DNA of 64,000 nt. Source: Nonomuraea corallina. Lineage in GTDB: Bacteria; Actinomycetota; Actinomycetes; Streptosporangiales; Streptosporangiaceae. This document shows, in pieces, positions 1 through 64,000 of the stretch. The position numbers and the translations under genes are program-made. Location of the stretch: the NCBI RefSeq assembly GCF_027620315.1, contig NZ_JAPNNL010000014.1, forward strand, positions 1-64,000, given 5' to 3'. Numbering within the stretch: position 1 is the first letter of the stretch; each line of letters opens with the position of its first letter. Under the pieces are notes generated by a model that did no database searches, was not told where the DNA came from, and saw nothing but the letters and a program-made list of their open reading frames with translations.

Positions 1-110
1 GGCCGGCAATCCCCCCGCCTAGGGGGAATGTCCATTCGTCGGGCATATCGCGGTGCAAGAACGATCGGGTGTCAACCGATCAGGAACCCGGCCGGGCCGC
101 CGTGAAACGG

Positions 111-143
111 CGAAACCCCTCCGGAAGCACCGGAGGGGTTTCG
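111..143 (-). terminator. Intrinsic-type terminator hairpin
   Basis: A perfect 14-bp inverted repeat (111-124 with 130-143, 5-nt loop) lies 11 bp beyond the stop of the minus-strand kinase-like gene. The stem includes runs AAACCCC/GGGGTTT. A long U tract is lacking, as is common in actinobacteria. Confidence 0.75.
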
Positions 144-154
144 CTTCGCTCAGG

Positions 155-2206
155 TCAGGTGCACTTGGGCAGGTCGTCGTGCACGGTCTCGGGTCCGACG
201 CTGCCGGAGAACCGGACGCACTTGCCCTTGCCGTAGTGCTTGACCGGCCCGGCGTAGTACTCGAAGTTGCCGGAGGCGGACGGCTTCCCGTGGCCGTGGA
301 CGTCGAGGGTGACGCTCACCGGGGAGGCCTTGCCGATGTCCATCCTCTTCATCGTGACACCGCAGACCTGACCGCTCTTCTCGTTGTAGAGCAGGAAGAT
401 CTCGCCGCCGATGAACGCCTTGTTCCGCTGGACCTGGAAGCCCTCACCGCAGACCTTCTCGGGCGTGTGCGGGTTCTGCACCGGCTGCGCCTGGGTCGAC
501 GTGGCGGAGACGCTCGGGGTCGCCGTCACCGTGACCGTCGGCGTGGGCGTCGGGGTGACGGTGACGGTCGGAGTCGGCGTGACGGTGACGGTCGGGGTGG
601 GCGTGGCGGTGACGGTGACCGTCGGGTGGACCATGTTCCGCGACCGCGTCGGCGTCGGCGTGGGGGTCGGGGTGTCCTCCCGGGCCTGGGGAGCGGTCAC
701 GGTCACCGTCGGCTGCGCGACCGGCTGGGTGACGATCGGGGCCGGGGTCGGCACCGTGCTCAGCTCGGGGGTCGCGGTGGCCTGGCCCTCCCACTCGTTG
801 GGCAGCACCATCGGGCCGACGCTGTCAGGGTCGGAGTTGGAGGGGGTGGCCCACGGCACCACCACCTCGGACTGGTCCGGCGGTGTCTCGACCTGGACGG
901 GGGCCTGGCTGGGCACGCTCACGCCGTTCTCCACCTTGCCGCTGCCCGAGCCGCGCTGGTCCACCCGCTCTCCCGCGGCGGCCGCCGGCTCGAACCGCTC
1001 GGTCGCGGCGTAGTGGTTGGCTCCCCACAGGCCCGCGCCGGACAGCAGCGCCAGCGCGCCGACCGCGGCGGCCAGCCCCATCGGGAACTTGCGCTTGGGC
1101 GACGAGGAGACGGCCTGCGCGGGCACGGCCACGTGCGGCGGCTGCTCGCGCGGCGCCTCCCAGGCGGGGCCGGGCGCCGGGTGGGCCCCGGGCGGAAGCG
1201 CCGCCTGCTGCTGGTGCTCCAGAGGCGGTCCCCAGTTCTGCGCCGGCGGAACCTGCTGCGGAGGCATCCCCGCCACGGGCACGCCCGGAAGCGGCGCTCC
1301 CGGTCCGGGACCCCCGGCCACGGGCACCCCTGGCAGGACCGCGCCCGGTACAGGGCCCCCGGCCACGGGCACGCCCGGCAGGACCGCGCCCGGCCCTGGC
1401 ACACCCGGTACGGGGACACCCTCGATCGGCTGGGACGACGGCTTCTGGGTGGCCAGGGCGGTGCCGCGCTTGTCACCGAGGAGCTGCAGCAGCGCCATGT
1501 CGGTGGTCGGGCGCTGGGCGACGTTCTTGGCGAGGGCGGACATGACCACCCGGCGCAGCGGCTCGGCCAGCTCGCCCAGCTCCGGCTGCCCGTTGAGCAC
1601 GGCGTCCTCGTCCTGGCCGAACGGCGGCCGGCCGGTCGCGGCGAACACCACCGTCGCCGCCCAGGCGAAGATGTCGGCGTAGGGCCCGTACGCCAGGCCC
1701 CGGATCTGCTCCGGCGCGCGGTAGCCGAGCTCCCCGGCGGGCTCGCCGAGGTCGATGTCGGTCACCCGGGGGCCGTCGGCCCCGATGATCACGTTGTGCG
1801 GCGTGAGCCCGCGGTGCGTGATGCCCGCCAGGTGGATCGCGGTCAGCGCGGTGAGCGTGCCGACGGCCACCCGCTCGACCGCGTCGGCGTCGAGGGGGCC
1901 GTCCTCGGCCACGACCTCCGCGAGGCTGCGTCCTTCGACGTGCTCGCGCACCACGTAGACGCGGTTCTCGTACGTGCCCGCCTCCAGCGTCCTGGCGACG
2001 GAGGCGCTGGACACGCGCTGCACTCCGGTGTGACGGGCGAGGTCATCGCTGCCCGCCTCGGAGGACGGCAATAACTTGACGACTCTCAAAGGCGCGTCGT
2101 CGGACTCCTTACCGAGGAAGACCGAGCCTCGCGGCCCATCGGTCAAGCGTCCTGAGATGACGTACGCGCCGAGCTTTTCGGGATCACCCGGCCGCAGGGG
2201 GTGCAT
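155..2206 (-). CDS. Membrane-anchored Ser/Thr protein kinase-like protein, probable pseudokinase
   Basis: The N-terminal 245 residues have the Hanks kinase fold. The ATP-binding Lys is at 44 (VVKLL) and APE is at 164-166. The catalytic HRD is HRG (131-133), the metal-binding DFG is DID (150-152), and the first Gly of the P-loop is Thr. Loss of the catalytic Asp makes phosphotransfer unlikely, so a scaffold or sensor role is inferred. A Pro/Gly/Val repeat linker (about 262-315) follows, then one membrane segment (about 374-396), a long extracytoplasmic PTPTVTVT linker and a C-terminal domain with four Cys of unknown function. ATG at 2206 was chosen because AAGGGA precedes it at good spacing and because MHPLRPGDP is the usual N-terminus of such kinases. 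An ATG at 2245 lacks a ribosome site. It appears monocistronic, with a hairpin downstream. Confidence 0.8.
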   Translation of the reverse strand: MHPLRPGDPEKLGAYVISGRLTDGPRGSVFLGKESDDAPLRVVKLLPSSEAGSDDLARHTGVQRVSSASVARTLEAGTYENRVYVVREHVEGRSLAEVVAEDGPLDADAVERVAVGTLTALTAIHLAGITHRGLTPHNVIIGADGPRVTDIDLGEPAGELGYRAPEQIRGLAYGPYADIFAWAATVVFAATGRPPFGQDEDAVLNGQPELGELAEPLRRVVMSALAKNVAQRPTTDMALLQLLGDKRGTALATQKPSSQPIEGVPVPGVPGPGAVLPGVPVAGGPVPGAVLPGVPVAGGPGPGAPLPGVPVAGMPPQQVPPAQNWGPPLEHQQQAALPPGAHPAPGPAWEAPREQPPHVAVPAQAVSSSPKRKFPMGLAAAVGALALLSGAGLWGANHYAATERFEPAAAAGERVDQRGSGSGKVENGVSVPSQAPVQVETPPDQSEVVVPWATPSNSDPDSVGPMVLPNEWEGQATATPELSTVPTPAPIVTQPVAQPTVTVTAPQAREDTPTPTPTPTRSRNMVHPTVTVTATPTPTVTVTPTPTVTVTPTPTPTVTVTATPSVSATSTQAQPVQNPHTPEKVCGEGFQVQRNKAFIGGEIFLLYNEKSGQVCGVTMKRMDIGKASPVSVTLDVHGHGKPSASGNFEYYAGPVKHYGKGKCVRFSGSVGPETVHDDLPKCT

Positions 2207-2314
2207 CTGCGTCCCTTCACTAAAGGCAAGATCTCGAAGGGACATTCAACCGCATCTGACCCATTTGTATCAGTAGTTTCATCAGCGTTTACCGAATTCA
2301 TTCACAATTTGTGA

Positions 2315-3463
2315 TCAAGACCGCGACCCGGCGCGCCAGCCCCGCCTCCGGCCGAGCGGGATGAGCACCGCGAGGGCGCCGACCAGTATGGCGGCGATCA
2401 GCGCGCCCGTCCCGATGGCGGCGGCGACGCCGATGGCGGTCTCGTCGCGGGGCGGCACCTTGGCGATCGCGTCGGCCGGGAGCGCGGACGCCGGCGGCTC
2501 GGCGACCACGGGCACGTTCGCGGCCTCGTAGGGCAGCACGGCCGTGACGGCGAGCACCGGGTTCACCATGCCGGCCCCGGTGCCCGCGCCGGCCGTGCCG
2601 TCGGCGGTGGCGATGATGCGGCGGCGCACCTGCTCCTGGTTGAGCTGCGGAAAGCGGGCCCGGACCAGCGCGGCCGTGCCCGCGACGTACGGGGTGGCGT
2701 AGCTCGTGCCCTCCAGGCCGCGCATGTAGCTGCGGCCCGGCCAGGGGGCGGTGATGTCGATGCCGGGGCCGATGACGCCGACCGGGGTGGCGGCGTTGGA
2801 GGAGTCGACCCGGCCGCCGTCGGGCCCCGCGCCGCCGACCGACAGGACGCCCTCGTAGGAGGCAGGGTAGGCCGGCACGTCCTCGTCGTCCGGGCCGGTG
2901 ACGTTCCCGGCGGCGGCCACCACGACGATGTCGTCGGCCAGCGCCCGCTGGACCACGGCCCTCAGCGCCGGGTGGTCGGAGGCGCGGACGGACACGTTGA
3001 TCACGTCGGCCTTGGCTTCGACGGCGTCGTTGATCGCGTCGACCAGCTTGCCGATGCTGCCCTGGGGCTTGTTGCTCTGCTTGAGCACGACGAGCCTGGC
3101 GTCGGGCGCGACCCCGTGGAAGGGCACTCCCTCCAGGTAGCGGGCGCCGATGATGCCCGCGACGGCGGTGCCGTGGCCGACGCAGTCGTGGTGGCCGGTG
3201 TGGGTCTCGTCGATGATCTTGGAGATGCGCAGCTGCGGGTGGCTGTAGTCGACGCCGCTGTCGACGACGGCGACCGTCACTCCCTCGCCCCTGGTCAGCC
3301 GCCAGGCGCTCTTGATGTCGAGCCGTTTCTGCGCCCAGGGCTCACTGGCGGGCAGCTTGAGCGTGCCCTTCTCCGGCTTGCACTCGTCCGGCGCGGCGGC
3401 CGCCGCCGGCGCCGCGACGACGTGCAGGGCGAGCAGGCTCGCCAGGAAGGCGCGACCGATCAT
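2315..3463 (-). CDS. mycP: Mycosin-type S8 subtilisin protease (type VII secretion associated)
   Basis: This is a 382-residue membrane-anchored serine protease. It has a signal peptide (1-24), a catalytic triad in subtilisin order (Asp68 in VAVVDSGVD, His97 in GHGTAVAG, Ser254 in GTSYATPYVAG), an oxyanion Asn187 in AAAGN, a C-terminal membrane helix (about 346-370) and a basic tail. This is the layout of MycP mycosins, which sit in the membrane beside ESX secretion machinery. The nearest gene upstream on the same strand encodes a WXG100 protein, supporting the link. A strong hairpin between the two means it is read through or has its own promoter. No clear ribosome site precedes the ATG. No EccB, EccC, EccD or EccE component is present in the window. 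Confidence 0.88.
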   Translation of the reverse strand: MIGRAFLASLLALHVVAAPAAAAAPDECKPEKGTLKLPASEPWAQKRLDIKSAWRLTRGEGVTVAVVDSGVDYSHPQLRISKIIDETHTGHHDCVGHGTAVAGIIGARYLEGVPFHGVAPDARLVVLKQSNKPQGSIGKLVDAINDAVEAKADVINVSVRASDHPALRAVVQRALADDIVVVAAAGNVTGPDDEDVPAYPASYEGVLSVGGAGPDGGRVDSSNAATPVGVIGPGIDITAPWPGRSYMRGLEGTSYATPYVAGTAALVRARFPQLNQEQVRRRIIATADGTAGAGTGAGMVNPVLAVTAVLPYEAANVPVVAEPPASALPADAIAKVPPRDETAIGVAAAIGTGALIAAILVGALAVLIPLGRRRGWRAGSRS

Positions 3464-3499
3464 GTCGGGAAAGCGTAGCGTGCCCGATTCCCGCGCGCG

Positions 3500-3526
3500 G
3501 GAAGCCCCGGCGACGCCGGGGCTTCC
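3500..3526 (-). terminator. Hairpin between WXG100 and mycosin genes
   Basis: An 11-bp perfect stem (GGAAGCCCCGG with CCGGGGCTTCC) and 5-nt loop sit 13 bp beyond the WXG100 stop. It could end that small transcript or set the WXG100 to mycosin ratio. Confidence 0.65.
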
Positions 3527-3538
3527 GCCATGGCCGCG

Positions 3539-3811
3539 TCAGCGCGTCGCGGACTCGATGTTGCCCCGGTAGGTGTCGATGACCCGGGACGCCTCGGTCA
3601 GCTCCTCGGTCATGCGCTGGAAGGCGGTCCGGTAGCTCTGCCACGCGCCCTGGAACTTCTGGGCACCGGGACCCGTCCAGGCCGTGCCGACCTTGGCGGC
3701 CTCCTTGTCCAGCGCCGCCATCGTGGCGCGCACGGCCTCGGACTGCTGCTTGAACTGAGCGGACATCGTCTGCATCTCTGCAGGGTCGCCGCCGAGCATG
3801 CTCTGGCTCAC
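3539..3811 (-). CDS. WXG100 family (ESAT-6-like) protein
   Basis: A 90-residue helical-hairpin protein with the family signature W45-T-G47 at the turn between two amphipathic helices, the expected size and no signal peptide. WXG100 proteins are exported as helical dimers by type VII secretion. The start is the GTG at 3811: AGGAGGT lies 4 nt upstream, whereas an ATG at 3815 is out of frame and touches the ribosome site. It is followed by a hairpin and then the mycosin gene on the same strand. Its partner and role are not evident from the sequence, and it is alone rather than in the usual pair of WXG100 genes. Confidence 0.9.
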   Translation of the reverse strand: MSQSMLGGDPAEMQTMSAQFKQQSEAVRATMAALDKEAAKVGTAWTGPGAQKFQGAWQSYRTAFQRMTEELTEASRVIDTYRGNIESATR

Positions 3812-3997
3812 GCATACCTCCTGATTGGGGACGCCTGATCGGACGAAGCGCCCTCACCCTAGAGGCGCCCTCACCGCCACGTCGGCCTTCATACCGAGCG
3901 GCTATGGTCGAATGCAGCACCATCTGGCCTGACCCACCTGTAGCCGATCGTTTTCGAGCACCTACACTCCCCCTCAGTGCTCGCCCAGGAAGGATGG

Positions 3998-5749
3998 ATG
4001 TCGGTGCAGAAGGTTCTCATCGCCAATCGCGGCGAGATCGCCGTACGAGTGGCCCGCGCCTGCAAGGACGCCGGCCTCGGAAGCGTGGCCGTCTACGCCG
4101 ACCAGGACCGCGACGCCCTCCACGTGAAAGTGGCCGACGAGGCGTACGCCCTGGCCGGTCAGTCCCCCGCGGAGACCTACCTCGACATCGGCAAGCTGCT
4201 CGACGTGGCGGCCCGTTCCGGCGCCGACGCGGTGCACCCCGGTTACGGCTTCCTGGCCGAGAACGCCGGATTCGCCCAGGCGGTCATCGACGCGGGCCTG
4301 ATCTGGATCGGCCCGCCGCCCGCCGCCATCGCCGCGCTCGGCGACAAGGTGCAGGCCAGGCACATCGCCCAGAAAGTGGGCGCGCCGCTGGTCGCCGGCA
4401 CCAAGGACCCGGTGTCCGGGGTCGAGGAGGTCGTCGCGTTCGCCGAGGAGCACGGCCTGCCGATCGCGATCAAGGCCGCGTACGGCGGCGGCGGTCGCGG
4501 CATCAAGGTCGCGCGCCGCCTGGAGGAGGTCCCCGAGCTGTACGAGTCGGCGGTGCGCGAGGCGGTGGCCGCCTTCGGCCGCGGCGAGTGCTTCGTCGAG
4601 CGCTACCTCGACCGGCCGCGGCACGTCGAGACCCAGTGCCTGGCCGACAGCCACGGCGGCGTCGTCGTGGTCAGCACGCGCGACTGCTCGCTGCAGCGCC
4701 GCCACCAGAAGCTGGTGGAGGAGGCGCCCGCGCCCTTCCTCAGCCCCGAGCAGCTCGGCATCCTCTACTCCAGCTCCAAGGCCATCCTCAAGGAGGCCGG
4801 CTACGTGGGGGCCGGCACCTGCGAGTTCCTCGTCGGCCAGGACGGCACCATCTCCTTCCTTGAGGTCAACACCCGCCTCCAGGTCGAGCACCCGGTGACC
4901 GAGGAGGTCGCGGGCGTCGACCTCGTCCGCGAGATGTTCCGGATCGCCGACGGCGAGCCGCTCGGCTACGACGACCCCGAGCTGCGCGGTCACTCGATCG
5001 AGTTCCGGATCAACGCCGAGGACGCGGGCCGCGACTTCCTGCCCGCCCCCGGCACGCTCACGGCCATGCGGGCGCCGTCGGGCCCCGGCGTGCGGCTCGA
5101 CGGCGGCTACGAGGCCGGCATGACGGTGCCGGGCGCGTTCGACTCGCTCGTGGCCAAGCTGATCGTGACCGGCCGCACCCGCCAGGAGGCCCTGGAGCGG
5201 TCGCGGCGCGCGCTGGCCGAGTTCGAGATCGACGGCATGCCGACGGTGCTGCCGTTCCACCGGGCGGTCGTGTCCGACCCGGCCTTCGTCTCCGAGCCGT
5301 TCGCCGTCCACACGCGGTGGATCGAGACCGAGTTCGACAACACCATCGCCCCGTACGCGGGAGCGACCGAGACCGCCGAGCCGGAGGCGCGCGAGACGGT
5401 CACGGTCGAGGTCGGCGGCAAGCGGCTGGAGGTCGTGCTGCCCGCGGGTCTCGGCGCAACCGCGGCGGCGCCCTCCGGCGCCAAGAAGCCCCGGCGGGCG
5501 GCGGGCGGCGCGAAGAAGGCGGCGGCGGGCGGCGACGCGCTGGTCTCCCCGATGCAGGGCACGATCGTCAAGGTCGTGGCCGGCGACGGCGACACGGTGG
5601 CCGAGGGCGACACCGTGGTGGTGCTGGAGGCCATGAAGATGGAGCAGCCGCTGACGGCGCACAAGTCCGGCGTCATCACCGGCCTGGCCGCGCAGGTCGG
5701 CCAGACGGTCACGTCGGGGGCGACGATCTGCGAGATCAAGGAAGCGTGA
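3998..5749 (+). CDS. Biotin-dependent acyl-CoA carboxylase alpha subunit (biotin carboxylase-BCCP)
   Basis: This 583-residue protein is the biotin carboxylase plus biotin carrier subunit of acetyl/propionyl-CoA carboxylases, supplying carboxybiotin for malonyl- or methylmalonyl-CoA formation. The biotin carboxylase N-lobe begins at [11 protein letters not shown]. The ATP-grasp glycine loop is GGGGRGIK, and [15 protein letters not shown] is the conserved active-site stretch. An Ala/Lys-rich hinge leads to the biotinyl domain with the acceptor Lys at about 547 in EAMKMEQ. Closest in plan to actinobacterial AccA3. The ATG at 3998 is chosen because AGGAAGG lies just upstream. An in-frame GTG at 3977 lies before that site. 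No beta subunit gene is nearby. Confidence 0.93.
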
Positions 5750-5754
5750 CGGCA

Positions 5755-5780
5755 CGGCGGGATCGGCCCCGATCCCGCCG
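5755..5780 (+). terminator. Terminator of carboxylase gene
   Basis: A 12-bp perfect inverted repeat (5755-5766 with 5769-5780) is followed by TTT, 6 bp after the stop. A second imperfect hairpin follows: CCGAAA and GCCGGGCA (5785-5799) pair with TGCCCGGC and TTTCGG (5811-5826). Together they look like a tandem terminator. Confidence 0.75.
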
Positions 5781-5833
5781 TTTCCCGAAATGCCGGGCAT
5801 GCGTGGTCGCTGCCCGGCCTTTTCGGAATCGCG

Positions 5834-5903
5834 GTGCGCCCTGAACGTTCGGGGCGGGTGATCCCGGGGAATCCGCCGTGCGCCCCGAGCGTTCGGGGCG
5901 GGT
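5834..5903. repeat. Pair of 26-bp direct repeats, each with a 16-bp near-palindrome
   Basis: Copies at 5834-5859 and 5878-5903 differ at only two positions and start 44 bp apart. Each contains a near-palindrome of consensus CCCCGAACGTTCGGGG with one mismatch. They lie 70-140 bp before the downstream start codon. They could be paired operators or an extragenic repeat. Confidence 0.6.
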
Positions 5904-5970
5904 AGCGTGCCCAGTGAGGAACTTTGCCGACCGCCCGTTCGTCCTCATGGGCGAAGGAGGCTTGCTGCCA

Positions 5971-7353
5971 ATGACACATCCGCTGCGCCGCGCAGGGGCC
6001 GCGATCGCGGTTCTCATCGCCGGTCTATTCGTCACTCTTGCGCTGTCCCCTGCCGTTAACGCGGCGGCGGCGCCGCCCGATGCCCAGACGGTGCTCGCCC
6101 ACTGGAAGAGCGGCGACCCGCTCTACGTGCAGTCAGGGTCGGCCCTCAGCTCCGACCAGCAGTCCGAGATCCGCGACGCGCTCAAGGACTCGAAGAACGA
6201 CATCTATCTGGCCGCTTTGCCCGACAACACGGTGAGCGACCCCGCCGGCTACATCAAGCAGCTCGGCGACGCGGTCTCCGAGGCCAAGAAGTCCGGTTCC
6301 GGTGGCCAGTTCACCGTGGCCGTGCTCGACGGCCCGACGCTCTTCGCCGCGTCCAACTTCGGCAGGGCCGGGATGACCGACCAGCTGTCGAAGCTCGCCG
6401 TGCGCAACAACGACGACCTCGTCTCCGGCATGCAGGACTTCATCGCCCGGGTCAATCTCATGGCCGAGGGCAAGTCACGCTCCGCGCTCGACTCCGGCCC
6501 GGTCAACGACGGCAGCGGCTTCGGCGCGCTGGCCACGCTGGGCGTGCTCGCGCTGGCCGGCGGTGGCGGCTACTTCCTCTACTCGCGCAACAAGAAGAAG
6601 AAGCAGGCCATCCAGGACGCCAAGGACCTGGCCGCGGTCAAGCAGACCGTCGAGGAGGACGTCACCAAGTTCGGTGAGGAGATCACCGCGCTCGACACCG
6701 ACGTCGTGCTCTCCGGTGAGGGCGGCAAGCACATCGACGAGTGGCAGCAGGCCCTCGACTCCTACGAGAAGGCCAAGACCCAGCTCGCCGCGGTCGAGCG
6801 GGCCGACCAGGTCCGCGAGGTCACCGGCACGCTGGAGGAGGGCCGCTACGCGCTGGCCGTCGTGAAGGCCAGGGTCGACAACCAGCCGGTGCCCGAGCGA
6901 CGCGCGCCCTGCTTCTTCAACCCGCAGCACGGTCCTTCGGCCCGCGACGTGCGCTGGGCCCCGCCCGGTGGCGCGGTGCGCGACGTGCCCGCCTGCAAGG
7001 CCGACGCCGAGGCGGTGGAGCGCGGCTTCGACCCGCAGACGCGCGAGGTCATGGTCAACGGCCAGCGCCGCCCCTACTACGAGGCGGGCCCTGCCTACCA
7101 GCCGTACGCCTACGGCTACTACGGCGGGTTCGGCGACATCATGACCGGCATGTTCATCGGCACCATGATGGGCTCCATGATGGGCTGGGGCATGGGCGGC
7201 ATGATGATGGGCGGCATGATGGGCGGCGGCTACGACGCCGGTGCCGGTGGCGGCGACTTCGGCGGAGGCGGTGACCTCGGCGGAGGCGACTTCGGCGGCG
7301 GTGGCGGCTGGGGCGACTTCGGCGGCGGCGACTTCGGCGGCGGCGACTGGTAG
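5971..7353 (+). CDS. Secreted/membrane-anchored protein with Gly- and Met-rich C-terminus
   Basis: The 460-residue protein has an N-terminal signal peptide (about 1-33, ending near AAAAPPD), an extracytoplasmic alpha/beta domain, one membrane segment (about 190-207, followed by RNKKKKQ) and a cytoplasmic helical region rich in Glu/Lys. Next comes a small domain with two Cys (RAPCFFNP, VPACKAD), and the tail is first Met/Gly-rich (MMMGGMMGGG) and then repeats GGGDFGG. The domain plan resembles actinobacterial TPM-like envelope proteins, but I do not recognise a catalytic motif and assign no function. The ATG at 5971 is chosen because GAAGGAGG lies 10 nt upstream and it opens the signal peptide. 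A hairpin follows the stop. Confidence 0.8.
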   Translation: MTHPLRRAGAAIAVLIAGLFVTLALSPAVNAAAAPPDAQTVLAHWKSGDPLYVQSGSALSSDQQSEIRDALKDSKNDIYLAALPDNTVSDPAGYIKQLGDAVSEAKKSGSGGQFTVAVLDGPTLFAASNFGRAGMTDQLSKLAVRNNDDLVSGMQDFIARVNLMAEGKSRSALDSGPVNDGSGFGALATLGVLALAGGGGYFLYSRNKKKKQAIQDAKDLAAVKQTVEEDVTKFGEEITALDTDVVLSGEGGKHIDEWQQALDSYEKAKTQLAAVERADQVREVTGTLEEGRYALAVVKARVDNQPVPERRAPCFFNPQHGPSARDVRWAPPGGAVRDVPACKADAEAVERGFDPQTREVMVNGQRRPYYEAGPAYQPYAYGYYGGFGDIMTGMFIGTMMGSMMGWGMGGMMMGGMMGGGYDAGAGGGDFGGGGDLGGGDFGGGGGWGDFGGGDFGGGDW

Positions 7354-7380
7354 GCCGCACCACCACACCCACATCCACGC

Positions 7381-7410
7381 GAGCGCGCTCCCTTCGGGGG
7401 GCGCGTTCTC
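7381..7410 (+). terminator. Putative terminator hairpin
   Basis: An imperfect stem (GAGCGCGCTCCC, TTCG loop, GGGGGCGCGTTCTC) followed by GTCTTT, 27 bp after the stop of the Gly/Met-rich protein gene. Confidence 0.5.
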
Positions 7411-7444
7411 GTCTTTGCGGAGCCGCCCGCGCCACGAACTCCAT

Positions 7445-7473
7445 TTGACCGAAGTTTTGAAATTACGTAGATT
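7445..7473 (+). promoter_or_regulatory. Vegetative-type promoter giving a probably leaderless mRNA
   Basis: TTGACC (7445-7450), a 17-bp spacer and TAGATT (7468-7473) match a housekeeping sigma promoter. Position +1 would fall about at 7480, the A of the ATG, so the transcript is probably leaderless. The surrounding DNA is noticeably AT-rich. Confidence 0.65.
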
Positions 7474-7479
7474 CGGAGC

Positions 7480-8928
7480 ATGAAGCGAGCCTCCGCCCTG
7501 GCCGCCCTCGTCGTGGCCGCCCTCGCCCTGTTCGTCGCTCCGGCCCCGCCCACGCTGGGCCCCGCGACGACCGGCGACCCCGCCCTGGCGAAGCTGGTAC
7601 GCAACGCCGCCGGGCAGGAGGGATTCCGGGGCCTGTCCGTGGCGCTCATCGAGGACGGCCGGGTCCGCTACGCCGGAGTGGGCGACACCGGCGGCGCCGA
7701 CCCCCGGCCGGTGGACCAGGACACCGCCTACGAGCTCGGGTCGATCACCAAGCCGATGACCGGGATGCTGCTGGCCGACCTGGCGAGCGAGGGGCTCTCC
7801 CCCGACACCCCGGTGCGCGACCTGCTCCCGCGCGTCGCCTTCTCCGACCCCGCCGTGGCCGGGGCGACCCTCGCCGAGCTGTCCTCGCACCGGGCGGGGA
7901 TCCCCACCCTGCGCATGACGCCGGTGGGCTTCCTGCGCTCGTACCTGTACGTCTTCGCCGGCGAGGACCCGTACGCCGCCGCGGGGCCGCGGAGCATGCT
8001 GGACGACGCCGCGGCCGTCTCCGCCGGGAAGCGGGGCGAGGTCTCCTACTCCAACCTCGGCGCGGCGCTGCTCGGGCAGGCGCTGGCCGAGCGGGCGGGC
8101 GCCGACTACGAGACCCTGCTGCGCACGCGGCTGCTGGCACCGCTCGGCATGGACGCCACCGTCGTCCTCCAGCCGGACGAGCCGCTGCCGGCCCGGCACG
8201 CCCGCGGCCAGAACGTGAACGGGCTGCCGATGGAGCCGTGGCGCGACCACGGGCACGCGGGCGCGGGCGGCGCCGTCTGGTCCACCGCGCACGACGTCGC
8301 CCGGCTCGTCCAGGCGGTGATGGCGGGCTCCGCGCCGGGCGCGGACGCGGCGACCCCGCGCTTCGACGCCGGTGACGGCGAGCGGATCGGCTACGGCTGG
8401 TTCACCACCCGGTACGGGGAGCGCGAGGTCACCTGGCACAACGGCGGGACCGGCGGGTTCCGCACGTACGCGGGCTTCGACCGGGCGTCCGGCCGGGGCG
8501 TGGTGGTCATGGGCAACACCGGCACGGCGGTCGACGGGGTGGGCCTGCGCCTGCTCGGGGCCGAGCCGCCGGCCGGCGGCGGTCCGGAGATCCGGCCGCT
8601 GATCTTCGCCCTGGTCTTCCCCTTCCTCGGGCTGGGCCTGCTCTACTCGGCGTTCCGGGCGCCGGTGCTGGACCGGGTCTCGGTGGCGACCCGGGCCCTG
8701 TGGGCGGTGCTCTTCCTCGGGCTGGGGCACACGGCGGGCGGCTGGGACGTGGTGCCGCCGTTCGTGTGGGCGCTGGGCGCCGGTGTCCTGGGCGCCGCCG
8801 TGGCCGCCGCCGTGGCCCGCCGGCCGGTGCTGCCGGTCAGCGCGAAGCCGGTGACCTGGCGCACCTGGCTGTCCCCCGTGATCGCCATCGTGCTGCTGGC
8901 CGCGTTCGCGTTCTTCCTGATCGGCTGA
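7480..8928 (+). CDS. Serine beta-lactamase-fold hydrolase with C-terminal membrane domain
   Basis: The family is class C beta-lactamase/DD-peptidase/esterase. The nucleophile motif is S88-I-T-K91, the second motif is Y190-S-N192, and the third is H320-N-G. An N-terminal signal peptide or anchor (about 4-24) exports the domain. After residue 360 there are three or four hydrophobic segments ending in a short FFLIG tail. Such proteins are usually peptidases or esterases acting on peptidoglycan or small esters, and the substrate is not predictable here. Translation probably starts on a leaderless mRNA. The last codons are part of a 19-bp tandem repeat that continues beyond the stop, so the C-terminus may be variable between strains. 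Confidence 0.85.
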   Translation: MKRASALAALVVAALALFVAPAPPTLGPATTGDPALAKLVRNAAGQEGFRGLSVALIEDGRVRYAGVGDTGGADPRPVDQDTAYELGSITKPMTGMLLADLASEGLSPDTPVRDLLPRVAFSDPAVAGATLAELSSHRAGIPTLRMTPVGFLRSYLYVFAGEDPYAAAGPRSMLDDAAAVSAGKRGEVSYSNLGAALLGQALAERAGADYETLLRTRLLAPLGMDATVVLQPDEPLPARHARGQNVNGLPMEPWRDHGHAGAGGAVWSTAHDVARLVQAVMAGSAPGADAATPRFDAGDGERIGYGWFTTRYGEREVTWHNGGTGGFRTYAGFDRASGRGVVVMGNTGTAVDGVGLRLLGAEPPAGGGPEIRPLIFALVFPFLGLGLLYSAFRAPVLDRVSVATRALWAVLFLGLGHTAGGWDVVPPFVWALGAGVLGAAVAAAVARRPVLPVSAKPVTWRTWLSPVIAIVLLAAFAFFLIG

Positions 8929-9007
8929 ACGCTTCCTGATCGGCTGAACGCTTCCTGATCCGCTGGACGCTTCCTGATCCGCTGGAGGCTTCCTGATCCG
9001 CTGAGGA
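8913..9007. repeat. Five-unit 19-bp tandem repeat spanning a stop codon
   Basis: Units start at 8913, 8932, 8951, 8970 and 8989 with consensus CTTCCTGATCSGCTGRACG. The first unit encodes the last residues and stop of the beta-lactamase-fold gene, and the remaining four are noncoding. The first two units are identical, and later ones share CCGCTGG, so they arose stepwise by tandem duplication. The array fills the gap to the convergent LacI gene. Confidence 0.9.
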
Positions 9008-9017
9008 CCGTTCCCGG

Positions 9018-10022
9018 TCAGGTGCTGGCGCGCAGCGCGAGGTGCGGCGCGAGCAGGGTGGCGTCCGGGACGGTCCTGCCGTCGAGTTTCTCCATCAGCA
9101 GCCGCACCGCCTCCCGGCCCACCTCCTCGGCCGGGATCAGGACCGAGGTGAGGGCCGGGCTGGCACGTTCCGCCACGTCGTCCGGGCAGATCGCCACCAC
9201 CGCCACGTCGGCGGGGACGCGCCGGCCGAGCTGGCGCAGCGCGCTGAGCACGTGACCGACCGCGGCCTCGTTGTGCACCACGAGCCCGGACAGGTCCGGC
9301 TGGTCCCGCAGCAGTCTGGCCAGCGTCGCGTACACCTCGTCGAACGTCTCCTCGCAGGGCAGCGCCACCCCCGCCACCCTGTGTGCGGCGACGGCGGCGA
9401 CGAAGCCCTCGCGGGTGCGGCGGGCGAAGCCGGTGCCGCGCTCGTACACCACGGCGGGCGCGCCGAGCAGGGCGATCCTGGAGTGGCCGCGCTCGGCCAG
9501 GTGGGCGACGCACTGCCCGCCGGCGGCGGCGAAGTCGAGGTCGACGCAGGTGAGGCCGGCGGGCTCGGCCGGGAAGCCGATGAGCACGCTGGGCTCGGCC
9601 AGCTCGCGCAGCAGCGGCACCCGGTTGTCGTCCAGTTCGACGTCCATGAGCACGAACGCGTCCACCAGCGCGCTGGCCGCCACCCGCCTGATGCCGTCGG
9701 TGCCCTCGTCGGCGGTGAGCAGCAGCACGTCATGGTCGTAGCGGCGGGCGGCGGTGACGACGGCGCTGGCGAAGCGCATCAGCACCGGGACGTGCATGCC
9801 GGCGCGCAGCGGCAGCACCAGGGCGATGACGTTGGCCCGCTTGCTGGCCAGGGCGCGGGCGCCTGCGTGCGGGTGGTAGCCGAGCGCGTCGATGCTGTCG
9901 AGCACCCGGCGCCGGGTGCCGGCCGAGATCGTGCGCTTGCCGCTGAGCACGTACGAGACGGTGCTCACGGCCACGCCGGCGTGCCGGGCGACCTCCGTGA
10001 TGGTGACGGTGCGCCCGCTCAA
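9018..10022 (-). CDS. LacI-family transcriptional repressor
   Basis: The 334-residue protein has an N-terminal LacI helix-turn-helix (TITEVARHAGVAVSTVSYVL), then the hinge helix region (ARALASKRANVIALV) and a periplasmic-binding-protein-like sugar sensor domain. The start must lie just before the HTH. The TTG at 10022 fits and overlaps the stop of the upstream GH3 gene as TTGA, implying translational coupling. It shares a transcript with the GH3 gene. The perfect palindrome TCGAAGCGCTTCGA upstream of that gene has the central CG of LacI-family operators, so autoregulation by an oligosaccharide inducer is inferred. Confidence 0.88.
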   Translation of the reverse strand: MSGRTVTITEVARHAGVAVSTVSYVLSGKRTISAGTRRRVLDSIDALGYHPHAGARALASKRANVIALVLPLRAGMHVPVLMRFASAVVTAARRYDHDVLLLTADEGTDGIRRVAASALVDAFVLMDVELDDNRVPLLRELAEPSVLIGFPAEPAGLTCVDLDFAAAGGQCVAHLAERGHSRIALLGAPAVVYERGTGFARRTREGFVAAVAAHRVAGVALPCEETFDEVYATLARLLRDQPDLSGLVVHNEAAVGHVLSALRQLGRRVPADVAVVAICPDDVAERASPALTSVLIPAEEVGREAVRLLMEKLDGRTVPDATLLAPHLALRAST

Positions 10023-12778
10023 GTCCCGGCCCCGATGTCGATCTGGCTCAGCGTGACCCCTTCGTTCTCGAACACGACATAAAGATCGTGCACTCCCCGC
10101 GTGCCCGCAAGGGAGGCGGCGACGGCGCGCAGGTCGTACCGGCCGGTCCTGGGCACGGGGAAGGCGGCGATCGGCCGGCCGTAGAGGGGGTCGCCGATCC
10201 GTAAGGTGATCATGCCACCCTCGGTGCTCCCGAGCACGGCCAGGCAGGAGGCCGCGCCGGTGAGGTCCACCTGCCGGAACACGATCCAGGCACCCTCGGC
10301 GTCGGACAGGACCGCCTCGCCGCGCTCGCGGTCCGACGCGGTGAACGTGATCGCGTCGTACTCGTCGTGGTCCACGGCGCGCAGCAGGCCGCGGCGCGGC
10401 GGGATGACCTCGCCGTCGACCTCGAAGCAGGCGCCGACCCGCAGGTCGGTGGCGCTGCGGCCGGCCATGAGCCGGTGCGGGGCGCGTTCCACGACGAACC
10501 GGCCGCTGGTGACGTCCCAGCAGGCCAGGTCGCGTACCGGCAGGTCGAGATGGACGGTGCGGCTCTCGCCGGGCGCGAGCCGCGCCTTCTCGAAGCCGCG
10601 CAGCCGGCGCAGCGGCTGCTTGACGCGGGAGCGCTGCTGATGGGTGTAGAACTGGACGACCTCGACGCCCTCGCGCGGGCCTGTGTTGGTCACGGTCACC
10701 GCGGCGCGCACCCGGTCGCCGTCGCACGCGACCGTCAGGCCGGAGTAGGCGAAGTCGGTGTAGCCGAGGCCGTGCCCGAACGGGTAGCGGGGGGTCCCGC
10801 GGAAGTACAGGTAGGTGGCGTCGGCGGTGATGATGTCGTAGTCGAGCAGGTCGGGCAGCTCCTGCTCGGAGCGGTACCAGGTCTGCGTGAGCCGCCCCTC
10901 CGGCTCGGCGTCGCCGAGCAGCACCTCGGCCAGGGCGTGGCCGTACTCCTGCCCGCCGTGCGCGGACCAGAGCACCGCCGGCACCCCCGAGGCGGTCCAG
11001 GTGAGCGGGTAGCCGCTGCTGATCACCATGACCGTGCGCGGGTTGGCGGCGAGCACGGCCCGGACCACGGCGTCCTGGGCGGGGGCGAGCGCCAGCGTGC
11101 TGCGGTCCTCGGTCTCGCGGCCGTTCACCAGCGGGTGGTCGCCGACGACCACGACCGCCACGTCGGCGGCGGCGGCCAGCTCGGCGGCCTGCCGGGCGCC
11201 GCTCCTGACCACCTCCAGCGACAGCCAGAGCGCCCGGTCGGCGTCGTCGACCAGGCGCAGCGTCCCGTCGCCCGCGACGCCGACGTAGCAGCCGGTGGCG
11301 ATGTGGCGCAGCGTCAGAGCGCCGCGCGGCCGCTCCTCCATCCGGAACGTCTGGCGCACCTCCCACCCGTTCGGCCCCGGCTGGTCGTTGACCAGCACGC
11401 CGTCGTCCACGGAGACGAACCGGCCGGTGGCGGCGGCGCGCAGCGCGTAGGCGCCGCCGCCCCAGTCGAACACGTCGAACAGGCCCGGCTCGGCGCCGAG
11501 GCTGAGCGGCCCGCCTGCCGGGTCGGCCACCACGTGACCCGCCTCGGCGGTCAGCGTCACCCGGTCGACGGCCTCGCAGAAGACGGTCTCGCACCGTTCG
11601 GCCAGCCCGGCGCGGGCGGTGACGGCGTACGGGAGCGTGCCGCTGTACCAGTCCTCCATGAGCGTGTCGCCGAGCTGGCCGACGACCGCGACGGTGGCGA
11701 CGTCGCGCAGCGGCAGCAGCCCGTCGTTCTCCAACAGCACGAACGAGCGCCGCGCCGCCTCACGGGCCAGGTCCTGGTGGCGCGGGCAGTTGACCACTTC
11801 CTCGGTGAGGTGGTCGTACGGGGTCGCGGGGTCGAACTCGCCGAGCCGGAAGCGGATCGACAGCAGGTGCCGCACGGCGGCGTCGAGGTCGGCTTCGCCG
11901 ATCAGCCCGCGCTCCAGCGCCTCCCTGATGTGCCCGAGCGTGGCCTCGGACCGGTCGTCGTCCTGCGTGAAGCTGTCCAGCCCGGCCCTGATCGCGTGCG
12001 CGTACGCCTCCGGGGGGTCGGCGTGGTAGCCCTGCGGCGAGACCAGGTTGCCGGGCGCGCAGGCGTCGCTGACCACGAGCAGGTCGTCCGGCGCCCAGGC
12101 CCGCAGGACCTCGCCGATGAGCGGGCTGAGGTGCGCGGGCCGGCCGTTGACCAGGTTGTAGGAGGGCATGACGGCCACCGCTGCGCCCTGCTCGATGGCG
12201 GGCCTGAAGGCGGGCAGCTCGTACTCGTGCAGCACCCGGGGCGGCACGTTGCTGGAGGTGACGCAGCGGTCGGTCTCGTTGTTGTAGGCGAGGAAGTGCT
12301 TGAGCGTGGGCGCGGTCTTCAGCACGCGGGGGTCGCCGCCGCGCAGGCCCGAGGCGTAGGCCGCGGCCATGAGTCCGGTGAGCCACGGGTCTTCCGAGTA
12401 GCCCTCCTCGTTGCGCCCCCAGCGCGGGTCGCGCAGCGGGTTGACCACGGGGGCCCAGACGTTGCGCCCGGCGCCGGTCGGGTCCTTGTGGTGGAAGGCG
12501 AGCACCTCGTCGCCGGCGGCCTCGCCGACGCGGCGGACCAGGTCCGGGTCCCAGGTCGAGGCCAGGCCGACGGCCTGCGGGAACACGGTGGCGGGGCCGA
12601 GCCAGGCCAGGCCGTGCAGGGCCTCGGTGCCGGTACGGAACGCGGCCACGCCGAGCCGGTCGACGGGCGCCTGGTACTGGTGGAGCAGGCCGATCTTCTC
12701 GTCGAGCGTGAGCCTGCGCGACAGGTCGGCGATCCGGTCGTGGAGAGGGAGCTCAGGGTCGCGGAAGGGTTCGTGCAT
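10019..12778 (-). CDS. Cytoplasmic GH3 beta-glycosidase with inserted trefoil-like domain and C-terminal CBM6-like domain
   Basis: The GH3 barrel shows RWGRNEEGYSED, KHFLAYNNE and the nucleophile Asp238 in VVSDAC. Between the two GH3 domains (about 410-520) is an inserted module with repeats such as ALRAAATGRFVSVDDG and LRHIATGCYVGV, typical of fascin/ricin-like beta-trefoils. A fibronectin III-like domain (RLRGFEKARLAPGES) and a CBM6-like module (GGMITLRIG, HDLYVVFENEG) end the protein. It has no signal peptide, so it acts inside the cell, probably as a beta-glucosidase or beta-xylosidase on imported oligosaccharides. The second ATG (12778) has AGAGGA at a workable distance, whereas the ATG at 12784 abuts it. 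A LacI-type operator lies 22 bp upstream and the LacI gene follows. Confidence 0.88.
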   Translation of the reverse strand: MHEPFRDPELPLHDRIADLSRRLTLDEKIGLLHQYQAPVDRLGVAAFRTGTEALHGLAWLGPATVFPQAVGLASTWDPDLVRRVGEAAGDEVLAFHHKDPTGAGRNVWAPVVNPLRDPRWGRNEEGYSEDPWLTGLMAAAYASGLRGGDPRVLKTAPTLKHFLAYNNETDRCVTSSNVPPRVLHEYELPAFRPAIEQGAAVAVMPSYNLVNGRPAHLSPLIGEVLRAWAPDDLLVVSDACAPGNLVSPQGYHADPPEAYAHAIRAGLDSFTQDDDRSEATLGHIREALERGLIGEADLDAAVRHLLSIRFRLGEFDPATPYDHLTEEVVNCPRHQDLAREAARRSFVLLENDGLLPLRDVATVAVVGQLGDTLMEDWYSGTLPYAVTARAGLAERCETVFCEAVDRVTLTAEAGHVVADPAGGPLSLGAEPGLFDVFDWGGGAYALRAAATGRFVSVDDGVLVNDQPGPNGWEVRQTFRMEERPRGALTLRHIATGCYVGVAGDGTLRLVDDADRALWLSLEVVRSGARQAAELAAAADVAVVVVGDHPLVNGRETEDRSTLALAPAQDAVVRAVLAANPRTVMVISSGYPLTWTASGVPAVLWSAHGGQEYGHALAEVLLGDAEPEGRLTQTWYRSEQELPDLLDYDIITADATYLYFRGTPRYPFGHGLGYTDFAYSGLTVACDGDRVRAAVTVTNTGPREGVEVVQFYTHQQRSRVKQPLRRLRGFEKARLAPGESRTVHLDLPVRDLACWDVTSGRFVVERAPHRLMAGRSATDLRVGACFEVDGEVIPPRRGLLRAVDHDEYDAITFTASDRERGEAVLSDAEGAWIVFRQVDLTGAASCLAVLGSTEGGMITLRIGDPLYGRPIAAFPVPRTGRYDLRAVAASLAGTRGVHDLYVVFENEGVTLSQIDIGAGT

Positions 12779-12799
12779 GGCCATCCTCTGAGGGGAGTG

Positions 12800-12813
12800 T
12801 CGAAGCGCTTCGA
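12800..12813. promoter_or_regulatory. LacI-type operator palindrome
   Basis: TCGAAGCGCTTCGA is a perfect 14-bp palindrome with central CG, 22 bp before the GH3 start and in the same transcription unit as a LacI-family gene. It is the likely binding site of that repressor. Confidence 0.65.
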
Positions 12814-12884
12814 TGACCGGCCGGTGGAGTTACCTCAGTGTTTCTCCGGGTTTCCTGAAGGGTGCACGCGGGTGTGAAGCCGGG

Positions 12885-14099
12885 TCAAGAGGTTCGTGAG
12901 ATTCCGCCCGGCAATCTTCCGGAATCGAAGGAGTCGAGCACCCGCGCCGCGCCGCCCAGGGCCGCCGCGTCGTGGCCGAGCGTGGAGGCCACCACCTGGC
13001 AGCCGCCGGCCTGCGGCGCGATGGCGCCGTCGAGCACGGCCGCGCGGGCCGGCGGCAGCAGCCACGGCGCCAGCGGCACGTAGTAGCCGCCCAGGACGAT
13101 CAGCTGAGGGTTGAGCAGGTTGGCGATGATCGACACGCCCCGGCCCAGGGCTGCGCCGACGGCGCCGAGCGTGGACAGCGTGGCCTCGTCGCCGGCCCGC
13201 GCCGACCTGACGACCTCCTCCAGCTCGATCTCGATCTCGGCCGGTGACGGGTCGGCGCGGCGCAGCACGGCGCCGACGCCGGCCATCGCCTCCAGGCACC
13301 CGCGCCGCCCGCAGCGGCAGGCGGGGCCCTCGGGGTCGAGCTGGACGTGGCCGAGCTCGCCGCTGTAGCCGAGGCGGCCCCTGCGCAGCCTCCCGTCGAG
13401 GATGACGCCCGCCCCGACGCCCATCTGCCCGGTGAGGTAGACCAGGTCGGAGGCCCCCGCGCCGGCGCCGAAGCGCTGCTCGGCCAGCGCCGCGAGGTTG
13501 GCGTCGTTGTCGACCTGGATCGCGAAGCCGGGGTCGCGCAGCGCCTTGGCCAGGTCGCCGCCGAGGTCGGCGTCGCGCCAGCCGAGGTTGGGCGCGATGC
13601 GCACGGTGCCGTTCACGTCGACCAGGCCGGGCACCGCCACGGCCAGGCCGAGGACCTGCCGCTCCTCCTTGGCCATGCGGTTGACCACCCGCCGGATGAC
13701 GGCGGCGACGTTGGCCACCCCCTGGTTGACCGACTCGCCCGCGCTGAAGGAGCGCCGCCAGGCCAGCAGCCGCTCCCCCGCCAGGTCGGTGGCCACGGCG
13801 GAGACGTAGTCGACGTTGATCTCGACCCCGATCGCGGCGTACGGGGAGCCGTCGAGGACGAGCATGGTGGCGGGCCTGCCCACGCGGTTCTCGGTGAGGC
13901 CCGTCTCGCGGACCAGGCGGCGGTCGATCAGGTCGGCGACCAGGCTGGAGACGGTCGCCTTGTTGAGGCCGGTGCCGGCCGCGATGTCGGCGCGGGAGCA
14001 CGGCGCGTGCTCGCGCACGAACCGGAGCACGACCGCGAGGTTGGTGGCCCGGACGTCCGCGAAGTCGGCCGGCTGCGGGCCGGTCGTGGAAGTGATCAA
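12885..14099 (-). CDS. ROK-family transcriptional repressor (XylR-like)
   Basis: An N-terminal winged HTH (DVRATNLAVVLRFVREHAPCSRADIAAGTGLNKATVSSLV) is joined to a ROK sugar-kinase-like sensor. The sensor has the zinc-type motif GHVQLDPEGPACRCGRRGCLE and the GGxYxPL region. ROK repressors of this form (NagC/XylR type) respond to xylose or other sugars. The reading frame is open back to 14198, but that GTG lies at the base of a hairpin, and homologues begin shortly before ADFxDVRATN. The TTG at 14099, preceded by GGGG, is therefore my preferred start, with limited certainty. XylR-like operators occur at its own promoter and before the GH74 and GH31 genes, suggesting it controls the whole locus. 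Confidence 0.85.
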   Translation of the reverse strand: MITSTTGPQPADFADVRATNLAVVLRFVREHAPCSRADIAAGTGLNKATVSSLVADLIDRRLVRETGLTENRVGRPATMLVLDGSPYAAIGVEINVDYVSAVATDLAGERLLAWRRSFSAGESVNQGVANVAAVIRRVVNRMAKEERQVLGLAVAVPGLVDVNGTVRIAPNLGWRDADLGGDLAKALRDPGFAIQVDNDANLAALAEQRFGAGAGASDLVYLTGQMGVGAGVILDGRLRRGRLGYSGELGHVQLDPEGPACRCGRRGCLEAMAGVGAVLRRADPSPAEIEIELEEVVRSARAGDEATLSTLGAVGAALGRGVSIIANLLNPQLIVLGGYYVPLAPWLLPPARAAVLDGAIAPQAGGCQVVASTLGHDAAALGGAARVLDSFDSGRLPGGISRTS

Positions 14100-14165
14100 T
14101 ATGAGCCCCGTTCCCGCCGAGAAGTGACCCCAGCATGCCGCATCGCCGACGCCCTTCACCAACCT

Positions 14166-14198
14166 GTGACCGCGACGCTCCCTCGGGGTCGCGGTCAC
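14166..14198. other. Inverted repeat in the leader of the ROK gene
   Basis: A perfect 11-bp inverted repeat, GTGACCGCGAC (14166-14176) with GTCGCGGTCAC (14188-14198), 11-nt loop. It lies between the operator/promoter and the preferred TTG start, so it would form a 5' UTR hairpin. Confidence 0.6.
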
Positions 14199-14202
14199 AG
14201 TC

Positions 14203-14230
14203 TAGTTTGTTTGGCTGGAATACCAACTAA
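14203..14230 (-). promoter_or_regulatory. XylR-like ROK operator over a promoter (ROK autoregulation)
   Basis: On the minus strand TTAGTTGGTA and CAAACAAACTA form the arms of an imperfect inverted repeat resembling Bacillus XylR operators (TTAGTTT...AAACTAA). The same segment contains TTGGTA, 16 bp, TAGACT, a plausible -35/-10 for the ROK gene, so binding would occlude the promoter. Confidence 0.6.
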
Positions 14231-14278
14231 GGCGGGCGTCACTTCTCCAGGGGCCCGCTGATCGGGGCGTCAAAGGGT

Positions 14279-14303
14279 GAGGGCGCCCCGCAGGGGCGCC
14301 CTC
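14279..14303 (-). terminator. Terminator of the GH74 gene
   Basis: A perfect 11-bp stem (GAGGGCGCCCC with GGGGCGCCCTC) and 3-nt loop begin 3 bp beyond the minus-strand stop at 14307. Confidence 0.75.
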
Positions 14304-14306
14304 AGG

Positions 14307-17021
14307 CTAGACGGGGTTGCAGGTCAGGGCCGGCGGGGAGCCGGTACTGGACTGGCTGCCGTTGAAGCCGAACGACGTGCCGGCGTTGGGCGCCAGGTTG
14401 CCGTTGTAGCCGGCGTTGGTCACGCTCACGTTCGCCCCGGTCTGGGTGTGCGAGCCGCTCCAGAGCTGGCTGATCCGCTGGTCACCCGGCCAGGTCCAGG
14501 TCACCCGCCAGCCGGTGATGGCCGAGCCGCCGGTGTTGCGGACCGTGACCTCGGCCTGGAAGCCGCCGGGCCACTGGTTGCCCGCCTGGTAAGTGGCCGT
14601 GCAGCCGGTCCCGGTGGTCGGGGTGATGGTGGGCGTCACGGTCGGCGTGATGGTCGGCGTGATGGTCGGCGTGATGGTCGGCGTGATGGTCGGCGTGATG
14701 GTCGGCGTGATGGTCGGGGTGATCGTGGGGGTCACGGTGACCGGCGGGCCGGTGCGGTCGCCGTAGATGATGCCGCGGCCGTTGGTGCCCAGGTAGACGC
14801 GGCCGTACACGCGGGGGTCACCGGTGAGCGCCTCGCCCATGTTGCCCCACTGGTGCTCGTCGTCGTTGATCCGGAGCCAGCTCGCGCCGGTGTCGTCGGA
14901 GCGGTAGAGGCCCGTGACGCCGTCGATCGTGGCCACCGCGTAGATCGCCATGTAGGTCGCGCCGGGCGCGGCCTTGCCGAAGCCGACGTTCACCGAGCCG
15001 GTGATCCCGGAAAGCTTGGTGAAGGACGCGCCGCTGTCGGTCGAGCGCCACAGGCCGCCCTCCCCCGCCAGCCAGAGGTGGCCTTCGACGCCGGGCACGG
15101 CCTTGAACCTGCCGGTCGCGGGCAGCCCGGAGGCCGCGGTGGCGGTGAACGACGCGCCGCCGTTCGTGCTGACGTAGAACCGGCCGCCGGCCAGGCCGTA
15201 GAACTTCGAGGCGTTGACCCGGTCGGACTCGACGATCGCGCCCGTGGGCAGGCCCTGCGCCTGGGTCCAGGAGGTGCCGAAGCCGACCGAGTAGTGCGGG
15301 GTGACGCCGCGCGGCGCCCACACGAAGCGGGAGCCGTCGGCCGCCGCCGCGACCGTGCCGCCCTCGTTGATCCCGCCGGGCTCGGTGCCCTGGAACCAGT
15401 TGGCGCCGCCGTCGGTGGAGAAGGCCACGTGGCTGTCGTTGGGCCGGTCGGAGTCGGTGAAGTTGCCCGCCCGCACCATCACGGCCGGGTTCCGCTCGGC
15501 GTAGTCGAGGCTGGTGGTGGAGGTGAAGGTGGGCGAGGTGAACATCATCGGCGGCACCGCGTCCAGGTTCGTGTGCCGGAACCCGGCGATGTCGCCCAGG
15601 CCGCTGATCAGCGGGGCGCCGCTGGGCGGGCTGATCAGGTCGAGCACCGCGGTCTCCTCCAGGCCCTTGGCCATGGGCCTGATCGTGAAGCGGCCGCCCG
15701 CGTCCCACTGCGTGAGGTTCTCGGTGCCGTAGATCGTGGCGCCGGTCCCGTACATCATCCGGTCGGAGTCGAACGGGTCGATCTCCAGCGACTCGGTCAT
15801 CCAGCCGAGCTTGGGCGTGACCTCGGGCGGTTGCGGGTTGGTGCCGAAGGTCAGCCAGGGCGCCTCGGAGACGTCCATCTCGTAGCGGAAGCTGCGGTTC
15901 GGGTAGGAGGTCCAGTCCCAGACCCGGGTCCAGGTGGCGCCGGAGTCGGTCGACCTGAAGAAGATCACGTCAGGCCACCAGGAGATCTGGGTGGCGACCA
16001 TCAGCGTGCCGGGGTTCTGCCGGTCGAGGGTGAGGCCGCTGTAGCCGAAGTAGTCGTCGGCGCTGGACGACGGGACCGGGCTGACCTGGGTCCACGTGCC
16101 GGTCGCGGTGTCGAGCCGCCACACGTCGCCCTTGGCGCCGTCGTACGGGCCGCTGGTGTCGCTGGTGGCGATGAACAGGTGGCCGTTCTCGGCGTCCAGC
16201 ACGCCCTTGTGCGCGATGTAGCCGGTCGGCTGGCCCGCCACCCGCTGCCAGGTGGCGCCGGCGTCGGTGGTGCGGTAGACGGTGTTCTGCTTGTCGGCGA
16301 CGCCCACGTAGATGGTCCTGGTGGCGGCGCCGGAGGAGGACGAGCGCGGGTCGTAGGTCACCCAGACGACGCCGGGGCGGTGGCTCTGGTAGCCGTTGGG
16401 GTCGCTCGGGTCGTCGGCGTGGTCGCCAGGGTTGGGGAAGCTCGTCACCTTCGCCCAGGTGGCGCCGTAGTCCGTGCTGCGCCACAGGCCGTTGCCGTTG
16501 GGGGCGCCGAGGTAGAGCACGCTGTTGCGGTTGGGGTCGACGGCGAGCGCCTCGCCCATGCCGCGGCCGGGCATGTTGCCGCCGAGCTTGAACGGCAGCT
16601 CGGTGGCCCGCCAGGTGTCGCCCTTGTCGGTGGAGCGCAGGATGGCGCCGTTGTTCGGGTCCCAGTCGTTGGTGTACATGCCGACGGCCGCGTACAGCCG
16701 CTTGGTCTGGACGGGGTCGGTGGCCAGGCTGATCACGCCGTTCCAGCCCCACTTGTCCCAGCCCACCCAGTCGAGCAGCGGCGTCCAGGACTTCGACGAC
16801 TGGTTCCATCGGTACGCGCCGCCGATGTCGGTGCGGGCGTAGATCAGGTCGCGTTCTGTGGGGTTGAAGACGATGCCGGGCACGAACCCGCCACCGTCGA
16901 TCCGCACGTTCTTGAAGCTGTACGGGTCCGCCGCGACGGCGGACACCGGGGTCATCCGCACCACTGCTGTGACCAGCAGGACGGCGGTGATCGCGAGCAG
17001 GCTGAGCAATGCCTTTCGCAT
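14307..17021 (-). CDS. Secreted GH74 xyloglucanase with CBM2
   Basis: The 904-residue protein has a signal peptide (1-32, cut near AVAAD) and a tandem seven-bladed propeller GH74 domain with many repeats of the form RSTDxGATW. TDIGGAYRW and GDIAGFRH carry the two Asp expected to be catalytic in GH74. A TPTITPTI linker leads to a C-terminal family 2 carbohydrate-binding module (two Cys flanking it, NQWPGGFQAEVTV, WTWPGDQ). The family hydrolyses the beta-1,4-glucan backbone of xyloglucan, and CBM2 binds cellulose. ATG 17021 is chosen because AAGGAG lies 8 nt upstream and a classic signal peptide begins there. The open frame extends 44 codons further with no such support. A XylR-like operator lies about 155 bp upstream. 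Confidence 0.92.
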   Translation of the reverse strand: MRKALLSLLAITAVLLVTAVVRMTPVSAVAADPYSFKNVRIDGGGFVPGIVFNPTERDLIYARTDIGGAYRWNQSSKSWTPLLDWVGWDKWGWNGVISLATDPVQTKRLYAAVGMYTNDWDPNNGAILRSTDKGDTWRATELPFKLGGNMPGRGMGEALAVDPNRNSVLYLGAPNGNGLWRSTDYGATWAKVTSFPNPGDHADDPSDPNGYQSHRPGVVWVTYDPRSSSSGAATRTIYVGVADKQNTVYRTTDAGATWQRVAGQPTGYIAHKGVLDAENGHLFIATSDTSGPYDGAKGDVWRLDTATGTWTQVSPVPSSSADDYFGYSGLTLDRQNPGTLMVATQISWWPDVIFFRSTDSGATWTRVWDWTSYPNRSFRYEMDVSEAPWLTFGTNPQPPEVTPKLGWMTESLEIDPFDSDRMMYGTGATIYGTENLTQWDAGGRFTIRPMAKGLEETAVLDLISPPSGAPLISGLGDIAGFRHTNLDAVPPMMFTSPTFTSTTSLDYAERNPAVMVRAGNFTDSDRPNDSHVAFSTDGGANWFQGTEPGGINEGGTVAAAADGSRFVWAPRGVTPHYSVGFGTSWTQAQGLPTGAIVESDRVNASKFYGLAGGRFYVSTNGGASFTATAASGLPATGRFKAVPGVEGHLWLAGEGGLWRSTDSGASFTKLSGITGSVNVGFGKAAPGATYMAIYAVATIDGVTGLYRSDDTGASWLRINDDEHQWGNMGEALTGDPRVYGRVYLGTNGRGIIYGDRTGPPVTVTPTITPTITPTITPTITPTITPTITPTITPTVTPTITPTTGTGCTATYQAGNQWPGGFQAEVTVRNTGGSAITGWRVTWTWPGDQRISQLWSGSHTQTGANVSVTNAGYNGNLAPNAGTSFGFNGSQSSTGSPPALTCNPV
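14641..14712. repeat. 12-bp tandem repeat in the GH74 linker
   Basis: Six perfect copies of GTCGGCGTGATG, followed by degenerate copies, encode the TPTI repeats of the linker on the minus strand. Copy number is likely variable through slippage without loss of frame. Confidence 0.9.
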
Positions 17022-17173
17022 GAGCGGCTCTCCTTTTCCCGGCACGCCGGGAGAAGGCGTGCCCGAGGACGAACAGATGACCGCCATGCACGACCAGGTT
17101 GCAGGGACCCTGACCGTCGCCGCGCCTTCGCGCATGAGCACTATGAGGCTCACACACGCCTGGACTGAGCGTC

Positions 17174-17200
17174 AATAGTTTGGATGGACAACGAAATAAG
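17174..17200 (-). promoter_or_regulatory. XylR-like ROK operator before the GH74 gene
   Basis: The 27-bp site has TAGTTTGG at one end and CAACGAAATAA at the other, and from memory agrees at most positions with the Bacillus subtilis XylR operator. On the minus strand TTGACG overlaps its end, compatible with a -35 element. Confidence 0.65.
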
Positions 17201-17245
17201 TCGGGCCCGGTGCGGGTCCATGCCCCCGCGCCGGGCCGACGGTCC

Positions 17246-20134
17246 TCAGCGGGCCAGGGCCAGGTCCCTGAGCCGCACGTCGCCCCGGAAGACCACGTAC
17301 AGGTCACCGGAGCCGGGCTGGAGCCGCGCCGTGACCGTCTCGTAGGCGTACACCCCGCCCGTGGCCGGCACCCGCGCGGTGGCGAGCAGCGCGCCCTTCG
17401 GCGAGCCGCGCCGCAGCTCGATCGAGCCGCCCTCGACCGACGCCACCCCGGCGCTGAGCCGGCCGCCGTGGACGGTGTCGGTGAAGGAGATCCAGCCGCC
17501 GTCCGACCCGGCCACCACGTCGCCGCGCACCTTGTTCTCGTCGGCGAACGTGACGCCCGCGTAGTCGTCGAAGTTCATCGCCCTGGTCGTCCTGGTCAGG
17601 TCGCGCGGGGGCACCTTCTCCCCGCTCACCCGCAACGTCGTGCGCTGCCTGATCCGGTCAGCGGCCGAACCCACGAGCACGTCGTGCGTGGCCGTCTCGA
17701 CCACCTCCTTGTCCCGCGTGTGGTCCCACACCGCCAGATCGGCCTTCTTCAGCGGGAACGTCACGGTCTTCGACCCGCCCGGAGCCAGCGCGACCCGCTG
17801 GAAGCCGCGCAGCTGCTTGACCGGCTGGGCGAAGCGGGACTGCCGCTGGTGGGTGTAGAGCTGGACGACCTCCTCGCCCGCGACCCGGCCGGTGTTGGTG
17901 ACCTTGACGCTCACCTGCTCGCCCTGAACCTTGAGCCCCTGGTAGCCGAAGGTGGTGTAGCTGAGCCCGTGGCCGAAGGCGAACAGCGGCCTGTCCTTGT
18001 CGTACAGGTAGGTCATCCCGGTCTTGACCAGGTCGTAGTCCAGGATGCTGGGCAGGTCGTCGCCGGCCGGCCAGGTCTGGGTGAGCCGCCCGGCCGGGTT
18101 GACGTCGCCGAAGAGCACGTCGGCGACCGCGTGCCCGGTCTCCGCGCCGGCGTGCGTGGTCCACAGCAGCGCCGGGGCGTCCACGACGACGGGATAGCTG
18201 GTCTCCAGCACCACCACGGTCTTCGGGTTCGCCTGGCGCACCGCCTCGATCAGCCGCCTCTGCCCGTCGCCGAGCCGCAGGTCGTCCCGGTCGTGGAACT
18301 CGCGGCCGTGCACCCACGGGTGACTGCCGACGACCACGACCGCCACCTCGGCCGCGCGGGCCTGCTCGGCCGCCGCCGCGATGCCGTCGGAGACGACCTC
18401 CTTGGCGAACCGCGCCGCCTGCGCCTTCGGAGCCAGCGCGAGCGCCCCGTCGGCGGTCACGGTCACGTACGGGTCGGGCAGCGCGTACCAGCCCTCGACG
18501 CTCTCGAAGCCCGCGTACCGGATCAGATAGGTCCCGTCGCCCTGCTTCTCCAGCGAGAACTGCTGCTGCACGTACCAGCCGTGGGGGTCGTCGTCGTCGG
18601 TGTCCAGCGAACGCCAGTCGCCGCCGAGCAGCTTGCCGTTGCCCGCGTTGCGCAGCGTCGAGACGTCACTCACCCAGTCGGTCACGTCCCACTGCGAGGC
18701 GGGCGTCGGGGCGGTGTCGGTCAGGGCGGCGTTGTCGTCAGGGCCGGTGCCGGTCGCGGTGACGTACTTGCCGGACCCGACGTGCCTGAGCGCGATCCGC
18801 TCCAGGCCCTCGCCCGTGGTCACGCCGGCCACCCGCTCCTTGATCCCGTCCAGCGGGGTGACCTGGTACGGCATCCGGCCCGCGTACCAGTCGCTGTAGA
18901 GCCGGTCCGCCAGCGGCCCGACCACGGCCGCCGACTTCGGCGCGGCGAACGGGAGCGTGCCGGAGTTCCTCAGCAGCACCGCGGCCTTGCCGGCGGTCTC
19001 GCGGTTGAGCGCGCGGTGCGCGGGGCTGTCGATCACGTCCGCGCCGATCCCCTTGTACGGCCCCCCGTCGGGGTCGAAGTGGCCCAGGCGGAACCGGATG
19101 GTCAGCGCCCGGCTGACGCCCCGGTCCACGTCGGCCTCGGTGATCAGGCCCCGCTCCAGGGCGGCGGTGAGGTGCGTCACCAGCGGTCCGGTGTCACTGC
19201 CGTCGATGGTGAAGCTGTCCTGCCCTGACTTGAGCACCGCGGCGAACGCCTCGGGCTTGTCGTCGAAGTAGCGCTCCAGGTCGGTGAGCGCGTGCGGGCC
19301 CCAGGCGTCGCTGACGTTGTAGAGCGTCTCGTCCGTCCACGACCTCACGACGTCCTGGAGGTCGGCGTTGACGTGGTTGGGCCGCCCGTTCACCAGGTTG
19401 TACGAGGCCATCACCCCGGTCGCGGCCTTCGCCGAGAGCGCCTCCCTGAACGGCCGCTGGTAGTACTCGTGCTTGAGCTTGGGGGTGAGATTGGAGGAGG
19501 TGAGGCTCCGGTTCACCTCGTTGTTGTAGGCCAGGTAGTGCTTCAGCACCGGCGCGGTCTTGAGGTGGAACGGGTCGTCGCCCCGCAGCCCCTTGCCGTA
19601 CGCGGTGGCGATGGCGCCGGTCAGCAGCGGGTCCTCGGAGTAGCCCTCCTCGTTCCGGCCGGCCCTGGGGTCGCGCAGCGGGTCGACCACCGGCGCCCAC
19701 ACCTGCAGCCCCCACAGCGTCGGGTTGATCGCGTTGTGTCCCCGGACCTCGTCGCCGACGACCGAGCCGACCCGCTTGATCAGCTCCGGGTCCCACGTGC
19801 TGGCCAGGCCGACCGCCTGCGGGAACACGGTGCCGGAGGCGAGCTTCTGGTTCCAGTTGTCGTTCAGGTCGTTGGACCAGGCGACGCCGTGCAGCGCCTC
19901 GGTGCCGTTCTTGTGGTACGGCACGCCGAGCCGCGGGATGGCCGCCTGCGACTGGTGCAGCAGGCCCAGCTTCTCCGTCAGCGTCAGCCGGCCCAGCAGG
20001 TCGGCCACCCGCCGCTCCACCGGCAGCGACGGGTCGCGGAACGGGAAGTCGGCGGCGGCCCCGGCCGGAGCCGTGAGCAGCGCCGCGACCAGGGTGAGCG
20101 CGAGCAGGATCGGGATGCGTAACCGTCTTCTCAT
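17246..20134 (-). CDS. Secreted GH3 beta-glycosidase with trefoil-like insert and CBM6-like domain
   Basis: This 962-residue enzyme has a signal peptide (1-28, AGAAADFP) followed by the same architecture as the cytoplasmic GH3 at 10-12.8 kb. GRNEEGYSED, KHYLAYNNE and the nucleophile Asp276 (NVSDAW) lie in the barrel. An inserted beta-trefoil-like segment (about 445-560, ALRHVGSGKYVTATG) follows, then a second GH3 domain, an FnIII-like domain and a CBM6-like end (SIELRRGSPKG, DLYVVFRGD). It is the last gene of the GH31-transporter operon, 25 bp after the permease stop, with GAGGAG at good spacing. Its secretion is odd beside a cytoplasmic GH31, and it may trim oligosaccharides before uptake. 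Exact specificity (glucose, xylose or arabinose) cannot be read from sequence. Confidence 0.88.
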   Translation of the reverse strand: MRRRLRIPILLALTLVAALLTAPAGAAADFPFRDPSLPVERRVADLLGRLTLTEKLGLLHQSQAAIPRLGVPYHKNGTEALHGVAWSNDLNDNWNQKLASGTVFPQAVGLASTWDPELIKRVGSVVGDEVRGHNAINPTLWGLQVWAPVVDPLRDPRAGRNEEGYSEDPLLTGAIATAYGKGLRGDDPFHLKTAPVLKHYLAYNNEVNRSLTSSNLTPKLKHEYYQRPFREALSAKAATGVMASYNLVNGRPNHVNADLQDVVRSWTDETLYNVSDAWGPHALTDLERYFDDKPEAFAAVLKSGQDSFTIDGSDTGPLVTHLTAALERGLITEADVDRGVSRALTIRFRLGHFDPDGGPYKGIGADVIDSPAHRALNRETAGKAAVLLRNSGTLPFAAPKSAAVVGPLADRLYSDWYAGRMPYQVTPLDGIKERVAGVTTGEGLERIALRHVGSGKYVTATGTGPDDNAALTDTAPTPASQWDVTDWVSDVSTLRNAGNGKLLGGDWRSLDTDDDDPHGWYVQQQFSLEKQGDGTYLIRYAGFESVEGWYALPDPYVTVTADGALALAPKAQAARFAKEVVSDGIAAAAEQARAAEVAVVVVGSHPWVHGREFHDRDDLRLGDGQRRLIEAVRQANPKTVVVLETSYPVVVDAPALLWTTHAGAETGHAVADVLFGDVNPAGRLTQTWPAGDDLPSILDYDLVKTGMTYLYDKDRPLFAFGHGLSYTTFGYQGLKVQGEQVSVKVTNTGRVAGEEVVQLYTHQRQSRFAQPVKQLRGFQRVALAPGGSKTVTFPLKKADLAVWDHTRDKEVVETATHDVLVGSAADRIRQRTTLRVSGEKVPPRDLTRTTRAMNFDDYAGVTFADENKVRGDVVAGSDGGWISFTDTVHGGRLSAGVASVEGGSIELRRGSPKGALLATARVPATGGVYAYETVTARLQPGSGDLYVVFRGDVRLRDLALAR

Positions 20135-20159
20135 GGGCTTCTCCTCGGGAGGGGGTGGC

Positions 20160-20981
20160 TCACTTCACGGCCCCGACCGTGATGCCTCGGGTGAGCGTGC
20201 GCTGGAAGATCAGGAAGAACGCCACCGCCGGGACGATGCCGAGCAGGGCGGAGGCGCTGGACATGGTCGCGTCCATGTACCGCTCGCCCTGCAGCACGCC
20301 CAGGGCGACCGGCACGGTCTGGGTGTCGTTGGAGATGAGGAAGATCAACGGCAGGAAGAACTCGTTCCAGGTCCAGATGAAGAAGAAGATCAGCAGGACG
20401 CTGATCGTCGGCCGGCTGATCGGCACCACGACCCTGACCAGCGCCCTGAACCGCCCGGCCCCGTCGATCTCGGCCGCCTCCAGGATCTCCTTCGGGAACT
20501 GGCCGAGCACCGCGCTGAGCAGGTACGTGCCGAACGCCGCCTGGATCACGGTGAAGATGATGATCATCGACAGCCGGGTGTCGTACAGCCCGGCCTCCTT
20601 GGCCAGGTAGTACAGCGGGTAGGCCAGCGCCTCCTGCGGCAGCGTGTTGGCCACCAGGAACAGCACCAGGATCGACAGCCGGCCGCGCACCCGCCCGATG
20701 CCCAGCGCGTACGCGTTGAGCACCGACAGCACGACCGCCAGCACCGCGACGGAACCGCTGATCAGCAGGCTGTTCCAAAGCTTCTCACCGAAGTCCACCC
20801 GGTTCCAGAAGTCCACGATGCCCTGGAGGTAGAGGCCGCCGGGCAGGCCCAGCGGCCCGCCCGACGCGTACTCCTCAGGCGTCTTGACCGCGTTGAGCGC
20901 CACGAGGGCGAACGGGAACACCATCGCCAGCGCCGCCACCGTCAGCGCCGCCAGCACCGCCCAGCGCCCCGGCCCCCTCAC
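20160..20981 (-). CDS. Sugar ABC transporter permease (CUT1, MalG-like)
   Basis: A 273-residue inner-membrane permease with six predicted helices and the cytoplasmic EAA loop EILEAAEIDGAGRFRALV, through which it contacts the ATPase. It pairs with the permease just upstream, the GTG start overlapping that gene's stop as GTGA. No ATPase gene is in the operon. In many actinobacteria one shared MsiK-type ATPase serves several CUT1 importers, so the missing ATPase is expected. Confidence 0.92.
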   Translation of the reverse strand: MRGPGRWAVLAALTVAALAMVFPFALVALNAVKTPEEYASGGPLGLPGGLYLQGIVDFWNRVDFGEKLWNSLLISGSVAVLAVVLSVLNAYALGIGRVRGRLSILVLFLVANTLPQEALAYPLYYLAKEAGLYDTRLSMIIIFTVIQAAFGTYLLSAVLGQFPKEILEAAEIDGAGRFRALVRVVVPISRPTISVLLIFFFIWTWNEFFLPLIFLISNDTQTVPVALGVLQGERYMDATMSSASALLGIVPAVAFFLIFQRTLTRGITVGAVK

Positions 20982-21841
20982 CGCTCACGCTCCTGCACCC
21001 GCAGGAACAGGAACGTCACCACGACGATGATCAGGGCCAGCACGGTGGCGATCGCGGACCCGTACCCGACGTTGCTCTTCTGGAAGAAGTTCAGGTACGA
21101 GAAGTACGACGGCACCAGCGTGGCGTTGCCCGGCCCGCCCCGGGTGAGCACGAAGATCGGCCCGAACACCTTGAGCGCCGCGATCGTGCAGGTGAGCAGC
21201 ACCACGAAGATCTCCGGCCGGATCTGCGGGATCGTGATGTGCCACACCTTGCGCCACCACGACGCCCCGTCCAGCTCGGCCGCCTCGTAGTAGGCCGGGT
21301 CCACCCGCTGTAACCCGGCCATGAAGATGACCAGCGGGTAGCCGAGCTGGAACCAGACCATCACCGCCATCACCGTGGCCAGCGCCAGATCCGGGTCGCC
21401 CAGCCAGTCGAGCTCCAGGCCGAGAATCTGGTTGACCGCGCCGTAGGACGGGTGCAGCATCCAGCCCCACACCACCCCGGCCACCGCCACCGGCAGCACC
21501 TGCGGCAGGTAGTACAGGGCGCGCAGCGCCGAGGCGGTGCGGGGGCCGAACCGCTTGCCGACGTGGTCGAACAGGGCCGCCGCCAGGAGCAGGCCGAGCA
21601 CCGTGGGCACGACCGCCATCGCGAAGATCAGCGCCACGTTGTTCTGGAACGACTGCCAGAACCGCTCGTCCTTCAGCAACCGGGCGTAGTTCTCCAGCCC
21701 GACCCACCTGGGCGTGCCCACCCCCGACCAGCGGGTGAGGCTCACGCCCAGGTTCATCAGGAAGGGCACCACGATGACGGCCAGGAACAGCACCAGGCTC
21801 GGCACCAGGTAGGGCCAGTAGCCCTGCTTCCGGACGCGCAT
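20978..21841 (-). CDS. Sugar ABC transporter permease (CUT1, MalF-like)
   Basis: A 287-residue permease beginning MRVRKQGYWPYL with six predicted helices and the EAA loop YYEAAELDGASWWRKVWHI. Its ATG directly follows the stop of the binding-protein gene (TAGATG) with no evident ribosome site, implying coupled translation. With the second permease it forms the channel of an oligosaccharide importer, probably for xyloglucan fragments given its neighbours. Confidence 0.92.
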   Translation of the reverse strand: MRVRKQGYWPYLVPSLVLFLAVIVVPFLMNLGVSLTRWSGVGTPRWVGLENYARLLKDERFWQSFQNNVALIFAMAVVPTVLGLLLAAALFDHVGKRFGPRTASALRALYYLPQVLPVAVAGVVWGWMLHPSYGAVNQILGLELDWLGDPDLALATVMAVMVWFQLGYPLVIFMAGLQRVDPAYYEAAELDGASWWRKVWHITIPQIRPEIFVVLLTCTIAALKVFGPIFVLTRGGPGNATLVPSYFSYLNFFQKSNVGYGSAIATVLALIIVVVTFLFLRVQERER

Positions 21842-23137
21842 CTAGTTGCCGAGGTCGGCGAGGTTGTCCTCGTACGGCTGGGCCAGCTCGTCCAGCATCG
21901 CGGCCGGCTGCTTGCTGCCGTTGATGAGGTTCTGCGTGGCGGCGACCATGACGTCGTAGTAGCCGGGCGCCGGCCAGTCGGGGTAGAACGCCAGCCCGTC
22001 GCGGCCGGTCAGCGTGTTGAAGCTCTCGATCAGCTCCTTGCTCTTGGCGTCCGTGATCGCCGCCGGGTCGGCCGCGACCGGCACGCCACCGGAGTTGCCC
22101 AGCAGGTTCTGGACCTCCTTGCTCATCGTGATGTCGATGAAGTCGTAGGCCAGGTCCTTGTTCTGCGACTTCTCCGGCACCACCCAGAGGTTGCCGCTGG
22201 AACCGGGGGCCATCGTCGCGCCCGGCCACAGGAAGTGGCCCCACGCGAAGTCCTTGATCTCCGAGGCGAAGCGGCCGTACCACCAGCTCCCGCTGACCAT
22301 CATCGGGTGCTCGCCCTTCATGAACGCGACGCCCATGTCCTCGGCCTTGACCCCGGCGGACTTCTCGTCCAGGTAGCCCTTGGCCACCCAGTCGGCGAAC
22401 GTCTGCGCGGCGTAGCTGAACTCGGGGCCGTGGAAGTCGACCTTGCCGTGGTACGCCTGGAACCTGTCCACCCAGGCGCGGTCGGCCTTGCTGAGCGCGA
22501 GCTGGTAGAAGATCTGCTGGGCCGGATACTCGGCCCCGGCCGTGCCGATCGGGGTCACCCCGGCCTCGACGAAGGCGTCGAGCGCGGCGGTGAACTCCTC
22601 GAAGGTCGTCGGCACCTCGACCTTGTGCTTCTCGAACAGGTCCTTGTTGTAGTAGACCATCACGAACTCGCCGTAGTTCGGGATGCCGTACCACTGGCCG
22701 GAGCCCATGACGCCGCGCTCGTCGTACCTGGCGGTGGTCTGCAGCCCGCCCGGCAGCAGCTTGTCCCAGCCGCGCCCGGTGACCTCGGCGCTCAGGTCGG
22801 CGAGCAGGCCCTGCTTGGAGAGCAGACCGGCGGTGGCGTTGCCCTTGTTGTACTCCATGAGGTCGGGCGCCTCGTCGGAGTTGAGCACCATGCTCGCGGT
22901 CTTCTGGATCTGCTCGAAGCTCTTCTCCTCGAACTCCACCTTGACGTTCGGGTGAGTGGACTCGAACCTCTTGATCGCCTCGGCCCAGGCCTTGCCCATG
23001 GCGGACTCGGCGGACTCGTAGTGCCAGAGCTTGAGCACCCGGGGCCCGTCGCCCGGCGGGCTCTCCGCGCCGGAACCGCAGGCCGAGAGGGCCAGCACCA
23101 TGGCTGCCAGCGCCGCCACGCCAGACTTTCCGATCAT
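21842..23137 (-). CDS. Sugar-binding lipoprotein of ABC importer
   Basis: The 431-residue extracellular solute-binding protein (family 1) has a lipoprotein signal ending in LALSAC with the lipidated Cys20. The mature protein has the bilobal sugar-binder pattern, with WHYESAES near the start, EEKSFEQIQ, and several Trp/Tyr typical of oligosaccharide clefts (GSWWYGRF). The ATG at 23137 overlaps the GH31 stop as ATGA and has AGGAGG 6 nt upstream. It delivers oligosaccharide to the two downstream permeases. The substrate is inferred from GH31/GH74 context to be xyloglucan oligosaccharide. Confidence 0.92.
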   Translation of the reverse strand: MIGKSGVAALAAMVLALSACGSGAESPPGDGPRVLKLWHYESAESAMGKAWAEAIKRFESTHPNVKVEFEEKSFEQIQKTASMVLNSDEAPDLMEYNKGNATAGLLSKQGLLADLSAEVTGRGWDKLLPGGLQTTARYDERGVMGSGQWYGIPNYGEFVMVYYNKDLFEKHKVEVPTTFEEFTAALDAFVEAGVTPIGTAGAEYPAQQIFYQLALSKADRAWVDRFQAYHGKVDFHGPEFSYAAQTFADWVAKGYLDEKSAGVKAEDMGVAFMKGEHPMMVSGSWWYGRFASEIKDFAWGHFLWPGATMAPGSSGNLWVVPEKSQNKDLAYDFIDITMSKEVQNLLGNSGGVPVAADPAAITDAKSKELIESFNTLTGRDGLAFYPDWPAPGYYDVMVAATQNLINGSKQPAAMLDELAQPYEDNLADLGN

Positions 23138-25431
23138 GTTTCCTCCTGGGTGATGACGGCCCGGCCGGGCGCGCCCGGCACCGGGGCGAACTCGACGGCG
23201 GCGACCCGCTTCGGGCCGGAGACGGTCACGCGCAGCGTGTCGCCGTCCCGTACGGCCGTGACGGCGGTCTCCCCGTCGGTGTCGTGGATCCGCATGCGGC
23301 GGTCGCCGCTCCCGAAGGCGACCAGCGTGAGCTCGCCGGGCGTCGAGACGGTCGCGCCGGGCTCGGCGACCGGGATCAGCGCGCCGTGCCGGACGAACAG
23401 CGGAAGCTCCGCCAGCGGCTTGGCCACGCGCACGTAGCGGGGCCCGACGTGCACCTCGCCCGTCCACCAGTCCACCCACCGGCCCTCCGGCAGGTAGACC
23501 TCGCGCACGCCATCCGGCGAGATCATCGGCGCGACCAGCAGGTCATGGCCGAACAGGTACTGCAGGTCCGCCTGCCAGGCGACCGGGTCGCCGGGGTGGT
23601 CGACGCAGAGCGCCCGCATCATCGGCGCGCCCGTCCTGGCGGCGTCCACGGCGGCCGAGTAGATGTAGGGCATCAGCCGGTAGCGCAGCCGGAGCGCGGC
23701 CACCGCGTGCTCCTCCACGGCCGGGAACTCCCACGGCTCCCTGCTGGTGGTGCCGTGCAGCCGCACCAGCGGTGACAGCGCGCCGAACTGGGTCCACCGG
23801 ACGAACAGGTCGTCGCTGGGCCTGCCGGTGAAGCCGCCGGCGTCGTGACTCCAGTACGGCACCCCGGACAGGCCGTGCGCCAGCCCGCCCCGGATCGTGC
23901 TGCCCATCGCGGCGTAGCTGGTGTAGGTGTCGCCGCTCCACTGGGCGCTGTGCCGCTGGCCGCCGAGGAACGACGAGCGCGCCCACACCAGTCCGTGCCC
24001 GTGCACCTCCCGGGTGACCTCGGCGACGGCGTCGTTGAACAGCAGCGTGTAGACGTTGTGCAGGTCGGTGCCGGTCATGCCGTTGGCGGCGACCGCGTCG
24101 TGCGGCACGCCCTCGGCGAAGTCGGTCTTGAACGCCTGCACGCCCTGGCGCAGCAGCGCCCGCAGCCGCTCCTGGAACCAGCGGACGGCGTCGGGGTCGG
24201 TGAGGTCGAGGATGCCGCAGGCGGGGTACGAGCCGTGCCAGGTGTCGGCCACGTACGGCTCCCCATCCGGCTTTTTCAGGAAATATCCGGCATCGGCGGC
24301 TTCCTGGAACGCCGGACTCAGCCGGGAGATGTACGGGTTCATCCACAGGCAGACCTTGAACCCCATCGCGTCCAGCTCCGCCAGCATCGCCTCCGGCTCG
24401 GGGAAGGTGACCGGGTCCCAGCGCAGGTCCGACCAGTGGCCGTCGGTCTGCCAGTAGGTGTCCAGGTGCAGCACGTCGCACGGGATGCCGCGCTCCCTGA
24501 TCGCGCGCGCCCTGGCCAGCACCCGCTCCTGGCTGTCGACGCAGAAGCCGGAGGAGATCCAGGTGCCGAACGCCCACTTGGGCGGCAGCGCCGGCCGCCC
24601 GGTCAGCCCGTCGTACCGCTCCAGCACCTCGACCGGCGTCGGCCCGGCCAGCACGTAGTAGTCCAGGACGTCGTCGGGCACCACGATCTGCACCGCGCTG
24701 TGGGTCGACTGGCACACGTCGAACTCGGTGGGCCCGCCGCTGTCGACCAGCACCCCGTACCCCCGGCTCGACACGTAGAGCGGGATGTTCTTGTACGCGC
24801 GCTGCGACTCGGCGCCGAAGGCGTCGAAGTTCCACATCAGCGGGCGCTGGCCGCGCTTGTCGAGCGGCGCGAACGACTCCCCGAACCCGGCGAACGCCTC
24901 GTCGGGCGCGGCGGCGAAGCTCTCGTGGAAGGCCACGTGCGCGCCCCCGGCCGAGGACCGGCCGAACGGCAGCGTGCGCAGCCGCCCGCTGATGTCGACG
25001 TGTCCCCGGTCCTGCTCGACCAGCGGGGCGCCGGTGGCGTCGGTGAAGCGCAGGTGCCACGGCGTGAGCGTGATCTCCGCGCGCAGCGAGCCCGCGTCGA
25101 TCACGATCGGCTCCCCCGGCGTCACCTCGGCCCTCGCCCCCGCGTACGAGCCCGGCGTCACCAGCGCGATGGCCCGCTCCGACCGCGGCCTGGCGTCGGC
25201 GTCCGCGCTCAGCCTGACCCGGATCACGCCCTCGCCCGCCGCCCCCACCTGCACGACCAGGGTCTCCTCCGCGGTGGTGACGGCCTTCAGCATCACCGCG
25301 GCGCCATCGGCGGCGACCAGTTCGGCGGCGGTCAGCGCGGACAGACCACCCTCGCCGCGCGCACGCACCGGCAGTTCGGGCGGATCGGCGACGAAGTACT
25401 CGTGCGCGACGAGCGGGGGGCGGTAGGGCAT
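23134..25431 (-). CDS. GH31 alpha-xylosidase (YicI-like)
   Basis: The 765-residue cytoplasmic enzyme has the GH31 N-terminal beta-sandwich and a catalytic barrel. The nucleophile is Asp437 in FKTDFAE and the acid/base is Asp501 in WSGDTY. The stretch DLRWDPVTFPEPEAML...MNPYISRLSP follows YicI-type alpha-xylosidases more closely than alpha-glucosidases (from remembered family sequence). It would remove alpha-1,6-xylose from imported xyloglucan oligosaccharides. It is the first gene of a five-gene operon (GH31, binding protein, two permeases, GH3). GGAG lies 7 nt before the ATG, and a XylR-like operator is about 40 bp upstream. No signal peptide is present. Confidence 0.9.
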   Translation of the reverse strand: MPYRPPLVAHEYFVADPPELPVRARGEGGLSALTAAELVAADGAAVMLKAVTTAEETLVVQVGAAGEGVIRVRLSADADARPRSERAIALVTPGSYAGARAEVTPGEPIVIDAGSLRAEITLTPWHLRFTDATGAPLVEQDRGHVDISGRLRTLPFGRSSAGGAHVAFHESFAAAPDEAFAGFGESFAPLDKRGQRPLMWNFDAFGAESQRAYKNIPLYVSSRGYGVLVDSGGPTEFDVCQSTHSAVQIVVPDDVLDYYVLAGPTPVEVLERYDGLTGRPALPPKWAFGTWISSGFCVDSQERVLARARAIRERGIPCDVLHLDTYWQTDGHWSDLRWDPVTFPEPEAMLAELDAMGFKVCLWMNPYISRLSPAFQEAADAGYFLKKPDGEPYVADTWHGSYPACGILDLTDPDAVRWFQERLRALLRQGVQAFKTDFAEGVPHDAVAANGMTGTDLHNVYTLLFNDAVAEVTREVHGHGLVWARSSFLGGQRHSAQWSGDTYTSYAAMGSTIRGGLAHGLSGVPYWSHDAGGFTGRPSDDLFVRWTQFGALSPLVRLHGTTSREPWEFPAVEEHAVAALRLRYRLMPYIYSAAVDAARTGAPMMRALCVDHPGDPVAWQADLQYLFGHDLLVAPMISPDGVREVYLPEGRWVDWWTGEVHVGPRYVRVAKPLAELPLFVRHGALIPVAEPGATVSTPGELTLVAFGSGDRRMRIHDTDGETAVTAVRDGDTLRVTVSGPKRVAAVEFAPVPGAPGRAVITQEET

Positions 25432-25466
25432 GGGCGCTCCTTTTCCGAACAGCGCGGAACTCGTGA

Positions 25467-25493
25467 ATTAGTTTGGTGCCCATACCAACAAAC
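25467..25493 (-). promoter_or_regulatory. XylR-like ROK operator before the GH31 operon
   Basis: TTAGTTTGGT (25468-25477) and ACCAACAAAC (25484-25493) form an imperfect inverted repeat of the XylR type. On the minus strand TTGACG abuts it, so bound repressor would cover the promoter. An ArsR gene starts 74 bp away in the other direction. Confidence 0.65.
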
Positions 25494-25566
25494 GTCAACG
25501 GTCTCCCCCGGCGCACCGAACACTTAGCTCTTGCGCTAACCATCCGCCTCCGCAATACTTAGCCAC

Positions 25567-25896
25567 ATGGCACAGTATTCGGCGCAACTGGACGGCGTGT
25601 TCGTCGCCCTGGCCGACCCGACCAGGCGTGCCGTCGTCCGGCGCCTCGGCCACGGGCCCATGAGCGTCGGCGACCTCGCCCGCGAGTTCCCGATGACCCT
25701 CCCCTCGTTCATGAAGCACGTGCGGACGCTCGAGTCGAACGGGCTCATCCGCACGGTCAAGTCCGGCCGGGTGCGCACGTGCGCGCTCAACCGCGAGCGG
25801 CTCGCCCTCGTCGACGACTGGCTCGCCGAGCAGCGCCGCATCTGGGAAGAGCGCACCGACCGCCTCGAACGGTTCGTCACGGAGGACGACCGGTGA
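25567..25896 (+). CDS. ArsR-family winged-helix regulator
   Basis: The 109-residue protein is a compact ArsR/SmtB-type HTH (LADPTRRAVVRRLGHGPMSVGDLAREFPMTLPSFMKHVRTLE) with no metal-binding Cys or ELCVCDL motif. This subgroup normally sits immediately before an AHSA1/SRPBCC gene, as here, with a GTGA overlap. The partner gene is broken (next entry), so the regulator may now act only on its own promoter. It starts with ATG close to the divergent GH31 operon promoter. Confidence 0.88.
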   Translation: MAQYSAQLDGVFVALADPTRRAVVRRLGHGPMSVGDLAREFPMTLPSFMKHVRTLESNGLIRTVKSGRVRTCALNRERLALVDDWLAEQRRIWEERTDRLERFVTEDDR

Positions 25897-26211
25897 ACCC
25901 CGATCTCGACTTCGCCCTGGAACGGATCATCCGGGCCCCGCGCGCGACCGTGTGGAGCGCCTGGACCGACCCGGCCAAGCTCGCCCGCTGGTGGGTCCCG
26001 GCCCCGTCCCGCTGCCGCGTGGACCGCCTGACCTGCGACCCGGCGGGGCGTTCGTGACACGGCTCAGCGACGACGGCGCCGTTTTCGTACCGCACATGGA
26101 CGCGTGCTTCCTCGCCGTCGACGAGCTGGAGCGGATCGTGTTCACCAACGCGATCACCAGCGCGTGGCGTCCCGCGAACCCCGACCCGGTCGCGATGACG
26201 GCCACGATCAG
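25893..26211 (+). pseudogene. AHSA1/SRPBCC protein gene, frameshifted and 3'-truncated
   Basis: The reading begins at GTG 25893 (LDFALERIIRAPRATVWSAW, then LARWWVPAP), typical of AHSA1. At about 26030 one base is missing: the frame runs to a stop at 26057 while the family continues in another frame as DLRPGGAFVTRLSDDG and later ELERIVFTNAITSAWRP. That second frame ends after PVAMTATI at about 26210, where family similarity stops and sequence from a dihydrofolate reductase-like gene begins. The C-terminal third is absent. Confidence 0.8.
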
Positions 26212-26634
26212 CGCGACTGGCCGAAGATCACCGACCCGGCCGACCCGTTCGCCGAGCGGATGAACACCCTGCCGAAGTACGTCGTGTCCAAGACCCTCAC
26301 CGAGGGCATCTGGGACCCCACGACCGTGCTCACCGGTGACCCGGTCCGGACGGTCGCCGCGCTCAAGTCACACCCGGGACGGGAACTCCAGATCCACGGC
26401 AGCGCCCGCCTGGGCGACGCGCTCCTGTCGGCCGGCCTGGTCGACACCCTCCGCCTCGTGGTCGCACCCACGGTACTCAGAACGGGCCGCCGCCTCCTGA
26501 CCGGTGACGGCGCCGCGTCCGGCCTCCGCCTGACCCATCACGAGGCGACGCCGAACGGCCTGCTGCTCCTCGAATACCAGACCACGGGCGAAGCACCCAG
26601 AGCCGAGTACGAAGGCGTCACCGCCCTCATCTAA
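26212..26634 (+). pseudogene. Dihydrofolate reductase-like (RibD C-terminal) gene, 5'-truncated
   Basis: From RDWPKITDPADPFAERMNTLPKYVVS onward the frame matches DHFR-family/RibD_C proteins to their natural end (KSHPGRELQIHGSARLGDALLSAGLVDTLRLVVAPTVL). The N-terminal half with the cofactor-binding start is missing. It is joined directly to the AHSA1 remnant, so one deletion removed the end of one gene and the beginning of the next. An intact member of the same family is at 32472-33044. Confidence 0.8.
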
Positions 26635-27238
26635 CCGGAGCGCGGCCGCGCAGCAGGGGCAGGTAGACCTCGTCGACGATCTCGACCAGGACGCCGTCGG
26701 GCACGGTCGAGAGCCCGCGCGTGATGTACTCGTTGCGCAGCAGCGCGACAGCCACGGTGACGACCCTCGGGTGGAGCGCCTCCGGCGGCGCCTCACCCCG
26801 GGCGACGGCGCGGCCCACGACCGTCAGCCAGACGCCCGCCCCGCCCTCGGCGGCCAGCTCGTGCAGTTGCGCCAGCAGCTCCGGCTCGTCGCCGATGCCG
26901 GCCAGCAGGCCGCGGAGGATCTCCGCCTGCGGCGAGGACGGCCCGCAGTTGACCCCGCGCAGCAACGTCAGCACGTCCTCGCGCAGTTCGCCGGTGTCGG
27001 GGGGCGGCAGCCTGTCCGTGGCCAGCCGCCGGTAGGCGGCGACGGCGAGCGCGGCGCGGTTGGGCCAGCGGCGGTAGATCGCGTTCTTGTTGGTGCCGGC
27101 CCGGCGGGCCACCCGGTCCATGGTCAGCCCGGCATACCCGGACTCGGCGAGTTCCTCCTGGGCGGCGCGCAGGATGGCGCTCTCCAGCTCGGCCCCCCGC
27201 CGCCTGCCCCGCTTCGCCGCCGCCTCTTCACTCACCAT
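26627..27238 (-). CDS. TetR-family repressor
   Basis: A 203-residue regulator with the N-terminal TetR HTH (GLTMDRVARRAGTNKNAIYRRWPNRAAL) and a helical C-terminal ligand domain (TetR_C-like). I prefer the ATG at 27238 because the ATGATG at 27253 lies inside an operator-like inverted repeat. Two copies of that repeat occupy the intergenic region shared with the divergent gene at 27339, so it likely represses both genes. Its stop overlaps the end of the dihydrofolate reductase-like remnant by 8 bp. Confidence 0.88.
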   Translation of the reverse strand: MVSEEAAAKRGRRRGAELESAILRAAQEELAESGYAGLTMDRVARRAGTNKNAIYRRWPNRAALAVAAYRRLATDRLPPPDTGELREDVLTLLRGVNCGPSSPQAEILRGLLAGIGDEPELLAQLHELAAEGGAGVWLTVVGRAVARGEAPPEALHPRVVTVAVALLRNEYITRGLSTVPDGVLVEIVDEVYLPLLRGRAPVR

Positions 27239-27239
27239 T

Positions 27240-27262
27240 AAAGGGTACATCACGTACCTTAT
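27240..27262. promoter_or_regulatory. TetR operator copy 1
   Basis: AAAGGGTAC, 5 bp, GTACCTTAT: an imperfect copy of the perfect 9-5-9 repeat at 27295-27317, directly before the TetR start codon. Confidence 0.7.
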
Positions 27263-27294
27263 TTGGACTGTTCATCTGATAGCTTGCCCTGCGA

Positions 27295-27317
27295 ATAAGG
27301 TACGAGATGTACCTTAT
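27295..27317. promoter_or_regulatory. TetR operator copy 2
   Basis: ATAAGGTAC, GAGAT, GTACCTTAT is a perfect 9-bp inverted repeat with 5-bp spacer. It ends 21 bp before the start of the divergent gene. Two such sites in a 100-bp divergent region are typical of a TetR pair. Confidence 0.8.
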
Positions 27318-27338
27318 AAAGACGAGAGGACATCCTCC

Positions 27339-28352
27339 ATGCGAGCCAAGGGCATCGGCTACGACACCGGCTTCATCCTCGACGGCGTCGAGAACAGGCC
27401 GTTCGACCGCACGATCATGGAACGCGAGCTGCGGATCATCCGCGACGACCTGCACTGCACGGCGGTGCGGCTGATCGGCAACGACCTGGACCGCATCGAG
27501 TTCGCCGCCGGCCACGCGGCCGACCTCGGCCTGGAGGTCTGGTTCTCGCCGTTCCCCCAGCAACTGGAGCCGGATCGGATCGTCGAACTGCTTCTCGACG
27601 GGGCCGAGCGCGCCGAGCGGATCCGCCGCCGGGGAGCCGACGTCGTCTTCGTCGTCGGTGCCGAGCTGAGCCTGTTCAACCGAGGATTCCTGCCCGGCGG
27701 GACCATCCGGGAGCGCGTCGGCGCCCTGCTGGCGGCGGGTCCCGATACCCGCGAGCGACTGACCGCGCTGTCCGCCCGCGTCAACGCCTTCCTCGCCGAG
27801 GTCGTCACCGGGGTGCGCGAACGGTTCGGCGGCAAGGTGACCTACGCGGCGGTCCCGTTGGAGAACGTCGACTGGACGCCGTTCGACTTCGTGTCCGTGG
27901 ACGCCCACCGCTCCAAGGAGGTCGCCCACCTCTACCAGGAGGGCATCCGCACCCTGGTCGCGCAGGACAAGCCGGTCGCGATCACCGAGTTCGGCTGCAC
28001 CACCCACCGCGGCGCGGCCGATGACGGCGCCCGCAGCGGCGAGATCGTCGACTACGACGGCGGCCTCCCGCTACGGCTCACCGGCGACTACGTGCGCGAC
28101 GAGCAGGAGCAGGCCACCTATCTCCGCGAGCTCCTCGACGTGTTCACCGCCGAGGGCGTCGACGCCGCGTTCGTGTGCACCTTCGCCTGCTACGGCCTGG
28201 TCCACCGCCCCGACCCCCGCGAGGACCTCGACCTGGGGAGCTGGGGCGTGGTGAAAATCCTGGAACACGGCGACGGCGCCGCCTACCCCGGCCTGCCCTG
28301 GGAGCCCAAGGCCGCCTTCACCGCCGTCGCGGACTACTACCGAGGCCTCTGA
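27339..28352 (+). CDS. TIM-barrel, clan GH-A-like protein of unknown substrate
   Basis: A 337-residue cytoplasmic protein without signal peptide. Alternating strands and helices, Glu109 at the end of VVFVVGAEL and Glu217 in VAITEFGC are spaced as the acid/base and nucleophile of clan A glycoside hydrolases. I recall related actinobacterial proteins under vague names, some as abortive-infection proteins, but no established activity. It is the sole gene divergent to the TetR regulator and has twin operators upstream, so it is probably induced by that repressor's ligand. AGAGGA lies 8 nt before the ATG. Confidence 0.75.
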   Translation: MRAKGIGYDTGFILDGVENRPFDRTIMERELRIIRDDLHCTAVRLIGNDLDRIEFAAGHAADLGLEVWFSPFPQQLEPDRIVELLLDGAERAERIRRRGADVVFVVGAELSLFNRGFLPGGTIRERVGALLAAGPDTRERLTALSARVNAFLAEVVTGVRERFGGKVTYAAVPLENVDWTPFDFVSVDAHRSKEVAHLYQEGIRTLVAQDKPVAITEFGCTTHRGAADDGARSGEIVDYDGGLPLRLTGDYVRDEQEQATYLRELLDVFTAEGVDAAFVCTFACYGLVHRPDPREDLDLGSWGVVKILEHGDGAAYPGLPWEPKAAFTAVADYYRGL

Positions 28353-28402
28353 CGCGCGGACCTCCGCACCCCCGGACGCCCGGCACGGCGCCGCCGCGGA
28401 CC

Positions 28403-30583
28403 TCAGCTCTTGCGGGCCGGCGCCCGGCGCGCCGCCGGCTCCTCGACCAGCGTGACCCCGGTCTCGGCCTCCAGCGCCGGGGCGTAGCCGGCGGCCCGCA
28501 GCGCGTCCATCGTCTCCCGCTCGGAGCTCGCGCTGATCAGCACGGTCGGCGCGATCAGGCGCAAGCCGAGCTTGCGCAGCGCCTTGGCCCCGGCGAGCTC
28601 CGCCAGGAGCGCCTCGTCCTCGGACCGGACGCAGCAACCGGAGCGGACCACCCGCATCCGGCCGTGGGTGCGGCCGACGTCCTTGATCAGGTACTCCAGC
28701 GGCTGCGGGAAGTCGCCCTGGGCCACCGCCCGCAACTGCCTGAGCAGGTCCTCGGCCTCGTGGCCGGTGTCGAGCGCGCGCCGTACGGACGCCGGGGAGA
28801 TCCGCCACACCACGGCGTGACCTTCGGACTCACGCGTGCCCACCGCGTTGAGCAGGGCGGCCAGGCCGGCCTCGGGGGTGCCGCTCACCACGGCGGTCAG
28901 GTCGGTCTGGAAGCGGGCGGTGGTCTGCGGCGGCGGCAGCAGGCCGGCGAGAACGGGGCCGAGGACCGGACCGGGCGCGCGCCAGGCCTGGCCGCTACGG
29001 AGCAGGCCGAGCAGCGCGTGGCCGAGCGCGGTCAGGGCGTCGTCGGCGATGACGCCGAGGAGTCCGGCCTCGCGCACGGTGGCGGCGATCCGCTGGGCCC
29101 CGTCCGCGCCTTCGGCGACGCGCATGGGCCGGTGCCAGGTCGTGGCCGCCACGAGATACTCGGGCGCGGCGGCGGCGCGGCGGCCGGGAGCCGCGGCGAG
29201 CGCCTCCAGCAGGGCGTAGCGCAGGCCGACGGCGTCGGGGTCGTCCGCCGCGGCCAGGGCGATCGGCGTCTGGTCGGGATCGGGCCACCACAGCGGGATG
29301 TCGCGGCAGACGGCCCAGGCGGCGAGCACCGGGACCAGCCGTTCGGCGGGCGGGAGCGACAGCCACCGGTCGTAGCGCGTGGTGGGCAGCACCACGTAGG
29401 TGGGGTCGGGAGCCTTGACCCGGCGGTTGGCGGGGCGCTCGACCGGCTCGGCCAGCGCGCCCAGCAGGTCGGCCCGGACGCACAGCTCCAGCAGGAAGCG
29501 GACGGTCTCCTCCGGCAGCCGCAGCAGCTTGGCCAGGCGCTTGGTGTCGCGCACCGCGATGCCGCCCGCCTTGCGCACGGCGAGCGGCTGCTCGGCGCAG
29601 GCGGCCAGCAGCCGCTCGATCTGCCAGGCCACGGCGACCAGGGCGCTCTGGGAACCGGCCTCGGCCCGCTCCGCGCCCGGCAGCTCGGGAGGGGACGGCG
29701 GCCGGGGATGGAAGGAGGACCGCGTCTCGCCGCGCACCGCCAGGGCGACCTCCATCGGGAGCTCGGCGATGTTCGGCAGGCCGGAGGGCAGCAGCAGCCC
29801 CCTGGCGGCCAGCCAGTCGACCCCGCGGTGACCGGACCCCCCGGGGAAGAAGGTGTACTTGCCGGTGGAGCTGTAGCCGTAAGGGCCCACGGGGTGGAAG
29901 CAGCGGGTCTCGACCAGGGGTCCCTCGTACGCCAACGGCTGCAGGAGCTCCTTGGCCTCCTCGGGCGCCGCGTCGAGCACCGCGCGCAGCCGCGCGGGGT
30001 CGGCGAGGACGGCCAGGACGTCCTGTTCGGCGGCCGTCCGGGTCGCCGCCTTCTCCAGCCCCAGCCCGGCGGCCACGCGGTGCACCTCCGGCGCGTTGAA
30101 GTGGCGGGAGATGAGCTGCCCGGCGGGCCGGCCCAGGGCCATGCCGTCCGTCAGGGCGCGGTGGACGTAGTTGTGCGCCACCACCTGCTCGCCGTGCGGC
30201 GGCAGCAGGAGCGCCTGGTCCGCCAGCCGGTCCAGCGCCGCCTCCGCCTCGGCCCTCAGGCGGGGGTCGTCACCGGCCAGCAGGTCGATCACCTCGCTCC
30301 GGGGGACCGCGCGGCTCCGGGGGTCGGGCGCGCGCCAGTGTTCCTCGGGGAACGGACCGTGCCGCTGGTCGGCCAGCCAGGAGACGGCGCCCAGGGCCTG
30401 GATCTCCGGGAGGGTGCAGAACTTCACCAGCTCGGCCGCCACGTAGTCCTGGCTGAGCAGGCGAGCCAGGTCGGTCAGCGACAGGTCACCTCCGTGGCGG
30501 CGCAGGGCCGCGCGGTCGGCGATCAGCTGGAGTTGCTCCGGAGCGCGCGTGGCTAGCCAGTCGGCCATGGCGTTGCGTGGCAT
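28403..30583 (-). CDS. Helicase-associated (XPB/Ssl2-like domain) protein
   Basis: The 726-residue protein begins MPRNAMADWLATRAPEQL and belongs to the actinobacterial helicase-C-like family (Helicase_C_3). It has many Leu/Ala-rich helices, a winged-helix-like middle (LAVRKAGGIAVRDTKRLAKLL) and a C-terminal domain ending SERETMDALRAAGYAPALEAETG. It lacks Walker motifs and so is not an active helicase by itself. The role is unknown, and a DNA-repair partner has been assumed for the family. It is convergent with the TIM-barrel gene and divergent from the reductase at 30698. ATG 30583 is chosen over 30568, without strong ribosome-site support for either. Confidence 0.75.
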   Translation of the reverse strand: MPRNAMADWLATRAPEQLQLIADRAALRRHGGDLSLTDLARLLSQDYVAAELVKFCTLPEIQALGAVSWLADQRHGPFPEEHWRAPDPRSRAVPRSEVIDLLAGDDPRLRAEAEAALDRLADQALLLPPHGEQVVAHNYVHRALTDGMALGRPAGQLISRHFNAPEVHRVAAGLGLEKAATRTAAEQDVLAVLADPARLRAVLDAAPEEAKELLQPLAYEGPLVETRCFHPVGPYGYSSTGKYTFFPGGSGHRGVDWLAARGLLLPSGLPNIAELPMEVALAVRGETRSSFHPRPPSPPELPGAERAEAGSQSALVAVAWQIERLLAACAEQPLAVRKAGGIAVRDTKRLAKLLRLPEETVRFLLELCVRADLLGALAEPVERPANRRVKAPDPTYVVLPTTRYDRWLSLPPAERLVPVLAAWAVCRDIPLWWPDPDQTPIALAAADDPDAVGLRYALLEALAAAPGRRAAAAPEYLVAATTWHRPMRVAEGADGAQRIAATVREAGLLGVIADDALTALGHALLGLLRSGQAWRAPGPVLGPVLAGLLPPPQTTARFQTDLTAVVSGTPEAGLAALLNAVGTRESEGHAVVWRISPASVRRALDTGHEAEDLLRQLRAVAQGDFPQPLEYLIKDVGRTHGRMRVVRSGCCVRSEDEALLAELAGAKALRKLGLRLIAPTVLISASSERETMDALRAAGYAPALEAETGVTLVEEPAARRAPARKS

Positions 30584-30637
30584 GCCCGCCAGAGTAGCCC
30601 CGGCAGCCGGTTCCCGCGCCGTCCGGATTGCTGTTTC

Positions 30638-30653
30638 GGCAAACAAGTTTGCC
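30638..30653. promoter_or_regulatory. Candidate operator palindrome
   Basis: GGCAAAC AA GTTTGCC is a perfect 7-bp inverted repeat in the divergent promoter region between the helicase-associated gene and the reductase gene, 45 bp before the latter's ATG. No regulator gene is adjacent. Confidence 0.5.
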
Positions 30654-30697
30654 TGTTTGGCGTGTCGCTCCGCATAGTGTGCGCGGAGGTGGTCGAG

Positions 30698-31672
30698 ATG
30701 ACCGAGCAGCCGAACAGCGGCTATGACGTGGTGGTGGTCGGCGGCGGCGCCGCGGGCCTGAGCGGGGCGCTCATGCTGGCGCGGGCCAGGCGGACCGTGC
30801 TGGTGGTCGACGCGGGCACGCCGCGCAACGCCCCCGCCGAAGGCGTGCACGGACTGCTGGGCCGCGACGGCATGCCGCCGGGCGAACTGCTGGAGCGCGG
30901 CCGGGCCGAGGTGCGCCACTACGGCGGTCAGGTGGTGACGGGCGAGGTGCTGGCCGCGGTCCGCGACGGCGACGGGTTCGCGGTGACGCCGGCCGGCGGC
31001 CGGACGGTCCTGGCGCGCCGGCTGCTGGTGACGACCGGGCTGGCCGACAGGCTGCCGGACGTGCCGGGGCTGCGCTCGCGGTGGGGTCGGGACGTCGTGC
31101 ACTGCCCGTACTGCCACGGCTGGGAGGTGCGCGACCAGGCCATCGGCGTGCTGGCCACCGGGCCCATGTCGGTGCACCAGGCGTTGCTGTTCCGTCAGTG
31201 GAGCGACGACGTCACGTACTTCTCGCACACCATGCCCGCCCCAACAGGCGAGGACGCGGAGCGCCTGGCCGCCCGCGGCATCAGGGTGGTGGCCGGCGAG
31301 GTCGCGTCCCTGGAGATCGTCGAGGACCGCCTGGTGGGAGTACGGCTGAGCGACCGCACCCTGGTCAGCCGTGAGGTCTTGGCGGTGGCGTCGCGCATGG
31401 AGGCGCGGGCCGGTTTCCTGGCCACGCTCGGGCTGCGGCCGGTCGAGCACCCGAGCGGCGCCGGTGAGCACATCCCCGCCGACGCGACCGGCCGCACCGA
31501 GGTGCCGGGGGTGTGGGTCGCGGGCAACGTCACCGACCTGGTCGCCCAGGTCGGCACCGCGGCGGCGGCGGGCGCCGGCGCGGCGGCCCAGATCAACGCC
31601 GACCTCGTCGCCGAGGAGATCCGCGAGGCGGTCGCGGCCCACCGCGAGCTGACCTCGGCCGGGTCCCGCTGA
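30698..31672 (+). CDS. Thioredoxin-reductase-like FAD/NAD(P) oxidoreductase
   Basis: A 324-residue flavoprotein with the FAD Rossmann motif GGGAAG (15-20) and a redox motif C136-P-Y-C139 in the place of the CxxC of thioredoxin reductase. The NADPH half contains GVLATGPMS, and the C-terminal FAD motif is VPGVWVAGNVTD. Members with CPYCHGWE are usually low-molecular-weight disulfide or dithiol-product reductases or oxidases rather than true TrxB. The ATG at 30698 has GGAGGTG at 8 nt. The methyltransferase gene follows after 17 bp, a pairing common in actinobacteria. Confidence 0.88.
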   Translation: MTEQPNSGYDVVVVGGGAAGLSGALMLARARRTVLVVDAGTPRNAPAEGVHGLLGRDGMPPGELLERGRAEVRHYGGQVVTGEVLAAVRDGDGFAVTPAGGRTVLARRLLVTTGLADRLPDVPGLRSRWGRDVVHCPYCHGWEVRDQAIGVLATGPMSVHQALLFRQWSDDVTYFSHTMPAPTGEDAERLAARGIRVVAGEVASLEIVEDRLVGVRLSDRTLVSREVLAVASRMEARAGFLATLGLRPVEHPSGAGEHIPADATGRTEVPGVWVAGNVTDLVAQVGTAAAAGAGAAAQINADLVAEEIREAVAAHRELTSAGSR

Positions 31673-31689
31673 TACCGAAAGGAACGACT

Positions 31690-32298
31690 GTGTCCGAAAC
31701 CTTCGACAAGGCGTACTGGGACGAGCACTACGACGGTCATGCCCCGGCCGCGGCCGGGCCGCCCAACCCCTACCTGACGGCGGCGGCCGGGGACCTCACG
31801 CCCGGCACGGCCCTGGACGCGGGCTGCGGCGAGGGAGCCGAGGCCATCTGGCTCGCCACGCACGGCTGGCAGGTGACGGCGGTGGACATCGCCGACACCG
31901 CCCTGCGCCGGGCCCGCGAGCACGCCGCGGCCTCCGGCGTCACGACCGGGATCGACTGGATCCAGGCCGACCTGACCACGTGGACGCCCGCCGAGGAGCG
32001 GTTCGACCTGGCCTGCTCCCACTACGCGCACCCGGCGACCGGGCCCGGCGACCTGTTCCGGCGGCTGGCGGCGGCGGTCGCGCCCGGCGGCACGCTGCTC
32101 GTCGTCGGCCACCACCCGTCGGACCCGCACACCGCGGCCGTCCCGGAGGCGCACGTCGAGGCCGGGGAGCTCACGGCCGCCCTCGACCCCGGCCGGTGGG
32201 ACATCACCGTCGCCGAGAACCGATCCCGCGTCATGTCCCATGGCGACCGCGAGATGCCCCTCCACGACACCGTCCTCCAGGCCCGCAAGCGCCGCTGA
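31690..32298 (+). CDS. SAM-dependent methyltransferase (class I)
   Basis: The 202-residue protein has the SAM-binding motif I LDAGCGEGAEAIWLA (about 42-56), the acidic post-II VDIAD, and motif IV FDLACSHYAH. It belongs to the thiopurine/tellurite-type small methyltransferases. GTG 31690 is preceded by AAAGGAA at good spacing and lies 17 bp after the reductase stop, so both are one operon, possibly for handling of thiols or toxic electrophiles. The substrate is unknown. Confidence 0.85.
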   Translation: MSETFDKAYWDEHYDGHAPAAAGPPNPYLTAAAGDLTPGTALDAGCGEGAEAIWLATHGWQVTAVDIADTALRRAREHAAASGVTTGIDWIQADLTTWTPAEERFDLACSHYAHPATGPGDLFRRLAAAVAPGGTLLVVGHHPSDPHTAAVPEAHVEAGELTAALDPGRWDITVAENRSRVMSHGDREMPLHDTVLQARKRR

Positions 32299-32471
32299 CC
32301 GGCGTTCCGGCTGGACGGCGACCTCAGGAACCCACCGCCAGCAGGTCGCCGACGGCGTCGGCGTAGCAGACCGAGTCGGCGACGTGGAAGGCGATCTACC
32401 GGAAGGTTCAGCCCTCACCGGGCGACCGGTCGAACTGGTCCGGGGTGCGAAGCATGGACGCGCGGCGACGC

Positions 32472-33044
32472 TCAGTCCGAGGGCGGGCGCCTCGGACGGT
32501 AGTGCAGGGAGACGATGCCCGAGCCGTAGGGCTTGGCCTCGGTCAGTTCCAGGTCCAGCCGGTTCAGGTCGTCGGGGAAGAGTTTGCGGCCCGCACCGAT
32601 GGCGACGGGGATCACGCGGAGCTGGAGTTCGTCGAGCAGGCCGGCCCCAATCAGCGAGCGGGCGAGAGACAGGCTGCCCCAGAGCATCATGTCCTTGCCC
32701 GGCCGCCGTTTGAGCGCGTCGACCTCCTCGGCCGCGTCGCCGCGCACCACCCGCGCCGCCTCCCAGTCACCCCACGGCGCCTCGTCCAGGGTGGCGGAGA
32801 AGACCACCTTGGGCAGGGTGTTCACCGTCTTGGCGACCGTCTCGTCGGCGGTGGGCCAGTACTGCACGAACATCCGGTACGTCTCCGCCCCCAACAGGAC
32901 GGTGTCCACGTTCGCCAGGATCCGGAGGTTGTCCTGGTCCACCTGGCTGTAGTCGGTCACGGACTCGAAGAAGTCGAGCTCCCCGCCAGGCCCGGCCACG
33001 TAGCCGTCGACCGAGACGAGCTCTTGAATGATGAGTTTGCGCAC
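32472..33044 (-). CDS. Dihydrofolate reductase-like (RibD C-terminal domain) protein
   Basis: A 190-residue protein of the DHFR/RibD_C superfamily: LIIQELVSVDGYVAGPGG at the N-terminus, LLGAETYRMF, LPKVVFSATL and LWGSLSLARSLIGAGLLDEL. The fold binds NADPH. Most stand-alone members have no proven substrate, and it should not be taken for FolA. It is the intact relative of the truncated copy at 26.2-26.6 kb. It starts with GTG, with no evident ribosome site. It follows the flavoprotein gene on the same strand after 37 bp. Confidence 0.85.
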   Translation of the reverse strand: MRKLIIQELVSVDGYVAGPGGELDFFESVTDYSQVDQDNLRILANVDTVLLGAETYRMFVQYWPTADETVAKTVNTLPKVVFSATLDEAPWGDWEAARVVRGDAAEEVDALKRRPGKDMMLWGSLSLARSLIGAGLLDELQLRVIPVAIGAGRKLFPDDLNRLDLELTEAKPYGSGIVSLHYRPRRPPSD

Positions 33045-33081
33045 GGGCGATCAGACTAGACCAGCCGATCCAGCTCATCGG

Positions 33082-34494
33082 TCAGAAGTCGAGCGCCGTC
33101 TCGGGCTGCATCAGGCGGCGGGCGGCCTCGGTGATGGAGCCCGACAGCGAGGGGTAGACGGCGAACGTGTGGGCGAGCTGGTCGACCGTGAGCCGCTGCT
33201 GCACCGCCACCGACACCGCGAGGATCAGCTCCGACGCGCGCGGCGCCACCACCACCCCGCCGAGCACGATCTGCGTGTTGGGCCGGCAGAACAGCTTGAC
33301 GAAGCCGTCGTTGAAGCCCTGCATCTTGGCCCGCGCGTTGGTGGCGAGCGGCAGCTTGACCACCTTGGCGTCGATCTGGCCCGCCTCGATGACCCGCTGG
33401 GCCACGCCGACGGCGGCGATCTCCGGGTCGGTGAAGATGTTGGACGCCACGGTGGCCAGCCGCAGCGGCTGCACCGCCTCGCCGAGGGCGTGCCACACGG
33501 CGATGCGGCCCTGCATGGCGGCGACGGAGGCCAGCATGAGCACGCCGGTGCAGTCGCCCGCCGCGTAGACGCCGGGCGCGGACGTGCGCGAGACCTTGTC
33601 GACCTTGATGAACCCGTGCGGGTCGAGCTGGACCCCGGCCTCCTCCAGGCCGATGCCGGCGGTGTTGGGGATCATGCCGACCGTCATCAGCGCGTGGGAG
33701 CCTTCGGCGGTGCGGCCGTCCTCCAGGGTCACCACCACGCCGTCGGCGGTGCGCTTGACGGAGGCGGCGCGGCTGCGGCCCATGACGTTCATGCCGCGGC
33801 GGCGATAGACCTCTTCGAGCACCTCGGCGCCGTCGGCGTCCTCGTTGGGCATCATGCGGTCGCGGCTGGAGACCAGCGTGACCTCCGCGCCGAGCGAGCG
33901 GTAGGCGCCGGCGAACTCGGCGCCGGTGACGCCGGAGCCGACCACGATGAGGTGCTCGGGCAGCTTGTCGAGGTCGTAGAGCTGCCGCCAGGTGAGGATG
34001 CGCTCGCCGTCGGGCTCGGCGCCGGGCAGGATGCGCGGGGTGGCGCCGGTGGCCACCAGCACCACGTCGGCCCGGATCGTCCGGTCGCCGGCCTTGACCA
34101 CCTGCGGGTCGACGAGCCGGCCCTGAGCCTTGACGATCTCGACGCCCTCGGCCTCGACGCGGGCGGCGATGTCGGCGGACTGCGCCTGGGCCAGCTCCTT
34201 GACCCGCTTGTTGACGAGGGGCAGGTCGACGCTCGCCACGCCGACGTCGCCGTCGAGCCCGCCGTCGAAGGCGACGCCCAGCGACGGCGCGTCGAGCAGC
34301 GCCTGCTTGCGGACGGAGGTGGCGATCAGTGTCTTGGACGGCACGCAGTCGGTCAGCACGCACGCCCCGCCGGGACCGTCGCGTTCGATCAGCGTGGTCT
34401 GCGCGCCTAGCTGCGCCGCGACCAGCGCCGCCTCGTAGCCGCCGGGTCCGCCACCGATGATCACGATCCTCGTCACATCCCTATTGTCCCGCAT
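33082..34494 (-). CDS. lpdA: NAD(P)H-quinone dehydrogenase-type flavoprotein (LpdA-like)
   Basis: A pyridine nucleotide-disulfide oxidoreductase of 470 residues with FAD motif GGGPGG, a Cys pair C45-VLTD-C50 at the redox position, NAD motif GSGVTGAE and the second FAD motif YAAGDCTG. The C-terminal HPTxxE dyad of lipoamide dehydrogenases is YPSLSG here, so dihydrolipoamide oxidation is unlikely. This matches M. tuberculosis LpdA (Rv3303c), a quinone-reducing relative, whose genomic neighbourhood also contains the salvage genes seen here. A GTG at 34476 is an alternative start just before TRIVIIGGG. Confidence 0.87.
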   Translation of the reverse strand: MRDNRDVTRIVIIGGGPGGYEAALVAAQLGAQTTLIERDGPGGACVLTDCVPSKTLIATSVRKQALLDAPSLGVAFDGGLDGDVGVASVDLPLVNKRVKELAQAQSADIAARVEAEGVEIVKAQGRLVDPQVVKAGDRTIRADVVLVATGATPRILPGAEPDGERILTWRQLYDLDKLPEHLIVVGSGVTGAEFAGAYRSLGAEVTLVSSRDRMMPNEDADGAEVLEEVYRRRGMNVMGRSRAASVKRTADGVVVTLEDGRTAEGSHALMTVGMIPNTAGIGLEEAGVQLDPHGFIKVDKVSRTSAPGVYAAGDCTGVLMLASVAAMQGRIAVWHALGEAVQPLRLATVASNIFTDPEIAAVGVAQRVIEAGQIDAKVVKLPLATNARAKMQGFNDGFVKLFCRPNTQIVLGGVVVAPRASELILAVSVAVQQRLTVDQLAHTFAVYPSLSGSITEAARRLMQPETALDF

Positions 34495-34547
34495 ACTCTG
34501 AGCTGCCGACGAACGGGGCGGCCACGGTCACGCTACGCTTGCTTGCT

Positions 34548-35000
34548 GTGCCTGTTTACGCCGCCTACGGCAGCAACATGGACCCGGAGCAGATGGCCAT
34601 GCGGGCCCCTCACTCCCCCTTGCGGGATGTGGGCTGGCTGCCTGGCTGGCGCCTGACCTTCGGCGGGGAGACCCTGGGGTGGGAGGGCGCGCTCGCCACG
34701 ATCGTCGAGGATCCCGACGAGCACGTCTTCGTCGCCCTCTACGACGTGCCGGAGTTCGACGAGCACTCCCTCGACCAGTGGGAGGGCGCCGCCCGCGGCC
34801 TCTACCACAAGGTCCGGCTGCGGGTGCAGACGCTCGAAGGCGAGGTCGTGGCCTGGTTCTACGTGCTCGACGGCTACGAGGGCGGGCTGCCGTCGGCCCG
34901 CTATCTCGGCATCCTGGCCGACGCCGCCGAGCGGGCGGGCGCCCCCGACGACTACGTCAAGGAGCTGCGGGGACGCCCCTGCAAGTCGCTCGGCGACTGA
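34548..35000 (+). CDS. Gamma-glutamylcyclotransferase-like protein
   Basis: A 150-residue GGCT/AIG2-fold protein with the anion-binding loop YAAYGSNMD near the N-terminus and the catalytic-type Glu in FDEHSLDQWEGA. The family releases 5-oxoproline from gamma-glutamyl compounds, and the specific substrate here is not known. GTG 34548 is chosen since VPVYAAYGSNM is the usual start. TACGCT at 34534-34539 is a possible -10, which would place transcription start at the GTG (leaderless). The gene is divergent from lpdA and its stop is 1 bp from that of the convergent transporter. Confidence 0.85.
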   Translation: MPVYAAYGSNMDPEQMAMRAPHSPLRDVGWLPGWRLTFGGETLGWEGALATIVEDPDEHVFVALYDVPEFDEHSLDQWEGAARGLYHKVRLRVQTLEGEVVAWFYVLDGYEGGLPSARYLGILADAAERAGAPDDYVKELRGRPCKSLGD

Positions 35001-35001
35001 C

Positions 35002-36303
35002 TCAGCTCAGCGGCAGGTGCCTGGTCTCCTTCAGCGCGAACGCGTACACGAGGGTGGAGACCAGCGCCAGCCCCGACATGTACCACGGGAACAGGTAGGA
35101 CGCGCCGGCGTTCGCCATCGCCGTGCCGATGAGCGGCGCGGTCCCGCCGAACAGGGCGACGGTCAGCGAGTACGGGAAGCCCGCGCCGGCGGCGCGCACC
35201 CGGGTGGGGAACAGCTCGGAGTTCACCGCGGCCGAGATCGAGGTGAAGCACCCGAGGAACACCATGCCGACGCACTGGATGACCAGGAGGCTGGCGAACG
35301 AGTCGGTCAGCATGCCCAGCAGCGGCACCGGCAGGATCGTGAACCCGAGCCCGAACGTCAGCAGCATCGGCCTGCGCCCCACCCGGTCCGAGACCATGCC
35401 CAGCAGCGGCTGCAGGATCATGAAGAACACCAGCGCGATCGTGCTCACGGTGAGCGAGTCGGCCTTGTCGAAGTCCACGGTCTGCTGGGCGTACGTGGGC
35501 AGGAACGTGGTCCAGGTGTAGTACGCGACCGTGCCGGCGAGGGTGATGCCGACGATGAGCGCGGCCTTGCCGGGGTGGTGGCGCAGGAAGTCGAACATGC
35601 CGGGCCGTTCGGCCCTGCCCTGCCGGATGTCCTCGGCGAGCGTGCTGGTCTCCTCCGCGCCGCGGCGGATCCACAGGCCGACCAGGCTGATCAGCGCGCC
35701 CACGACGAACGGGACCCGCCAGCCCCAGGCGTTCATGTCGGGCTCGGCGAGCATGGTGGCCAGCAGCGCGGCCAGCCCGGAGGCGAGCAACTGGCCGATC
35801 GTGGTGCTCACGTACTGGAAGCTGGAGAACAGGCCGCGCCGTCCGGGCGGCGCGGACTCCACGAGGAACGTGGTCGCGGCGGCGAACTCGCCGCCCACCG
35901 AGAGCCCCTGCACGAGCCGGGCCAGGGTCAGGATGATCGGCGCGAGCACGCCCGCGGCCGCGTACGTGGGCGTGACCGCGATCATCAGCGAGCCGACGCC
36001 CATCAGGATGATGGTGAACGTCATCGCGGCCTTGCGGCCGAACCGGTCGGCGAAGACGCCCACCAGCAGCCCGCCCAGCGGCCGCATGAAGAAGCCCACG
36101 GCGAAGACGCCGAAGGCGCTCAGCACCGGCACGAACGGGTTGTCCGTCTCGGGGAAGATCTGGTGGGAGAAGTAGACGGTCAGGAAGCTGTAGGCGTACC
36201 AGTCGTACCACTCGACGACGTTGCCGACGCTGGCGGCGAAGAGCTGGCGCAGGCGGCTCTTGGGGATGCCGAGGGGGGATGGGGCAACGGGTGAGGTCGC
36301 CAC
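35002..36303 (-). CDS. MFS metabolite:H+ symporter (ShiA/ProP-like)
   Basis: The 433-residue transporter has 12 predicted membrane segments, the MHS-family start SVGNVVEWYDWYAYSF and the loop motif ADRFGRK between helices 2 and 3 with its repeat SDRVGRRP. The family carries organic acids, shikimate, proline or betaine with protons. GTG 36303 has AAAGGAG 6 nt upstream. It is divergent from the Lrp-type regulator gene, suggesting a regulator-target pair and an amino-acid-related substrate. Confidence 0.9.
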   Translation of the reverse strand: MATSPVAPSPLGIPKSRLRQLFAASVGNVVEWYDWYAYSFLTVYFSHQIFPETDNPFVPVLSAFGVFAVGFFMRPLGGLLVGVFADRFGRKAAMTFTIILMGVGSLMIAVTPTYAAAGVLAPIILTLARLVQGLSVGGEFAAATTFLVESAPPGRRGLFSSFQYVSTTIGQLLASGLAALLATMLAEPDMNAWGWRVPFVVGALISLVGLWIRRGAEETSTLAEDIRQGRAERPGMFDFLRHHPGKAALIVGITLAGTVAYYTWTTFLPTYAQQTVDFDKADSLTVSTIALVFFMILQPLLGMVSDRVGRRPMLLTFGLGFTILPVPLLGMLTDSFASLLVIQCVGMVFLGCFTSISAAVNSELFPTRVRAAGAGFPYSLTVALFGGTAPLIGTAMANAGASYLFPWYMSGLALVSTLVYAFALKETRHLPLS

Positions 36304-36412
36304 GGGCGGCTCCTTTGCTCAACAGTGCGTCATGCCGTAATCTGCGGGAATTGGCCGAACCGGTCAGGCAAGCCGTCCCTGATGACGGAACCCGACACAG
36401 AAACGGCTCAGC

Positions 36413-37393
36413 GTGGACGTTCTCGACCGCCGCCTCGTCGCCGCGCTCCAGGTCAGCCCTCGGGCGTCGTGGGGTGAGCTCGGCCGGGCGCTCGGCGAGC
36501 ACGAGCGGACGGTCGCGCGCCGGCTGCTGCGGCTGATGGCCGAGGGGATGGTGCGGGTCACCGCGATCCACGACGACGCGCGCACCGGCGGCGGCCTCCC
36601 GGCCCATCTGCACGTGCGGGTCCGGCCCGGCACCGCGGCGGCGGTGGCGCGGGCGCTGTCCGAGCGGCCGGACATCCGCGCGGTCTTCGCGCTGACCGGG
36701 GCCCAGGACCTGGGCTGCGAGCTGGTCCCGCCGTCCCGGGAGCACCTGCACGACCTCGTGTCCGCGCAGATCTCCGCCATCGACGGGGTGGTGCAGACCC
36801 AGACCCAGGTCGTCCTCCACACGTTCAGGACCGTGGCCGAATGGCACGCGCCGCTTCTCACCGACGAGGAGGTCGCCAGGCTGCGCCGGGCGACGCCGGC
36901 GGCTCCCCTGCCCGACGTGGACGGGCTTTCACCTCTGGAGAAGGAGATCGCAGGTCTGCTGGTCGCCGACGGCCGGATCCCGGTCGCGGCCGTCGCCGAA
37001 CGGCTGGGGCTGTCGCAGCCGACCGCGCGCAGGCGGATCGCCTCCCTGCTGGAGCGCCGTCTGCTGCTGCTCCGTGCCGAGGCGGAGCCGGCGCTGCTCG
37101 GCCTGGCGGTGGAGGCCCAGCTCTGGCTCAAGGTCCGGCCGAACGGCCTGGACCGGACCGGCCGGACGCTCGCCGCCCATCCGCACGTGCGCTACTGCGC
37201 CGCCACGACCGGCGTCCACCGGCTCATCGTCCAGGTGGCGGTGGCCCACGAGGCCGCGCTCCACGCGTTCCTGTCGGGCGTCGTCGGCCCGCTCGACGAA
37301 GTCACCGACCTCGATGTCACACTCATCACCCGGGCCTACAAGCGGGGACACCTGCGCAAGTCCGGCCTGCTCACCATGGAGAACAGATCATGA
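36413..37393 (+). CDS. Lrp/AsnC-family regulator with tandem HTH-RAM units
   Basis: The 326-residue protein is a fused duplication: residues about 3-150 and 165-318 each have an AsnC HTH (LDRRLVAALQVSPRASWGELG; LEKEIAGLLVADGRIPVAAVAERLGLSQPTARRR) followed by a ligand-binding RAM domain. Most Lrp proteins have one unit of about 150 residues, so this is the double form. Its stop overlaps the M20 hydrolase start (ATGA), and the MFS gene is divergent, so it probably senses an amino-acid-related effector for both. Confidence 0.87.
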   Translation: MDVLDRRLVAALQVSPRASWGELGRALGEHERTVARRLLRLMAEGMVRVTAIHDDARTGGGLPAHLHVRVRPGTAAAVARALSERPDIRAVFALTGAQDLGCELVPPSREHLHDLVSAQISAIDGVVQTQTQVVLHTFRTVAEWHAPLLTDEEVARLRRATPAAPLPDVDGLSPLEKEIAGLLVADGRIPVAAVAERLGLSQPTARRRIASLLERRLLLLRAEAEPALLGLAVEAQLWLKVRPNGLDRTGRTLAAHPHVRYCAATTGVHRLIVQVAVAHEAALHAFLSGVVGPLDEVTDLDVTLITRAYKRGHLRKSGLLTMENRS

Positions 37394-38694
37394 CGCCTGC
37401 TGAGAACGAAGTCGCCGACCTGTGCGTGGAGCTGATCAAGGTCGACAGCAGCAACTACGGTGACGACAGCGGCCCCGGGGAGCGGGCCGCCGCCGAGGTC
37501 GTCATGGCCCGGCTGGCCGAGGTCGGCATCGAGGCCACCTACCTGGAGAGCGCGCCCGGCCGGGGCAACGTGATCACCCGGGTCGAGGGCTCCGACCCGT
37601 CGCTGCCCGCCCTGCTCGTCCACGGCCACCTGGACGTGGTCCCGGCCAACGCCGCCGACTGGTCGGTGGACCCGTTCGCGGGCGAGGTGCGCGACGGCTA
37701 CGTCTGGGGCCGCGGCGCGGTCGACATGAAGGACATGGACGCGATGATGCTGGCCGTGCTCCGCCAGCTCACCCGCGACGGCCGCCGGCCGCGCCGCGAC
37801 CTGGTCTTCGCCTGGCTGGCCGACGAGGAGGCGGGCGGCAACCTCGGCGCCAAGTACCTCACCAAGCACCACCCCGGCCTGTTCGAGGGCGTGACCGAGG
37901 CGATCAGCGAGGTCGGCGGCTACTCGCTGGAGATCGACCCATCGCTGCGGCTCTACCTCATCGAGACGGCCCAGAAGGGGCTGTCCTGGATGAGGCTGAT
38001 GGCCGACGGCACCGCCGGCCACGGCTCCATGCTGAACCCCGACAACGCCGTCACCGAGGTCGCCAAGGCGGTGGCCCGGATCGGCGCCCACGACTGGCCG
38101 CTCACCTACACCCCGACGGTGCGCCGCTTCCTCACCGAGATGGCCGACGCGTACGGGCTGCCGTTCGACGAGGACGACCCCGGGCCGCTGCTCGACCGGC
38201 TCGGCCCGCTGGTCCGGTTCGTCGGCGCCACCCTGCGTCACACCGCCAACCCGACCCAGCTCGACGCCGGCTACAAGGCGAACGTCATCCCCGGCCAGGC
38301 CTCCGCCGTCGTCGACGGCCGGTTCCTGCCTGGCTTCGAGGACGAGTTCTTCGCCACGATCGACTCGCTGATCGGGCCGAAGGTGCGCCGCGAGTTCGTC
38401 CACCACGACATCGCGCTGGAGACGACGTTCGACGGCGCCCTGGTCGAGTCGATGATCGCGGCGCTGAAGGCCGAGGACCCGGCCGCGCGGGCGATCCCGT
38501 ACTGCATGTCGGGCGGCACCGACAACAAGACGTTCTTCGCCGACCTGAACGTGCGCGGGTTCGGGTTCGTGCCGCTGCGGCTGCCGGCCGGCCTCGACTT
38601 CGCCTCGATGTTCCACGGCGTGGACGAGCGGGTGCCGGTCGAGGCGCTCCAGTTCGGGGTGCGGGTGCTCGACCGCCTGCTCCTAAACTACTGA
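37390..38694 (+). CDS. M20-family metallohydrolase
   Basis: A 434-residue dinuclear zinc peptidase/amidohydrolase. Metal ligands are visible in LLVHGHLDVVPA, GRGAVDMKDM and the catalytic Glu pair ADEEAGG. A lid/dimerisation domain follows (TAGHGSML), and the last ligand His lies in FHGVDERV. It probably cleaves a dipeptide or N-acyl amino acid. The ATG overlaps the Lrp stop (ATGA), and the next gene begins 1 bp after its stop, so it is within a four-gene operon with nucleoside phosphorylase and mutase. Confidence 0.9.
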   Translation: MTPAENEVADLCVELIKVDSSNYGDDSGPGERAAAEVVMARLAEVGIEATYLESAPGRGNVITRVEGSDPSLPALLVHGHLDVVPANAADWSVDPFAGEVRDGYVWGRGAVDMKDMDAMMLAVLRQLTRDGRRPRRDLVFAWLADEEAGGNLGAKYLTKHHPGLFEGVTEAISEVGGYSLEIDPSLRLYLIETAQKGLSWMRLMADGTAGHGSMLNPDNAVTEVAKAVARIGAHDWPLTYTPTVRRFLTEMADAYGLPFDEDDPGPLLDRLGPLVRFVGATLRHTANPTQLDAGYKANVIPGQASAVVDGRFLPGFEDEFFATIDSLIGPKVRREFVHHDIALETTFDGALVESMIAALKAEDPAARAIPYCMSGGTDNKTFFADLNVRGFGFVPLRLPAGLDFASMFHGVDERVPVEALQFGVRVLDRLLLNY

Positions 38695-38695
38695 G

Positions 38696-39499
38696 GTGAG
38701 TAATGACCCCTATGTCCTCGCCCGAGAGGCGGCCGCCGCGCTGAAGGCCGCCGCCGGTCTCGACACCTTCGACGTGGCCCTCGTGATGGGGTCCGGCTGG
38801 GTTCCGGCCGCGGACGCGATCGGGCAGGTGGTGGCGGAGGTCCCGTTCACCGACCTGCCGGGCTTCGCCGCCCCCGCCGTCGCCGGCCACGGCGGCCGCA
38901 TCCGCGCCGTCCGCACCGACGCCGGCCGCCATGCGCTGATCTTCCTCGGACGCAGCCACCTGTACGAGGGGCGCGGCGTCGACGCGGTGGTCCACGGCGT
39001 GCGCACCGCCGCGGCGGCCGGAGTCCGCACGGTCGTGCTCACCAACGCGGCCGGCGGGCTCCGGCCCGAGACCCAGCAGGTCGGCGACCCGGTGCTGATC
39101 AGCGACCACATCAACCTGACCGGCGCCAACCCGATCACCGGCACCACCTTCCTCGACCTGACCGAGGTCTACTCCAAGCGCCTGCGCGACCTCGTACGGG
39201 AGATCGACCCCAGCCTCGCCGAGGGCGTCTACGTCGCCTTCCGCGGCCCCACCTACGAGACGCCCGCCGAGATCCGGATGCTGCGCACGCTCGGCGGCGA
39301 CCTGATCGGCATGTCCACCGTCCTGGAGGCCATCGCCGCCCGCGAGGCGGGGCTGGACGTGCTCGGCGTCTCTCTGGTCACCAACCCGGCCGCCGGGCTG
39401 GCGGGCGACCCGCTCGACCACGAGGAGGTCCTCCAGGTCGGCCGCGCCACCGCCGCCCGCATGGGCGTCCTGCTCGCGAAGGCGGTCGACCGGCTGTGA
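38696..39499 (+). CDS. punA: Purine nucleoside phosphorylase (trimeric class)
   Basis: A 267-residue enzyme phosphorolysing inosine and guanosine to base and (deoxy)ribose 1-phosphate. Motifs: VMGSGW (phosphate), GRSHLYEG, LTNAAGGLRPE and FRGPTYETPAEI with the purine-binding region TNPAAGL. The class is the trimeric, 6-oxopurine type, corresponding to the gene called deoD in M. tuberculosis (Rv3307). The GTG start is 1 bp after the M20 stop. Its own stop overlaps the mutase start. The mutase could convert the sugar 1-phosphate product. Confidence 0.93.
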   Translation: MSNDPYVLAREAAAALKAAAGLDTFDVALVMGSGWVPAADAIGQVVAEVPFTDLPGFAAPAVAGHGGRIRAVRTDAGRHALIFLGRSHLYEGRGVDAVVHGVRTAAAAGVRTVVLTNAAGGLRPETQQVGDPVLISDHINLTGANPITGTTFLDLTEVYSKRLRDLVREIDPSLAEGVYVAFRGPTYETPAEIRMLRTLGGDLIGMSTVLEAIAAREAGLDVLGVSLVTNPAAGLAGDPLDHEEVLQVGRATAARMGVLLAKAVDRL

Positions 39500-41133
39500 C
39501 CAGCGTGCAGGACCGGGCGCGGGCGTGGCTGGCGCAGGACCCCGACCCCGACACCCGCGCCGAGCTGGCCGGCCTGCTGGAACGCGGCGACGCCGAAGGG
39601 CTGCTCGACCGGTTCGGGGCCAAGCTGGAGTTCGGCACCGCCGGGCTCCGGGGCGAGCTGGGCGCCGGGCCCAACCGGATGAACCGGGTCACCGTCATGC
39701 GCGCCGCCGCCGGGCTGGCCCGGGTGCTCGGCCCCGGCAGGCACGTCGTCATCGGTTACGACGCCCGCCACAAGTCCGACGTGTTCGCCCGCGACACGGC
39801 GGCGGTGCTGAAGGGCGCCGGGCTGCGCGCCTCGGTGCTGCCGCGCCCGCTGCCGACGCCGGTGCTCGCCTTCGCGGTCCGCCACCTGGGGGCCGACGCG
39901 GGCGTGACGGTCACCGCCAGCCACAACCCGCCCCGCGACAACGGTTACAAGGTCTACTGGGGCGACGGCTCCCAGATCGTGCCGCCGATCGACGCCGAGA
40001 TCTCGGCCGCGATCGACGCGGTGGGGCCGGTCGGCGACCTGCCGCTCGGCGGCCCCGGCACGCTCCTGGACGACTCCGTCGTGGCCGCCTACCTCGACGC
40101 GGTCACCACGCTGCCGCTGGGCGAGGCCCGCGACCTGCGGGTCGCCTACACGCCGCTGCACGGCGTGGGCGCGGACACGCTCGCGCGGGCCTTCGAGGCG
40201 GCCGGCTTCGAGCCGCCGCTGCCGGTGGCGGAGCAGCGCGACCCCGATCCCGACTTCCCGACCGTGGCCTTCCCCAACCCGGAGGAGCCGGGCGCGATGG
40301 ACCTGGCCGTCGCCCTGGCCGCGACGACGGGCGCCGACCTGGTGCTGGCCAACGACCCCGACGCCGACCGGTGCGCGGTGGGCGTCCCGCTGCCGGGCGG
40401 CGGCTGCCGCATGCTCACCGGCGACGAGGTGGGCGGCCTGCTGGCGGAGCACGTCATCACGCACACGTCGGGCGCGCGCATGGTGGCCACCACGATCGTG
40501 TCCTCCACCCTGCTCGGCAAGATCGCCCGCGCCCACGGCGTCGGCTACGGCGAGACCCTGACCGGCTTCAAGTGGATCATCAAGGCCGGACCCGGCCTGG
40601 TCTTCGGCTACGAGGAGGCCATCGGCTACAGTGTCGGCACCACCCGCGGCGGCTCCCCCGAGCTGCCGGTCCGCGACAAGGACGGCATCGGCGCCGCCCT
40701 GACGGTGGCGGCCATCGCCGCCGACGCCAAGCGCGCCGGCCGCACGCTGCTGGACCTCCTCGACGACCAGGCCCGGCGCTACGGCCTGCACGCCACGTCC
40801 CAGCTCTCCTTCCGGGTCGCCGACCTGTCCCTCATCAAGGACGCCATGGCCCGGCTGCGCGCCACCCCGCCGGACCGGCTCGGCGGCCGCGAGGTGGTAC
40901 GGCTCGACGACCTGAGCCGCGGTGACGGCGGGCTCCCGCCGACGGACGGCCTGCGCTTCACGCTGTCGGGCGACGCCCGGGTGGTGGTCCGGCCCTCGGG
41001 CACCGAGCCGAAGCTCAAGTGCTATCTGGAGGTCGTGGTCCCGGTGGCGGACGACGTCGCCCCGGCCCGCGCCCGCGCGGCCGACGACCTGGCGGCCCTG
41101 AAAACCGACCTGAGCGCCGCCCTGGGACTCTGA
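39496..41133 (+). CDS. pmmB: Phospho-sugar mutase (PmmB/PGM2-like)
   Basis: A 545-residue alpha-D-phosphohexomutase. FGTAGLRGELG lies at the N-terminus, the catalytic phosphoserine loop is TASHNPPRDNGYK, the metal loop DPDADRCAVG, the sugar-specificity loop GYEEAIGYSVG, and the phosphate loop RPSGTEPKLK. This long PGM2-like type interconverts hexose or pentose 1- and 5/6-phosphates, and a phosphopentomutase role fits its coupling (GTGA overlap) to purine nucleoside phosphorylase. M. tuberculosis has the same gene pair (Rv3307-Rv3308). Confidence 0.92.
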   Translation: MTSVQDRARAWLAQDPDPDTRAELAGLLERGDAEGLLDRFGAKLEFGTAGLRGELGAGPNRMNRVTVMRAAAGLARVLGPGRHVVIGYDARHKSDVFARDTAAVLKGAGLRASVLPRPLPTPVLAFAVRHLGADAGVTVTASHNPPRDNGYKVYWGDGSQIVPPIDAEISAAIDAVGPVGDLPLGGPGTLLDDSVVAAYLDAVTTLPLGEARDLRVAYTPLHGVGADTLARAFEAAGFEPPLPVAEQRDPDPDFPTVAFPNPEEPGAMDLAVALAATTGADLVLANDPDADRCAVGVPLPGGGCRMLTGDEVGGLLAEHVITHTSGARMVATTIVSSTLLGKIARAHGVGYGETLTGFKWIIKAGPGLVFGYEEAIGYSVGTTRGGSPELPVRDKDGIGAALTVAAIAADAKRAGRTLLDLLDDQARRYGLHATSQLSFRVADLSLIKDAMARLRATPPDRLGGREVVRLDDLSRGDGGLPPTDGLRFTLSGDARVVVRPSGTEPKLKCYLEVVVPVADDVAPARARAADDLAALKTDLSAALGL

Positions 41134-41140
41134 CTCCACC

Positions 41141-41281
41141 GCTGAGACGACCAATTGTGGACGGTCCAAAGTTGGTCGTCTCAGCCGCGGTTGGTCTCAT
41201 CCATGAGACCGATGGTGAGCCCGGGTCTCACCGATTCAGCTCTTGAGACCAACTCTTCTTGTTAGTCTCACGGATGAGACC
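41141..41281. repeat. Upstream cluster of TGAGACC/GGTCTCA palindromes
   Basis: Within 141 bp are: a perfect 14-bp inverted repeat GCTGAGACGACCAA (41141-41154) with 41172-41185; GGTCTCA-TCCA-TGAGACC (41193-41210); GGTGAG-7-CTCACC (41214-41232); TGAGACCAAC-7-GTTAGTCTCA (41244-41270); and GTCTCA-CGGA-TGAGAC (41265-41280). The last ends just before the ribosome site of the ATPase gene. The same core recurs after that gene. Confidence 0.9.
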
Positions 41282-41294
41282 AAAGTGAGGTGTC

Positions 41295-42704
41295 GTGGAG
41301 CCCTTCATCGGCAGGCAGCGGGAACTGGCGGTCCTGGGGCGTGCGCTGGAGAAGTGCCGCGCCAGCAGGACCGGACGCCCCGGCCGGGCGCTCCTGGTCC
41401 GGGGACGCCGCCGGGTGGGCAAGTCGCGGCTGGCGGAGGAGTTCATCCATCGGGCCCGCGTGCCGTACGTGTTCTACACGGCGACCGGTCAGACGCTGAC
41501 CAGGGAGCTGCGCATCTTCACCGACGAGGTGCTGGCGAGCGACCTCCCCGCCGCCTCGGTCTTCCAGGAGCGCGAGCCGCGGTCCTGGCATGACGCGCTC
41601 GTTCTCCTGGCCCGCGCGCTGCCCGAGGACGCGCCGAGCATCGTCGTCATCGACGAGCTGCCGTACCTCATCAAGGCGGACCCCACGCTGGAGGGCGTGC
41701 TGCAGAAGGTCTTCGACCGGGAGTTCTCCCGGCGTCCGGTGCTGCTGCTCCTCATCGGCTCCGACCTGTCGATGATGGAGGCGATCAACGCCTACGAGCG
41801 GCCCTTCTACCAGCGGGCGGCTGATTTCCTGGTCGACCCCCTCACTCCCCTCGACGTCGGGAAGGCTCTGGGGCTACAGGCGGCGGAGGCGTTCGACGCC
41901 CATCTGGTGTCCGGTGGCCTGCCCCTGGTCTGCGAGGAGTGGCCCGAGGGCGGCTCGCTCTGGGACTACCTGCGGGAGGCGGTCAACGACCCGATCTCCG
42001 CCCTGGTCGTCAGCGGGGAGCGTGCCCTGGATGCGGAGTTCCCGCCGGAGGCGCATGCCCGTCAGGTGCTCACCGCGATCGGATCCGGACAGCGTACCCA
42101 CGCGAACATCGCCGCGTCCGCTCAGGGCATGTCCCGTGCCACGATGAACCGCGCCCTCCAGTTGCTGCTGGAGAAACGGATGATCGCCGTCGACCGTCCG
42201 CTGTCCACGCGCCCGTCGCGGGAGACGCGATACCACGTGGTCGACTCACACCTGCGGTTCTGGATCCCGTTCATCGGAAACCGGCTGACGGTCATCGAGC
42301 GGGGCCGGGGTGACCAGGTGCTGGAGCACATCCGCCGGCAGTGGACGTCCTGGCGGGGGACGGCCGTGGAGCCCGTCATCCGGGAGTCGCTGCGCCGCAT
42401 GGCCGACCTGCCCGAGGAGACCGGCGCCGTGGGCGGCTACTGGACGCGCAACAACGACCCGGAGATCGACCTCGTCGGCGCCGACCGCGAACCCGTGGCC
42501 AAGCGCGTCACCCTGCTGGGATCGATCAAGTGGCTGGAGAACCGGCCCTTCGACCACCACGACCTGAGCGAGCTGATCGTGCACCGGTCGAAGATGCCCG
42601 GCGCCGACGCCGGCACCCCCCTTTACGCCGTCTCCCGGGCCGGATGCGCCGTCGACGGCATCCGCCACGTCACCCCGGACGAGCTCCTCGACGCCTGGCG
42701 CTGA
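41295..42704 (+). CDS. Archaeal-type AAA ATPase with C-terminal DUF234 (nuclease-like) domain
   Basis: The 469-residue cytoplasmic protein starts FIGRQRELAVL. The P-loop is GRRRVGKS (37-44), Walker B VVIDEL (117-122), and sensor-1-like LLLIGSD. A winged-helix segment follows (YHVVDSHLRFWIPFI region), and then a DUF234 domain in which NDPEIDLVG and LLGSIKW resemble the D/E...xK pattern of PD-(D/E)xK nucleases. Such ATPases are common in archaea and sporadic in bacteria, with no settled role. GAGGTG precedes the GTG. The gene stands alone between two clusters of palindromes that share a core sequence, an arrangement suggesting operators for self-control or target sites for the protein itself. 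No transposase is near. Confidence 0.85.
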   Translation: MEPFIGRQRELAVLGRALEKCRASRTGRPGRALLVRGRRRVGKSRLAEEFIHRARVPYVFYTATGQTLTRELRIFTDEVLASDLPAASVFQEREPRSWHDALVLLARALPEDAPSIVVIDELPYLIKADPTLEGVLQKVFDREFSRRPVLLLLIGSDLSMMEAINAYERPFYQRAADFLVDPLTPLDVGKALGLQAAEAFDAHLVSGGLPLVCEEWPEGGSLWDYLREAVNDPISALVVSGERALDAEFPPEAHARQVLTAIGSGQRTHANIAASAQGMSRATMNRALQLLLEKRMIAVDRPLSTRPSRETRYHVVDSHLRFWIPFIGNRLTVIERGRGDQVLEHIRRQWTSWRGTAVEPVIRESLRRMADLPEETGAVGGYWTRNNDPEIDLVGADREPVAKRVTLLGSIKWLENRPFDHHDLSELIVHRSKMPGADAGTPLYAVSRAGCAVDGIRHVTPDELLDAWR

Positions 42705-42709
42705 CCCGT

Positions 42710-42804
42710 CCCTTGGTCTCACCCGTGAGACCAAGGGTCCGGGATGGTCTCACTGGTTCGCCACGTGAGACCGAAGTTCCCGTTGGTCTCACCGGTGAGA
42801 CCAA
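42710..42804. repeat. Downstream cluster of GGTCTCA/TGAGACC palindromes
   Basis: Three palindromes follow the ATPase stop: a perfect 13-bp stem CCCTTGGTCTCAC (42710-42722) with 42725-42737; GGTCTCAC (42746-42753) with GTGAGACC (42765-42772); and the perfect 22-bp palindrome made of TTGGTCTCACC and its complement at 42783-42804. The first could terminate the ATPase transcript, but the shared core with the upstream cluster points to a common binding site. Confidence 0.9.
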
Positions 42805-42859
42805 ACTTCCCCTCTAGGCGATGCCCCTTTTGTGGTTTATCGTGCGACATATCCGAGTA

Positions 42860-42873
42860 ACCGAACGTTCGGT
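42860..42873. promoter_or_regulatory. TetR-type operator palindrome
   Basis: ACCGAACGTTCGGT is a perfect 14-bp palindrome 6 bp before the TetR start codon, of the form used by TetR regulators of acyl-CoA metabolism. It probably autoregulates the TetR-ligase-hydratase operon. Confidence 0.75.
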
Positions 42874-42879
42874 AGGCCG

Positions 42880-43554
42880 ATGACCCCCCTCGCCACGTAC
42901 CTCACCGACCGCGACGCCGACGCCGGTCTCCGCATCAGGACCGCGGCGGTGCTGCTCTTCGCCCGTCAGGGGTACGCGGCCACGACCATCCGCGATCTCG
43001 CCCGTACCGTCGGCATGACGAACGCCGGCATCTACCACCACGTCCCCAGCAAGGAAGCCCTTCTCGCCGACCTGCTCATCTCGGGGCACCAGGGCCTCGT
43101 CGAGGCCACCGCGACGGTGCTCGACGGGGTGTCCGGGGCCGCCGAGCGGCTGGCCCTGCTGATCAGCTCGCTCACCGCCACCCACGCGCTGAACCCGCTG
43201 ACCACCCGGGTCATGGACGGCGAGCTGCGCGCGCTCACCCCCGGCTCCGCCGCCCTGGCCGAGGTCATCGCGCTGCGCGACGCGTACGAGGACCGCTGGC
43301 GGCAGGCGGTGGCCGACGGGGTGCGGGAGGGCGTCTTCCACGTCGCCGACCAGAAGCTGACCCGGCTCGCCCTCATGACCATGTGCACCGGCACCAGCGA
43401 GTGGTACCGCCCGGACGGCGACTCGACGCTGGAGCAGGTGTGCGCGGAGTTCGTGGCCATCGGGCTGGCGGCCGTCCGGGCACCGGCCCGCCCGCTGCCG
43501 ATCGCCGACCTCTCCCTGCTGCCCGACCTGCCCTGGGAGCCGCCTCGTGACTGA
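42880..43554 (+). CDS. TetR-family repressor of acyl-CoA operon
   Basis: A 224-residue regulator with N-terminal HTH (YAATTIRDLARTVGMTNAGIYHHVPSKEALL) and a C-terminal TetR domain of the KstR2/fatty-acid type. ATG 42880 is chosen because the operator palindrome lies just upstream, whereas an upstream in-frame ATG at 42832 would put the palindrome inside the gene. The stop overlaps the AMP-ligase start by 8 bp, so this is an autoregulated operon probably induced by an acyl-CoA. Confidence 0.9.
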   Translation: MTPLATYLTDRDADAGLRIRTAAVLLFARQGYAATTIRDLARTVGMTNAGIYHHVPSKEALLADLLISGHQGLVEATATVLDGVSGAAERLALLISSLTATHALNPLTTRVMDGELRALTPGSAALAEVIALRDAYEDRWRQAVADGVREGVFHVADQKLTRLALMTMCTGTSEWYRPDGDSTLEQVCAEFVAIGLAAVRAPARPLPIADLSLLPDLPWEPPRD

Positions 43555-45019
43555 TCCGTACCGAACGATTCCCGAGCTGGTCCGCCACGCCGCGCAGCGG
43601 TACGGCGGACGCGAGTTCCTGCGCTTCCCCGAGGCGTCGCTGAGCTTCGCCGAGGCGGACGCCGAGTCCGACCGGCTGGCCGGGGCGCTCGCCGCCGAGG
43701 GCGTCCGGCCCGGCGACCGGGTGGCGATCATGATGGAGAACGTCGCCGGCTGGCCGCTGAGCTGGCTGGCCGTGCTCAAGGCCGGGGCGATCACGGTGCC
43801 GGTCAACGTCCGGTACCGGGCCGCCGACCTGGAGCACGTGCTGCGCGACTCGGGCGCGGTGGCCACGCTGACGACGCCGGAGCACGTCCCGCACCTGCCG
43901 GGCCGCGTCTACACGCTGGACGCGCTGTCCGGGCCCGCGTCGCCGCCCGACATCTCGCCTGACGCGGACGATATCGCGAATTTTCAATACACCTCGGGCA
44001 CGACGGGCTTCCCCAAGGCCTGCCTGCTCACCCACGACTACTGGATCCGCTGCGCGCGCATCGTCGCCGACGGCGTGCGGCTCCGCGACGACGATGTCAT
44101 GATCATCGCGCAGGCGCACTCGTACATGGATCCGCAGTGGACCACCCTCATGTGCCTGATGGGCGGCATCCCGCACGTGGTGCTCCCCCGCTTCTCCGCC
44201 TCCGGCTTCTGGCCCGCCGTCCGCGAGCACGGCGCGACGCTCACGTACGTGCTCGGCACGATGCCGCTGCTCCTGCACAAGCAGCCGCCGCACGACCTCG
44301 ACCGGGACAACCGCATGCGGCTGGTCCTGTGCTCCGGCATCGCGCCGAGCCTGCACCGCGCGTTCGAGGAGCGCTGGGGCGCGCCGTGGCGGGAGCTGTA
44401 CGGGTCGACCGAGAGCGGCCCTGACCTGCTCGCCGGCCTGGAGGACGTGGACACCGTCGGCACCGGCGCCATGGGCCGGCCCCCGGCCGGCAAGGAGGTC
44501 AGGATCGACGAGGAGACGGGCGAGATCCTGGTCCGCGGCAAGCCGATGATGAAGGGCTACTGGAACCACCGGGAAGCCACCGCCGCGGCTTTTCGCGGCG
44601 GCTGGTACCACACCGGCGACCTGGGCTTCCAGGACGAGCACGGCTACATCCACCATCGCGGGCGGCTGAAGGACATGGTGCGCAGGGGCGGCGAGAACAT
44701 CTCCTGCGCCGAGGTCGAGCGCGTCCTCGGCGAGCACCCGGCCGTGCTGAACTCCGCCGTCGTCCCGGTGCCCGACGACCTGTGGGGCGAGCTGCCGAAG
44801 GCGTTCGTCCAGCTCAGGCCCGGCCATGCGGCGGACAGGGAGACGGCCGCGGGCCTGGTCGCGCACGCCGCCGAGCGGCTGGCCCGCTTCAAGGTCCCGG
44901 CTTACGTGGAGTTCGTGGACGGTTTCCGGCTCACCCCGTCCGCCCGTATCGAGAAGCGTCACCTGCTCCGGCCCGACCAGCGAGCCGGGGCGTTCGCCTT
45001 CGCAGAGGAGAGGTCATGA
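43547..45019 (+). CDS. AMP-dependent acyl-CoA ligase (CaiC-like)
   Basis: The 490-residue adenylate-forming enzyme has the P-loop YTSGTTGFPKACLLTH, the ELYGSTESGPD motif, the hinge region YHTGDLGFQDEHGYIHHRGRLKDMVRRGGENIS and a C-terminal Lys in SARIEKRHLL. It activates a carboxylic acid to its CoA thioester. Similarity in plan to crotonobetaine/carnitine-CoA and related ligases, without known substrate. It overlaps the TetR stop and the enoyl-CoA hydratase start (ATGA), so the three form a short degradation or modification pathway. Confidence 0.9.
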   Translation: MTDPYRTIPELVRHAAQRYGGREFLRFPEASLSFAEADAESDRLAGALAAEGVRPGDRVAIMMENVAGWPLSWLAVLKAGAITVPVNVRYRAADLEHVLRDSGAVATLTTPEHVPHLPGRVYTLDALSGPASPPDISPDADDIANFQYTSGTTGFPKACLLTHDYWIRCARIVADGVRLRDDDVMIIAQAHSYMDPQWTTLMCLMGGIPHVVLPRFSASGFWPAVREHGATLTYVLGTMPLLLHKQPPHDLDRDNRMRLVLCSGIAPSLHRAFEERWGAPWRELYGSTESGPDLLAGLEDVDTVGTGAMGRPPAGKEVRIDEETGEILVRGKPMMKGYWNHREATAAAFRGGWYHTGDLGFQDEHGYIHHRGRLKDMVRRGGENISCAEVERVLGEHPAVLNSAVVPVPDDLWGELPKAFVQLRPGHAADRETAAGLVAHAAERLARFKVPAYVEFVDGFRLTPSARIEKRHLLRPDQRAGAFAFAEERS

Positions 45020-45744
45020 TCGACACAACGGTCCGCGACGAGGTGGCCGTCATCACCCTGAACCGTCCGGAGAAGCTCAACGCGCTCACCGCCGGCATGC
45101 GCAGGGACCTCGCGCAGGCCGTCCGCGACCACGGCGACGGCTCGGTCAGAGGCATCGTGGTGACGGGCACCGGGCGGGCGTTCTCGGCCGGCGAGGACAT
45201 CAACGAGGCGGTCGGCCGGTCCCTGCTGGACGAGGTCGCGCTCTTCCACGACCTGACCAGGGCCGTCCTGCAGACCCGGGTGCCCGTGGTGGCCGCCGTC
45301 AACGGCCTGTGCGTCGGCGGCGCCGCCGAGTGGACCCTCTGCTTCGACGCCCGCCTCGGCACCCCCGCCGCCGAGTACTTCCTGCCCGAGAACCACATCG
45401 GCCTGTCGATCTCCAACGCCTCCAGCCTCCTGCTGCGCCGCCTCATCGGCGGCCGGGCGCTGCGCTTCGTGCTCGACTCGTCCCGGATCAGCGCGGAGGA
45501 GGCGCAGCGGCTCGGCATCCTGGACGAGATCGTCGCCCCCGACGCCCTCCTGGACACGGCGATCGGCCTCGTCCACCGCTGGACCCTGCCCGGCACGGCC
45601 ACCGGCGTCCACCTGCGCCTCCTGCGCCCGTCACTGGAGGAGGTGGAGGCCGCCTTCGCCGTGGAGACGGAGGCCGCCAAGGAGGTGGAGGACTCGGGCA
45701 TCGCCCAGGCCGGCATGGACCGCTTCGTCAACCGCGACCGCTGA
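45016..45744 (+). CDS. Enoyl-CoA hydratase/isomerase family protein
   Basis: A 242-residue crotonase-fold protein. NRPEKLNAL forms the CoA-binding start, GRAFSAGEDINE the first oxyanion loop, and VNGLCVGGAAEWTLCFDARL the second. Glu residues in the positions used by hydratases are partly replaced, so hydratase, isomerase or hydrolase remain possible. GAGGAGAGG precedes the ATG, which overlaps the ligase stop. The last 41 bp, including the stop codon, are repeated 943 bp downstream beyond a toxin-antitoxin cassette. Confidence 0.9.
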   Translation: MIDTTVRDEVAVITLNRPEKLNALTAGMRRDLAQAVRDHGDGSVRGIVVTGTGRAFSAGEDINEAVGRSLLDEVALFHDLTRAVLQTRVPVVAAVNGLCVGGAAEWTLCFDARLGTPAAEYFLPENHIGLSISNASSLLLRRLIGGRALRFVLDSSRISAEEAQRLGILDEIVAPDALLDTAIGLVHRWTLPGTATGVHLRLLRPSLEEVEAAFAVETEAAKEVEDSGIAQAGMDRFVNRDR

Positions 45745-45745
45745 G
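45705..45745 (+). repeat. Direct repeat copy 1 (3' end of enoyl-CoA hydratase gene)
   Basis: 41 bp matching 46648-46688 with one mismatch (at 45713), with 32 bp identical (45714-45745), containing the last codons (MDRFVNRDR) and stop of the hydratase gene. The pair brackets higBA. Confidence 0.95.
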
Positions 45746-45794
45746 CCAGGAAATGCCGTTTCGTTCCCGCACGGCCTGCCGGAGCGAACACCAT

Positions 45795-45823
45795 GGTCCT
45801 GGTAGCGGGCCGCTTCCAGGACC
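45795..45823 (+). terminator. Possible terminator hairpin
   Basis: GGTCCTGG (45795-45802) pairs with CCAGGACC (45816-45823) across a 13-nt loop, 50 bp after the hydratase stop and before the toxin-antitoxin promoter. No T tract follows. Confidence 0.4.
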
Positions 45824-45895
45824 AGAGACTGAAGAGACGACATTCGGCATCTTCCGGTAGAACCGTACTCCGTTCCTTGTGATAGCCTCCGAGTG

Positions 45896-45914
45896 ATATA
45901 AGGATTCATTATAT
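45896..45914. promoter_or_regulatory. AT-rich palindrome at the higBA promoter
   Basis: ATATAA-7-TTATAT, a perfect inverted repeat in an unusually AT-rich stretch ending 7 bp before the toxin start. It likely contains the -10 element and the HigA operator. Confidence 0.6.
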
Positions 45915-45921
45915 TGGCAGC

Positions 45922-46296
45922 ATGGCCTGGGAGATCACGCTGCACATCGAAGTGAACGCCTGGTTCATGGACGTCTGCAAGAACGATCCGATCGCTGCCG
46001 AGAAGATCGAGGAAGCCCTGGACGAGCTTGCCCTGCAAGGTCCGAAACTCGGCCGCCCGCTGGTCGACCGGATCCACCACTCCCGAGTCCTGCACAACCT
46101 CAAGGAACTGCGGCCGCGTGTACCAGGCGAGGCCGAGATCCGCATGCTGTTCGTCTTCGACCCCACCCGGGAGGCCATCGTGCTGGTCGCTGGTGACAAG
46201 TCCGGGGCATGGAACCGGTGGTACCGCACGGCGATTCCCTTGGCGGAGGAACGCTACGCCGCATACCGTGCCGAAAAGGAGGAGGAACAGCGATGA
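45922..46296 (+). CDS. higB: HigB-type (RelE/Gp49-like) toxin
   Basis: The 124-residue protein matches Gp49/HigB-like mRNA interferases: WEITLHIEVNAWF at the start, AEKIEEALDELALQGPKLGRPLVD, then HNLKELRP and RMLFVFDPTREAIVLVAGDKSG, the typical RelE-fold core strands with basic residues. It would cleave mRNA on the ribosome. As in other hig loci the toxin gene comes first, its stop overlapping the antitoxin start (ATGA). An AT-rich palindrome precedes it. The whole cassette sits between two copies of the 3' end of the hydratase gene. Confidence 0.9.
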   Translation: MAWEITLHIEVNAWFMDVCKNDPIAAEKIEEALDELALQGPKLGRPLVDRIHHSRVLHNLKELRPRVPGEAEIRMLFVFDPTREAIVLVAGDKSGAWNRWYRTAIPLAEERYAAYRAEKEEEQR

Positions 46297-46625
46297 GCGA
46301 GTTCGTGAAGTGGTCTGACACCAAAGCCAAGATTCGCGAGATCGACCCCGAATGGGACTCCCCCGAGCGTGTCGCCGCGCGGCAGGCCAGTCTGGAGCAG
46401 CTTCGCAGCGAGCTTCGCGGCGCCCAGCTTGCCGAGATGCGCAAGCGCCTGGGGATTTCGCAGAAGCTGCTCGCGGAACGCATGGGGGTATCGCAGGCAC
46501 GCGTGTCCCAGATCGAGCATGGCCAGATCGGCGGCCTGGACATCCTGCGCTCCTATGTCGTCGCCCTGGGCGGGACACTGGATGTGGTGGCCGACTTCGG
46601 CGATCACACCGTAAAAGTCGCCTGA
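46293..46625 (+). CDS. higA: HigA-type XRE antitoxin
   Basis: A 110-residue protein with a C-terminal XRE helix-turn-helix (MRKRLGISQKLLAERMGVSQARVSQIEHG) after an N-terminal toxin-binding part. AAGGAGGAGG precedes the ATG. It neutralises HigB and represses the shared promoter. The overlap with higB ensures coupled synthesis. It ends 22 bp before the second copy of the direct repeat. Confidence 0.92.
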   Translation: MSEFVKWSDTKAKIREIDPEWDSPERVAARQASLEQLRSELRGAQLAEMRKRLGISQKLLAERMGVSQARVSQIEHGQIGGLDILRSYVVALGGTLDVVADFGDHTVKVA

Positions 46626-46647
46626 ACCCGTCCCGGGCGCGGGCACG

Positions 46648-46688
46648 CCAGGCCGACATGGACCGCTTCGTCAACCGCGACCGCTGAG
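46648..46688 (+). repeat. Direct repeat copy 2
   Basis: Second copy of the enoyl-CoA hydratase 3' end, including its stop codon, 943 bp after copy 1. Only 41 bp is shared, so it is a fragment and not a gene duplicate. Confidence 0.95.
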
Positions 46689-46693
46689 GCGCG

Positions 46694-47015
46694 TCATCGG
46701 CTGGTGGAGGGGGGCTGCTCGCCGTTGAGGGCCTTGCGGAGGAGGGTGGCCAGTTGGTCCTGTTCGCGGGCGTCCAGGTTGGCGATGGCGGACCGGGCGA
46801 ACGCGAAGGACTCCTCGAAGGCGGCGTACAGGGCGGTCCCGTCGGCGGTCCTGACGATGTGGCGGGAGCGGCGGTCGTGAGGGTGCGGCCGGCGGCGGAC
46901 GAGGTCGCGCGCCTCCAGCCTGCGGATGATCTGGGTGACGTTGGAGGCGTCGCAGCCGATCTCGTCGGCCAGCTCGCGCATCCCGATCCGCCGGGTGAGC
47001 CGTCCGAGCACGGCA
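46694..47015 (-). pseudogene. MarR-family regulator gene, N-terminal part lost
   Basis: The minus-strand frame reads GRLTRRIGMRELADEIGCDASNVTQIIRRLEARDLVRRRPHPHDRRSR, a MarR winged helix, to a natural end PPSTSR. Residues before the HTH, including the first helix and start codon, are replaced by sequence matching the opposite strand of an NmrA-type gene. The open frame continues upstream but without MarR similarity. Confidence 0.75.
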
Positions 47016-47029
47016 GGACTGCCCGTCCG

Positions 47030-47344
47030 CGCCGGGTCGAGGACGCGGTCGTCACCCGGGCCGCCTCCTGGACTCTGCTCCGCCCGTCCTGGTTCCACCA
47101 GATCCTGACCGACCCCCGGTTCCACCGCGACGCCGTACGGGACGACCGCGTCCTGAGCCTGTCCTCGGGCGGCGCGCCGCTGGCGTGGGTGGACGCGCGC
47201 GACATCGCCGAGGTCGCCGTGGCCGCGCTCCGCGCGCCTGACGACCACCGCGGCCGGGCTTACACGATCACCGGACGCGAGCCCACGTCGCTGGGCGCGT
47301 TCATCGACGCCCATCTCGACGCCTGGCGGACCCCGGGCGGGTGA
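47030..47344 (+). pseudogene. NmrA-like NAD(P)-binding protein gene, N-terminal part lost
   Basis: The plus-strand frame reads VEDAVVTRAASWTLLRPSWFHQIL, then LAWVDARDIAEVAVAALRAP and YTITGREPTSLG, the C-terminal half of NmrA-like/NAD(P)H-binding proteins. The N-terminal Rossmann motif (GxTGxxG) is missing. It is joined head-to-head to the truncated MarR gene, so a deletion removed the shared promoter and both starts. Confidence 0.75.
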
Positions 47345-47346
47345 GG

Positions 47347-47790
47347 TCAGCGGGCGTCGAGCGCCTCCCGCAGGATCCTCACCGCCTTCGGGCCGACCCC
47401 GTGCAGCGCGCCGAGCTCCGCGTCCGAGAGGCGGGCGACCTGGTCGAGCGTGGTGATGCCGGCGCCCGCCAGCGCCCGGGTGGCGGGTCGGCCGATCGCC
47501 TTCGGCAGGTCACCGGCCCGGTCGGCGCTCTCGGCGGCGGACGCCAGGGCGGCGAGCTCCGGCGGGGCGCACGCGAGCCAGGCCCGCCGCACCCAGGAGT
47601 TGAGCGCCTGACCGTTGACGTCGGCGATCGGCAGCCGCACCCAGTCGCCCGACCGCACGGCCGTCGGGTGCTGGGAGACCAGCTCCCCGGCCTCGGCGGT
47701 GGGCAGCCGCAGCCGCACGTGGGCGTCCGGGTCCAGCGCGGCGAACTCCTCGCCGCCCACGGTGAACACCCGGCCGCCGCCTTCGGTCAC
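47347..47790 (-). CDS. MmcQ/YjbR-like protein fused to a helix-hairpin-helix domain, possibly frameshifted at its start
   Basis: The first about 85 residues (GGRVFTVGGEEFAALDPDAHVRLRLP, then GDWVRLPIADVNGQALNSWVRRAW) resemble MmcQ/YjbR DNA-binding-like proteins. The rest (IGRPATRALAGAGITTLDQVARLSDAELGALHGVGPKAVRIL) is a helix-hairpin-helix as in the RNA polymerase alpha C-terminal domain. About ten residues of the normal N-terminus appear in another frame from ATG 47821 (MVTDFATAHP), so a 2-bp loss near 47791 is likely. The GTG at 47790 could rescue a shorter product. Confidence 0.6.
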   Translation of the reverse strand: MTEGGGRVFTVGGEEFAALDPDAHVRLRLPTAEAGELVSQHPTAVRSGDWVRLPIADVNGQALNSWVRRAWLACAPPELAALASAAESADRAGDLPKAIGRPATRALAGAGITTLDQVARLSDAELGALHGVGPKAVRILREALDAR

Positions 47791-47814
47791 TGGGGTGGGC
47801 CGTGGCGAAATCCG

Positions 47815-48186
47815 TCACCATCCCGTACGCGCCTCACCTGTCGCGAGTCCTGGACCGCTTGTTCCGGGCCGCCGGTGCCGTGTACGGCTCCGAGCCGCGC
47901 ATGGTGAGCCGCCACACACCAGCCCCTCTCTGACTGGCAGCACTGCACATCGACGAAGGGAACAGTGGCTATGCGATGCTCGTCCCTCCCGGGTAAGGAT
48001 GTGCAGCAGGGGACGGCCTCTTTCGTAGCCGCGTGCCCAGTGGTTGGACGTCTGCTGGGGGATGCTGAGGAAGCGGGCGGCGTCGGGATCACGCTGGGTG
48101 GGAATCACGTCAGCGCGACTCGAGCGCTCGGCAGCCGTCATCTGCAAGATCGCGCCGTTCCCTGTGCCCAGTGGTTCGTATGACAT
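47815..48186 (-). pseudogene. Degraded HTH (DUF433-like antitoxin) gene
   Basis: The frame from ATG 48186 begins MSYEPLGTG and contains DAARFLSIPQQTSNHWARGYERGRPL, which resembles the N-terminal HTH of DUF433-type proteins. An extra stretch lies between these parts, and the sequence after residue 60 has no recognisable pattern. It is divergent from the BrnT-like gene. It could also be a diverged intact small gene. Confidence 0.35.
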
Positions 48187-48221
48187 CGCTCGGGTAGTAT
48201 GTATGACGTGGCTGGTGGTCG

Positions 48222-48485
48222 ATGAGCAAGCCGCTCCCATTCGTGGAGTTGCCGCTGGACTGGGATGAGGGAAACCTGAGTCATGCGCAAGGGCATGGCG
48301 TCTCACGCGACGAGATCGAACAGGTTGTCCGCAACATGCCCGAGGTACGACAGTCCCGCACCAGGGACGGGGAGCCTATTCTCGATCACTATCTATTGAC
48401 AGGTGTTACCGATGCCGGGCGACGTGTGACCGTGGTCATCCTCTATCCCATCACCAAAAGCGTGACTGGGGCACATACGAACTAG
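48222..48485 (+). CDS. BrnT-like/DUF4258 small toxin candidate
   Basis: The 87-residue protein has PLDWDEGNLSHAQGHGVSRDEIEQVV, the WDxxNxxHxxxHGVSxxEIE pattern of BrnT-family RelE-fold toxins, then DHYLLTGVTDAGRRVTVVILYP as the core strands. It is followed after 49 bp by a probable antitoxin gene on the same strand, in BrnT-BrnA order. A TAGTAT at 48195-48200 could be its -10. Codon use is less GC-biased than neighbouring housekeeping genes, suggesting recent acquisition. Confidence 0.7.
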   Translation: MSKPLPFVELPLDWDEGNLSHAQGHGVSRDEIEQVVRNMPEVRQSRTRDGEPILDHYLLTGVTDAGRRVTVVILYPITKSVTGAHTN

Positions 48486-48534
48486 AGATCGCGAGGCCGA
48501 TTACCGCATACGAGACGCCGAGGAAAGGATCATC

Positions 48535-48969
48535 ATGACGAAGAACGATCCAACTGCACACGACATCGCTGCAATGGATGAGGAAGATCGTGCCGAGTGG
48601 TTCTACGACAACCGCGAGCAAGTGGCCGAGGATTCCACCCCCGTCGTCCTCGACCGCGTCATATCAATACGTGTAAGCCCTAGCGATCTCAGCTTGCTGG
48701 CTGAAGCTGCGTCGGCAGCAGGGATGAAGCTGAGCGCATGGTTGCGCAAGGTCGGACTGGAGGCAGCGGCGACTGCACCAACTGCGCCACCTGCGGCAGT
48801 GCTCTCCGGAGAGCAAACGCGACAGCTCCAAGACTCAGTTCTTCACATCGTAGAACTGCTCCAACGAAGCGGCGTCGGACTCGACACAGGACGAGATCAT
48901 CGTGAGCAATCACTTGTCCTGAAAGGTCTGCGTCGCAAGCGGAAGAAGAAGACCGAAGCATGTAGCTAG
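48535..48969 (+). CDS. BrnA/CopG-like antitoxin candidate
   Basis: The 144-residue protein has an acidic N-terminus (MDEEDRAEWFYDNREQ) followed by VISIRVSPSDLSLLAEAASAAGMKLSAWLRKVGLEAA, the beta-strand then two helices of ribbon-helix-helix proteins. The C-terminal 50 residues are unusual, ending in a Lys/Arg run (RRKRKKKTEACS). AAGGA lies before the ATG. Its position after the BrnT-like gene supports an antitoxin/repressor role. The basic tail is longer than in typical BrnA. Confidence 0.65.
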   Translation: MTKNDPTAHDIAAMDEEDRAEWFYDNREQVAEDSTPVVLDRVISIRVSPSDLSLLAEAASAAGMKLSAWLRKVGLEAAATAPTAPPAAVLSGEQTRQLQDSVLHIVELLQRSGVGLDTGRDHREQSLVLKGLRRKRKKKTEACS

Positions 48970-48976
48970 GTCTGTC

Positions 48977-49265
48977 CTAACGGATATTGGCTCCCGCTTG
49001 CGAAAAGGCGTTTATGCGGGCGAGCAGGGCGGACTCCAGCGGGCGCCGTACGTGGCCTGGAGGGGTGGCAGGAGTTCGTCGCGGCCGGTCACGGTGCGCC
49101 GGCACTGAAGGGTGTCGCACCTGCAGGTCATCGGCCACGTCTCGATCCCGGTGTGCGTGGCGTAGTCGATGGTCAACTCCTTCCCGGGGCCGATGTCCCG
49201 TCGTGCGACCACGGTGGTCGCGTCGTGGTGCCAAAGGTCGGGTCGCAGGAGTGGTTGCCGAAGCG
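48977..49265 (-). pseudogene. SET-domain protein gene, truncated and frameshifted
   Basis: Pieces of a SET-domain protein lie in successive minus-strand frames: FGNHSCDP, then in a second frame LWHHDATTVVARRDIGPGKELTIDYATHTGIETWPMTCRC...CRRTVTGRD, and finally LLARINAFSQAGANIR in a third. NHSCDP, GKELTIDY and CRC...C are family hallmarks. At least two frameshifts and loss of the N-terminus make it nonfunctional. Confidence 0.75.
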
Positions 49266-49376
49266 TTAGGTGGCGTCGGAACTGGGCAGGTCGCCCTGGA
49301 ACTCCGCCATGTCGGGGCGGGACATGAGCCAGAGGCGTTCGACGGCGGGATGATCGGCGGCGCTCACGGGCCGCAC
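49266..49376 (-). pseudogene. GNAT acetyltransferase gene fragment (N-terminus only)
   Basis: From GTG 49376 the frame reads VRPVSAADHPAVERLWLMSRPDMAEFQG and stops at TAA 49266. This resembles the first 35 residues of GNAT-family N-acetyltransferases (xVRPATPADxPALERLW). The acetyl-CoA-binding body is absent, and the sequence runs directly into the SET-domain remnant, another fusion by deletion. Confidence 0.65.
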
Positions 49377-49446
49377 CGTTATCCAGAAAAGTGGTCATAT
49401 AACACGTTCCCGCCGAATCAACACTCGGCGGGAAGAGTAAACAAGA

Positions 49447-50058
49447 TCAGGGCACCATGGCCGCGAGGATGATCAGGACAAGTGCCACCGCGATGGCGGC
49501 GATGGAGTCGTACGCCCAGCTCACGCGGACCGGCCCCGGCTCCTCCTTGCGGAACCTGGCCTGTTCGGCGCGGCCGGTGATCTGGTCGGCCACCCAGTCG
49601 GCGTGGGTCCTGCCCGCGAAGACCTCCGCCGCCGCCTGCTCGCCCTTGGTCAGCGTCGGCTCGGTCTGGAAGCGCCCGCGCCGTACGGGGGCGGCGCCGC
49701 GGCGCTGGGCCTTGGCGCGCTCCCTGGCCGAGGTCATCGGGGTCCACAGGCGCAGCAACCGCCCGCCGGAGTGGGTGACGTTGATCGAGTGGGAGACGGT
49801 CACGTCGTCGACCGCGGCCCAGGGCACGAACGTGGACCGCAACGGGGTGCGGCCCAGCAGGCCGGGCTCGGTGAGGACGGTGGCCGGGCGCAGGGCGACG
49901 ACGTACACGACGGCGGTGAGCGCGCCCAGCACGGCCAGCGCCACCAGGGACGGCTTCCCGCTGTAGCGGACGATCAGGTCGACGACGTTGGCGGCGGCGA
50001 ACACGACCCAGACCCAGCCGAAGACGTAGGCGGTCTTGGAACGGAAGACCTGTTTCAC
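49447..50058 (-). CDS. Membrane PH-domain-like protein
   Basis: A 203-residue protein with two N-terminal membrane segments ([37 protein letters not shown]), a bacterial PH-like domain ([27 protein letters not shown]) and a third C-terminal segment ([17 protein letters not shown]). GTG 50058 overlaps the adenosine deaminase stop (GTGA), so the pair is coupled. The function is unknown. The same gene order (add followed by a small membrane protein) could be checked for conservation. Confidence 0.75.
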
Positions 50059-51128
50059 GGCTGCCACTTGAGCTGGGCGAATCCGGGCTTGATCACGCCG
50101 TTGATCAGCGCGAGGCGTTCGTCGAACGGCAGGAAGGCCGACTTCATCGCGTTGACCGTGAACCACTGCAGGTCGTCCCAGCCGTAGCCGAACGCCTCGA
50201 CCAGCTGGGCGAACTCCTGCGACACGCTGGTGGAGCTCATCAGCCGGTTGTCGGTGTTGACCGTGACCCGGAAGTAGAGGCGGCGCAGCAGCCCGATCGG
50301 GTGCTCGGCGATGGACGCGGCGGCGCCGGTCTGGAGGTTGGAGGTGGGGCACATCTCCAGCGGGATGCGCTTGTCGCGCACGTACGCGGCCAGCCGGCCG
50401 AGCTTGGCGGAGCCGTCGTCGGCGACGGAGATGTCGTCGATGATGCGCACGCCGTGGCCGAGCCGGTCGGCGCCGCACCACTGGATGGCCTGCCAGATGG
50501 ACGGCAGGCCGAAGCCCTCTCCGGCGTGGATGGTGAAGTGGGCGTTCTCCCGCTGGAGGTACTCGAACGCGTCGAGGTGGCGGGTGGGAGGGTAGCCGGC
50601 CTCGGCGCCGGCGATGTCGAAGCCGACGACGCCGACGTCGCGGTAGCGCACGGCCAGCTCGGCGATCTCCATCGAGCGGGCCTGGTGGCGCATGGCGGTG
50701 AGCAGCGTGCCGACGCGGATGCCGCGCCCTTCGGAGCCCTGGCGGAAGCCCTCCAGCACGGCCTGCACCACCTGGTCGAGGGTGAGCCCGTCGGCGGTGT
50801 GCTGCTCGGGGGCGAAGCGCACCTCGGCGTAGACGACGCCGTCGGCGGCGAGGTCCTCGGCGCACTCGGCGGCGACGCGGGCGAGCGACTCGCGGGTCTG
50901 CATGACGCCGACGGTGTGCTGGAAGGTCTCGAGGTAGCGCTCCAGCGAGCCGGAGTCGGCCGCCTCCTCGAACCACTGGCGCAGGTTGCCGGGGTCGGTG
51001 GTGGGCAGCCGGTCGTAGCCGGAGTCGCGGGCCAGGTCCACGATGGTCTCGGCGCGAAGACCACCGTCGAGATGGTCGTGCAGCAGAACCTTGGGCGCGC
51101 GCCGGATCTCGTCAATCGTGGGACTCAT
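50055..51128 (-). CDS. add: Adenosine deaminase
   Basis: A 357-residue zinc enzyme converting (deoxy)adenosine to (deoxy)inosine. Zinc ligands and catalytic residues are visible: HDHLDGG (His17, His19), HAGEGFG with the catalytic Glu, DRLGHGVRI, and VNTDNRLMS near the end. Length is normal. The product inosine feeds purine nucleoside phosphorylase (38.7 kb). It is upstream of and coupled to the PH-like membrane protein. Confidence 0.95.
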
Positions 51129-51158
51129 CCGCCCATGATACGAGCCACCAGGGCCGCG

Positions 51159-51512
51159 TCACTCGTCGCGATGGGCGGAATCGGGGCTGAAGGCGGGCAG
51201 GCACACCGCGATGTACTCGGCGCCCTCGTCGCCGGTGCGGTAGCGGATCCTCTCGCCCGGCTCGGTGACGAGGGTCTGGCCGGCGAGCACCTCGGTGGTG
51301 CCGCCGTCGTGCTCGACCAGGACGGCGCCGCGCAGCACGAGGGTGTACTCGGCGAATTCCGGGGTCTGGGCGGGCTCCTCCCAGCCGGGCGGGGCGACCA
51401 TGTGGGCGATGGAGACCGCCTCGTCGCCGGTGTTGACCCGGCCCACGTGCTCGTCGATGAGCTTGCCGCCCGGCACCGGGACGCGCGCAGGTCCTTCGAT
51501 CTTTCTCACCAC
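51159..51512 (-). CDS. Cupin-domain protein
   Basis: A 117-residue single-domain cupin: WEEPAQTPEFAEYTLVLRGAVLVEHDGG spans motif 1, in which only some of the metal-binding His/Glu are retained, and GQTLVTEPGERIRYRTGDEGAEYIAVCLP is motif 2. No specific activity can be assigned. Two adjacent GTG codons (51512, 51509) can start it. It lies between add and the lipoprotein gene, 4 bp from the latter's stop, possibly in the same transcript. Confidence 0.8.
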   Translation of the reverse strand: MVRKIEGPARVPVPGGKLIDEHVGRVNTGDEAVSIAHMVAPPGWEEPAQTPEFAEYTLVLRGAVLVEHDGGTTEVLAGQTLVTEPGERIRYRTGDEGAEYIAVCLPAFSPDSAHRDE

Positions 51513-51516
51513 CCGA

Positions 51517-52092
51517 TCAGTGTGCCACGTCGACCACCAGGCGGGGCGGGCCGGTGAGCTCCCGGACCTCGAAGCCCTTGACCGCGCCGGTCAGCAGGGC
51601 GATGCCGACGACGCCCTCGAAGTCGCCGGTCTTGGCGATGGCCGTGACGGTCCCCGACGGGGGCACGGCGGTGCCGGTCCAGGTGGGGACGCCGTCCTCG
51701 GTGTGGGCGTCGGCGGGGGTGAGCCGCAGGTGCAGGGCGTGGCCGCCGTTCAGGTCGATGGGCCGGCCGGACCCGTCCTGTTCCAGCTCGCGGACCCACC
51801 GCACGGTGTAGCCGGGGACGTCGCCGTCGAGGTCGACGACCACCCGGTCGTACGCGGGGTGGCGGCCGATCCGCACCCCGGTGACCGTGGCGGGCTCGAT
51901 GCCGTCGCGTTCGACCTGGAGGGGGGCGGTGCCGGTGGGGCTCGGGACGGGGGTGGCGGTGGGCGACCCGCCGGTGGGGGCGGAGGACGTGGCGCTGCCC
52001 GCCGAGGTCGCGCCGGGGGGCGCCGTGCCGCAGGAGATCAGGGCCGCGCCGCACGCGAGGAAGGCGCCGGCGGCCCGTACGAACGGGGTCAT
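51517..52092 (-). CDS. AMIN-like domain lipoprotein
   Basis: The 191-residue protein has a lipoprotein signal (AGAFLACGAALISC, lipidated Cys at 21), a Ser/Thr/Pro-rich spacer and a beta-rich domain (RIGRHPAYDRVVVDLDGDVPGYTVRWV, FEVRELTGPPRLVVDVAH) typical of actinobacterial AMIN-like proteins, which are thought to bind the cell wall. The ATG at 52092 is chosen because it starts the signal peptide. Confidence 0.8.
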   Translation of the reverse strand: MTPFVRAAGAFLACGAALISCGTAPPGATSAGSATSSAPTGGSPTATPVPSPTGTAPLQVERDGIEPATVTGVRIGRHPAYDRVVVDLDGDVPGYTVRWVRELEQDGSGRPIDLNGGHALHLRLTPADAHTEDGVPTWTGTAVPPSGTVTAIAKTGDFEGVVGIALLTGAVKGFEVRELTGPPRLVVDVAH

Positions 52093-52240
52093 GTGACCTG
52101 GATGCCCGGTGACCGCGCCGGCGATGCGCCCGGCGACCTGATCAGCATCAGGAGGAGAGGCGGAGCCGCCCGGCGCGATAGGTTCCGCGCCCGCGCGGCG
52201 GCGTCTAACAGAGATCTTTACGGCGTGGTAACCTCCGCGC

Positions 52241-52633
52241 ATGGACGATCAGTTCGCGGTCGACACCTGGCACTACGTCCTGGCCCGGCACGCCAGGGCC
52301 ATGTGCGCGCTGGAGCGCGAGCTGGGCGCCAAGCACGGGCTGGGGCCCAGCGAGTTCGAGGTCCTCGACCGGATCGTCCACCACGACAGGAAGCTGCGCA
52401 TCCAGGAGCTCTGCGAGGAGGTCCACCTGAGCCAGAGCGCGCTGTCGCGCGTGGTGGCCCGCCTGGAGAGGGCCGCGCTCGTCACGCGCCGGGCCTGTGA
52501 CTCCGACCGGCGTGGCGTGTTCGTGCGCATCACCGACGAGGGCCGCGCCCGCCACGCGGCCGCCCTGCCCACGCAGCGCGCCGTGCTGTGCGCGATCTTC
52601 GCCGAGGACGCCGCGCCGCTCCTCGCCCGGTGA
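52241..52633 (+). CDS. MarR-family regulator
   Basis: A 130-residue winged-helix regulator with LRIQELCEEVHLSQSALSRVVARLERAALVTRRACDSDRRGVFVRITDEGR, the MarR recognition helix and wing. TAACCT at 52229-52234 would place transcription start at the ATG (leaderless). It lies divergent to the AMIN-like lipoprotein gene and 32 bp before the secreted EEP-family gene. Targets are not evident. Confidence 0.88.
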   Translation: MDDQFAVDTWHYVLARHARAMCALERELGAKHGLGPSEFEVLDRIVHHDRKLRIQELCEEVHLSQSALSRVVARLERAALVTRRACDSDRRGVFVRITDEGRARHAAALPTQRAVLCAIFAEDAAPLLAR

Positions 52634-52665
52634 CCTTCCGGACCTTTCACCGGTACGCTGCGGCG

Positions 52666-53661
52666 ATGTCCTTTTTACACCGCTCAGTCAAGGCAGTCGC
52701 GGCGACCGCCGTGCTCACCGTCGCGGTCACGACGCCGGCGCACGCGCGGGAGGCGGCCCAGGTCCTCCGGGTCTACAACGACAACATCGAGAACCTGGTG
52801 ATGAACAACGCCGACGGGTCGTGCACCCGGATCTCGGGCCCGGCGCACCTCACCTCGATGCTGGTCGACGACAACGGCAGGACGGGCACGTCCGGCGTGC
52901 GGGCGCCCGACCTGCTGATCGTCCAGCAGGTGCGCGGCACCGGGCAGGCCACGGCCTACGCCGACCAGCTCTCCGCCAAGTTCGGCTACCCGGCGGGCAC
53001 CTTCAAGGCGATCGTCGCCTGGGACGACCCGGAGCGGTGGGGCGGGTCCCACCACTGCAGCCAGCAGTCGCTCGGCGACCTGAAGAAGCGTCAGACCAAC
53101 GGGATCATCTACAACACCAGGACGCTGAAACTGGCCGAGACCTCCAAGTACTGGAGCGCGGGCTGGCTGAAGCCGGGCACCGCGTACGCCGGCGGGGCCG
53201 GGTGCACGCTGTACAAGCCGCCGAGCAACGACGCCGGCGCCGCGTACGCCCACAAGTGGAAGCGCACCAGCGCGATCGCGGCGAGGTTCACGATGCGGGC
53301 GACGGGGACGCCGGTGTTCGCGGCCTCCATGCACCTGCCCCAGGAGAACAGCAGGAACGCCTGCGCCGGGCCGGGCGACACGGGACTGGCGGGCTCCGGC
53401 ATCCGGCTCGGCGCGGACGCCAGGAGGCTGATGAACGCCTCGACGATCCGCGTCGTCGGCATCGACGCGAATCGCACGGGCATCGCCAGGACCACGCTCG
53501 GCGGCTACGGCATGACGGGTTACGGCGCCAAGCCCACCCTGCGCACCAGGAAGATCGACTACCTGTTCGTCAAGGGCGCCGTGCGGCCGTCGCCGGTCGA
53601 CCACACGGTGAACAGCACGAAGTCGAACCACCGGGCGCTGTACGCGTTCATCACGGTGTGA
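52666..53661 (+). CDS. Secreted endonuclease/exonuclease/phosphatase-family protein with altered active site
   Basis: A 331-residue protein with a signal peptide (1-27, PAHA/REAA). The EEP fold is indicated by RVYNDNIENL, PDLLIVQQVRG, FAASMHLPQ, VVGIDANRTG and STKSNHRALYAF. Compared with DNase I-like enzymes, the metal-binding Glu of LQEV is Gln88 and the Asp of the final SDH is Asn, while the central His and the D-x-N pair remain. It may therefore be inactive, altered or use other residues. ATG 52666 begins the signal peptide, and TACGCT 8-13 bp upstream suggests a leaderless mRNA. It overlaps the convergent deoA by 11 bp. Confidence 0.8.
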   Translation: MSFLHRSVKAVAATAVLTVAVTTPAHAREAAQVLRVYNDNIENLVMNNADGSCTRISGPAHLTSMLVDDNGRTGTSGVRAPDLLIVQQVRGTGQATAYADQLSAKFGYPAGTFKAIVAWDDPERWGGSHHCSQQSLGDLKKRQTNGIIYNTRTLKLAETSKYWSAGWLKPGTAYAGGAGCTLYKPPSNDAGAAYAHKWKRTSAIAARFTMRATGTPVFAASMHLPQENSRNACAGPGDTGLAGSGIRLGADARRLMNASTIRVVGIDANRTGIARTTLGGYGMTGYGAKPTLRTRKIDYLFVKGAVRPSPVDHTVNSTKSNHRALYAFITV

Positions 53662-54925
53662 CGCGCTCGATGACCAGCGGCAGCACGTCGCCGGCCGTCT
53701 CGCCCACCGCGTAGCCGCCCTCCAGCGCCGCCAGCGCCCGCTCGAACCGGGCGGCGTCGTCGGCGTGCAGGGTGAGCAGCGGCTCGCCCCGGGTGACCCG
53801 GTCTCCGGGCTTGGCGTGCAGGGTGACGCCGGCGCCCGCCGAGACCGGGTCCTCCTTGCGCGCCCGGCCCGCGCCGAGCCGCCAGGCGGCCAGGCCCACC
53901 GCGTAGGCGTCCAGCCGGGTCAGCACGCCGGTCGACGGCGCCTCGACGGTCAGCGTCTCGGCCGCGCGGGGCAGCGGCGCGTCCGGGTCGCCGCCCTGAG
54001 CGGCGATCATCCGCCGCCAGGCGTCCATCGCCGACCCGTCGCGCAGCGCGTCGGCCGGGTCCTTGCCGGACACCCCGGCGGCCTCCAGCATCTCCCGCGC
54101 GAGCCGTACGGTCAGCTCCACCACGTCGGACGGCCCGCCGCCCGCGAGGACCTCGACCGACTCCTCGACCTCCAGGGCGTTGCCCACGGCCAGGCCGAGC
54201 GGCCGGTCCATGGCGGTGAGCAGCGCGACCGTGCGCACGCCCGCGTCGGCGCCGAGCGCGACCATGGTCTCGGCCAGCTCGCGGGCCCGTTCCGAGGTCT
54301 TCATGAACGCCCCTGAGCCCACCTTCACGTCCAGCACCAGCGACCCGGTGCCTTCCGCGATCTTCTTGGACATGATGGACGAGGCGATGAGCGGGATGGA
54401 CTCGACGGTGCCGGTGACGTCGCGCAGCGCGTACAGCTTCTTGTCGGCGGGGGCCAGCCCGGACCCGGCGGCGCAGACGACCGCGCCCGCCTCGCGCAGC
54501 ACGCCGAGCATCTCGTCGTTGGAGAGCGAGGCCCGCCAGCCGGGGATCGACTCCAGCTTGTCGAGCGTGCCGCCGGTGTGGCCGAGGCCGCGGCCGGAGA
54601 GCTGCGGCACGTAGGCGCCGCAGGCGGCGACCAGCGGCGCCAGCGGCAGCGTGATCTTGTCGCCGACGCCGCCGGTGGAGTGCTTGTCGGCGGTGGGCCG
54701 GTCGAGCGCCGACCAGTCCATCCGCTCGCCGGAGTCGATCATCGCCCGGGTCCAGCCGGCGATCTCACGCCGGTTCATGCCGTTGAGCAGGATCGCCATC
54801 GCGAGCGCGGCCATCTGCTCGTCGGCGACCTCGCCGCGGGTGTAGGCGTCGATCACCCAGTCGATCTGGGCGCCGGTCAGCTCCCCGCCGTCGCGCTTGG
54901 CGACGATGACCTCGATGACGTCCAT
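53651..54925 (-). CDS. deoA: Thymidine phosphorylase
   Basis: A 424-residue pyrimidine nucleoside phosphorylase with the family signature SGRGLGHTGGTLDKLES, DKHSTGGVGDK in the phosphate site and a C-terminal domain (GVTLHAKPGDRVTRGEPLLTLHAD). It releases base and 2-deoxyribose 1-phosphate. The ATG at 54925 shares one base with the cdd stop (TGATG). It is the last gene of the transporter-cdd-deoA operon, and the downstream gene is convergent. Confidence 0.95.
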   Translation of the reverse strand: MDVIEVIVAKRDGGELTGAQIDWVIDAYTRGEVADEQMAALAMAILLNGMNRREIAGWTRAMIDSGERMDWSALDRPTADKHSTGGVGDKITLPLAPLVAACGAYVPQLSGRGLGHTGGTLDKLESIPGWRASLSNDEMLGVLREAGAVVCAAGSGLAPADKKLYALRDVTGTVESIPLIASSIMSKKIAEGTGSLVLDVKVGSGAFMKTSERARELAETMVALGADAGVRTVALLTAMDRPLGLAVGNALEVEESVEVLAGGGPSDVVELTVRLAREMLEAAGVSGKDPADALRDGSAMDAWRRMIAAQGGDPDAPLPRAAETLTVEAPSTGVLTRLDAYAVGLAAWRLGAGRARKEDPVSAGAGVTLHAKPGDRVTRGEPLLTLHADDAARFERALAALEGGYAVGETAGDVLPLVIERVTP

Positions 54926-55335
54926 CACGACATCCGGGACAGGTCGTCGGGGCCGAACGCGTACGGCAGGATCTCGGACATCGGCTTGGGCCCGTCGACG
55001 GTCTCGACCAGCAGGTCGGCGCCGCCGAACTCCCACAGCAGCTGACGGCAGCGCCCGCACGGCATGAGCAGCTCACCGTGGCCGTCGACGCAGGTGAAGG
55101 CCAGCAGCCGGCCGCCGCCGGACGCCTGCAGCGCGGACACCAGCCCGCATTCGGCGCACAGCCCCACGCCGTAGGAGGCGTTCTCCACGTTGCAGCCGGT
55201 GACCACGCGCCCGTCGTCGACCAGCGCGGCGGCGCCGACCGGGAACTTCGAGTACGGGGCGTAGGCGTGGTGCATGGCCTCCGCGGCCTTGGCACGCAGA
55301 GAGTCCCAATCGATGATCAATGCTGTCCCGCTCAA
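54925..55335 (-). CDS. cdd: Cytidine deaminase
   Basis: A 136-residue homotetrameric-class zinc enzyme converting (deoxy)cytidine to (deoxy)uridine. The motif C60-A-E62 and PCGRC (Cys93, Cys96) supply the zinc ligands and catalytic Glu, and GCNVENASYG binds the nucleoside. The start is TTG 55335, overlapping the permease stop (TTGA). The product can go to a uridine/thymidine phosphorylase, and deoA follows directly. Confidence 0.95.
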   Translation of the reverse strand: MSGTALIIDWDSLRAKAAEAMHHAYAPYSKFPVGAAALVDDGRVVTGCNVENASYGVGLCAECGLVSALQASGGGRLLAFTCVDGHGELLMPCGRCRQLLWEFGGADLLVETVDGPKPMSEILPYAFGPDDLSRMS

Positions 55336-56594
55336 TGCTGTTCCCCCCGTCGGTAGCGTACGCCGTCGGCCTTGGGCATCCGCAGCCGCTGCGACGCGAC
55401 GAGGAGCACCAGCAGCGTGAGCACGTGCGGCGTGATGAAGACGAACTCGTTCGGCAGCCGGTCGACGGTCAGCCAGAGCCAGAAGAGCACGGCCGCGCCC
55501 ACCACGGCGGCGCCCATCGCCGTGTAGTCCTTGACGGTCAGGGCCGACAGCCCGTCCGCGCGGCGGGCCCTGACGCCGAGGTAGACCAGCAGCAGGATCG
55601 CGCCCAGGAGCAGGAAGGACGTGATCGCCCCCTGGCTGCGCAGTTGCAGGCCGTCGGCGTACCCGAAGAGCGCGGCGCCGGCCGCGAGCCCGCCGGGCCG
55701 CCAGTTACCGAAGATCATCGCGGCGAGTCCGATGAAGCCGCGCCCGGCCGTCTGCCCCTCGACGTACTTGGTGCTGACGAAGACCAGGAACACGCCGCCC
55801 AGCCCGGCGAACGCGCCGGAGATGACCACCGCGATGTACTTGATCCGGTAGACGTTCACGCCCAGCGACTCGGCCGCCCACGGGTTCTCGCCCGCCGAGC
55901 GCAGCCGCAGCCCGAAGGAGGTGTGCCAGAGCACGAAGAACGTCAGCGGCAGCATCAGCACGGCCAGGATGACCAGCACGTTCACGTTGTGCGTGAGCCC
56001 GCGCAGGATGCCCGCCAGGTCGCCGAGCAGGAACCACCTGGTGCTCTCCAGGCTGCCCAGCCAGTCGGGACCGCTGGACAGCAGCGGCAGGCTCAGCTCG
56101 GGCGCCTCGGACGACAGCGCGGGCGAGGTGGTGATGCCCGCGCCCGCCTGGTTGGCCTGGCTGCCCTCCTTGTAGAGCACCTCGGACAGGAACCGGGTGA
56201 CGCCCGGGCCGAGCAGGTTGATGGCCACGCCGCTGATGATGTGGTCGACGCCGAAGGTGACGGTGGCGATGGCGTGGATGAGGCCGCCGATCGCGCCCGC
56301 GAGCAGCCCGGCGACGAGCGCCGCGTAGGGCCCCCACTGGTAGCCGGCCCAGCCGGCGAACCACGTGCCGAGCACCATCATGCCTTCGAGGCCGATGTTG
56401 ACCACGCCGGCCCGCTCGGCCCACAGGCCGCCGAGCCCGGCCAGGCCGATCGGCACCGCCAGCATGAGCGCGGCCGCGAACGTGCCGGACGAGGTGATCT
56501 CGTTGGCTCCGGTGATCAGGCGGATCAGCGACACCAGCAGGATCGCCGCGGCGACGCCGATGAGCGTCAGATGGTACTTGCGGGTCCTGGTCAT
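55332..56594 (-). CDS. Nucleoside ABC transporter permease 2 (NupC/YufQ-like)
   Basis: A 420-residue permease of the BPD_transp_2 family with about ten predicted helices and the conserved GLWAERAGVVNIGLEGMM near the N-terminal third. It pairs with the permease encoded upstream (ATGA overlap), as in the Bmp/Nup nucleoside importers of Firmicutes. Its stop overlaps the cytidine deaminase start, physically linking uptake and salvage. Confidence 0.9.
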   Translation of the reverse strand: MTRTRKYHLTLIGVAAAILLVSLIRLITGANEITSSGTFAAALMLAVPIGLAGLGGLWAERAGVVNIGLEGMMVLGTWFAGWAGYQWGPYAALVAGLLAGAIGGLIHAIATVTFGVDHIISGVAINLLGPGVTRFLSEVLYKEGSQANQAGAGITTSPALSSEAPELSLPLLSSGPDWLGSLESTRWFLLGDLAGILRGLTHNVNVLVILAVLMLPLTFFVLWHTSFGLRLRSAGENPWAAESLGVNVYRIKYIAVVISGAFAGLGGVFLVFVSTKYVEGQTAGRGFIGLAAMIFGNWRPGGLAAGAALFGYADGLQLRSQGAITSFLLLGAILLLVYLGVRARRADGLSALTVKDYTAMGAAVVGAAVLFWLWLTVDRLPNEFVFITPHVLTLLVLLVASQRLRMPKADGVRYRRGEQH

Positions 56595-57730
56595 CCTGCC
56601 ACCTCAACGGGAGTGTTCCTGCCGAGCGCCTGGGCGGCCCGCCGTTCCTCGCGCCGCAGCGCGATCCTGCTGGTGACCTCGTTGGCGATGACCACCAGGA
56701 GGACGATGGTGCCCTGCATGATCGTGATGACCGAGGGCGGCACGTCCGCGAACTGCAGCGGGCCCTGCGCCCGGTCGAGGAAGCCGAACAGCAGCGCGGC
56801 CACCGCGATGCCCGCGGGCTTGTTGCGGCCGAGCAGGGCCACGGCGATGCCGAGGAAGCCCAGGCCGGGAGTGAAGTTGGAGCCGAAGGCGTGCTCGTCG
56901 CCGAGGAGCTCGGGCAGGCCGATCAGGCCCGCTACCGCCCCGGAGAGCACCATCGCGGAGATGACCATCTTCTTCGGGTCGACGCCGGAGGCGAGCGCGG
57001 CCGGCGCGTTGAGCCCGCTGGCCTTGACCTCGAAGCCGAACCGGGTGCGCTCCAGCACCAGCCAGATCCCGACGCCGAGCAGGATGGCGACGATGAGGAA
57101 GCCCCACAGGCCGTCGCCACGCGGCGCGGGCAGGCCGAACATCTCCAGCAGCACGTTCACGTTCGGGAACCACGCCGACTCGGGCAGCGGGGGCGTGCTC
57201 GTGGTGAGCTGCCCTTCGGCCCGCTCGCCGGCGAACGGGCCGCGGACCAGGTACGCGGCCAGGTTGATCGCGATGTAGTTGAGCATGATCGTGGAGATGA
57301 CCTCGTTGACGCCCCGGGTCACCTTCATCACGGCGGGGATCAGCGCGTACAGGCCGCCGGCGGCCGCCGCCACGATGATGATCACCGTGATCTGGATCGG
57401 CGCGGGGGCGACGAACGTCGAGCCGACGAAGGCGGCGCAGATGGCCGCGATGCGGTACTGGCCCTCGACGCCGATGTTGAAGAGGTTCATCCGGAAGCCT
57501 ATGGCCACGGCCAGGCCGGCGATGAACAGCGTCACCGCCCGGTTGAGCATGTCGGCGATGCTGGTCGACACGGCCTTCTCGCTGGCGCCGAAGTCGAAGA
57601 ACGCGGCGAAGGCGGCCGCCGGGCTGGCGCCCGCGGCGACGATCGCCACGCTGGAGATGCCGATGGCCAGCACGATGGCCGCGGCGGCGCCGGCGACGGT
57701 GAGCAGCGCCCTGAAGAGCCCCGCGGGCAT
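56591..57730 (-). CDS. Nucleoside ABC transporter permease 1 (NupB/YufP-like)
   Basis: A 379-residue permease of the BPD_transp_2 family with the signature RMNLFNIGVEGQYRIAAI and about ten helices. AGGAGG lies 4 nt before the ATG at 57730, which shares a base with the ATPase stop (TGATG). A GTG three bases upstream is also possible. It forms a heterodimeric channel with the next permease. Confidence 0.9.
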   Translation of the reverse strand: MPAGLFRALLTVAGAAAAIVLAIGISSVAIVAAGASPAAAFAAFFDFGASEKAVSTSIADMLNRAVTLFIAGLAVAIGFRMNLFNIGVEGQYRIAAICAAFVGSTFVAPAPIQITVIIIVAAAAGGLYALIPAVMKVTRGVNEVISTIMLNYIAINLAAYLVRGPFAGERAEGQLTTSTPPLPESAWFPNVNVLLEMFGLPAPRGDGLWGFLIVAILLGVGIWLVLERTRFGFEVKASGLNAPAALASGVDPKKMVISAMVLSGAVAGLIGLPELLGDEHAFGSNFTPGLGFLGIAVALLGRNKPAGIAVAALLFGFLDRAQGPLQFADVPPSVITIMQGTIVLLVVIANEVTSRIALRREERRAAQALGRNTPVEVAG

Positions 57731-59274
57731 CACGCCTCCTCAGTGCCGGTGATGGCACCGGTCATGTAACCGCCGAGCCGCTCCGGCGTGACGCCGGACG
57801 GGTCGAGCCGGGCGGCGAACCGCCCTCGATAGATCACGTACAGCGTGTCGGACAGTCCGATCAGCTCGTCGAGGTCCGCCGAGATGAGCAGCACGGCCAG
57901 CCCGGCGGCGCGGGCGTTGCGCAGGTGTTCCCAGATGGCGGCCTGCGCTCCCACGTCGACGCCCCGGGTGGGGTGTGCGGCGATGAGCACTTTGGGGTCG
58001 CCGCTCATCTCGCGGCCGACGATGAGCTTCTGCTGGTTGCCGCCCGACAGGGCCAGGGCCAGGGTGTCGACGCCGGGGGTGCGCACGTCGTACTCCTCGA
58101 CGATGCGCTGGGTGTCGGCCCTGGACGCGCGCCGGTCGATCCAGATGCCGCGGCGGGCCGGGGGTCTGGTCTGGTGGCCGAGCACGCGGTTCTCCCAGAG
58201 GCTGGCCTCCAGCAGCAGTCCCTGGCGGTGGCGGTCCTCGGGGATGTAGGCGATGCCTGCCTCGCGGCGGCGGCGCGTGGGCCAGGCGGCGATGTCCTCG
58301 CCGGCGAGGCTGAGCTCGCCGCCCACCTGGCGCATGCCCATGATGGCCTCGATCAGCTCGGACTGCCCGTTGCCCTCGACGCCCGCGATGCCGACGATCT
58401 CACCCTGGTGGATCTGGAACGACACGTCGTCCAGCAGCCGCCGGCCGCCCTCCGCCTCCATGGTCAGGCCGGACGCCTGGAACATGACGGTGTCGGTGAC
58501 CGTGGACTCGCGGGTCTCGGGGGTGGGCAGCTCGCTGCCGACCATGAGCTCGGCGAGATGGCGGGCGGTGGTGCCCGCGGGATCGACGCTGGCGACCGTG
58601 GTGCCGCGCCGGATCACGGTGATCGCGTCGGCGATGCTGAGCACCTCGTCGAGCTTGTGCGAGATGAAGATGACGGTGAGGCCGCCGGCCTTGAGCTCCC
58701 GCAGGTTCTCGAAGAGCTCGTCGACCTCCTGCGGGACGAGCACGGCGGTCGGCTCGTCCAGGATGAGGATGCGCGCGCCGCGGTAGAGGACCTTGAGGAT
58801 CTCCACCCGCTGGCGGTCGCCGACGCCGAGGTCCTCCACGAGCCGGTCGGGGTCGACCCGCAGGCCGTGGCGCTCGGCCAGCTCGTTGATGCGGCGGCGG
58901 GCGCCGGCCTTGTCGAGCACACCGGCGGTGCTCGGCTCGGCGCCCAGCACGATGTTCTCCAGCACCGTGAAGTAGTCGGCGAGCATGAAGTGCTGGTGGA
59001 CCATGCCGATGCCGGCCTGGATGGCGTCGCTCGGCGTGCGGAAGGAGACCTCCTGGCCGTCCACCTTGATCGTGCCCTCGTCCGGCTTCTGCATGCCGTA
59101 GAGGATCTTCATCAGCGTCGACTTGCCGGCGCCGTTCTCCCCGACGATCGCGTGCACCGTCCCGGCTTCGACGGTGAGGCTGATGTCGTGGTTGGCCACG
59201 ACACCGGGGAAGCGCTTGGTGATGCCCTCCAGCTGGACGGCGGGCGGCACCGCGGCGGCGATCTCAGCGTTCAT
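57730..59274 (-). CDS. Nucleoside ABC transporter ATP-binding protein (double ABC)
   Basis: The 514-residue protein has two fused ABC domains. The first has Walker A GENGAGKS and Walker B ILILDEPTAVL. The second has a degenerate Walker A (GVEGNGQS), signature LSGGNQQK and AAHPTRGVD at the Walker B. This asymmetry is normal for sugar/nucleoside importers of the RbsA/NupA kind. The ATG at 59274 gives the usual N-terminus. It follows the binding-protein gene after a hairpin and is coupled to the first permease. Confidence 0.93.
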   Translation of the reverse strand: MNAEIAAAVPPAVQLEGITKRFPGVVANHDISLTVEAGTVHAIVGENGAGKSTLMKILYGMQKPDEGTIKVDGQEVSFRTPSDAIQAGIGMVHQHFMLADYFTVLENIVLGAEPSTAGVLDKAGARRRINELAERHGLRVDPDRLVEDLGVGDRQRVEILKVLYRGARILILDEPTAVLVPQEVDELFENLRELKAGGLTVIFISHKLDEVLSIADAITVIRRGTTVASVDPAGTTARHLAELMVGSELPTPETRESTVTDTVMFQASGLTMEAEGGRRLLDDVSFQIHQGEIVGIAGVEGNGQSELIEAIMGMRQVGGELSLAGEDIAAWPTRRRREAGIAYIPEDRHRQGLLLEASLWENRVLGHQTRPPARRGIWIDRRASRADTQRIVEEYDVRTPGVDTLALALSGGNQQKLIVGREMSGDPKVLIAAHPTRGVDVGAQAAIWEHLRNARAAGLAVLLISADLDELIGLSDTLYVIYRGRFAARLDPSGVTPERLGGYMTGAITGTEEA

Positions 59275-59311
59275 CGGCCGCTCATTCGATCTCTCCTTGG
59301 GCAGATACAGG

Positions 59312-59346
59312 CCGAAGGCCCGGGTCACGGGACGCCGGGCCCTCGG
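59312..59346 (-). terminator. Attenuator-like hairpin between binding protein and transporter genes
   Basis: GGCCCGG (59317-59323) pairs with CCGGGCC (59335-59341), extended by CCGA with TCGG across one mismatch. It lies just after the binding-protein stop and would allow more binding protein than transporter to be made. Confidence 0.55.
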
Positions 59347-59362
59347 AGAGGCGTTCCTCAGA

Positions 59363-60433
59363 TCACGGGGTGGTCGGGACCGTGATCTTGCCGTCGACGA
59401 TGTCCTTCTTCGCGGCTTCGATCTTGTCGGCGATGTCGTCGATCTCGCCGCCGGTGGTGGACAGGCCGACGCCGTCCACCTTCAGGTCGTAGATCACGTC
59501 GCTGCCGCCCTTGGCGCCGCCCTGGAAGGCCTTGACGAACTCGAACACGCCGACGTCGACGCGCTTGAGCATGGAGGTCATGATGACCTCCTGGAGGTTG
59601 GTCTCCTTGACCGTCTGGCGCTGGTCGGAGTCGACGCCGATGGCCTTCTTCTTGGCCGCGGCGGCCGCCTGGAACACGCCGAGGCCGGAGTCGCCGGAGG
59701 CGTGGTAGACGATCTCGGCGCCGTCCTGGTACATCTTCTCGGCCGCGACCTTGCCCTTGTCGGGGGCGCGGAAGCCGGTGAAGTCACCGTCGGGGGTGAG
59801 GTACTTCACGTCGATCTTGGCGTCGCTCTTGACCGACTTCACGCCGGCCTCGAAGCCCGCCTGGAACTTCTTGATCAGGTCGTTCTCGACACCGCCGACG
59901 AAGCCCACGTGGCCGCTCTCGGCCTTGTGCGCGGCCGCGACGCCCGCCAGGTAGGAGCCCTGCTCCTCGGCGAACAGCAGGCCGGTCACGTTCGGGGCGT
60001 TGGAGCCCGAGTCGACGACCGCGAACTGGATCTCCGGGTACTCCTCGGCGGCCTTCTTGATGTCCTCGCCGTAGGCGAACCCGACGCCGATGATCGGGTT
60101 GTAGCCCGCGTCGGCCAGCTGGGTCAGCAGCTCACCGCGGTTGGAGCCGTCGGAGGCCGGGCTGAGCTCCTTGATCTCCGCGCCCAGCTCCGTCTTGGCC
60201 TTCTCCAGGCCCGCGTAGGCGGCGTCGTTGAACGACTTGTCGCCGCGTCCGCCGATGTCGAACGCGAGACCGACCTTGAGCGCACCGCCAGCAGGAGCGC
60301 TGGTGTCCGCGGAGGGCGCGGTGCTCGCCGTCGTGTCCCCACCACTGCCACTGCCGCCACAAGCCGCGGCCGCCATGAGCATGGCACCGGCCAGCGTGCC
60401 GGTCGCCAACCTGCCGAATCGCTTGCTGAGCAA
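59363..60433 (-). CDS. BMP-family nucleoside-binding lipoprotein
   Basis: A 356-residue lipoprotein with signal ending MAAAAC and a mature Ser/Thr/Gly-rich spacer. The BMP/PnrA fold follows (KVGLAFDIGGRGDKSFNDAAYAGLE, DAGYNPIIGVGFAYG, GFVGGVENDLIKKFQAGFEAG, ASGDSGLGVF), which binds purine and pyrimidine nucleosides. TTG 60433 has GGAAGGAG at ideal spacing; ATG 60448 is the alternative, with a weaker site. It is the first gene of the operon, with a hairpin after it. The deaminase and phosphorylase at the operon's end support nucleosides as substrate. Confidence 0.9.
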   Translation of the reverse strand: MLSKRFGRLATGTLAGAMLMAAAACGGSGSGGDTTASTAPSADTSAPAGGALKVGLAFDIGGRGDKSFNDAAYAGLEKAKTELGAEIKELSPASDGSNRGELLTQLADAGYNPIIGVGFAYGEDIKKAAEEYPEIQFAVVDSGSNAPNVTGLLFAEEQGSYLAGVAAAHKAESGHVGFVGGVENDLIKKFQAGFEAGVKSVKSDAKIDVKYLTPDGDFTGFRAPDKGKVAAEKMYQDGAEIVYHASGDSGLGVFQAAAAAKKKAIGVDSDQRQTVKETNLQEVIMTSMLKRVDVGVFEFVKAFQGGAKGGSDVIYDLKVDGVGLSTTGGEIDDIADKIEAAKKDIVDGKITVPTTP

Positions 60434-60711
60434 GGCGACTCCTTCCATTTCCCCGCCGTCAAACTTCATCGCAGGCGCGAAGAAATGCACGGCAACCCTG
60501 CACGGAAGATAGTTGGTTGACCAGGCCATACCAAACCGGCACACAGGGTCGCAACCGCTCCGTTATCGACCTCAAGCGGGACTGTGACCTGGATGCGCCG
60601 TCACCGGCCCTCCGGAAAGCTTTGCCCATTTTTGGGCCTCGCCATCCGGTCCGGGGGGATCGATCATGGCAGGGCATTCCCCAACCGGGGCCACCACTCA
60701 GGAGTCCAGCC

Positions 60712-62598
60712 ATGCACCCCTGGAAGGCAATCGCCGCGCCGCTGGCCGCGGCCATGGTGCTCACCATGGCGTACGCGACCCCCGCGGCGTCGGCGGACAC
60801 CCCCGCCATCACGATCGAGGGAGGCGCGACCCAACCGGTCTTCTCCCGCGCCGACGCGATCAAGCAGACCGTCTTCGTCGAGGTCGCCGGGACCGACAGC
60901 GACAACGACGGCAGCCCCGACCGCGTCGCCGTCGACATCCTCCGGCCCAAGGAGACCGACCAGGGACTCAAGGTCCCGGTCATCATGGAGGCCAGCCCCT
61001 ACTACGCGGGCGGCAACGACGTCGCCAACCACGTCGTGGACGTCGACGAGCACGGCAACCCGCTGCCCAGCACGCTGCGGGGCAGGAGCAAGCTGTCGAG
61101 CGAGCCGTTCGACTCCTACTACGACAACTACTTCGTGCCCCGCGGCTACGCCGTCGCCCTGGTCGAGAACCTCGGCAGCGGCCGCGCCACCGGCTGCCCC
61201 ACCACCGGCGACCGCAACGAGACGGCCGGGCCCAAGGCCGCCATCGACTGGCTCAACGGCCGCGCCAAGGGCTTCGACGCCGACGGCCGGCCGGTCGAGG
61301 CCACCTGGTCCACCGGCAAGGTCGGCATGATCGGCGTCTCGTACAACGGGACCCTGCCGAACGCGGTGGCCGCGACCGGCGTGAAGGGCCTGGAGACGAT
61401 CGTGCCGATCGCCGCGATCTCCTCCTGGTACGACTACTACCGGGCCAACGGCGGCGTGGTCGCGCCCGGCGGGTTCCAGGGTGAGGACGCCGACGTGCTG
61501 GCCAAGTACGTGCTCACCCGGGAGAACGGCCAGGAGGTGTGCGGGCCGGTCATGGACCACCTGACCGCCGCCCAGGACCGGATCACCGGCGACTACAACG
61601 ACTTCTGGGACGACCGCAACTACCTCAACGACGTGCGCAAGGTCCGGGCCAGCGTCTTCCTGGTCCACGGGCTCAACGACTGGAACGTCAAGACCAAGCA
61701 GGCCGCCCAGTGGTGGTACGCGCTGGCCCAGCGGAACGTGCCGCGCAAGATCTGGCTGCACCAGGGCACCCACATGAACCCGTTCAGCCTGCGCACCGTC
61801 GAGTGGCTGCGCCAGTTGCACGGCTGGTTCGACCACTGGCTGTACGGGATCGACAGCGGGATCATGCGTGAGCCGCAGGCGGACGTGGAGATCGAGGCGG
61901 GCGTGTGGGGTCAGCACCGGTCGTGGCCGCTGCCGGGCGCCGCGCCGGTGCGGCTGTGGATGGGCTCGGGCTCGAAGCTCGGCCTGCTGCCGCGTCCCCT
62001 CTCGGCGCGCGAGTCGTTCGTGGACCAGAAGACCCGCACGGCGGAGGAGCTGGTGGAGAACGCCCCGGCCGCCGACCCGAACCGGCTGGCGTACCTCACC
62101 GGCGCGCTGCCGACGGACGTGCGGATCTCCGGCACGCCGACGGTCAGCGTGCGGGCCTCGATGCGGAACGGCGCCTCGCCGTTCCTGACCGCGCTGCTCG
62201 TGGACTACGGCACCGATACGCGGCCGGACGGCAGGCTGGTGTCGACGGGCCAGGAGTACTGCTACGGCCAGGGCGTGCCGGGTGACACCGGCTGCACGGT
62301 GCTGCGCAGGCTGGGCACGGCCGAGACCCCGTACAAGATCGTCAGCCGGGGCTGGCTCGACGTGCGCAACCGGAAGGCCGACGACCGGTCCGAGCCGATC
62401 CGGGCGGGCAAGGAGTACACGTTCTCCTGGGACTTCCAGCCCCAGGACTACCTGTTCAAGAAGGGGCACAGGATCGGCGTCGTGATCATCTCGACCGACC
62501 ACGACTACACCCTGCGCTACCCGGCGGGCACCGAGGTGACGCTGTCGCCCGGCCACTCGTCGGTGCGGCTGCCGGTGGTCTTCGGCAGGATCTCCTGA
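60712..62598 (+). CDS. Secreted X-Pro dipeptidyl-peptidase (S15/CocE family)
   Basis: The 628-residue enzyme has a signal peptide (1-28, ASADT), an alpha/beta-hydrolase core with nucleophile Ser210 in GVSYNG, Asp323 in HGLNDWNV and His354 in GTHMNP, and a C-terminal beta-sandwich (WDFQPQDYLFKKGHRIGV). It would cleave X-Pro dipeptides from the N-terminus of extracellular peptides, and some family members are esterases. AGGAG lies 8 nt before the ATG. It converges with the M20 amidohydrolase gene across a strong shared hairpin. Confidence 0.9.
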   Translation: MHPWKAIAAPLAAAMVLTMAYATPAASADTPAITIEGGATQPVFSRADAIKQTVFVEVAGTDSDNDGSPDRVAVDILRPKETDQGLKVPVIMEASPYYAGGNDVANHVVDVDEHGNPLPSTLRGRSKLSSEPFDSYYDNYFVPRGYAVALVENLGSGRATGCPTTGDRNETAGPKAAIDWLNGRAKGFDADGRPVEATWSTGKVGMIGVSYNGTLPNAVAATGVKGLETIVPIAAISSWYDYYRANGGVVAPGGFQGEDADVLAKYVLTRENGQEVCGPVMDHLTAAQDRITGDYNDFWDDRNYLNDVRKVRASVFLVHGLNDWNVKTKQAAQWWYALAQRNVPRKIWLHQGTHMNPFSLRTVEWLRQLHGWFDHWLYGIDSGIMREPQADVEIEAGVWGQHRSWPLPGAAPVRLWMGSGSKLGLLPRPLSARESFVDQKTRTAEELVENAPAADPNRLAYLTGALPTDVRISGTPTVSVRASMRNGASPFLTALLVDYGTDTRPDGRLVSTGQEYCYGQGVPGDTGCTVLRRLGTAETPYKIVSRGWLDVRNRKADDRSEPIRAGKEYTFSWDFQPQDYLFKKGHRIGVVIISTDHDYTLRYPAGTEVTLSPGHSSVRLPVVFGRIS

Positions 62599-62603
62599 CA
62601 CGC

Positions 62604-62639
62604 GACGGCGGCGGGAGACCGGGGTCTCCCGCCGCCGTC
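62604..62639. terminator. Bidirectional terminator
   Basis: A perfect 17-bp stem (62604-62620 with 62623-62639) with a 2-nt loop lies between two convergent stops, 6 bp after one and 10 bp after the other. Confidence 0.85.
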
Positions 62640-62648
62640 CTGCGCTCG

Positions 62649-63884
62649 TCAGGCCAGCGCGGAGGTGATCTCGTCCGCCGCCGGCACGTGGCTGCTCTCG
62701 AACAGGGCGGTCAGCGCGGTCGTGGCCATGACCCGCACGCCCATCGCGATCGCCCGCTCGTCGATGTCGAACGTGCCCTGGTGGATGTCGTAGGTGACCC
62801 CGGTCTCCGGCGAGCGGGTGCCGAGCCGGGCGAACGCGCCGGGGATCGACTCCAGGTACCAGGCGAAGTCCTCACCGCCGAGCGACTGCGGGGTGGGCAC
62901 CACGGCGCCCGCGCCCAGGGCGCGCTCCGCGGCCTCGCCCAGCATCTGCACGCAGTCCTCGTCGTTGACCACCGGCGGCACGCCGCGGGTGTACTCCATC
63001 GTGGCCTCGATGCCGTACGCGCTCGCGACCGACTCCAGCAGCGCCTTGATCAGGTCGGGCGCGGCGTGCCAGGCGTCCTCGTCGAGGCAGCGGACCGTGC
63101 CCTCGGCCACGCCGTCGTCGGGGATGGCGTTGGCGGCGGTGCCGGCCTCGACCCGGCCCCAGACGAGGCTGAGCGAGGAGCGCGGGTCGATCCTGCGGGA
63201 CAGCGCGGCGGGCAGCTCGGTGAGCACCTTGGCCAGCGCGAAGACCAGGTCGGCGGTGAGGTGCGGGCGGGCGGTGTGACCGCCGGGGCCGGACACCCGG
63301 ATGACGACCCTGTCGCAGGCCGAGGTGATCGGGCCGCTCTTCAGCCCGAGCTGGCCCACGTCGACCCGGGGGTCGCAGTGGAGGCCGAAGATGCGGTCGA
63401 CGCCGCTGATGCCGCCGTGGGCCATGACCTCCAGCGCGCCGCCCGGCAGTTCCTCGGCGGGCTGGAAGATCAGGCGCACCCGGCCGGGCAGCAGCCCGGC
63501 GGCGGCCTGCTGGGCGAGGAAGAGCGAGGTGCCGAGCAGGATCGTGGTGTGCACGTCGTGACCGCACGCGTGGCAGGCGCCGGGGACGGTGGAGCGGTAG
63601 GGCGCGTCCTTCTCGTCCTGGAGCGGCAGCGCGTCGATGTCGGCGCGCAGCGCGATGGTGGGGCCGTCGCCGCTGCCCACGTCGCAGATGAGGCCGGTGC
63701 CGCGCGGGAGCACCGTCGGGGTCAGCCCCGCGGCCACGAGCCGCTCGGCGATCCGCTGGGTCGTGCGGTATTCAGCGAAGGCCAGCTCTGGATGCATGTG
63801 GAGGTCACGGCGGAACGCCACGAGATCCTGCTCGGTCTCCGCCAGGAACGCGTCGAGTTCCCCTCGAAGCTCACGCCCCTGCAT
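62649..63884 (-). CDS. M20-family N-acyl amino acid amidohydrolase
   Basis: A 411-residue metallohydrolase of the hippurate hydrolase/AmiA type. RRDLHMHPELAFAEY lies at the N-terminus, ALRADIDALPLQ, GACHACGHDVHTTILLG with metal-binding Cys/His, FQPAEELPGGA with the catalytic Glu, and LGGEDFAWYLE with the last ligand region. It would release amino acids or auxin-like acids from N-acyl conjugates. No clear ribosome site precedes the ATG. M. tuberculosis has two such genes (amiA1, amiB1) in the corresponding salvage neighbourhood. Confidence 0.92.
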   Translation of the reverse strand: MQGRELRGELDAFLAETEQDLVAFRRDLHMHPELAFAEYRTTQRIAERLVAAGLTPTVLPRGTGLICDVGSGDGPTIALRADIDALPLQDEKDAPYRSTVPGACHACGHDVHTTILLGTSLFLAQQAAAGLLPGRVRLIFQPAEELPGGALEVMAHGGISGVDRIFGLHCDPRVDVGQLGLKSGPITSACDRVVIRVSGPGGHTARPHLTADLVFALAKVLTELPAALSRRIDPRSSLSLVWGRVEAGTAANAIPDDGVAEGTVRCLDEDAWHAAPDLIKALLESVASAYGIEATMEYTRGVPPVVNDEDCVQMLGEAAERALGAGAVVPTPQSLGGEDFAWYLESIPGAFARLGTRSPETGVTYDIHQGTFDIDERAIAMGVRVMATTALTALFESSHVPAADEITSALA

Positions 63885-64000
63885 CAGTCACCATCCCGTC
63901 CCGTGCCGTGCGTCGTCTACTGCCCAGATCGCACGGCTAATAGCGCCGTATTTCGTACTTGTCCCACTGTGGTCGACTGTTCTGTCGGAGCAGCCGTCCG
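63885..64000. other. Upstream region of the M20 gene, no gene seen
   Basis: A noncoding and comparatively AT-rich end of the window. It probably contains the promoter of the minus-strand amidohydrolase, but no element is clear enough to name. Confidence 0.4.

Follow-up and report, generated by a model that had tools for sequence, protein, structure and literature searches.

Why should two clusters of near-identical palindromes enclose a single gene? In the window, by which we mean the whole 64-kb stretch of DNA that was analysed, inverted repeats with a shared core stand immediately before and behind one gene. Its 469-aa product combines ATPase_2/AAA_16 and DUF234 domains, as assigned with Pfam (Table 1). 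An earlier note on this DNA suggested that the protein, or a partner, recognises the repeats. Our analysis favours that view: the sites go with the gene, recognition is its most likely explanation, and the palindromes are probably autoregulatory operators bound by the encoded protein.

Two arrays bracket the ATPase/DUF234 gene

Both arrays are built from the half-sites GGTCTCA/TGAGACC in the order + - + - + -, with almost perfect mirror symmetry. The half-sites pair into three dyads on the left (41193-41210, 41224-41250 and 41264-41281) and three on the right (42715-42732, 42746-42772 and 42785-42802). The 7-nt cores of the three dyads stand 4, 13 and 4 bp apart in either array, which replaces the spacer range of 0 to 17 bp given in the earlier note. 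That note also counted at least eight inverted repeats. The arrays are real, but we count seven dyads, three in each array and one with another core. The left array fits a six-site template at 41 of 42 positions and the right array at all 42, against 23 and 25 for the best of 30 shuffles of the respective flanks.

Exact GGTCTCA cores occur 11 times in the window, always inside the two clusters. Shuffled sequence is expected to hold 9.1 cores per 64 kb, so the count is ordinary and the clustering is not. The pattern GGTCTCAN{0,24}TGAGACC had five matches in the 7.56-Mb genome, every one of them at this locus, and a reversed control pattern had no match in the same genome. The clusters reported around one ATPase/DUF234 gene are real, and the palindromes are not scattered through the genome as isolated copies; the full form is confined to this locus.

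The close relatives of this genome are mostly named Nonomuraea. We refer to the Nonomuraea genes at 75% identity or more as the A clade, which has eight intact members. In this genome alone the left half of the middle palindrome is perfect; other A-clade arrays match it at three to five of seven positions. The long imperfect palindrome upstream belongs to a sequence class that also precedes a set of paralogs termed group B. Judging from this resemblance, it is probably a relic of an older operator, perhaps left from a B neighbour.

Table 1. Features of the locus, with positions numbered from the first base of the window.
Feature	Position	Strand	Description
Left array	41193..41281		Six half-sites (+0, -11, +31, -51, +71, -82); ends 13 nt before the start codon
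Right array	42715..42802		Six half-sites (+0, -11, +31, -51, +70, -81); starts 10 nt after the stop codon
Long imperfect palindrome, CTGAGACGACCAA ... TTGGTCGTCTCAG	41143..41184		About two 15-bp units of the CCAA/TTGG class; core differs from GGTCTCA
ATPase / winged helix / DUF234 gene	41295..42704	+	469 aa; PDC-S27-like (Pfam and PADLOC)
Walker A, GRRRVGKS, residues 37-44	41403..41426	+	
Walker B, DE, residues 120-121			In the 469-aa protein
Winged-helix region, residues 236-320	42000..42254	+	Proposed site reader
DUF234 domain, PD-(D/E)xK-like	42261..42539	+	E359, D392 and K412 kept; Glu of ExK replaced by S410

A 15-bp period precedes many members of the family

We searched the upstream regions of homologous genes for direct repeats by recording the best 24-base self-match at each lag from 8 to 40, with a threshold of at least 16 matches of 24. 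Among 80 named loci, lag 15 reached the threshold in 44; the next lags, 30 and 18, did so in 6 and 3. Lag 15 also passed in 58 of 102 nonredundant actinobacterial orthologs, or 58 of 94 once the A clade is set aside, and was the best or joint best lag in 70 of the 102. Paralogs at roughly 30% identity passed in 15 of 39 cases, and plasmid-borne relatives in 19 of 30. The next lag was 30, a multiple of 15, with 10, 3 and 4 loci in the three sets. The 19 plasmid-borne loci represent nine phyla: Euryarchaeota (Halobacteria and Methanococci), Rhodothermota, Pseudomonadota, Chlamydiota, Bacillota, Actinomycetota, Fusobacteriota, Bacteroidota and Campylobacterota. Controls passed rarely at lag 15: 10 of 209 other upstream regions, 4 of 80 downstream regions and 1 of 28 genes of the DUF4143 family. 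Shuffles of the 30 plasmid loci gave a mean of 0.19 passing loci and at most 2.

These sets were assembled as follows. The orthologs are what was left of 116 sequences once 14 short or duplicate ones had been dropped. One of 40 paralog stretches was dropped (one base upstream), and the 200 bp used for this set end at the start of the match, not at the start codon. The first 15 plasmid loci came from 60 listed rows and the second 15 were picked by taxon from another 60, their flanks unseen beforehand. One locus, L238, is counted in both the ortholog and the plasmid sets, and for L275, which lacks an annotated start, the match start was used. The 209 control regions lie before frames of at least 150 aa and high GC3 rather than before annotated genes. 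Two of 30 DUF4143 loci were dropped for short frames, and start codons were guessed by script for this set and for 10 distant DUF234 loci.

Repeats do accompany homologs of the gene, but they have other sequences and mostly lie only upstream. Units 15 bp apart are of the CCAAATTTGG type, the GATACTATC type or the ATCTACATAGAT type. Loci below the threshold number 44 of the 102 orthologs (36 of the 94 outside the A clade), 24 of the 39 paralogs and 11 of the 30 plasmid-borne relatives. The same holds for 8 of 10 distant DUF234 genes from Actinobacteriota, several of which have uncertain starts. A haloarchaeal DUF234 subgroup (L228, L232, L234 and L283) also stays below the threshold; its members share a GTCATTATCG(C/T)AGTAATCATTA-like sequence shortly before the start and, by eye, repeat the six to eight bases TCATTA(TC) twice, 15 bp apart. 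None of eight pattern matches in viral contigs was a relative, and eight phage records contain distant relatives.

Relating the arrays to the 15-bp operator

None of the eight A-clade loci, including the gene in the window, passes the lag-15 test (scores 8-13), which slightly lowers our confidence in the operator reading. An automatic three-unit model gave the A-clade loci 26.7-30.1, no clear fit beside a shuffle mean of 27.4 and a 95% point of 30.0. We aligned the arrays by hand to relatives such as L018 (GATACTCTCATCAGTGAGAGTATC) and L164 (AGTCTCACAACTGAGACT). In this alignment the short A palindrome corresponds to two neighbouring 15-bp units, and the unit centres of an array fall at 1, 16, 32 and 56, 72, 87. 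From this hand alignment we infer that each array may be two mirrored three-unit operators, set as facing rows, and that it may be linked in this way to the 15-bp operator of the family. By hand calculation the two arrays are 1513-1523 bp apart, and their helical phasing was judged uninformative.

Site sequence varies with the winged-helix region

In the Walker motifs, residues G37, G42, K43 and D120 are invariant in a set of 24 actinobacterial sequences, and the same residues plus E121 are invariant in a set of 15 homologs from bacteria and archaea. A sequence search with the protein matched no solved structure. At about residues 254-304, Pfam reports helix-turn-helix matches in a minority of homologs: at a loose limit of E<=1, 9 of 24 match MarR_2 and 7 match HTH_IclR. 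The best E values are 1e-4 and 6e-5, respectively, and the MarR_2 match of the 469-aa protein itself has an E of only 0.13.

We regressed pairwise operator distance on the identity of each protein region across 72 loci. Thirty of the 102 loci had an operator score below 31 and were left out of this test and of the covariation test. Identity within residues 236-320 predicted operator distance (beta -0.595, 0 of 500 permutations; beta -0.679 with n=47), and identity within the ATPase, DUF234 and other regions was not significant for the 72 loci. The association peaked at residues 226-295 in a sliding window. Permuting inside clusters of 60% identity left the winged-helix signal at p=0.003. It was not significant inside clusters of 65% identity (p=0.149), which indicates that shared descent explains part of the link. 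When single columns were scored for covariation, 7 of the top 20 fell in residues 241-320, about twice the expectation for 62 of 349 tested columns, and 11 fell in the ATPase. By the regression, site sequence goes with the winged-helix region, not with the ATPase or DUF234, though in part through shared descent.

Another DNA-binding protein of the host might read the sites instead. The partly phylogenetic nature of the link leaves room for such a reader, and binding by the ATPase itself is a step that we infer. However, clade-specific sites precede the ATPase/DUF234 family in nine phyla, the full palindrome occurs in this genome only at the present locus, and the winged helix is the one region that predicts site sequence. 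We regard a separate reader as distinctly unlikely.

Arrays accompany the A-clade genes in a shared neighbourhood

An upstream array is present in all eight intact A-clade genes, with 34-41 of 42 template positions matched (shuffles, at most 25) and its end 12-15 nt from the start codon. One also precedes an A gene of N. basaltis that looks truncated (35 of 42). Behind the gene, five of the eight have the full right array, one has a single palindrome and two have neither; where present, these elements begin 9-13 nt past the last sense codon. The outer palindromes lie 70 or 71 bp apart in the eight arrays, from five genomes, in which both are exact. By hand tally, GTCTCAN4TGAGAC occurs at 37 places in 59 genomes including this one, and at 22 of these an ATPase homolog lies no more than about 1.5 kb away.

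The immediate neighbours of the gene encode a phosphoglucomutase and a TetR regulator. A perfect palindrome, ACCGAACGTTCGGT, lies just before the TetR gene (42860-42873) and is perhaps that gene's own operator. We fetched 30 phosphoglucomutase loci out of 39 genomes with a match, with 3' flanks of up to about 1.6 kb (shorter in G008 and G060). An ATPase match lies within about 1.5 kb downstream in 12 of the 30, one of them merely a relic. Seven flanks contain an array, six near an A gene or fragment and one as an orphan (G029). The remaining 23 score at most 21 of 35, and shuffles reached 22. In G034 the TetR gene directly follows the phosphoglucomutase gene, and there is no array.

Genes of the A and B types share this neighbourhood. 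In N. basaltis, the truncated-looking A gene and its array are followed by a B gene with CCAA iterons (L111, 2380-4700), so that each paralog apparently comes with an operator of its own. N. fuscirosea has an orphan array adjoining phosphoglucomutase with no adjacent A gene (L114, 1559-1647). The B-type gene of N. deserti has iterons, is preceded by an A-type palindrome and is followed by an A array (36 of 42); single-base breaks in the symmetry of these A-type elements make them look as if they were no longer maintained. Nonomuraea sp. G32 has an extra GGTCTCA palindrome about 1 kb behind the gene, past an apparent relic of another ATPase gene's end (L107, 4963).

The order array-gene-array could also mark a mobile or recombining cassette with the arrays as its ends, a possibility raised in the earlier note. 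The arrays do hug the gene, excision between them could leave an orphan like that of N. fuscirosea, and A- and B-type genes occupy one and the same place. However, no recombinase adjoins the gene, no further copy exists in the 7.56-Mb genome, and the pattern of ATPase matches beside phosphoglucomutase is that of a kept position with losses. Three of the eight A genes lack a full right array, and most relatives have sites only upstream. We rejected a mobile unit as the main reading and consider it quite improbable.

A proposed model of autoregulation

We return to operators bound by the encoded protein, for which negative autoregulation appears the likeliest mechanism. The protein would bind by means of its winged helix, which lies between the ATPase and DUF234 domains. 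Most relatives would have an operator of about three largely palindromic units, set 15 bp apart just before the start codon, where bound protein would mask the promoter or the ribosome-binding region and so restrict its own production. For the Nonomuraea A clade, we read the operator as a doubled form, with two blocks of three units that nearly mirror each other. With a second array behind the gene in five of the eight intact members, two protein-DNA complexes may bridge the 1.5-kb gene. ATP would presumably control binding.

Palindromes at these positions might instead act as RNA hairpins, either as terminators or in translation control from the leader. Their arms do change symmetrically in the A clade (GGTCTCA/TGAGACC and AGTCTCA/TGAGACT), the sites adjoin the ribosome-binding region, and a novel element would be compatible with the lack of an Rfam match at the gathering score in the 64-kb window. 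A tRNA scan of the window gave no match either. However, no T-run follows the palindromes of either array in the window sequence. A direct 15-bp period that holds across phyla while the sequence changes is what would be predicted for a protein on the double helix. Action as RNA is very improbable.

The DUF234 domain bears on a last alternative. E359, D392 and K412 are invariant across the 15 homologs from bacteria and archaea, and the earlier mention of PD-(D/E)xK-like residues was right in outline. The complete E - D - ExK set is not present in the 469-aa protein, however, where the glutamate of the usual ExK motif is S410. Of 24 actinobacterial homologs, 23 have Ser at this position and one has Ala, and all 11 non-actinobacterial relatives of the 15-homolog set have Glu. 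The change makes nuclease activity of the actinobacterial SxK clade doubtful. That the sites are targets for cutting by the nuclease-like domain, whether self-cutting or restriction-like, is extremely improbable, since the invariant residues that would favour it are offset by the loss of the ExK glutamate and by L012 and L025, where D392 is His or Ala, yet the upstream units persist.

Comparison with known systems

A PADLOC scan of 20 neighbouring window proteins (47 frames predicted) found no defence system beside the locus. A 357-aa neighbour matches the non-CARF part of the CARF_ADA model, and there is a weak HTH_VI match in the HTH protein of a toxin-antitoxin-like pair. In the region 45714-46688, a Gp49/HTH toxin-antitoxin-like pair (45922-46625) is flanked by two roughly 30-bp copies of the 3' end of the enoyl-CoA hydratase gene, as if it had been inserted with duplication of that gene end.

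The protein itself resembles PDC-S27, a single-gene candidate defence family with the same domains. It has both a P-loop ATPase of the ATPase_2 type and DUF234, and PADLOC matches it to PDC-S27 at E=1.2e-21. Four haloarchaeal, methanococcal, rhizobial and chlamydial relatives that were scanned match at 2e-37 to 4e-46. We take COG1672 to be this ATPase_2 + DUF234 family. A role in defence is possible, given the match to a candidate family that is unvalidated. S27 is described as an ATPase fused to a PD-(D/E)-X-K member, with 3503 systems in Archaea and 4562 in Bacteria in the data set of that study, and validation is pending for most such candidates (PMC12988326). The main text of the same paper does not contain 'palindrom', no cis-element is mentioned in the text available to us, and the actinobacterial clade differs in having SxK in place of ExK. 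We found no published description of a 15-bp operator for the DUF234, COG1672 or PDC-S27 family in a search that most subscription papers lay outside.

The local arrays are of less interest than the wider pattern, in which a 15-bp operator precedes many genes of a large candidate defence family. If shared, such an operator would give PDC-S27 a concrete DNA ligand, name the domain likely to read DNA and make regulation of the family directly testable. The operator might even be the resting place of an ATP-gated sentinel, which sits in 15-bp rows, forms a loop in the A clade, and is released or triggered when an invader disturbs the complex. We consider this extension unlikely; were it true, self-binding would be part of the PDC-S27 immune mechanism across archaea and bacteria.

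PDC-S01 (AAA_14 + DUF4143) is likewise an ATPase fused to a PD-(D/E)-X-K member (PMC12988326, in the text available to us), and PADLOC matched both DUF4143 domains scanned to it. It differs in the period of its upstream repeats. In 28 AAA_14/DUF4143 genes (from L239-L268, with starts guessed by script), lags of 23 (8 of 28), 33 (6), 22 (4) and 11 bp (3) were found upstream, against a single locus at lag 15. These repeats are a lead to what may be a second family-specific operator.

Regulation by an ATPase on repeated sites has a counterpart in STAND regulators such as MalT, which form ATP-dependent oligomers on repeated sites and differ from the present protein in domain order and in their sites. 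BrxR has a winged helix. It regulates a phage defence island and binds inverted repeats at its own locus (PMC9122601, in the text available to us), but it is a separate WYL-type regulator, whereas here the ATPase itself would regulate, on tandem units. The operators proposed here suggest how a large and poorly understood candidate defence family may control itself.
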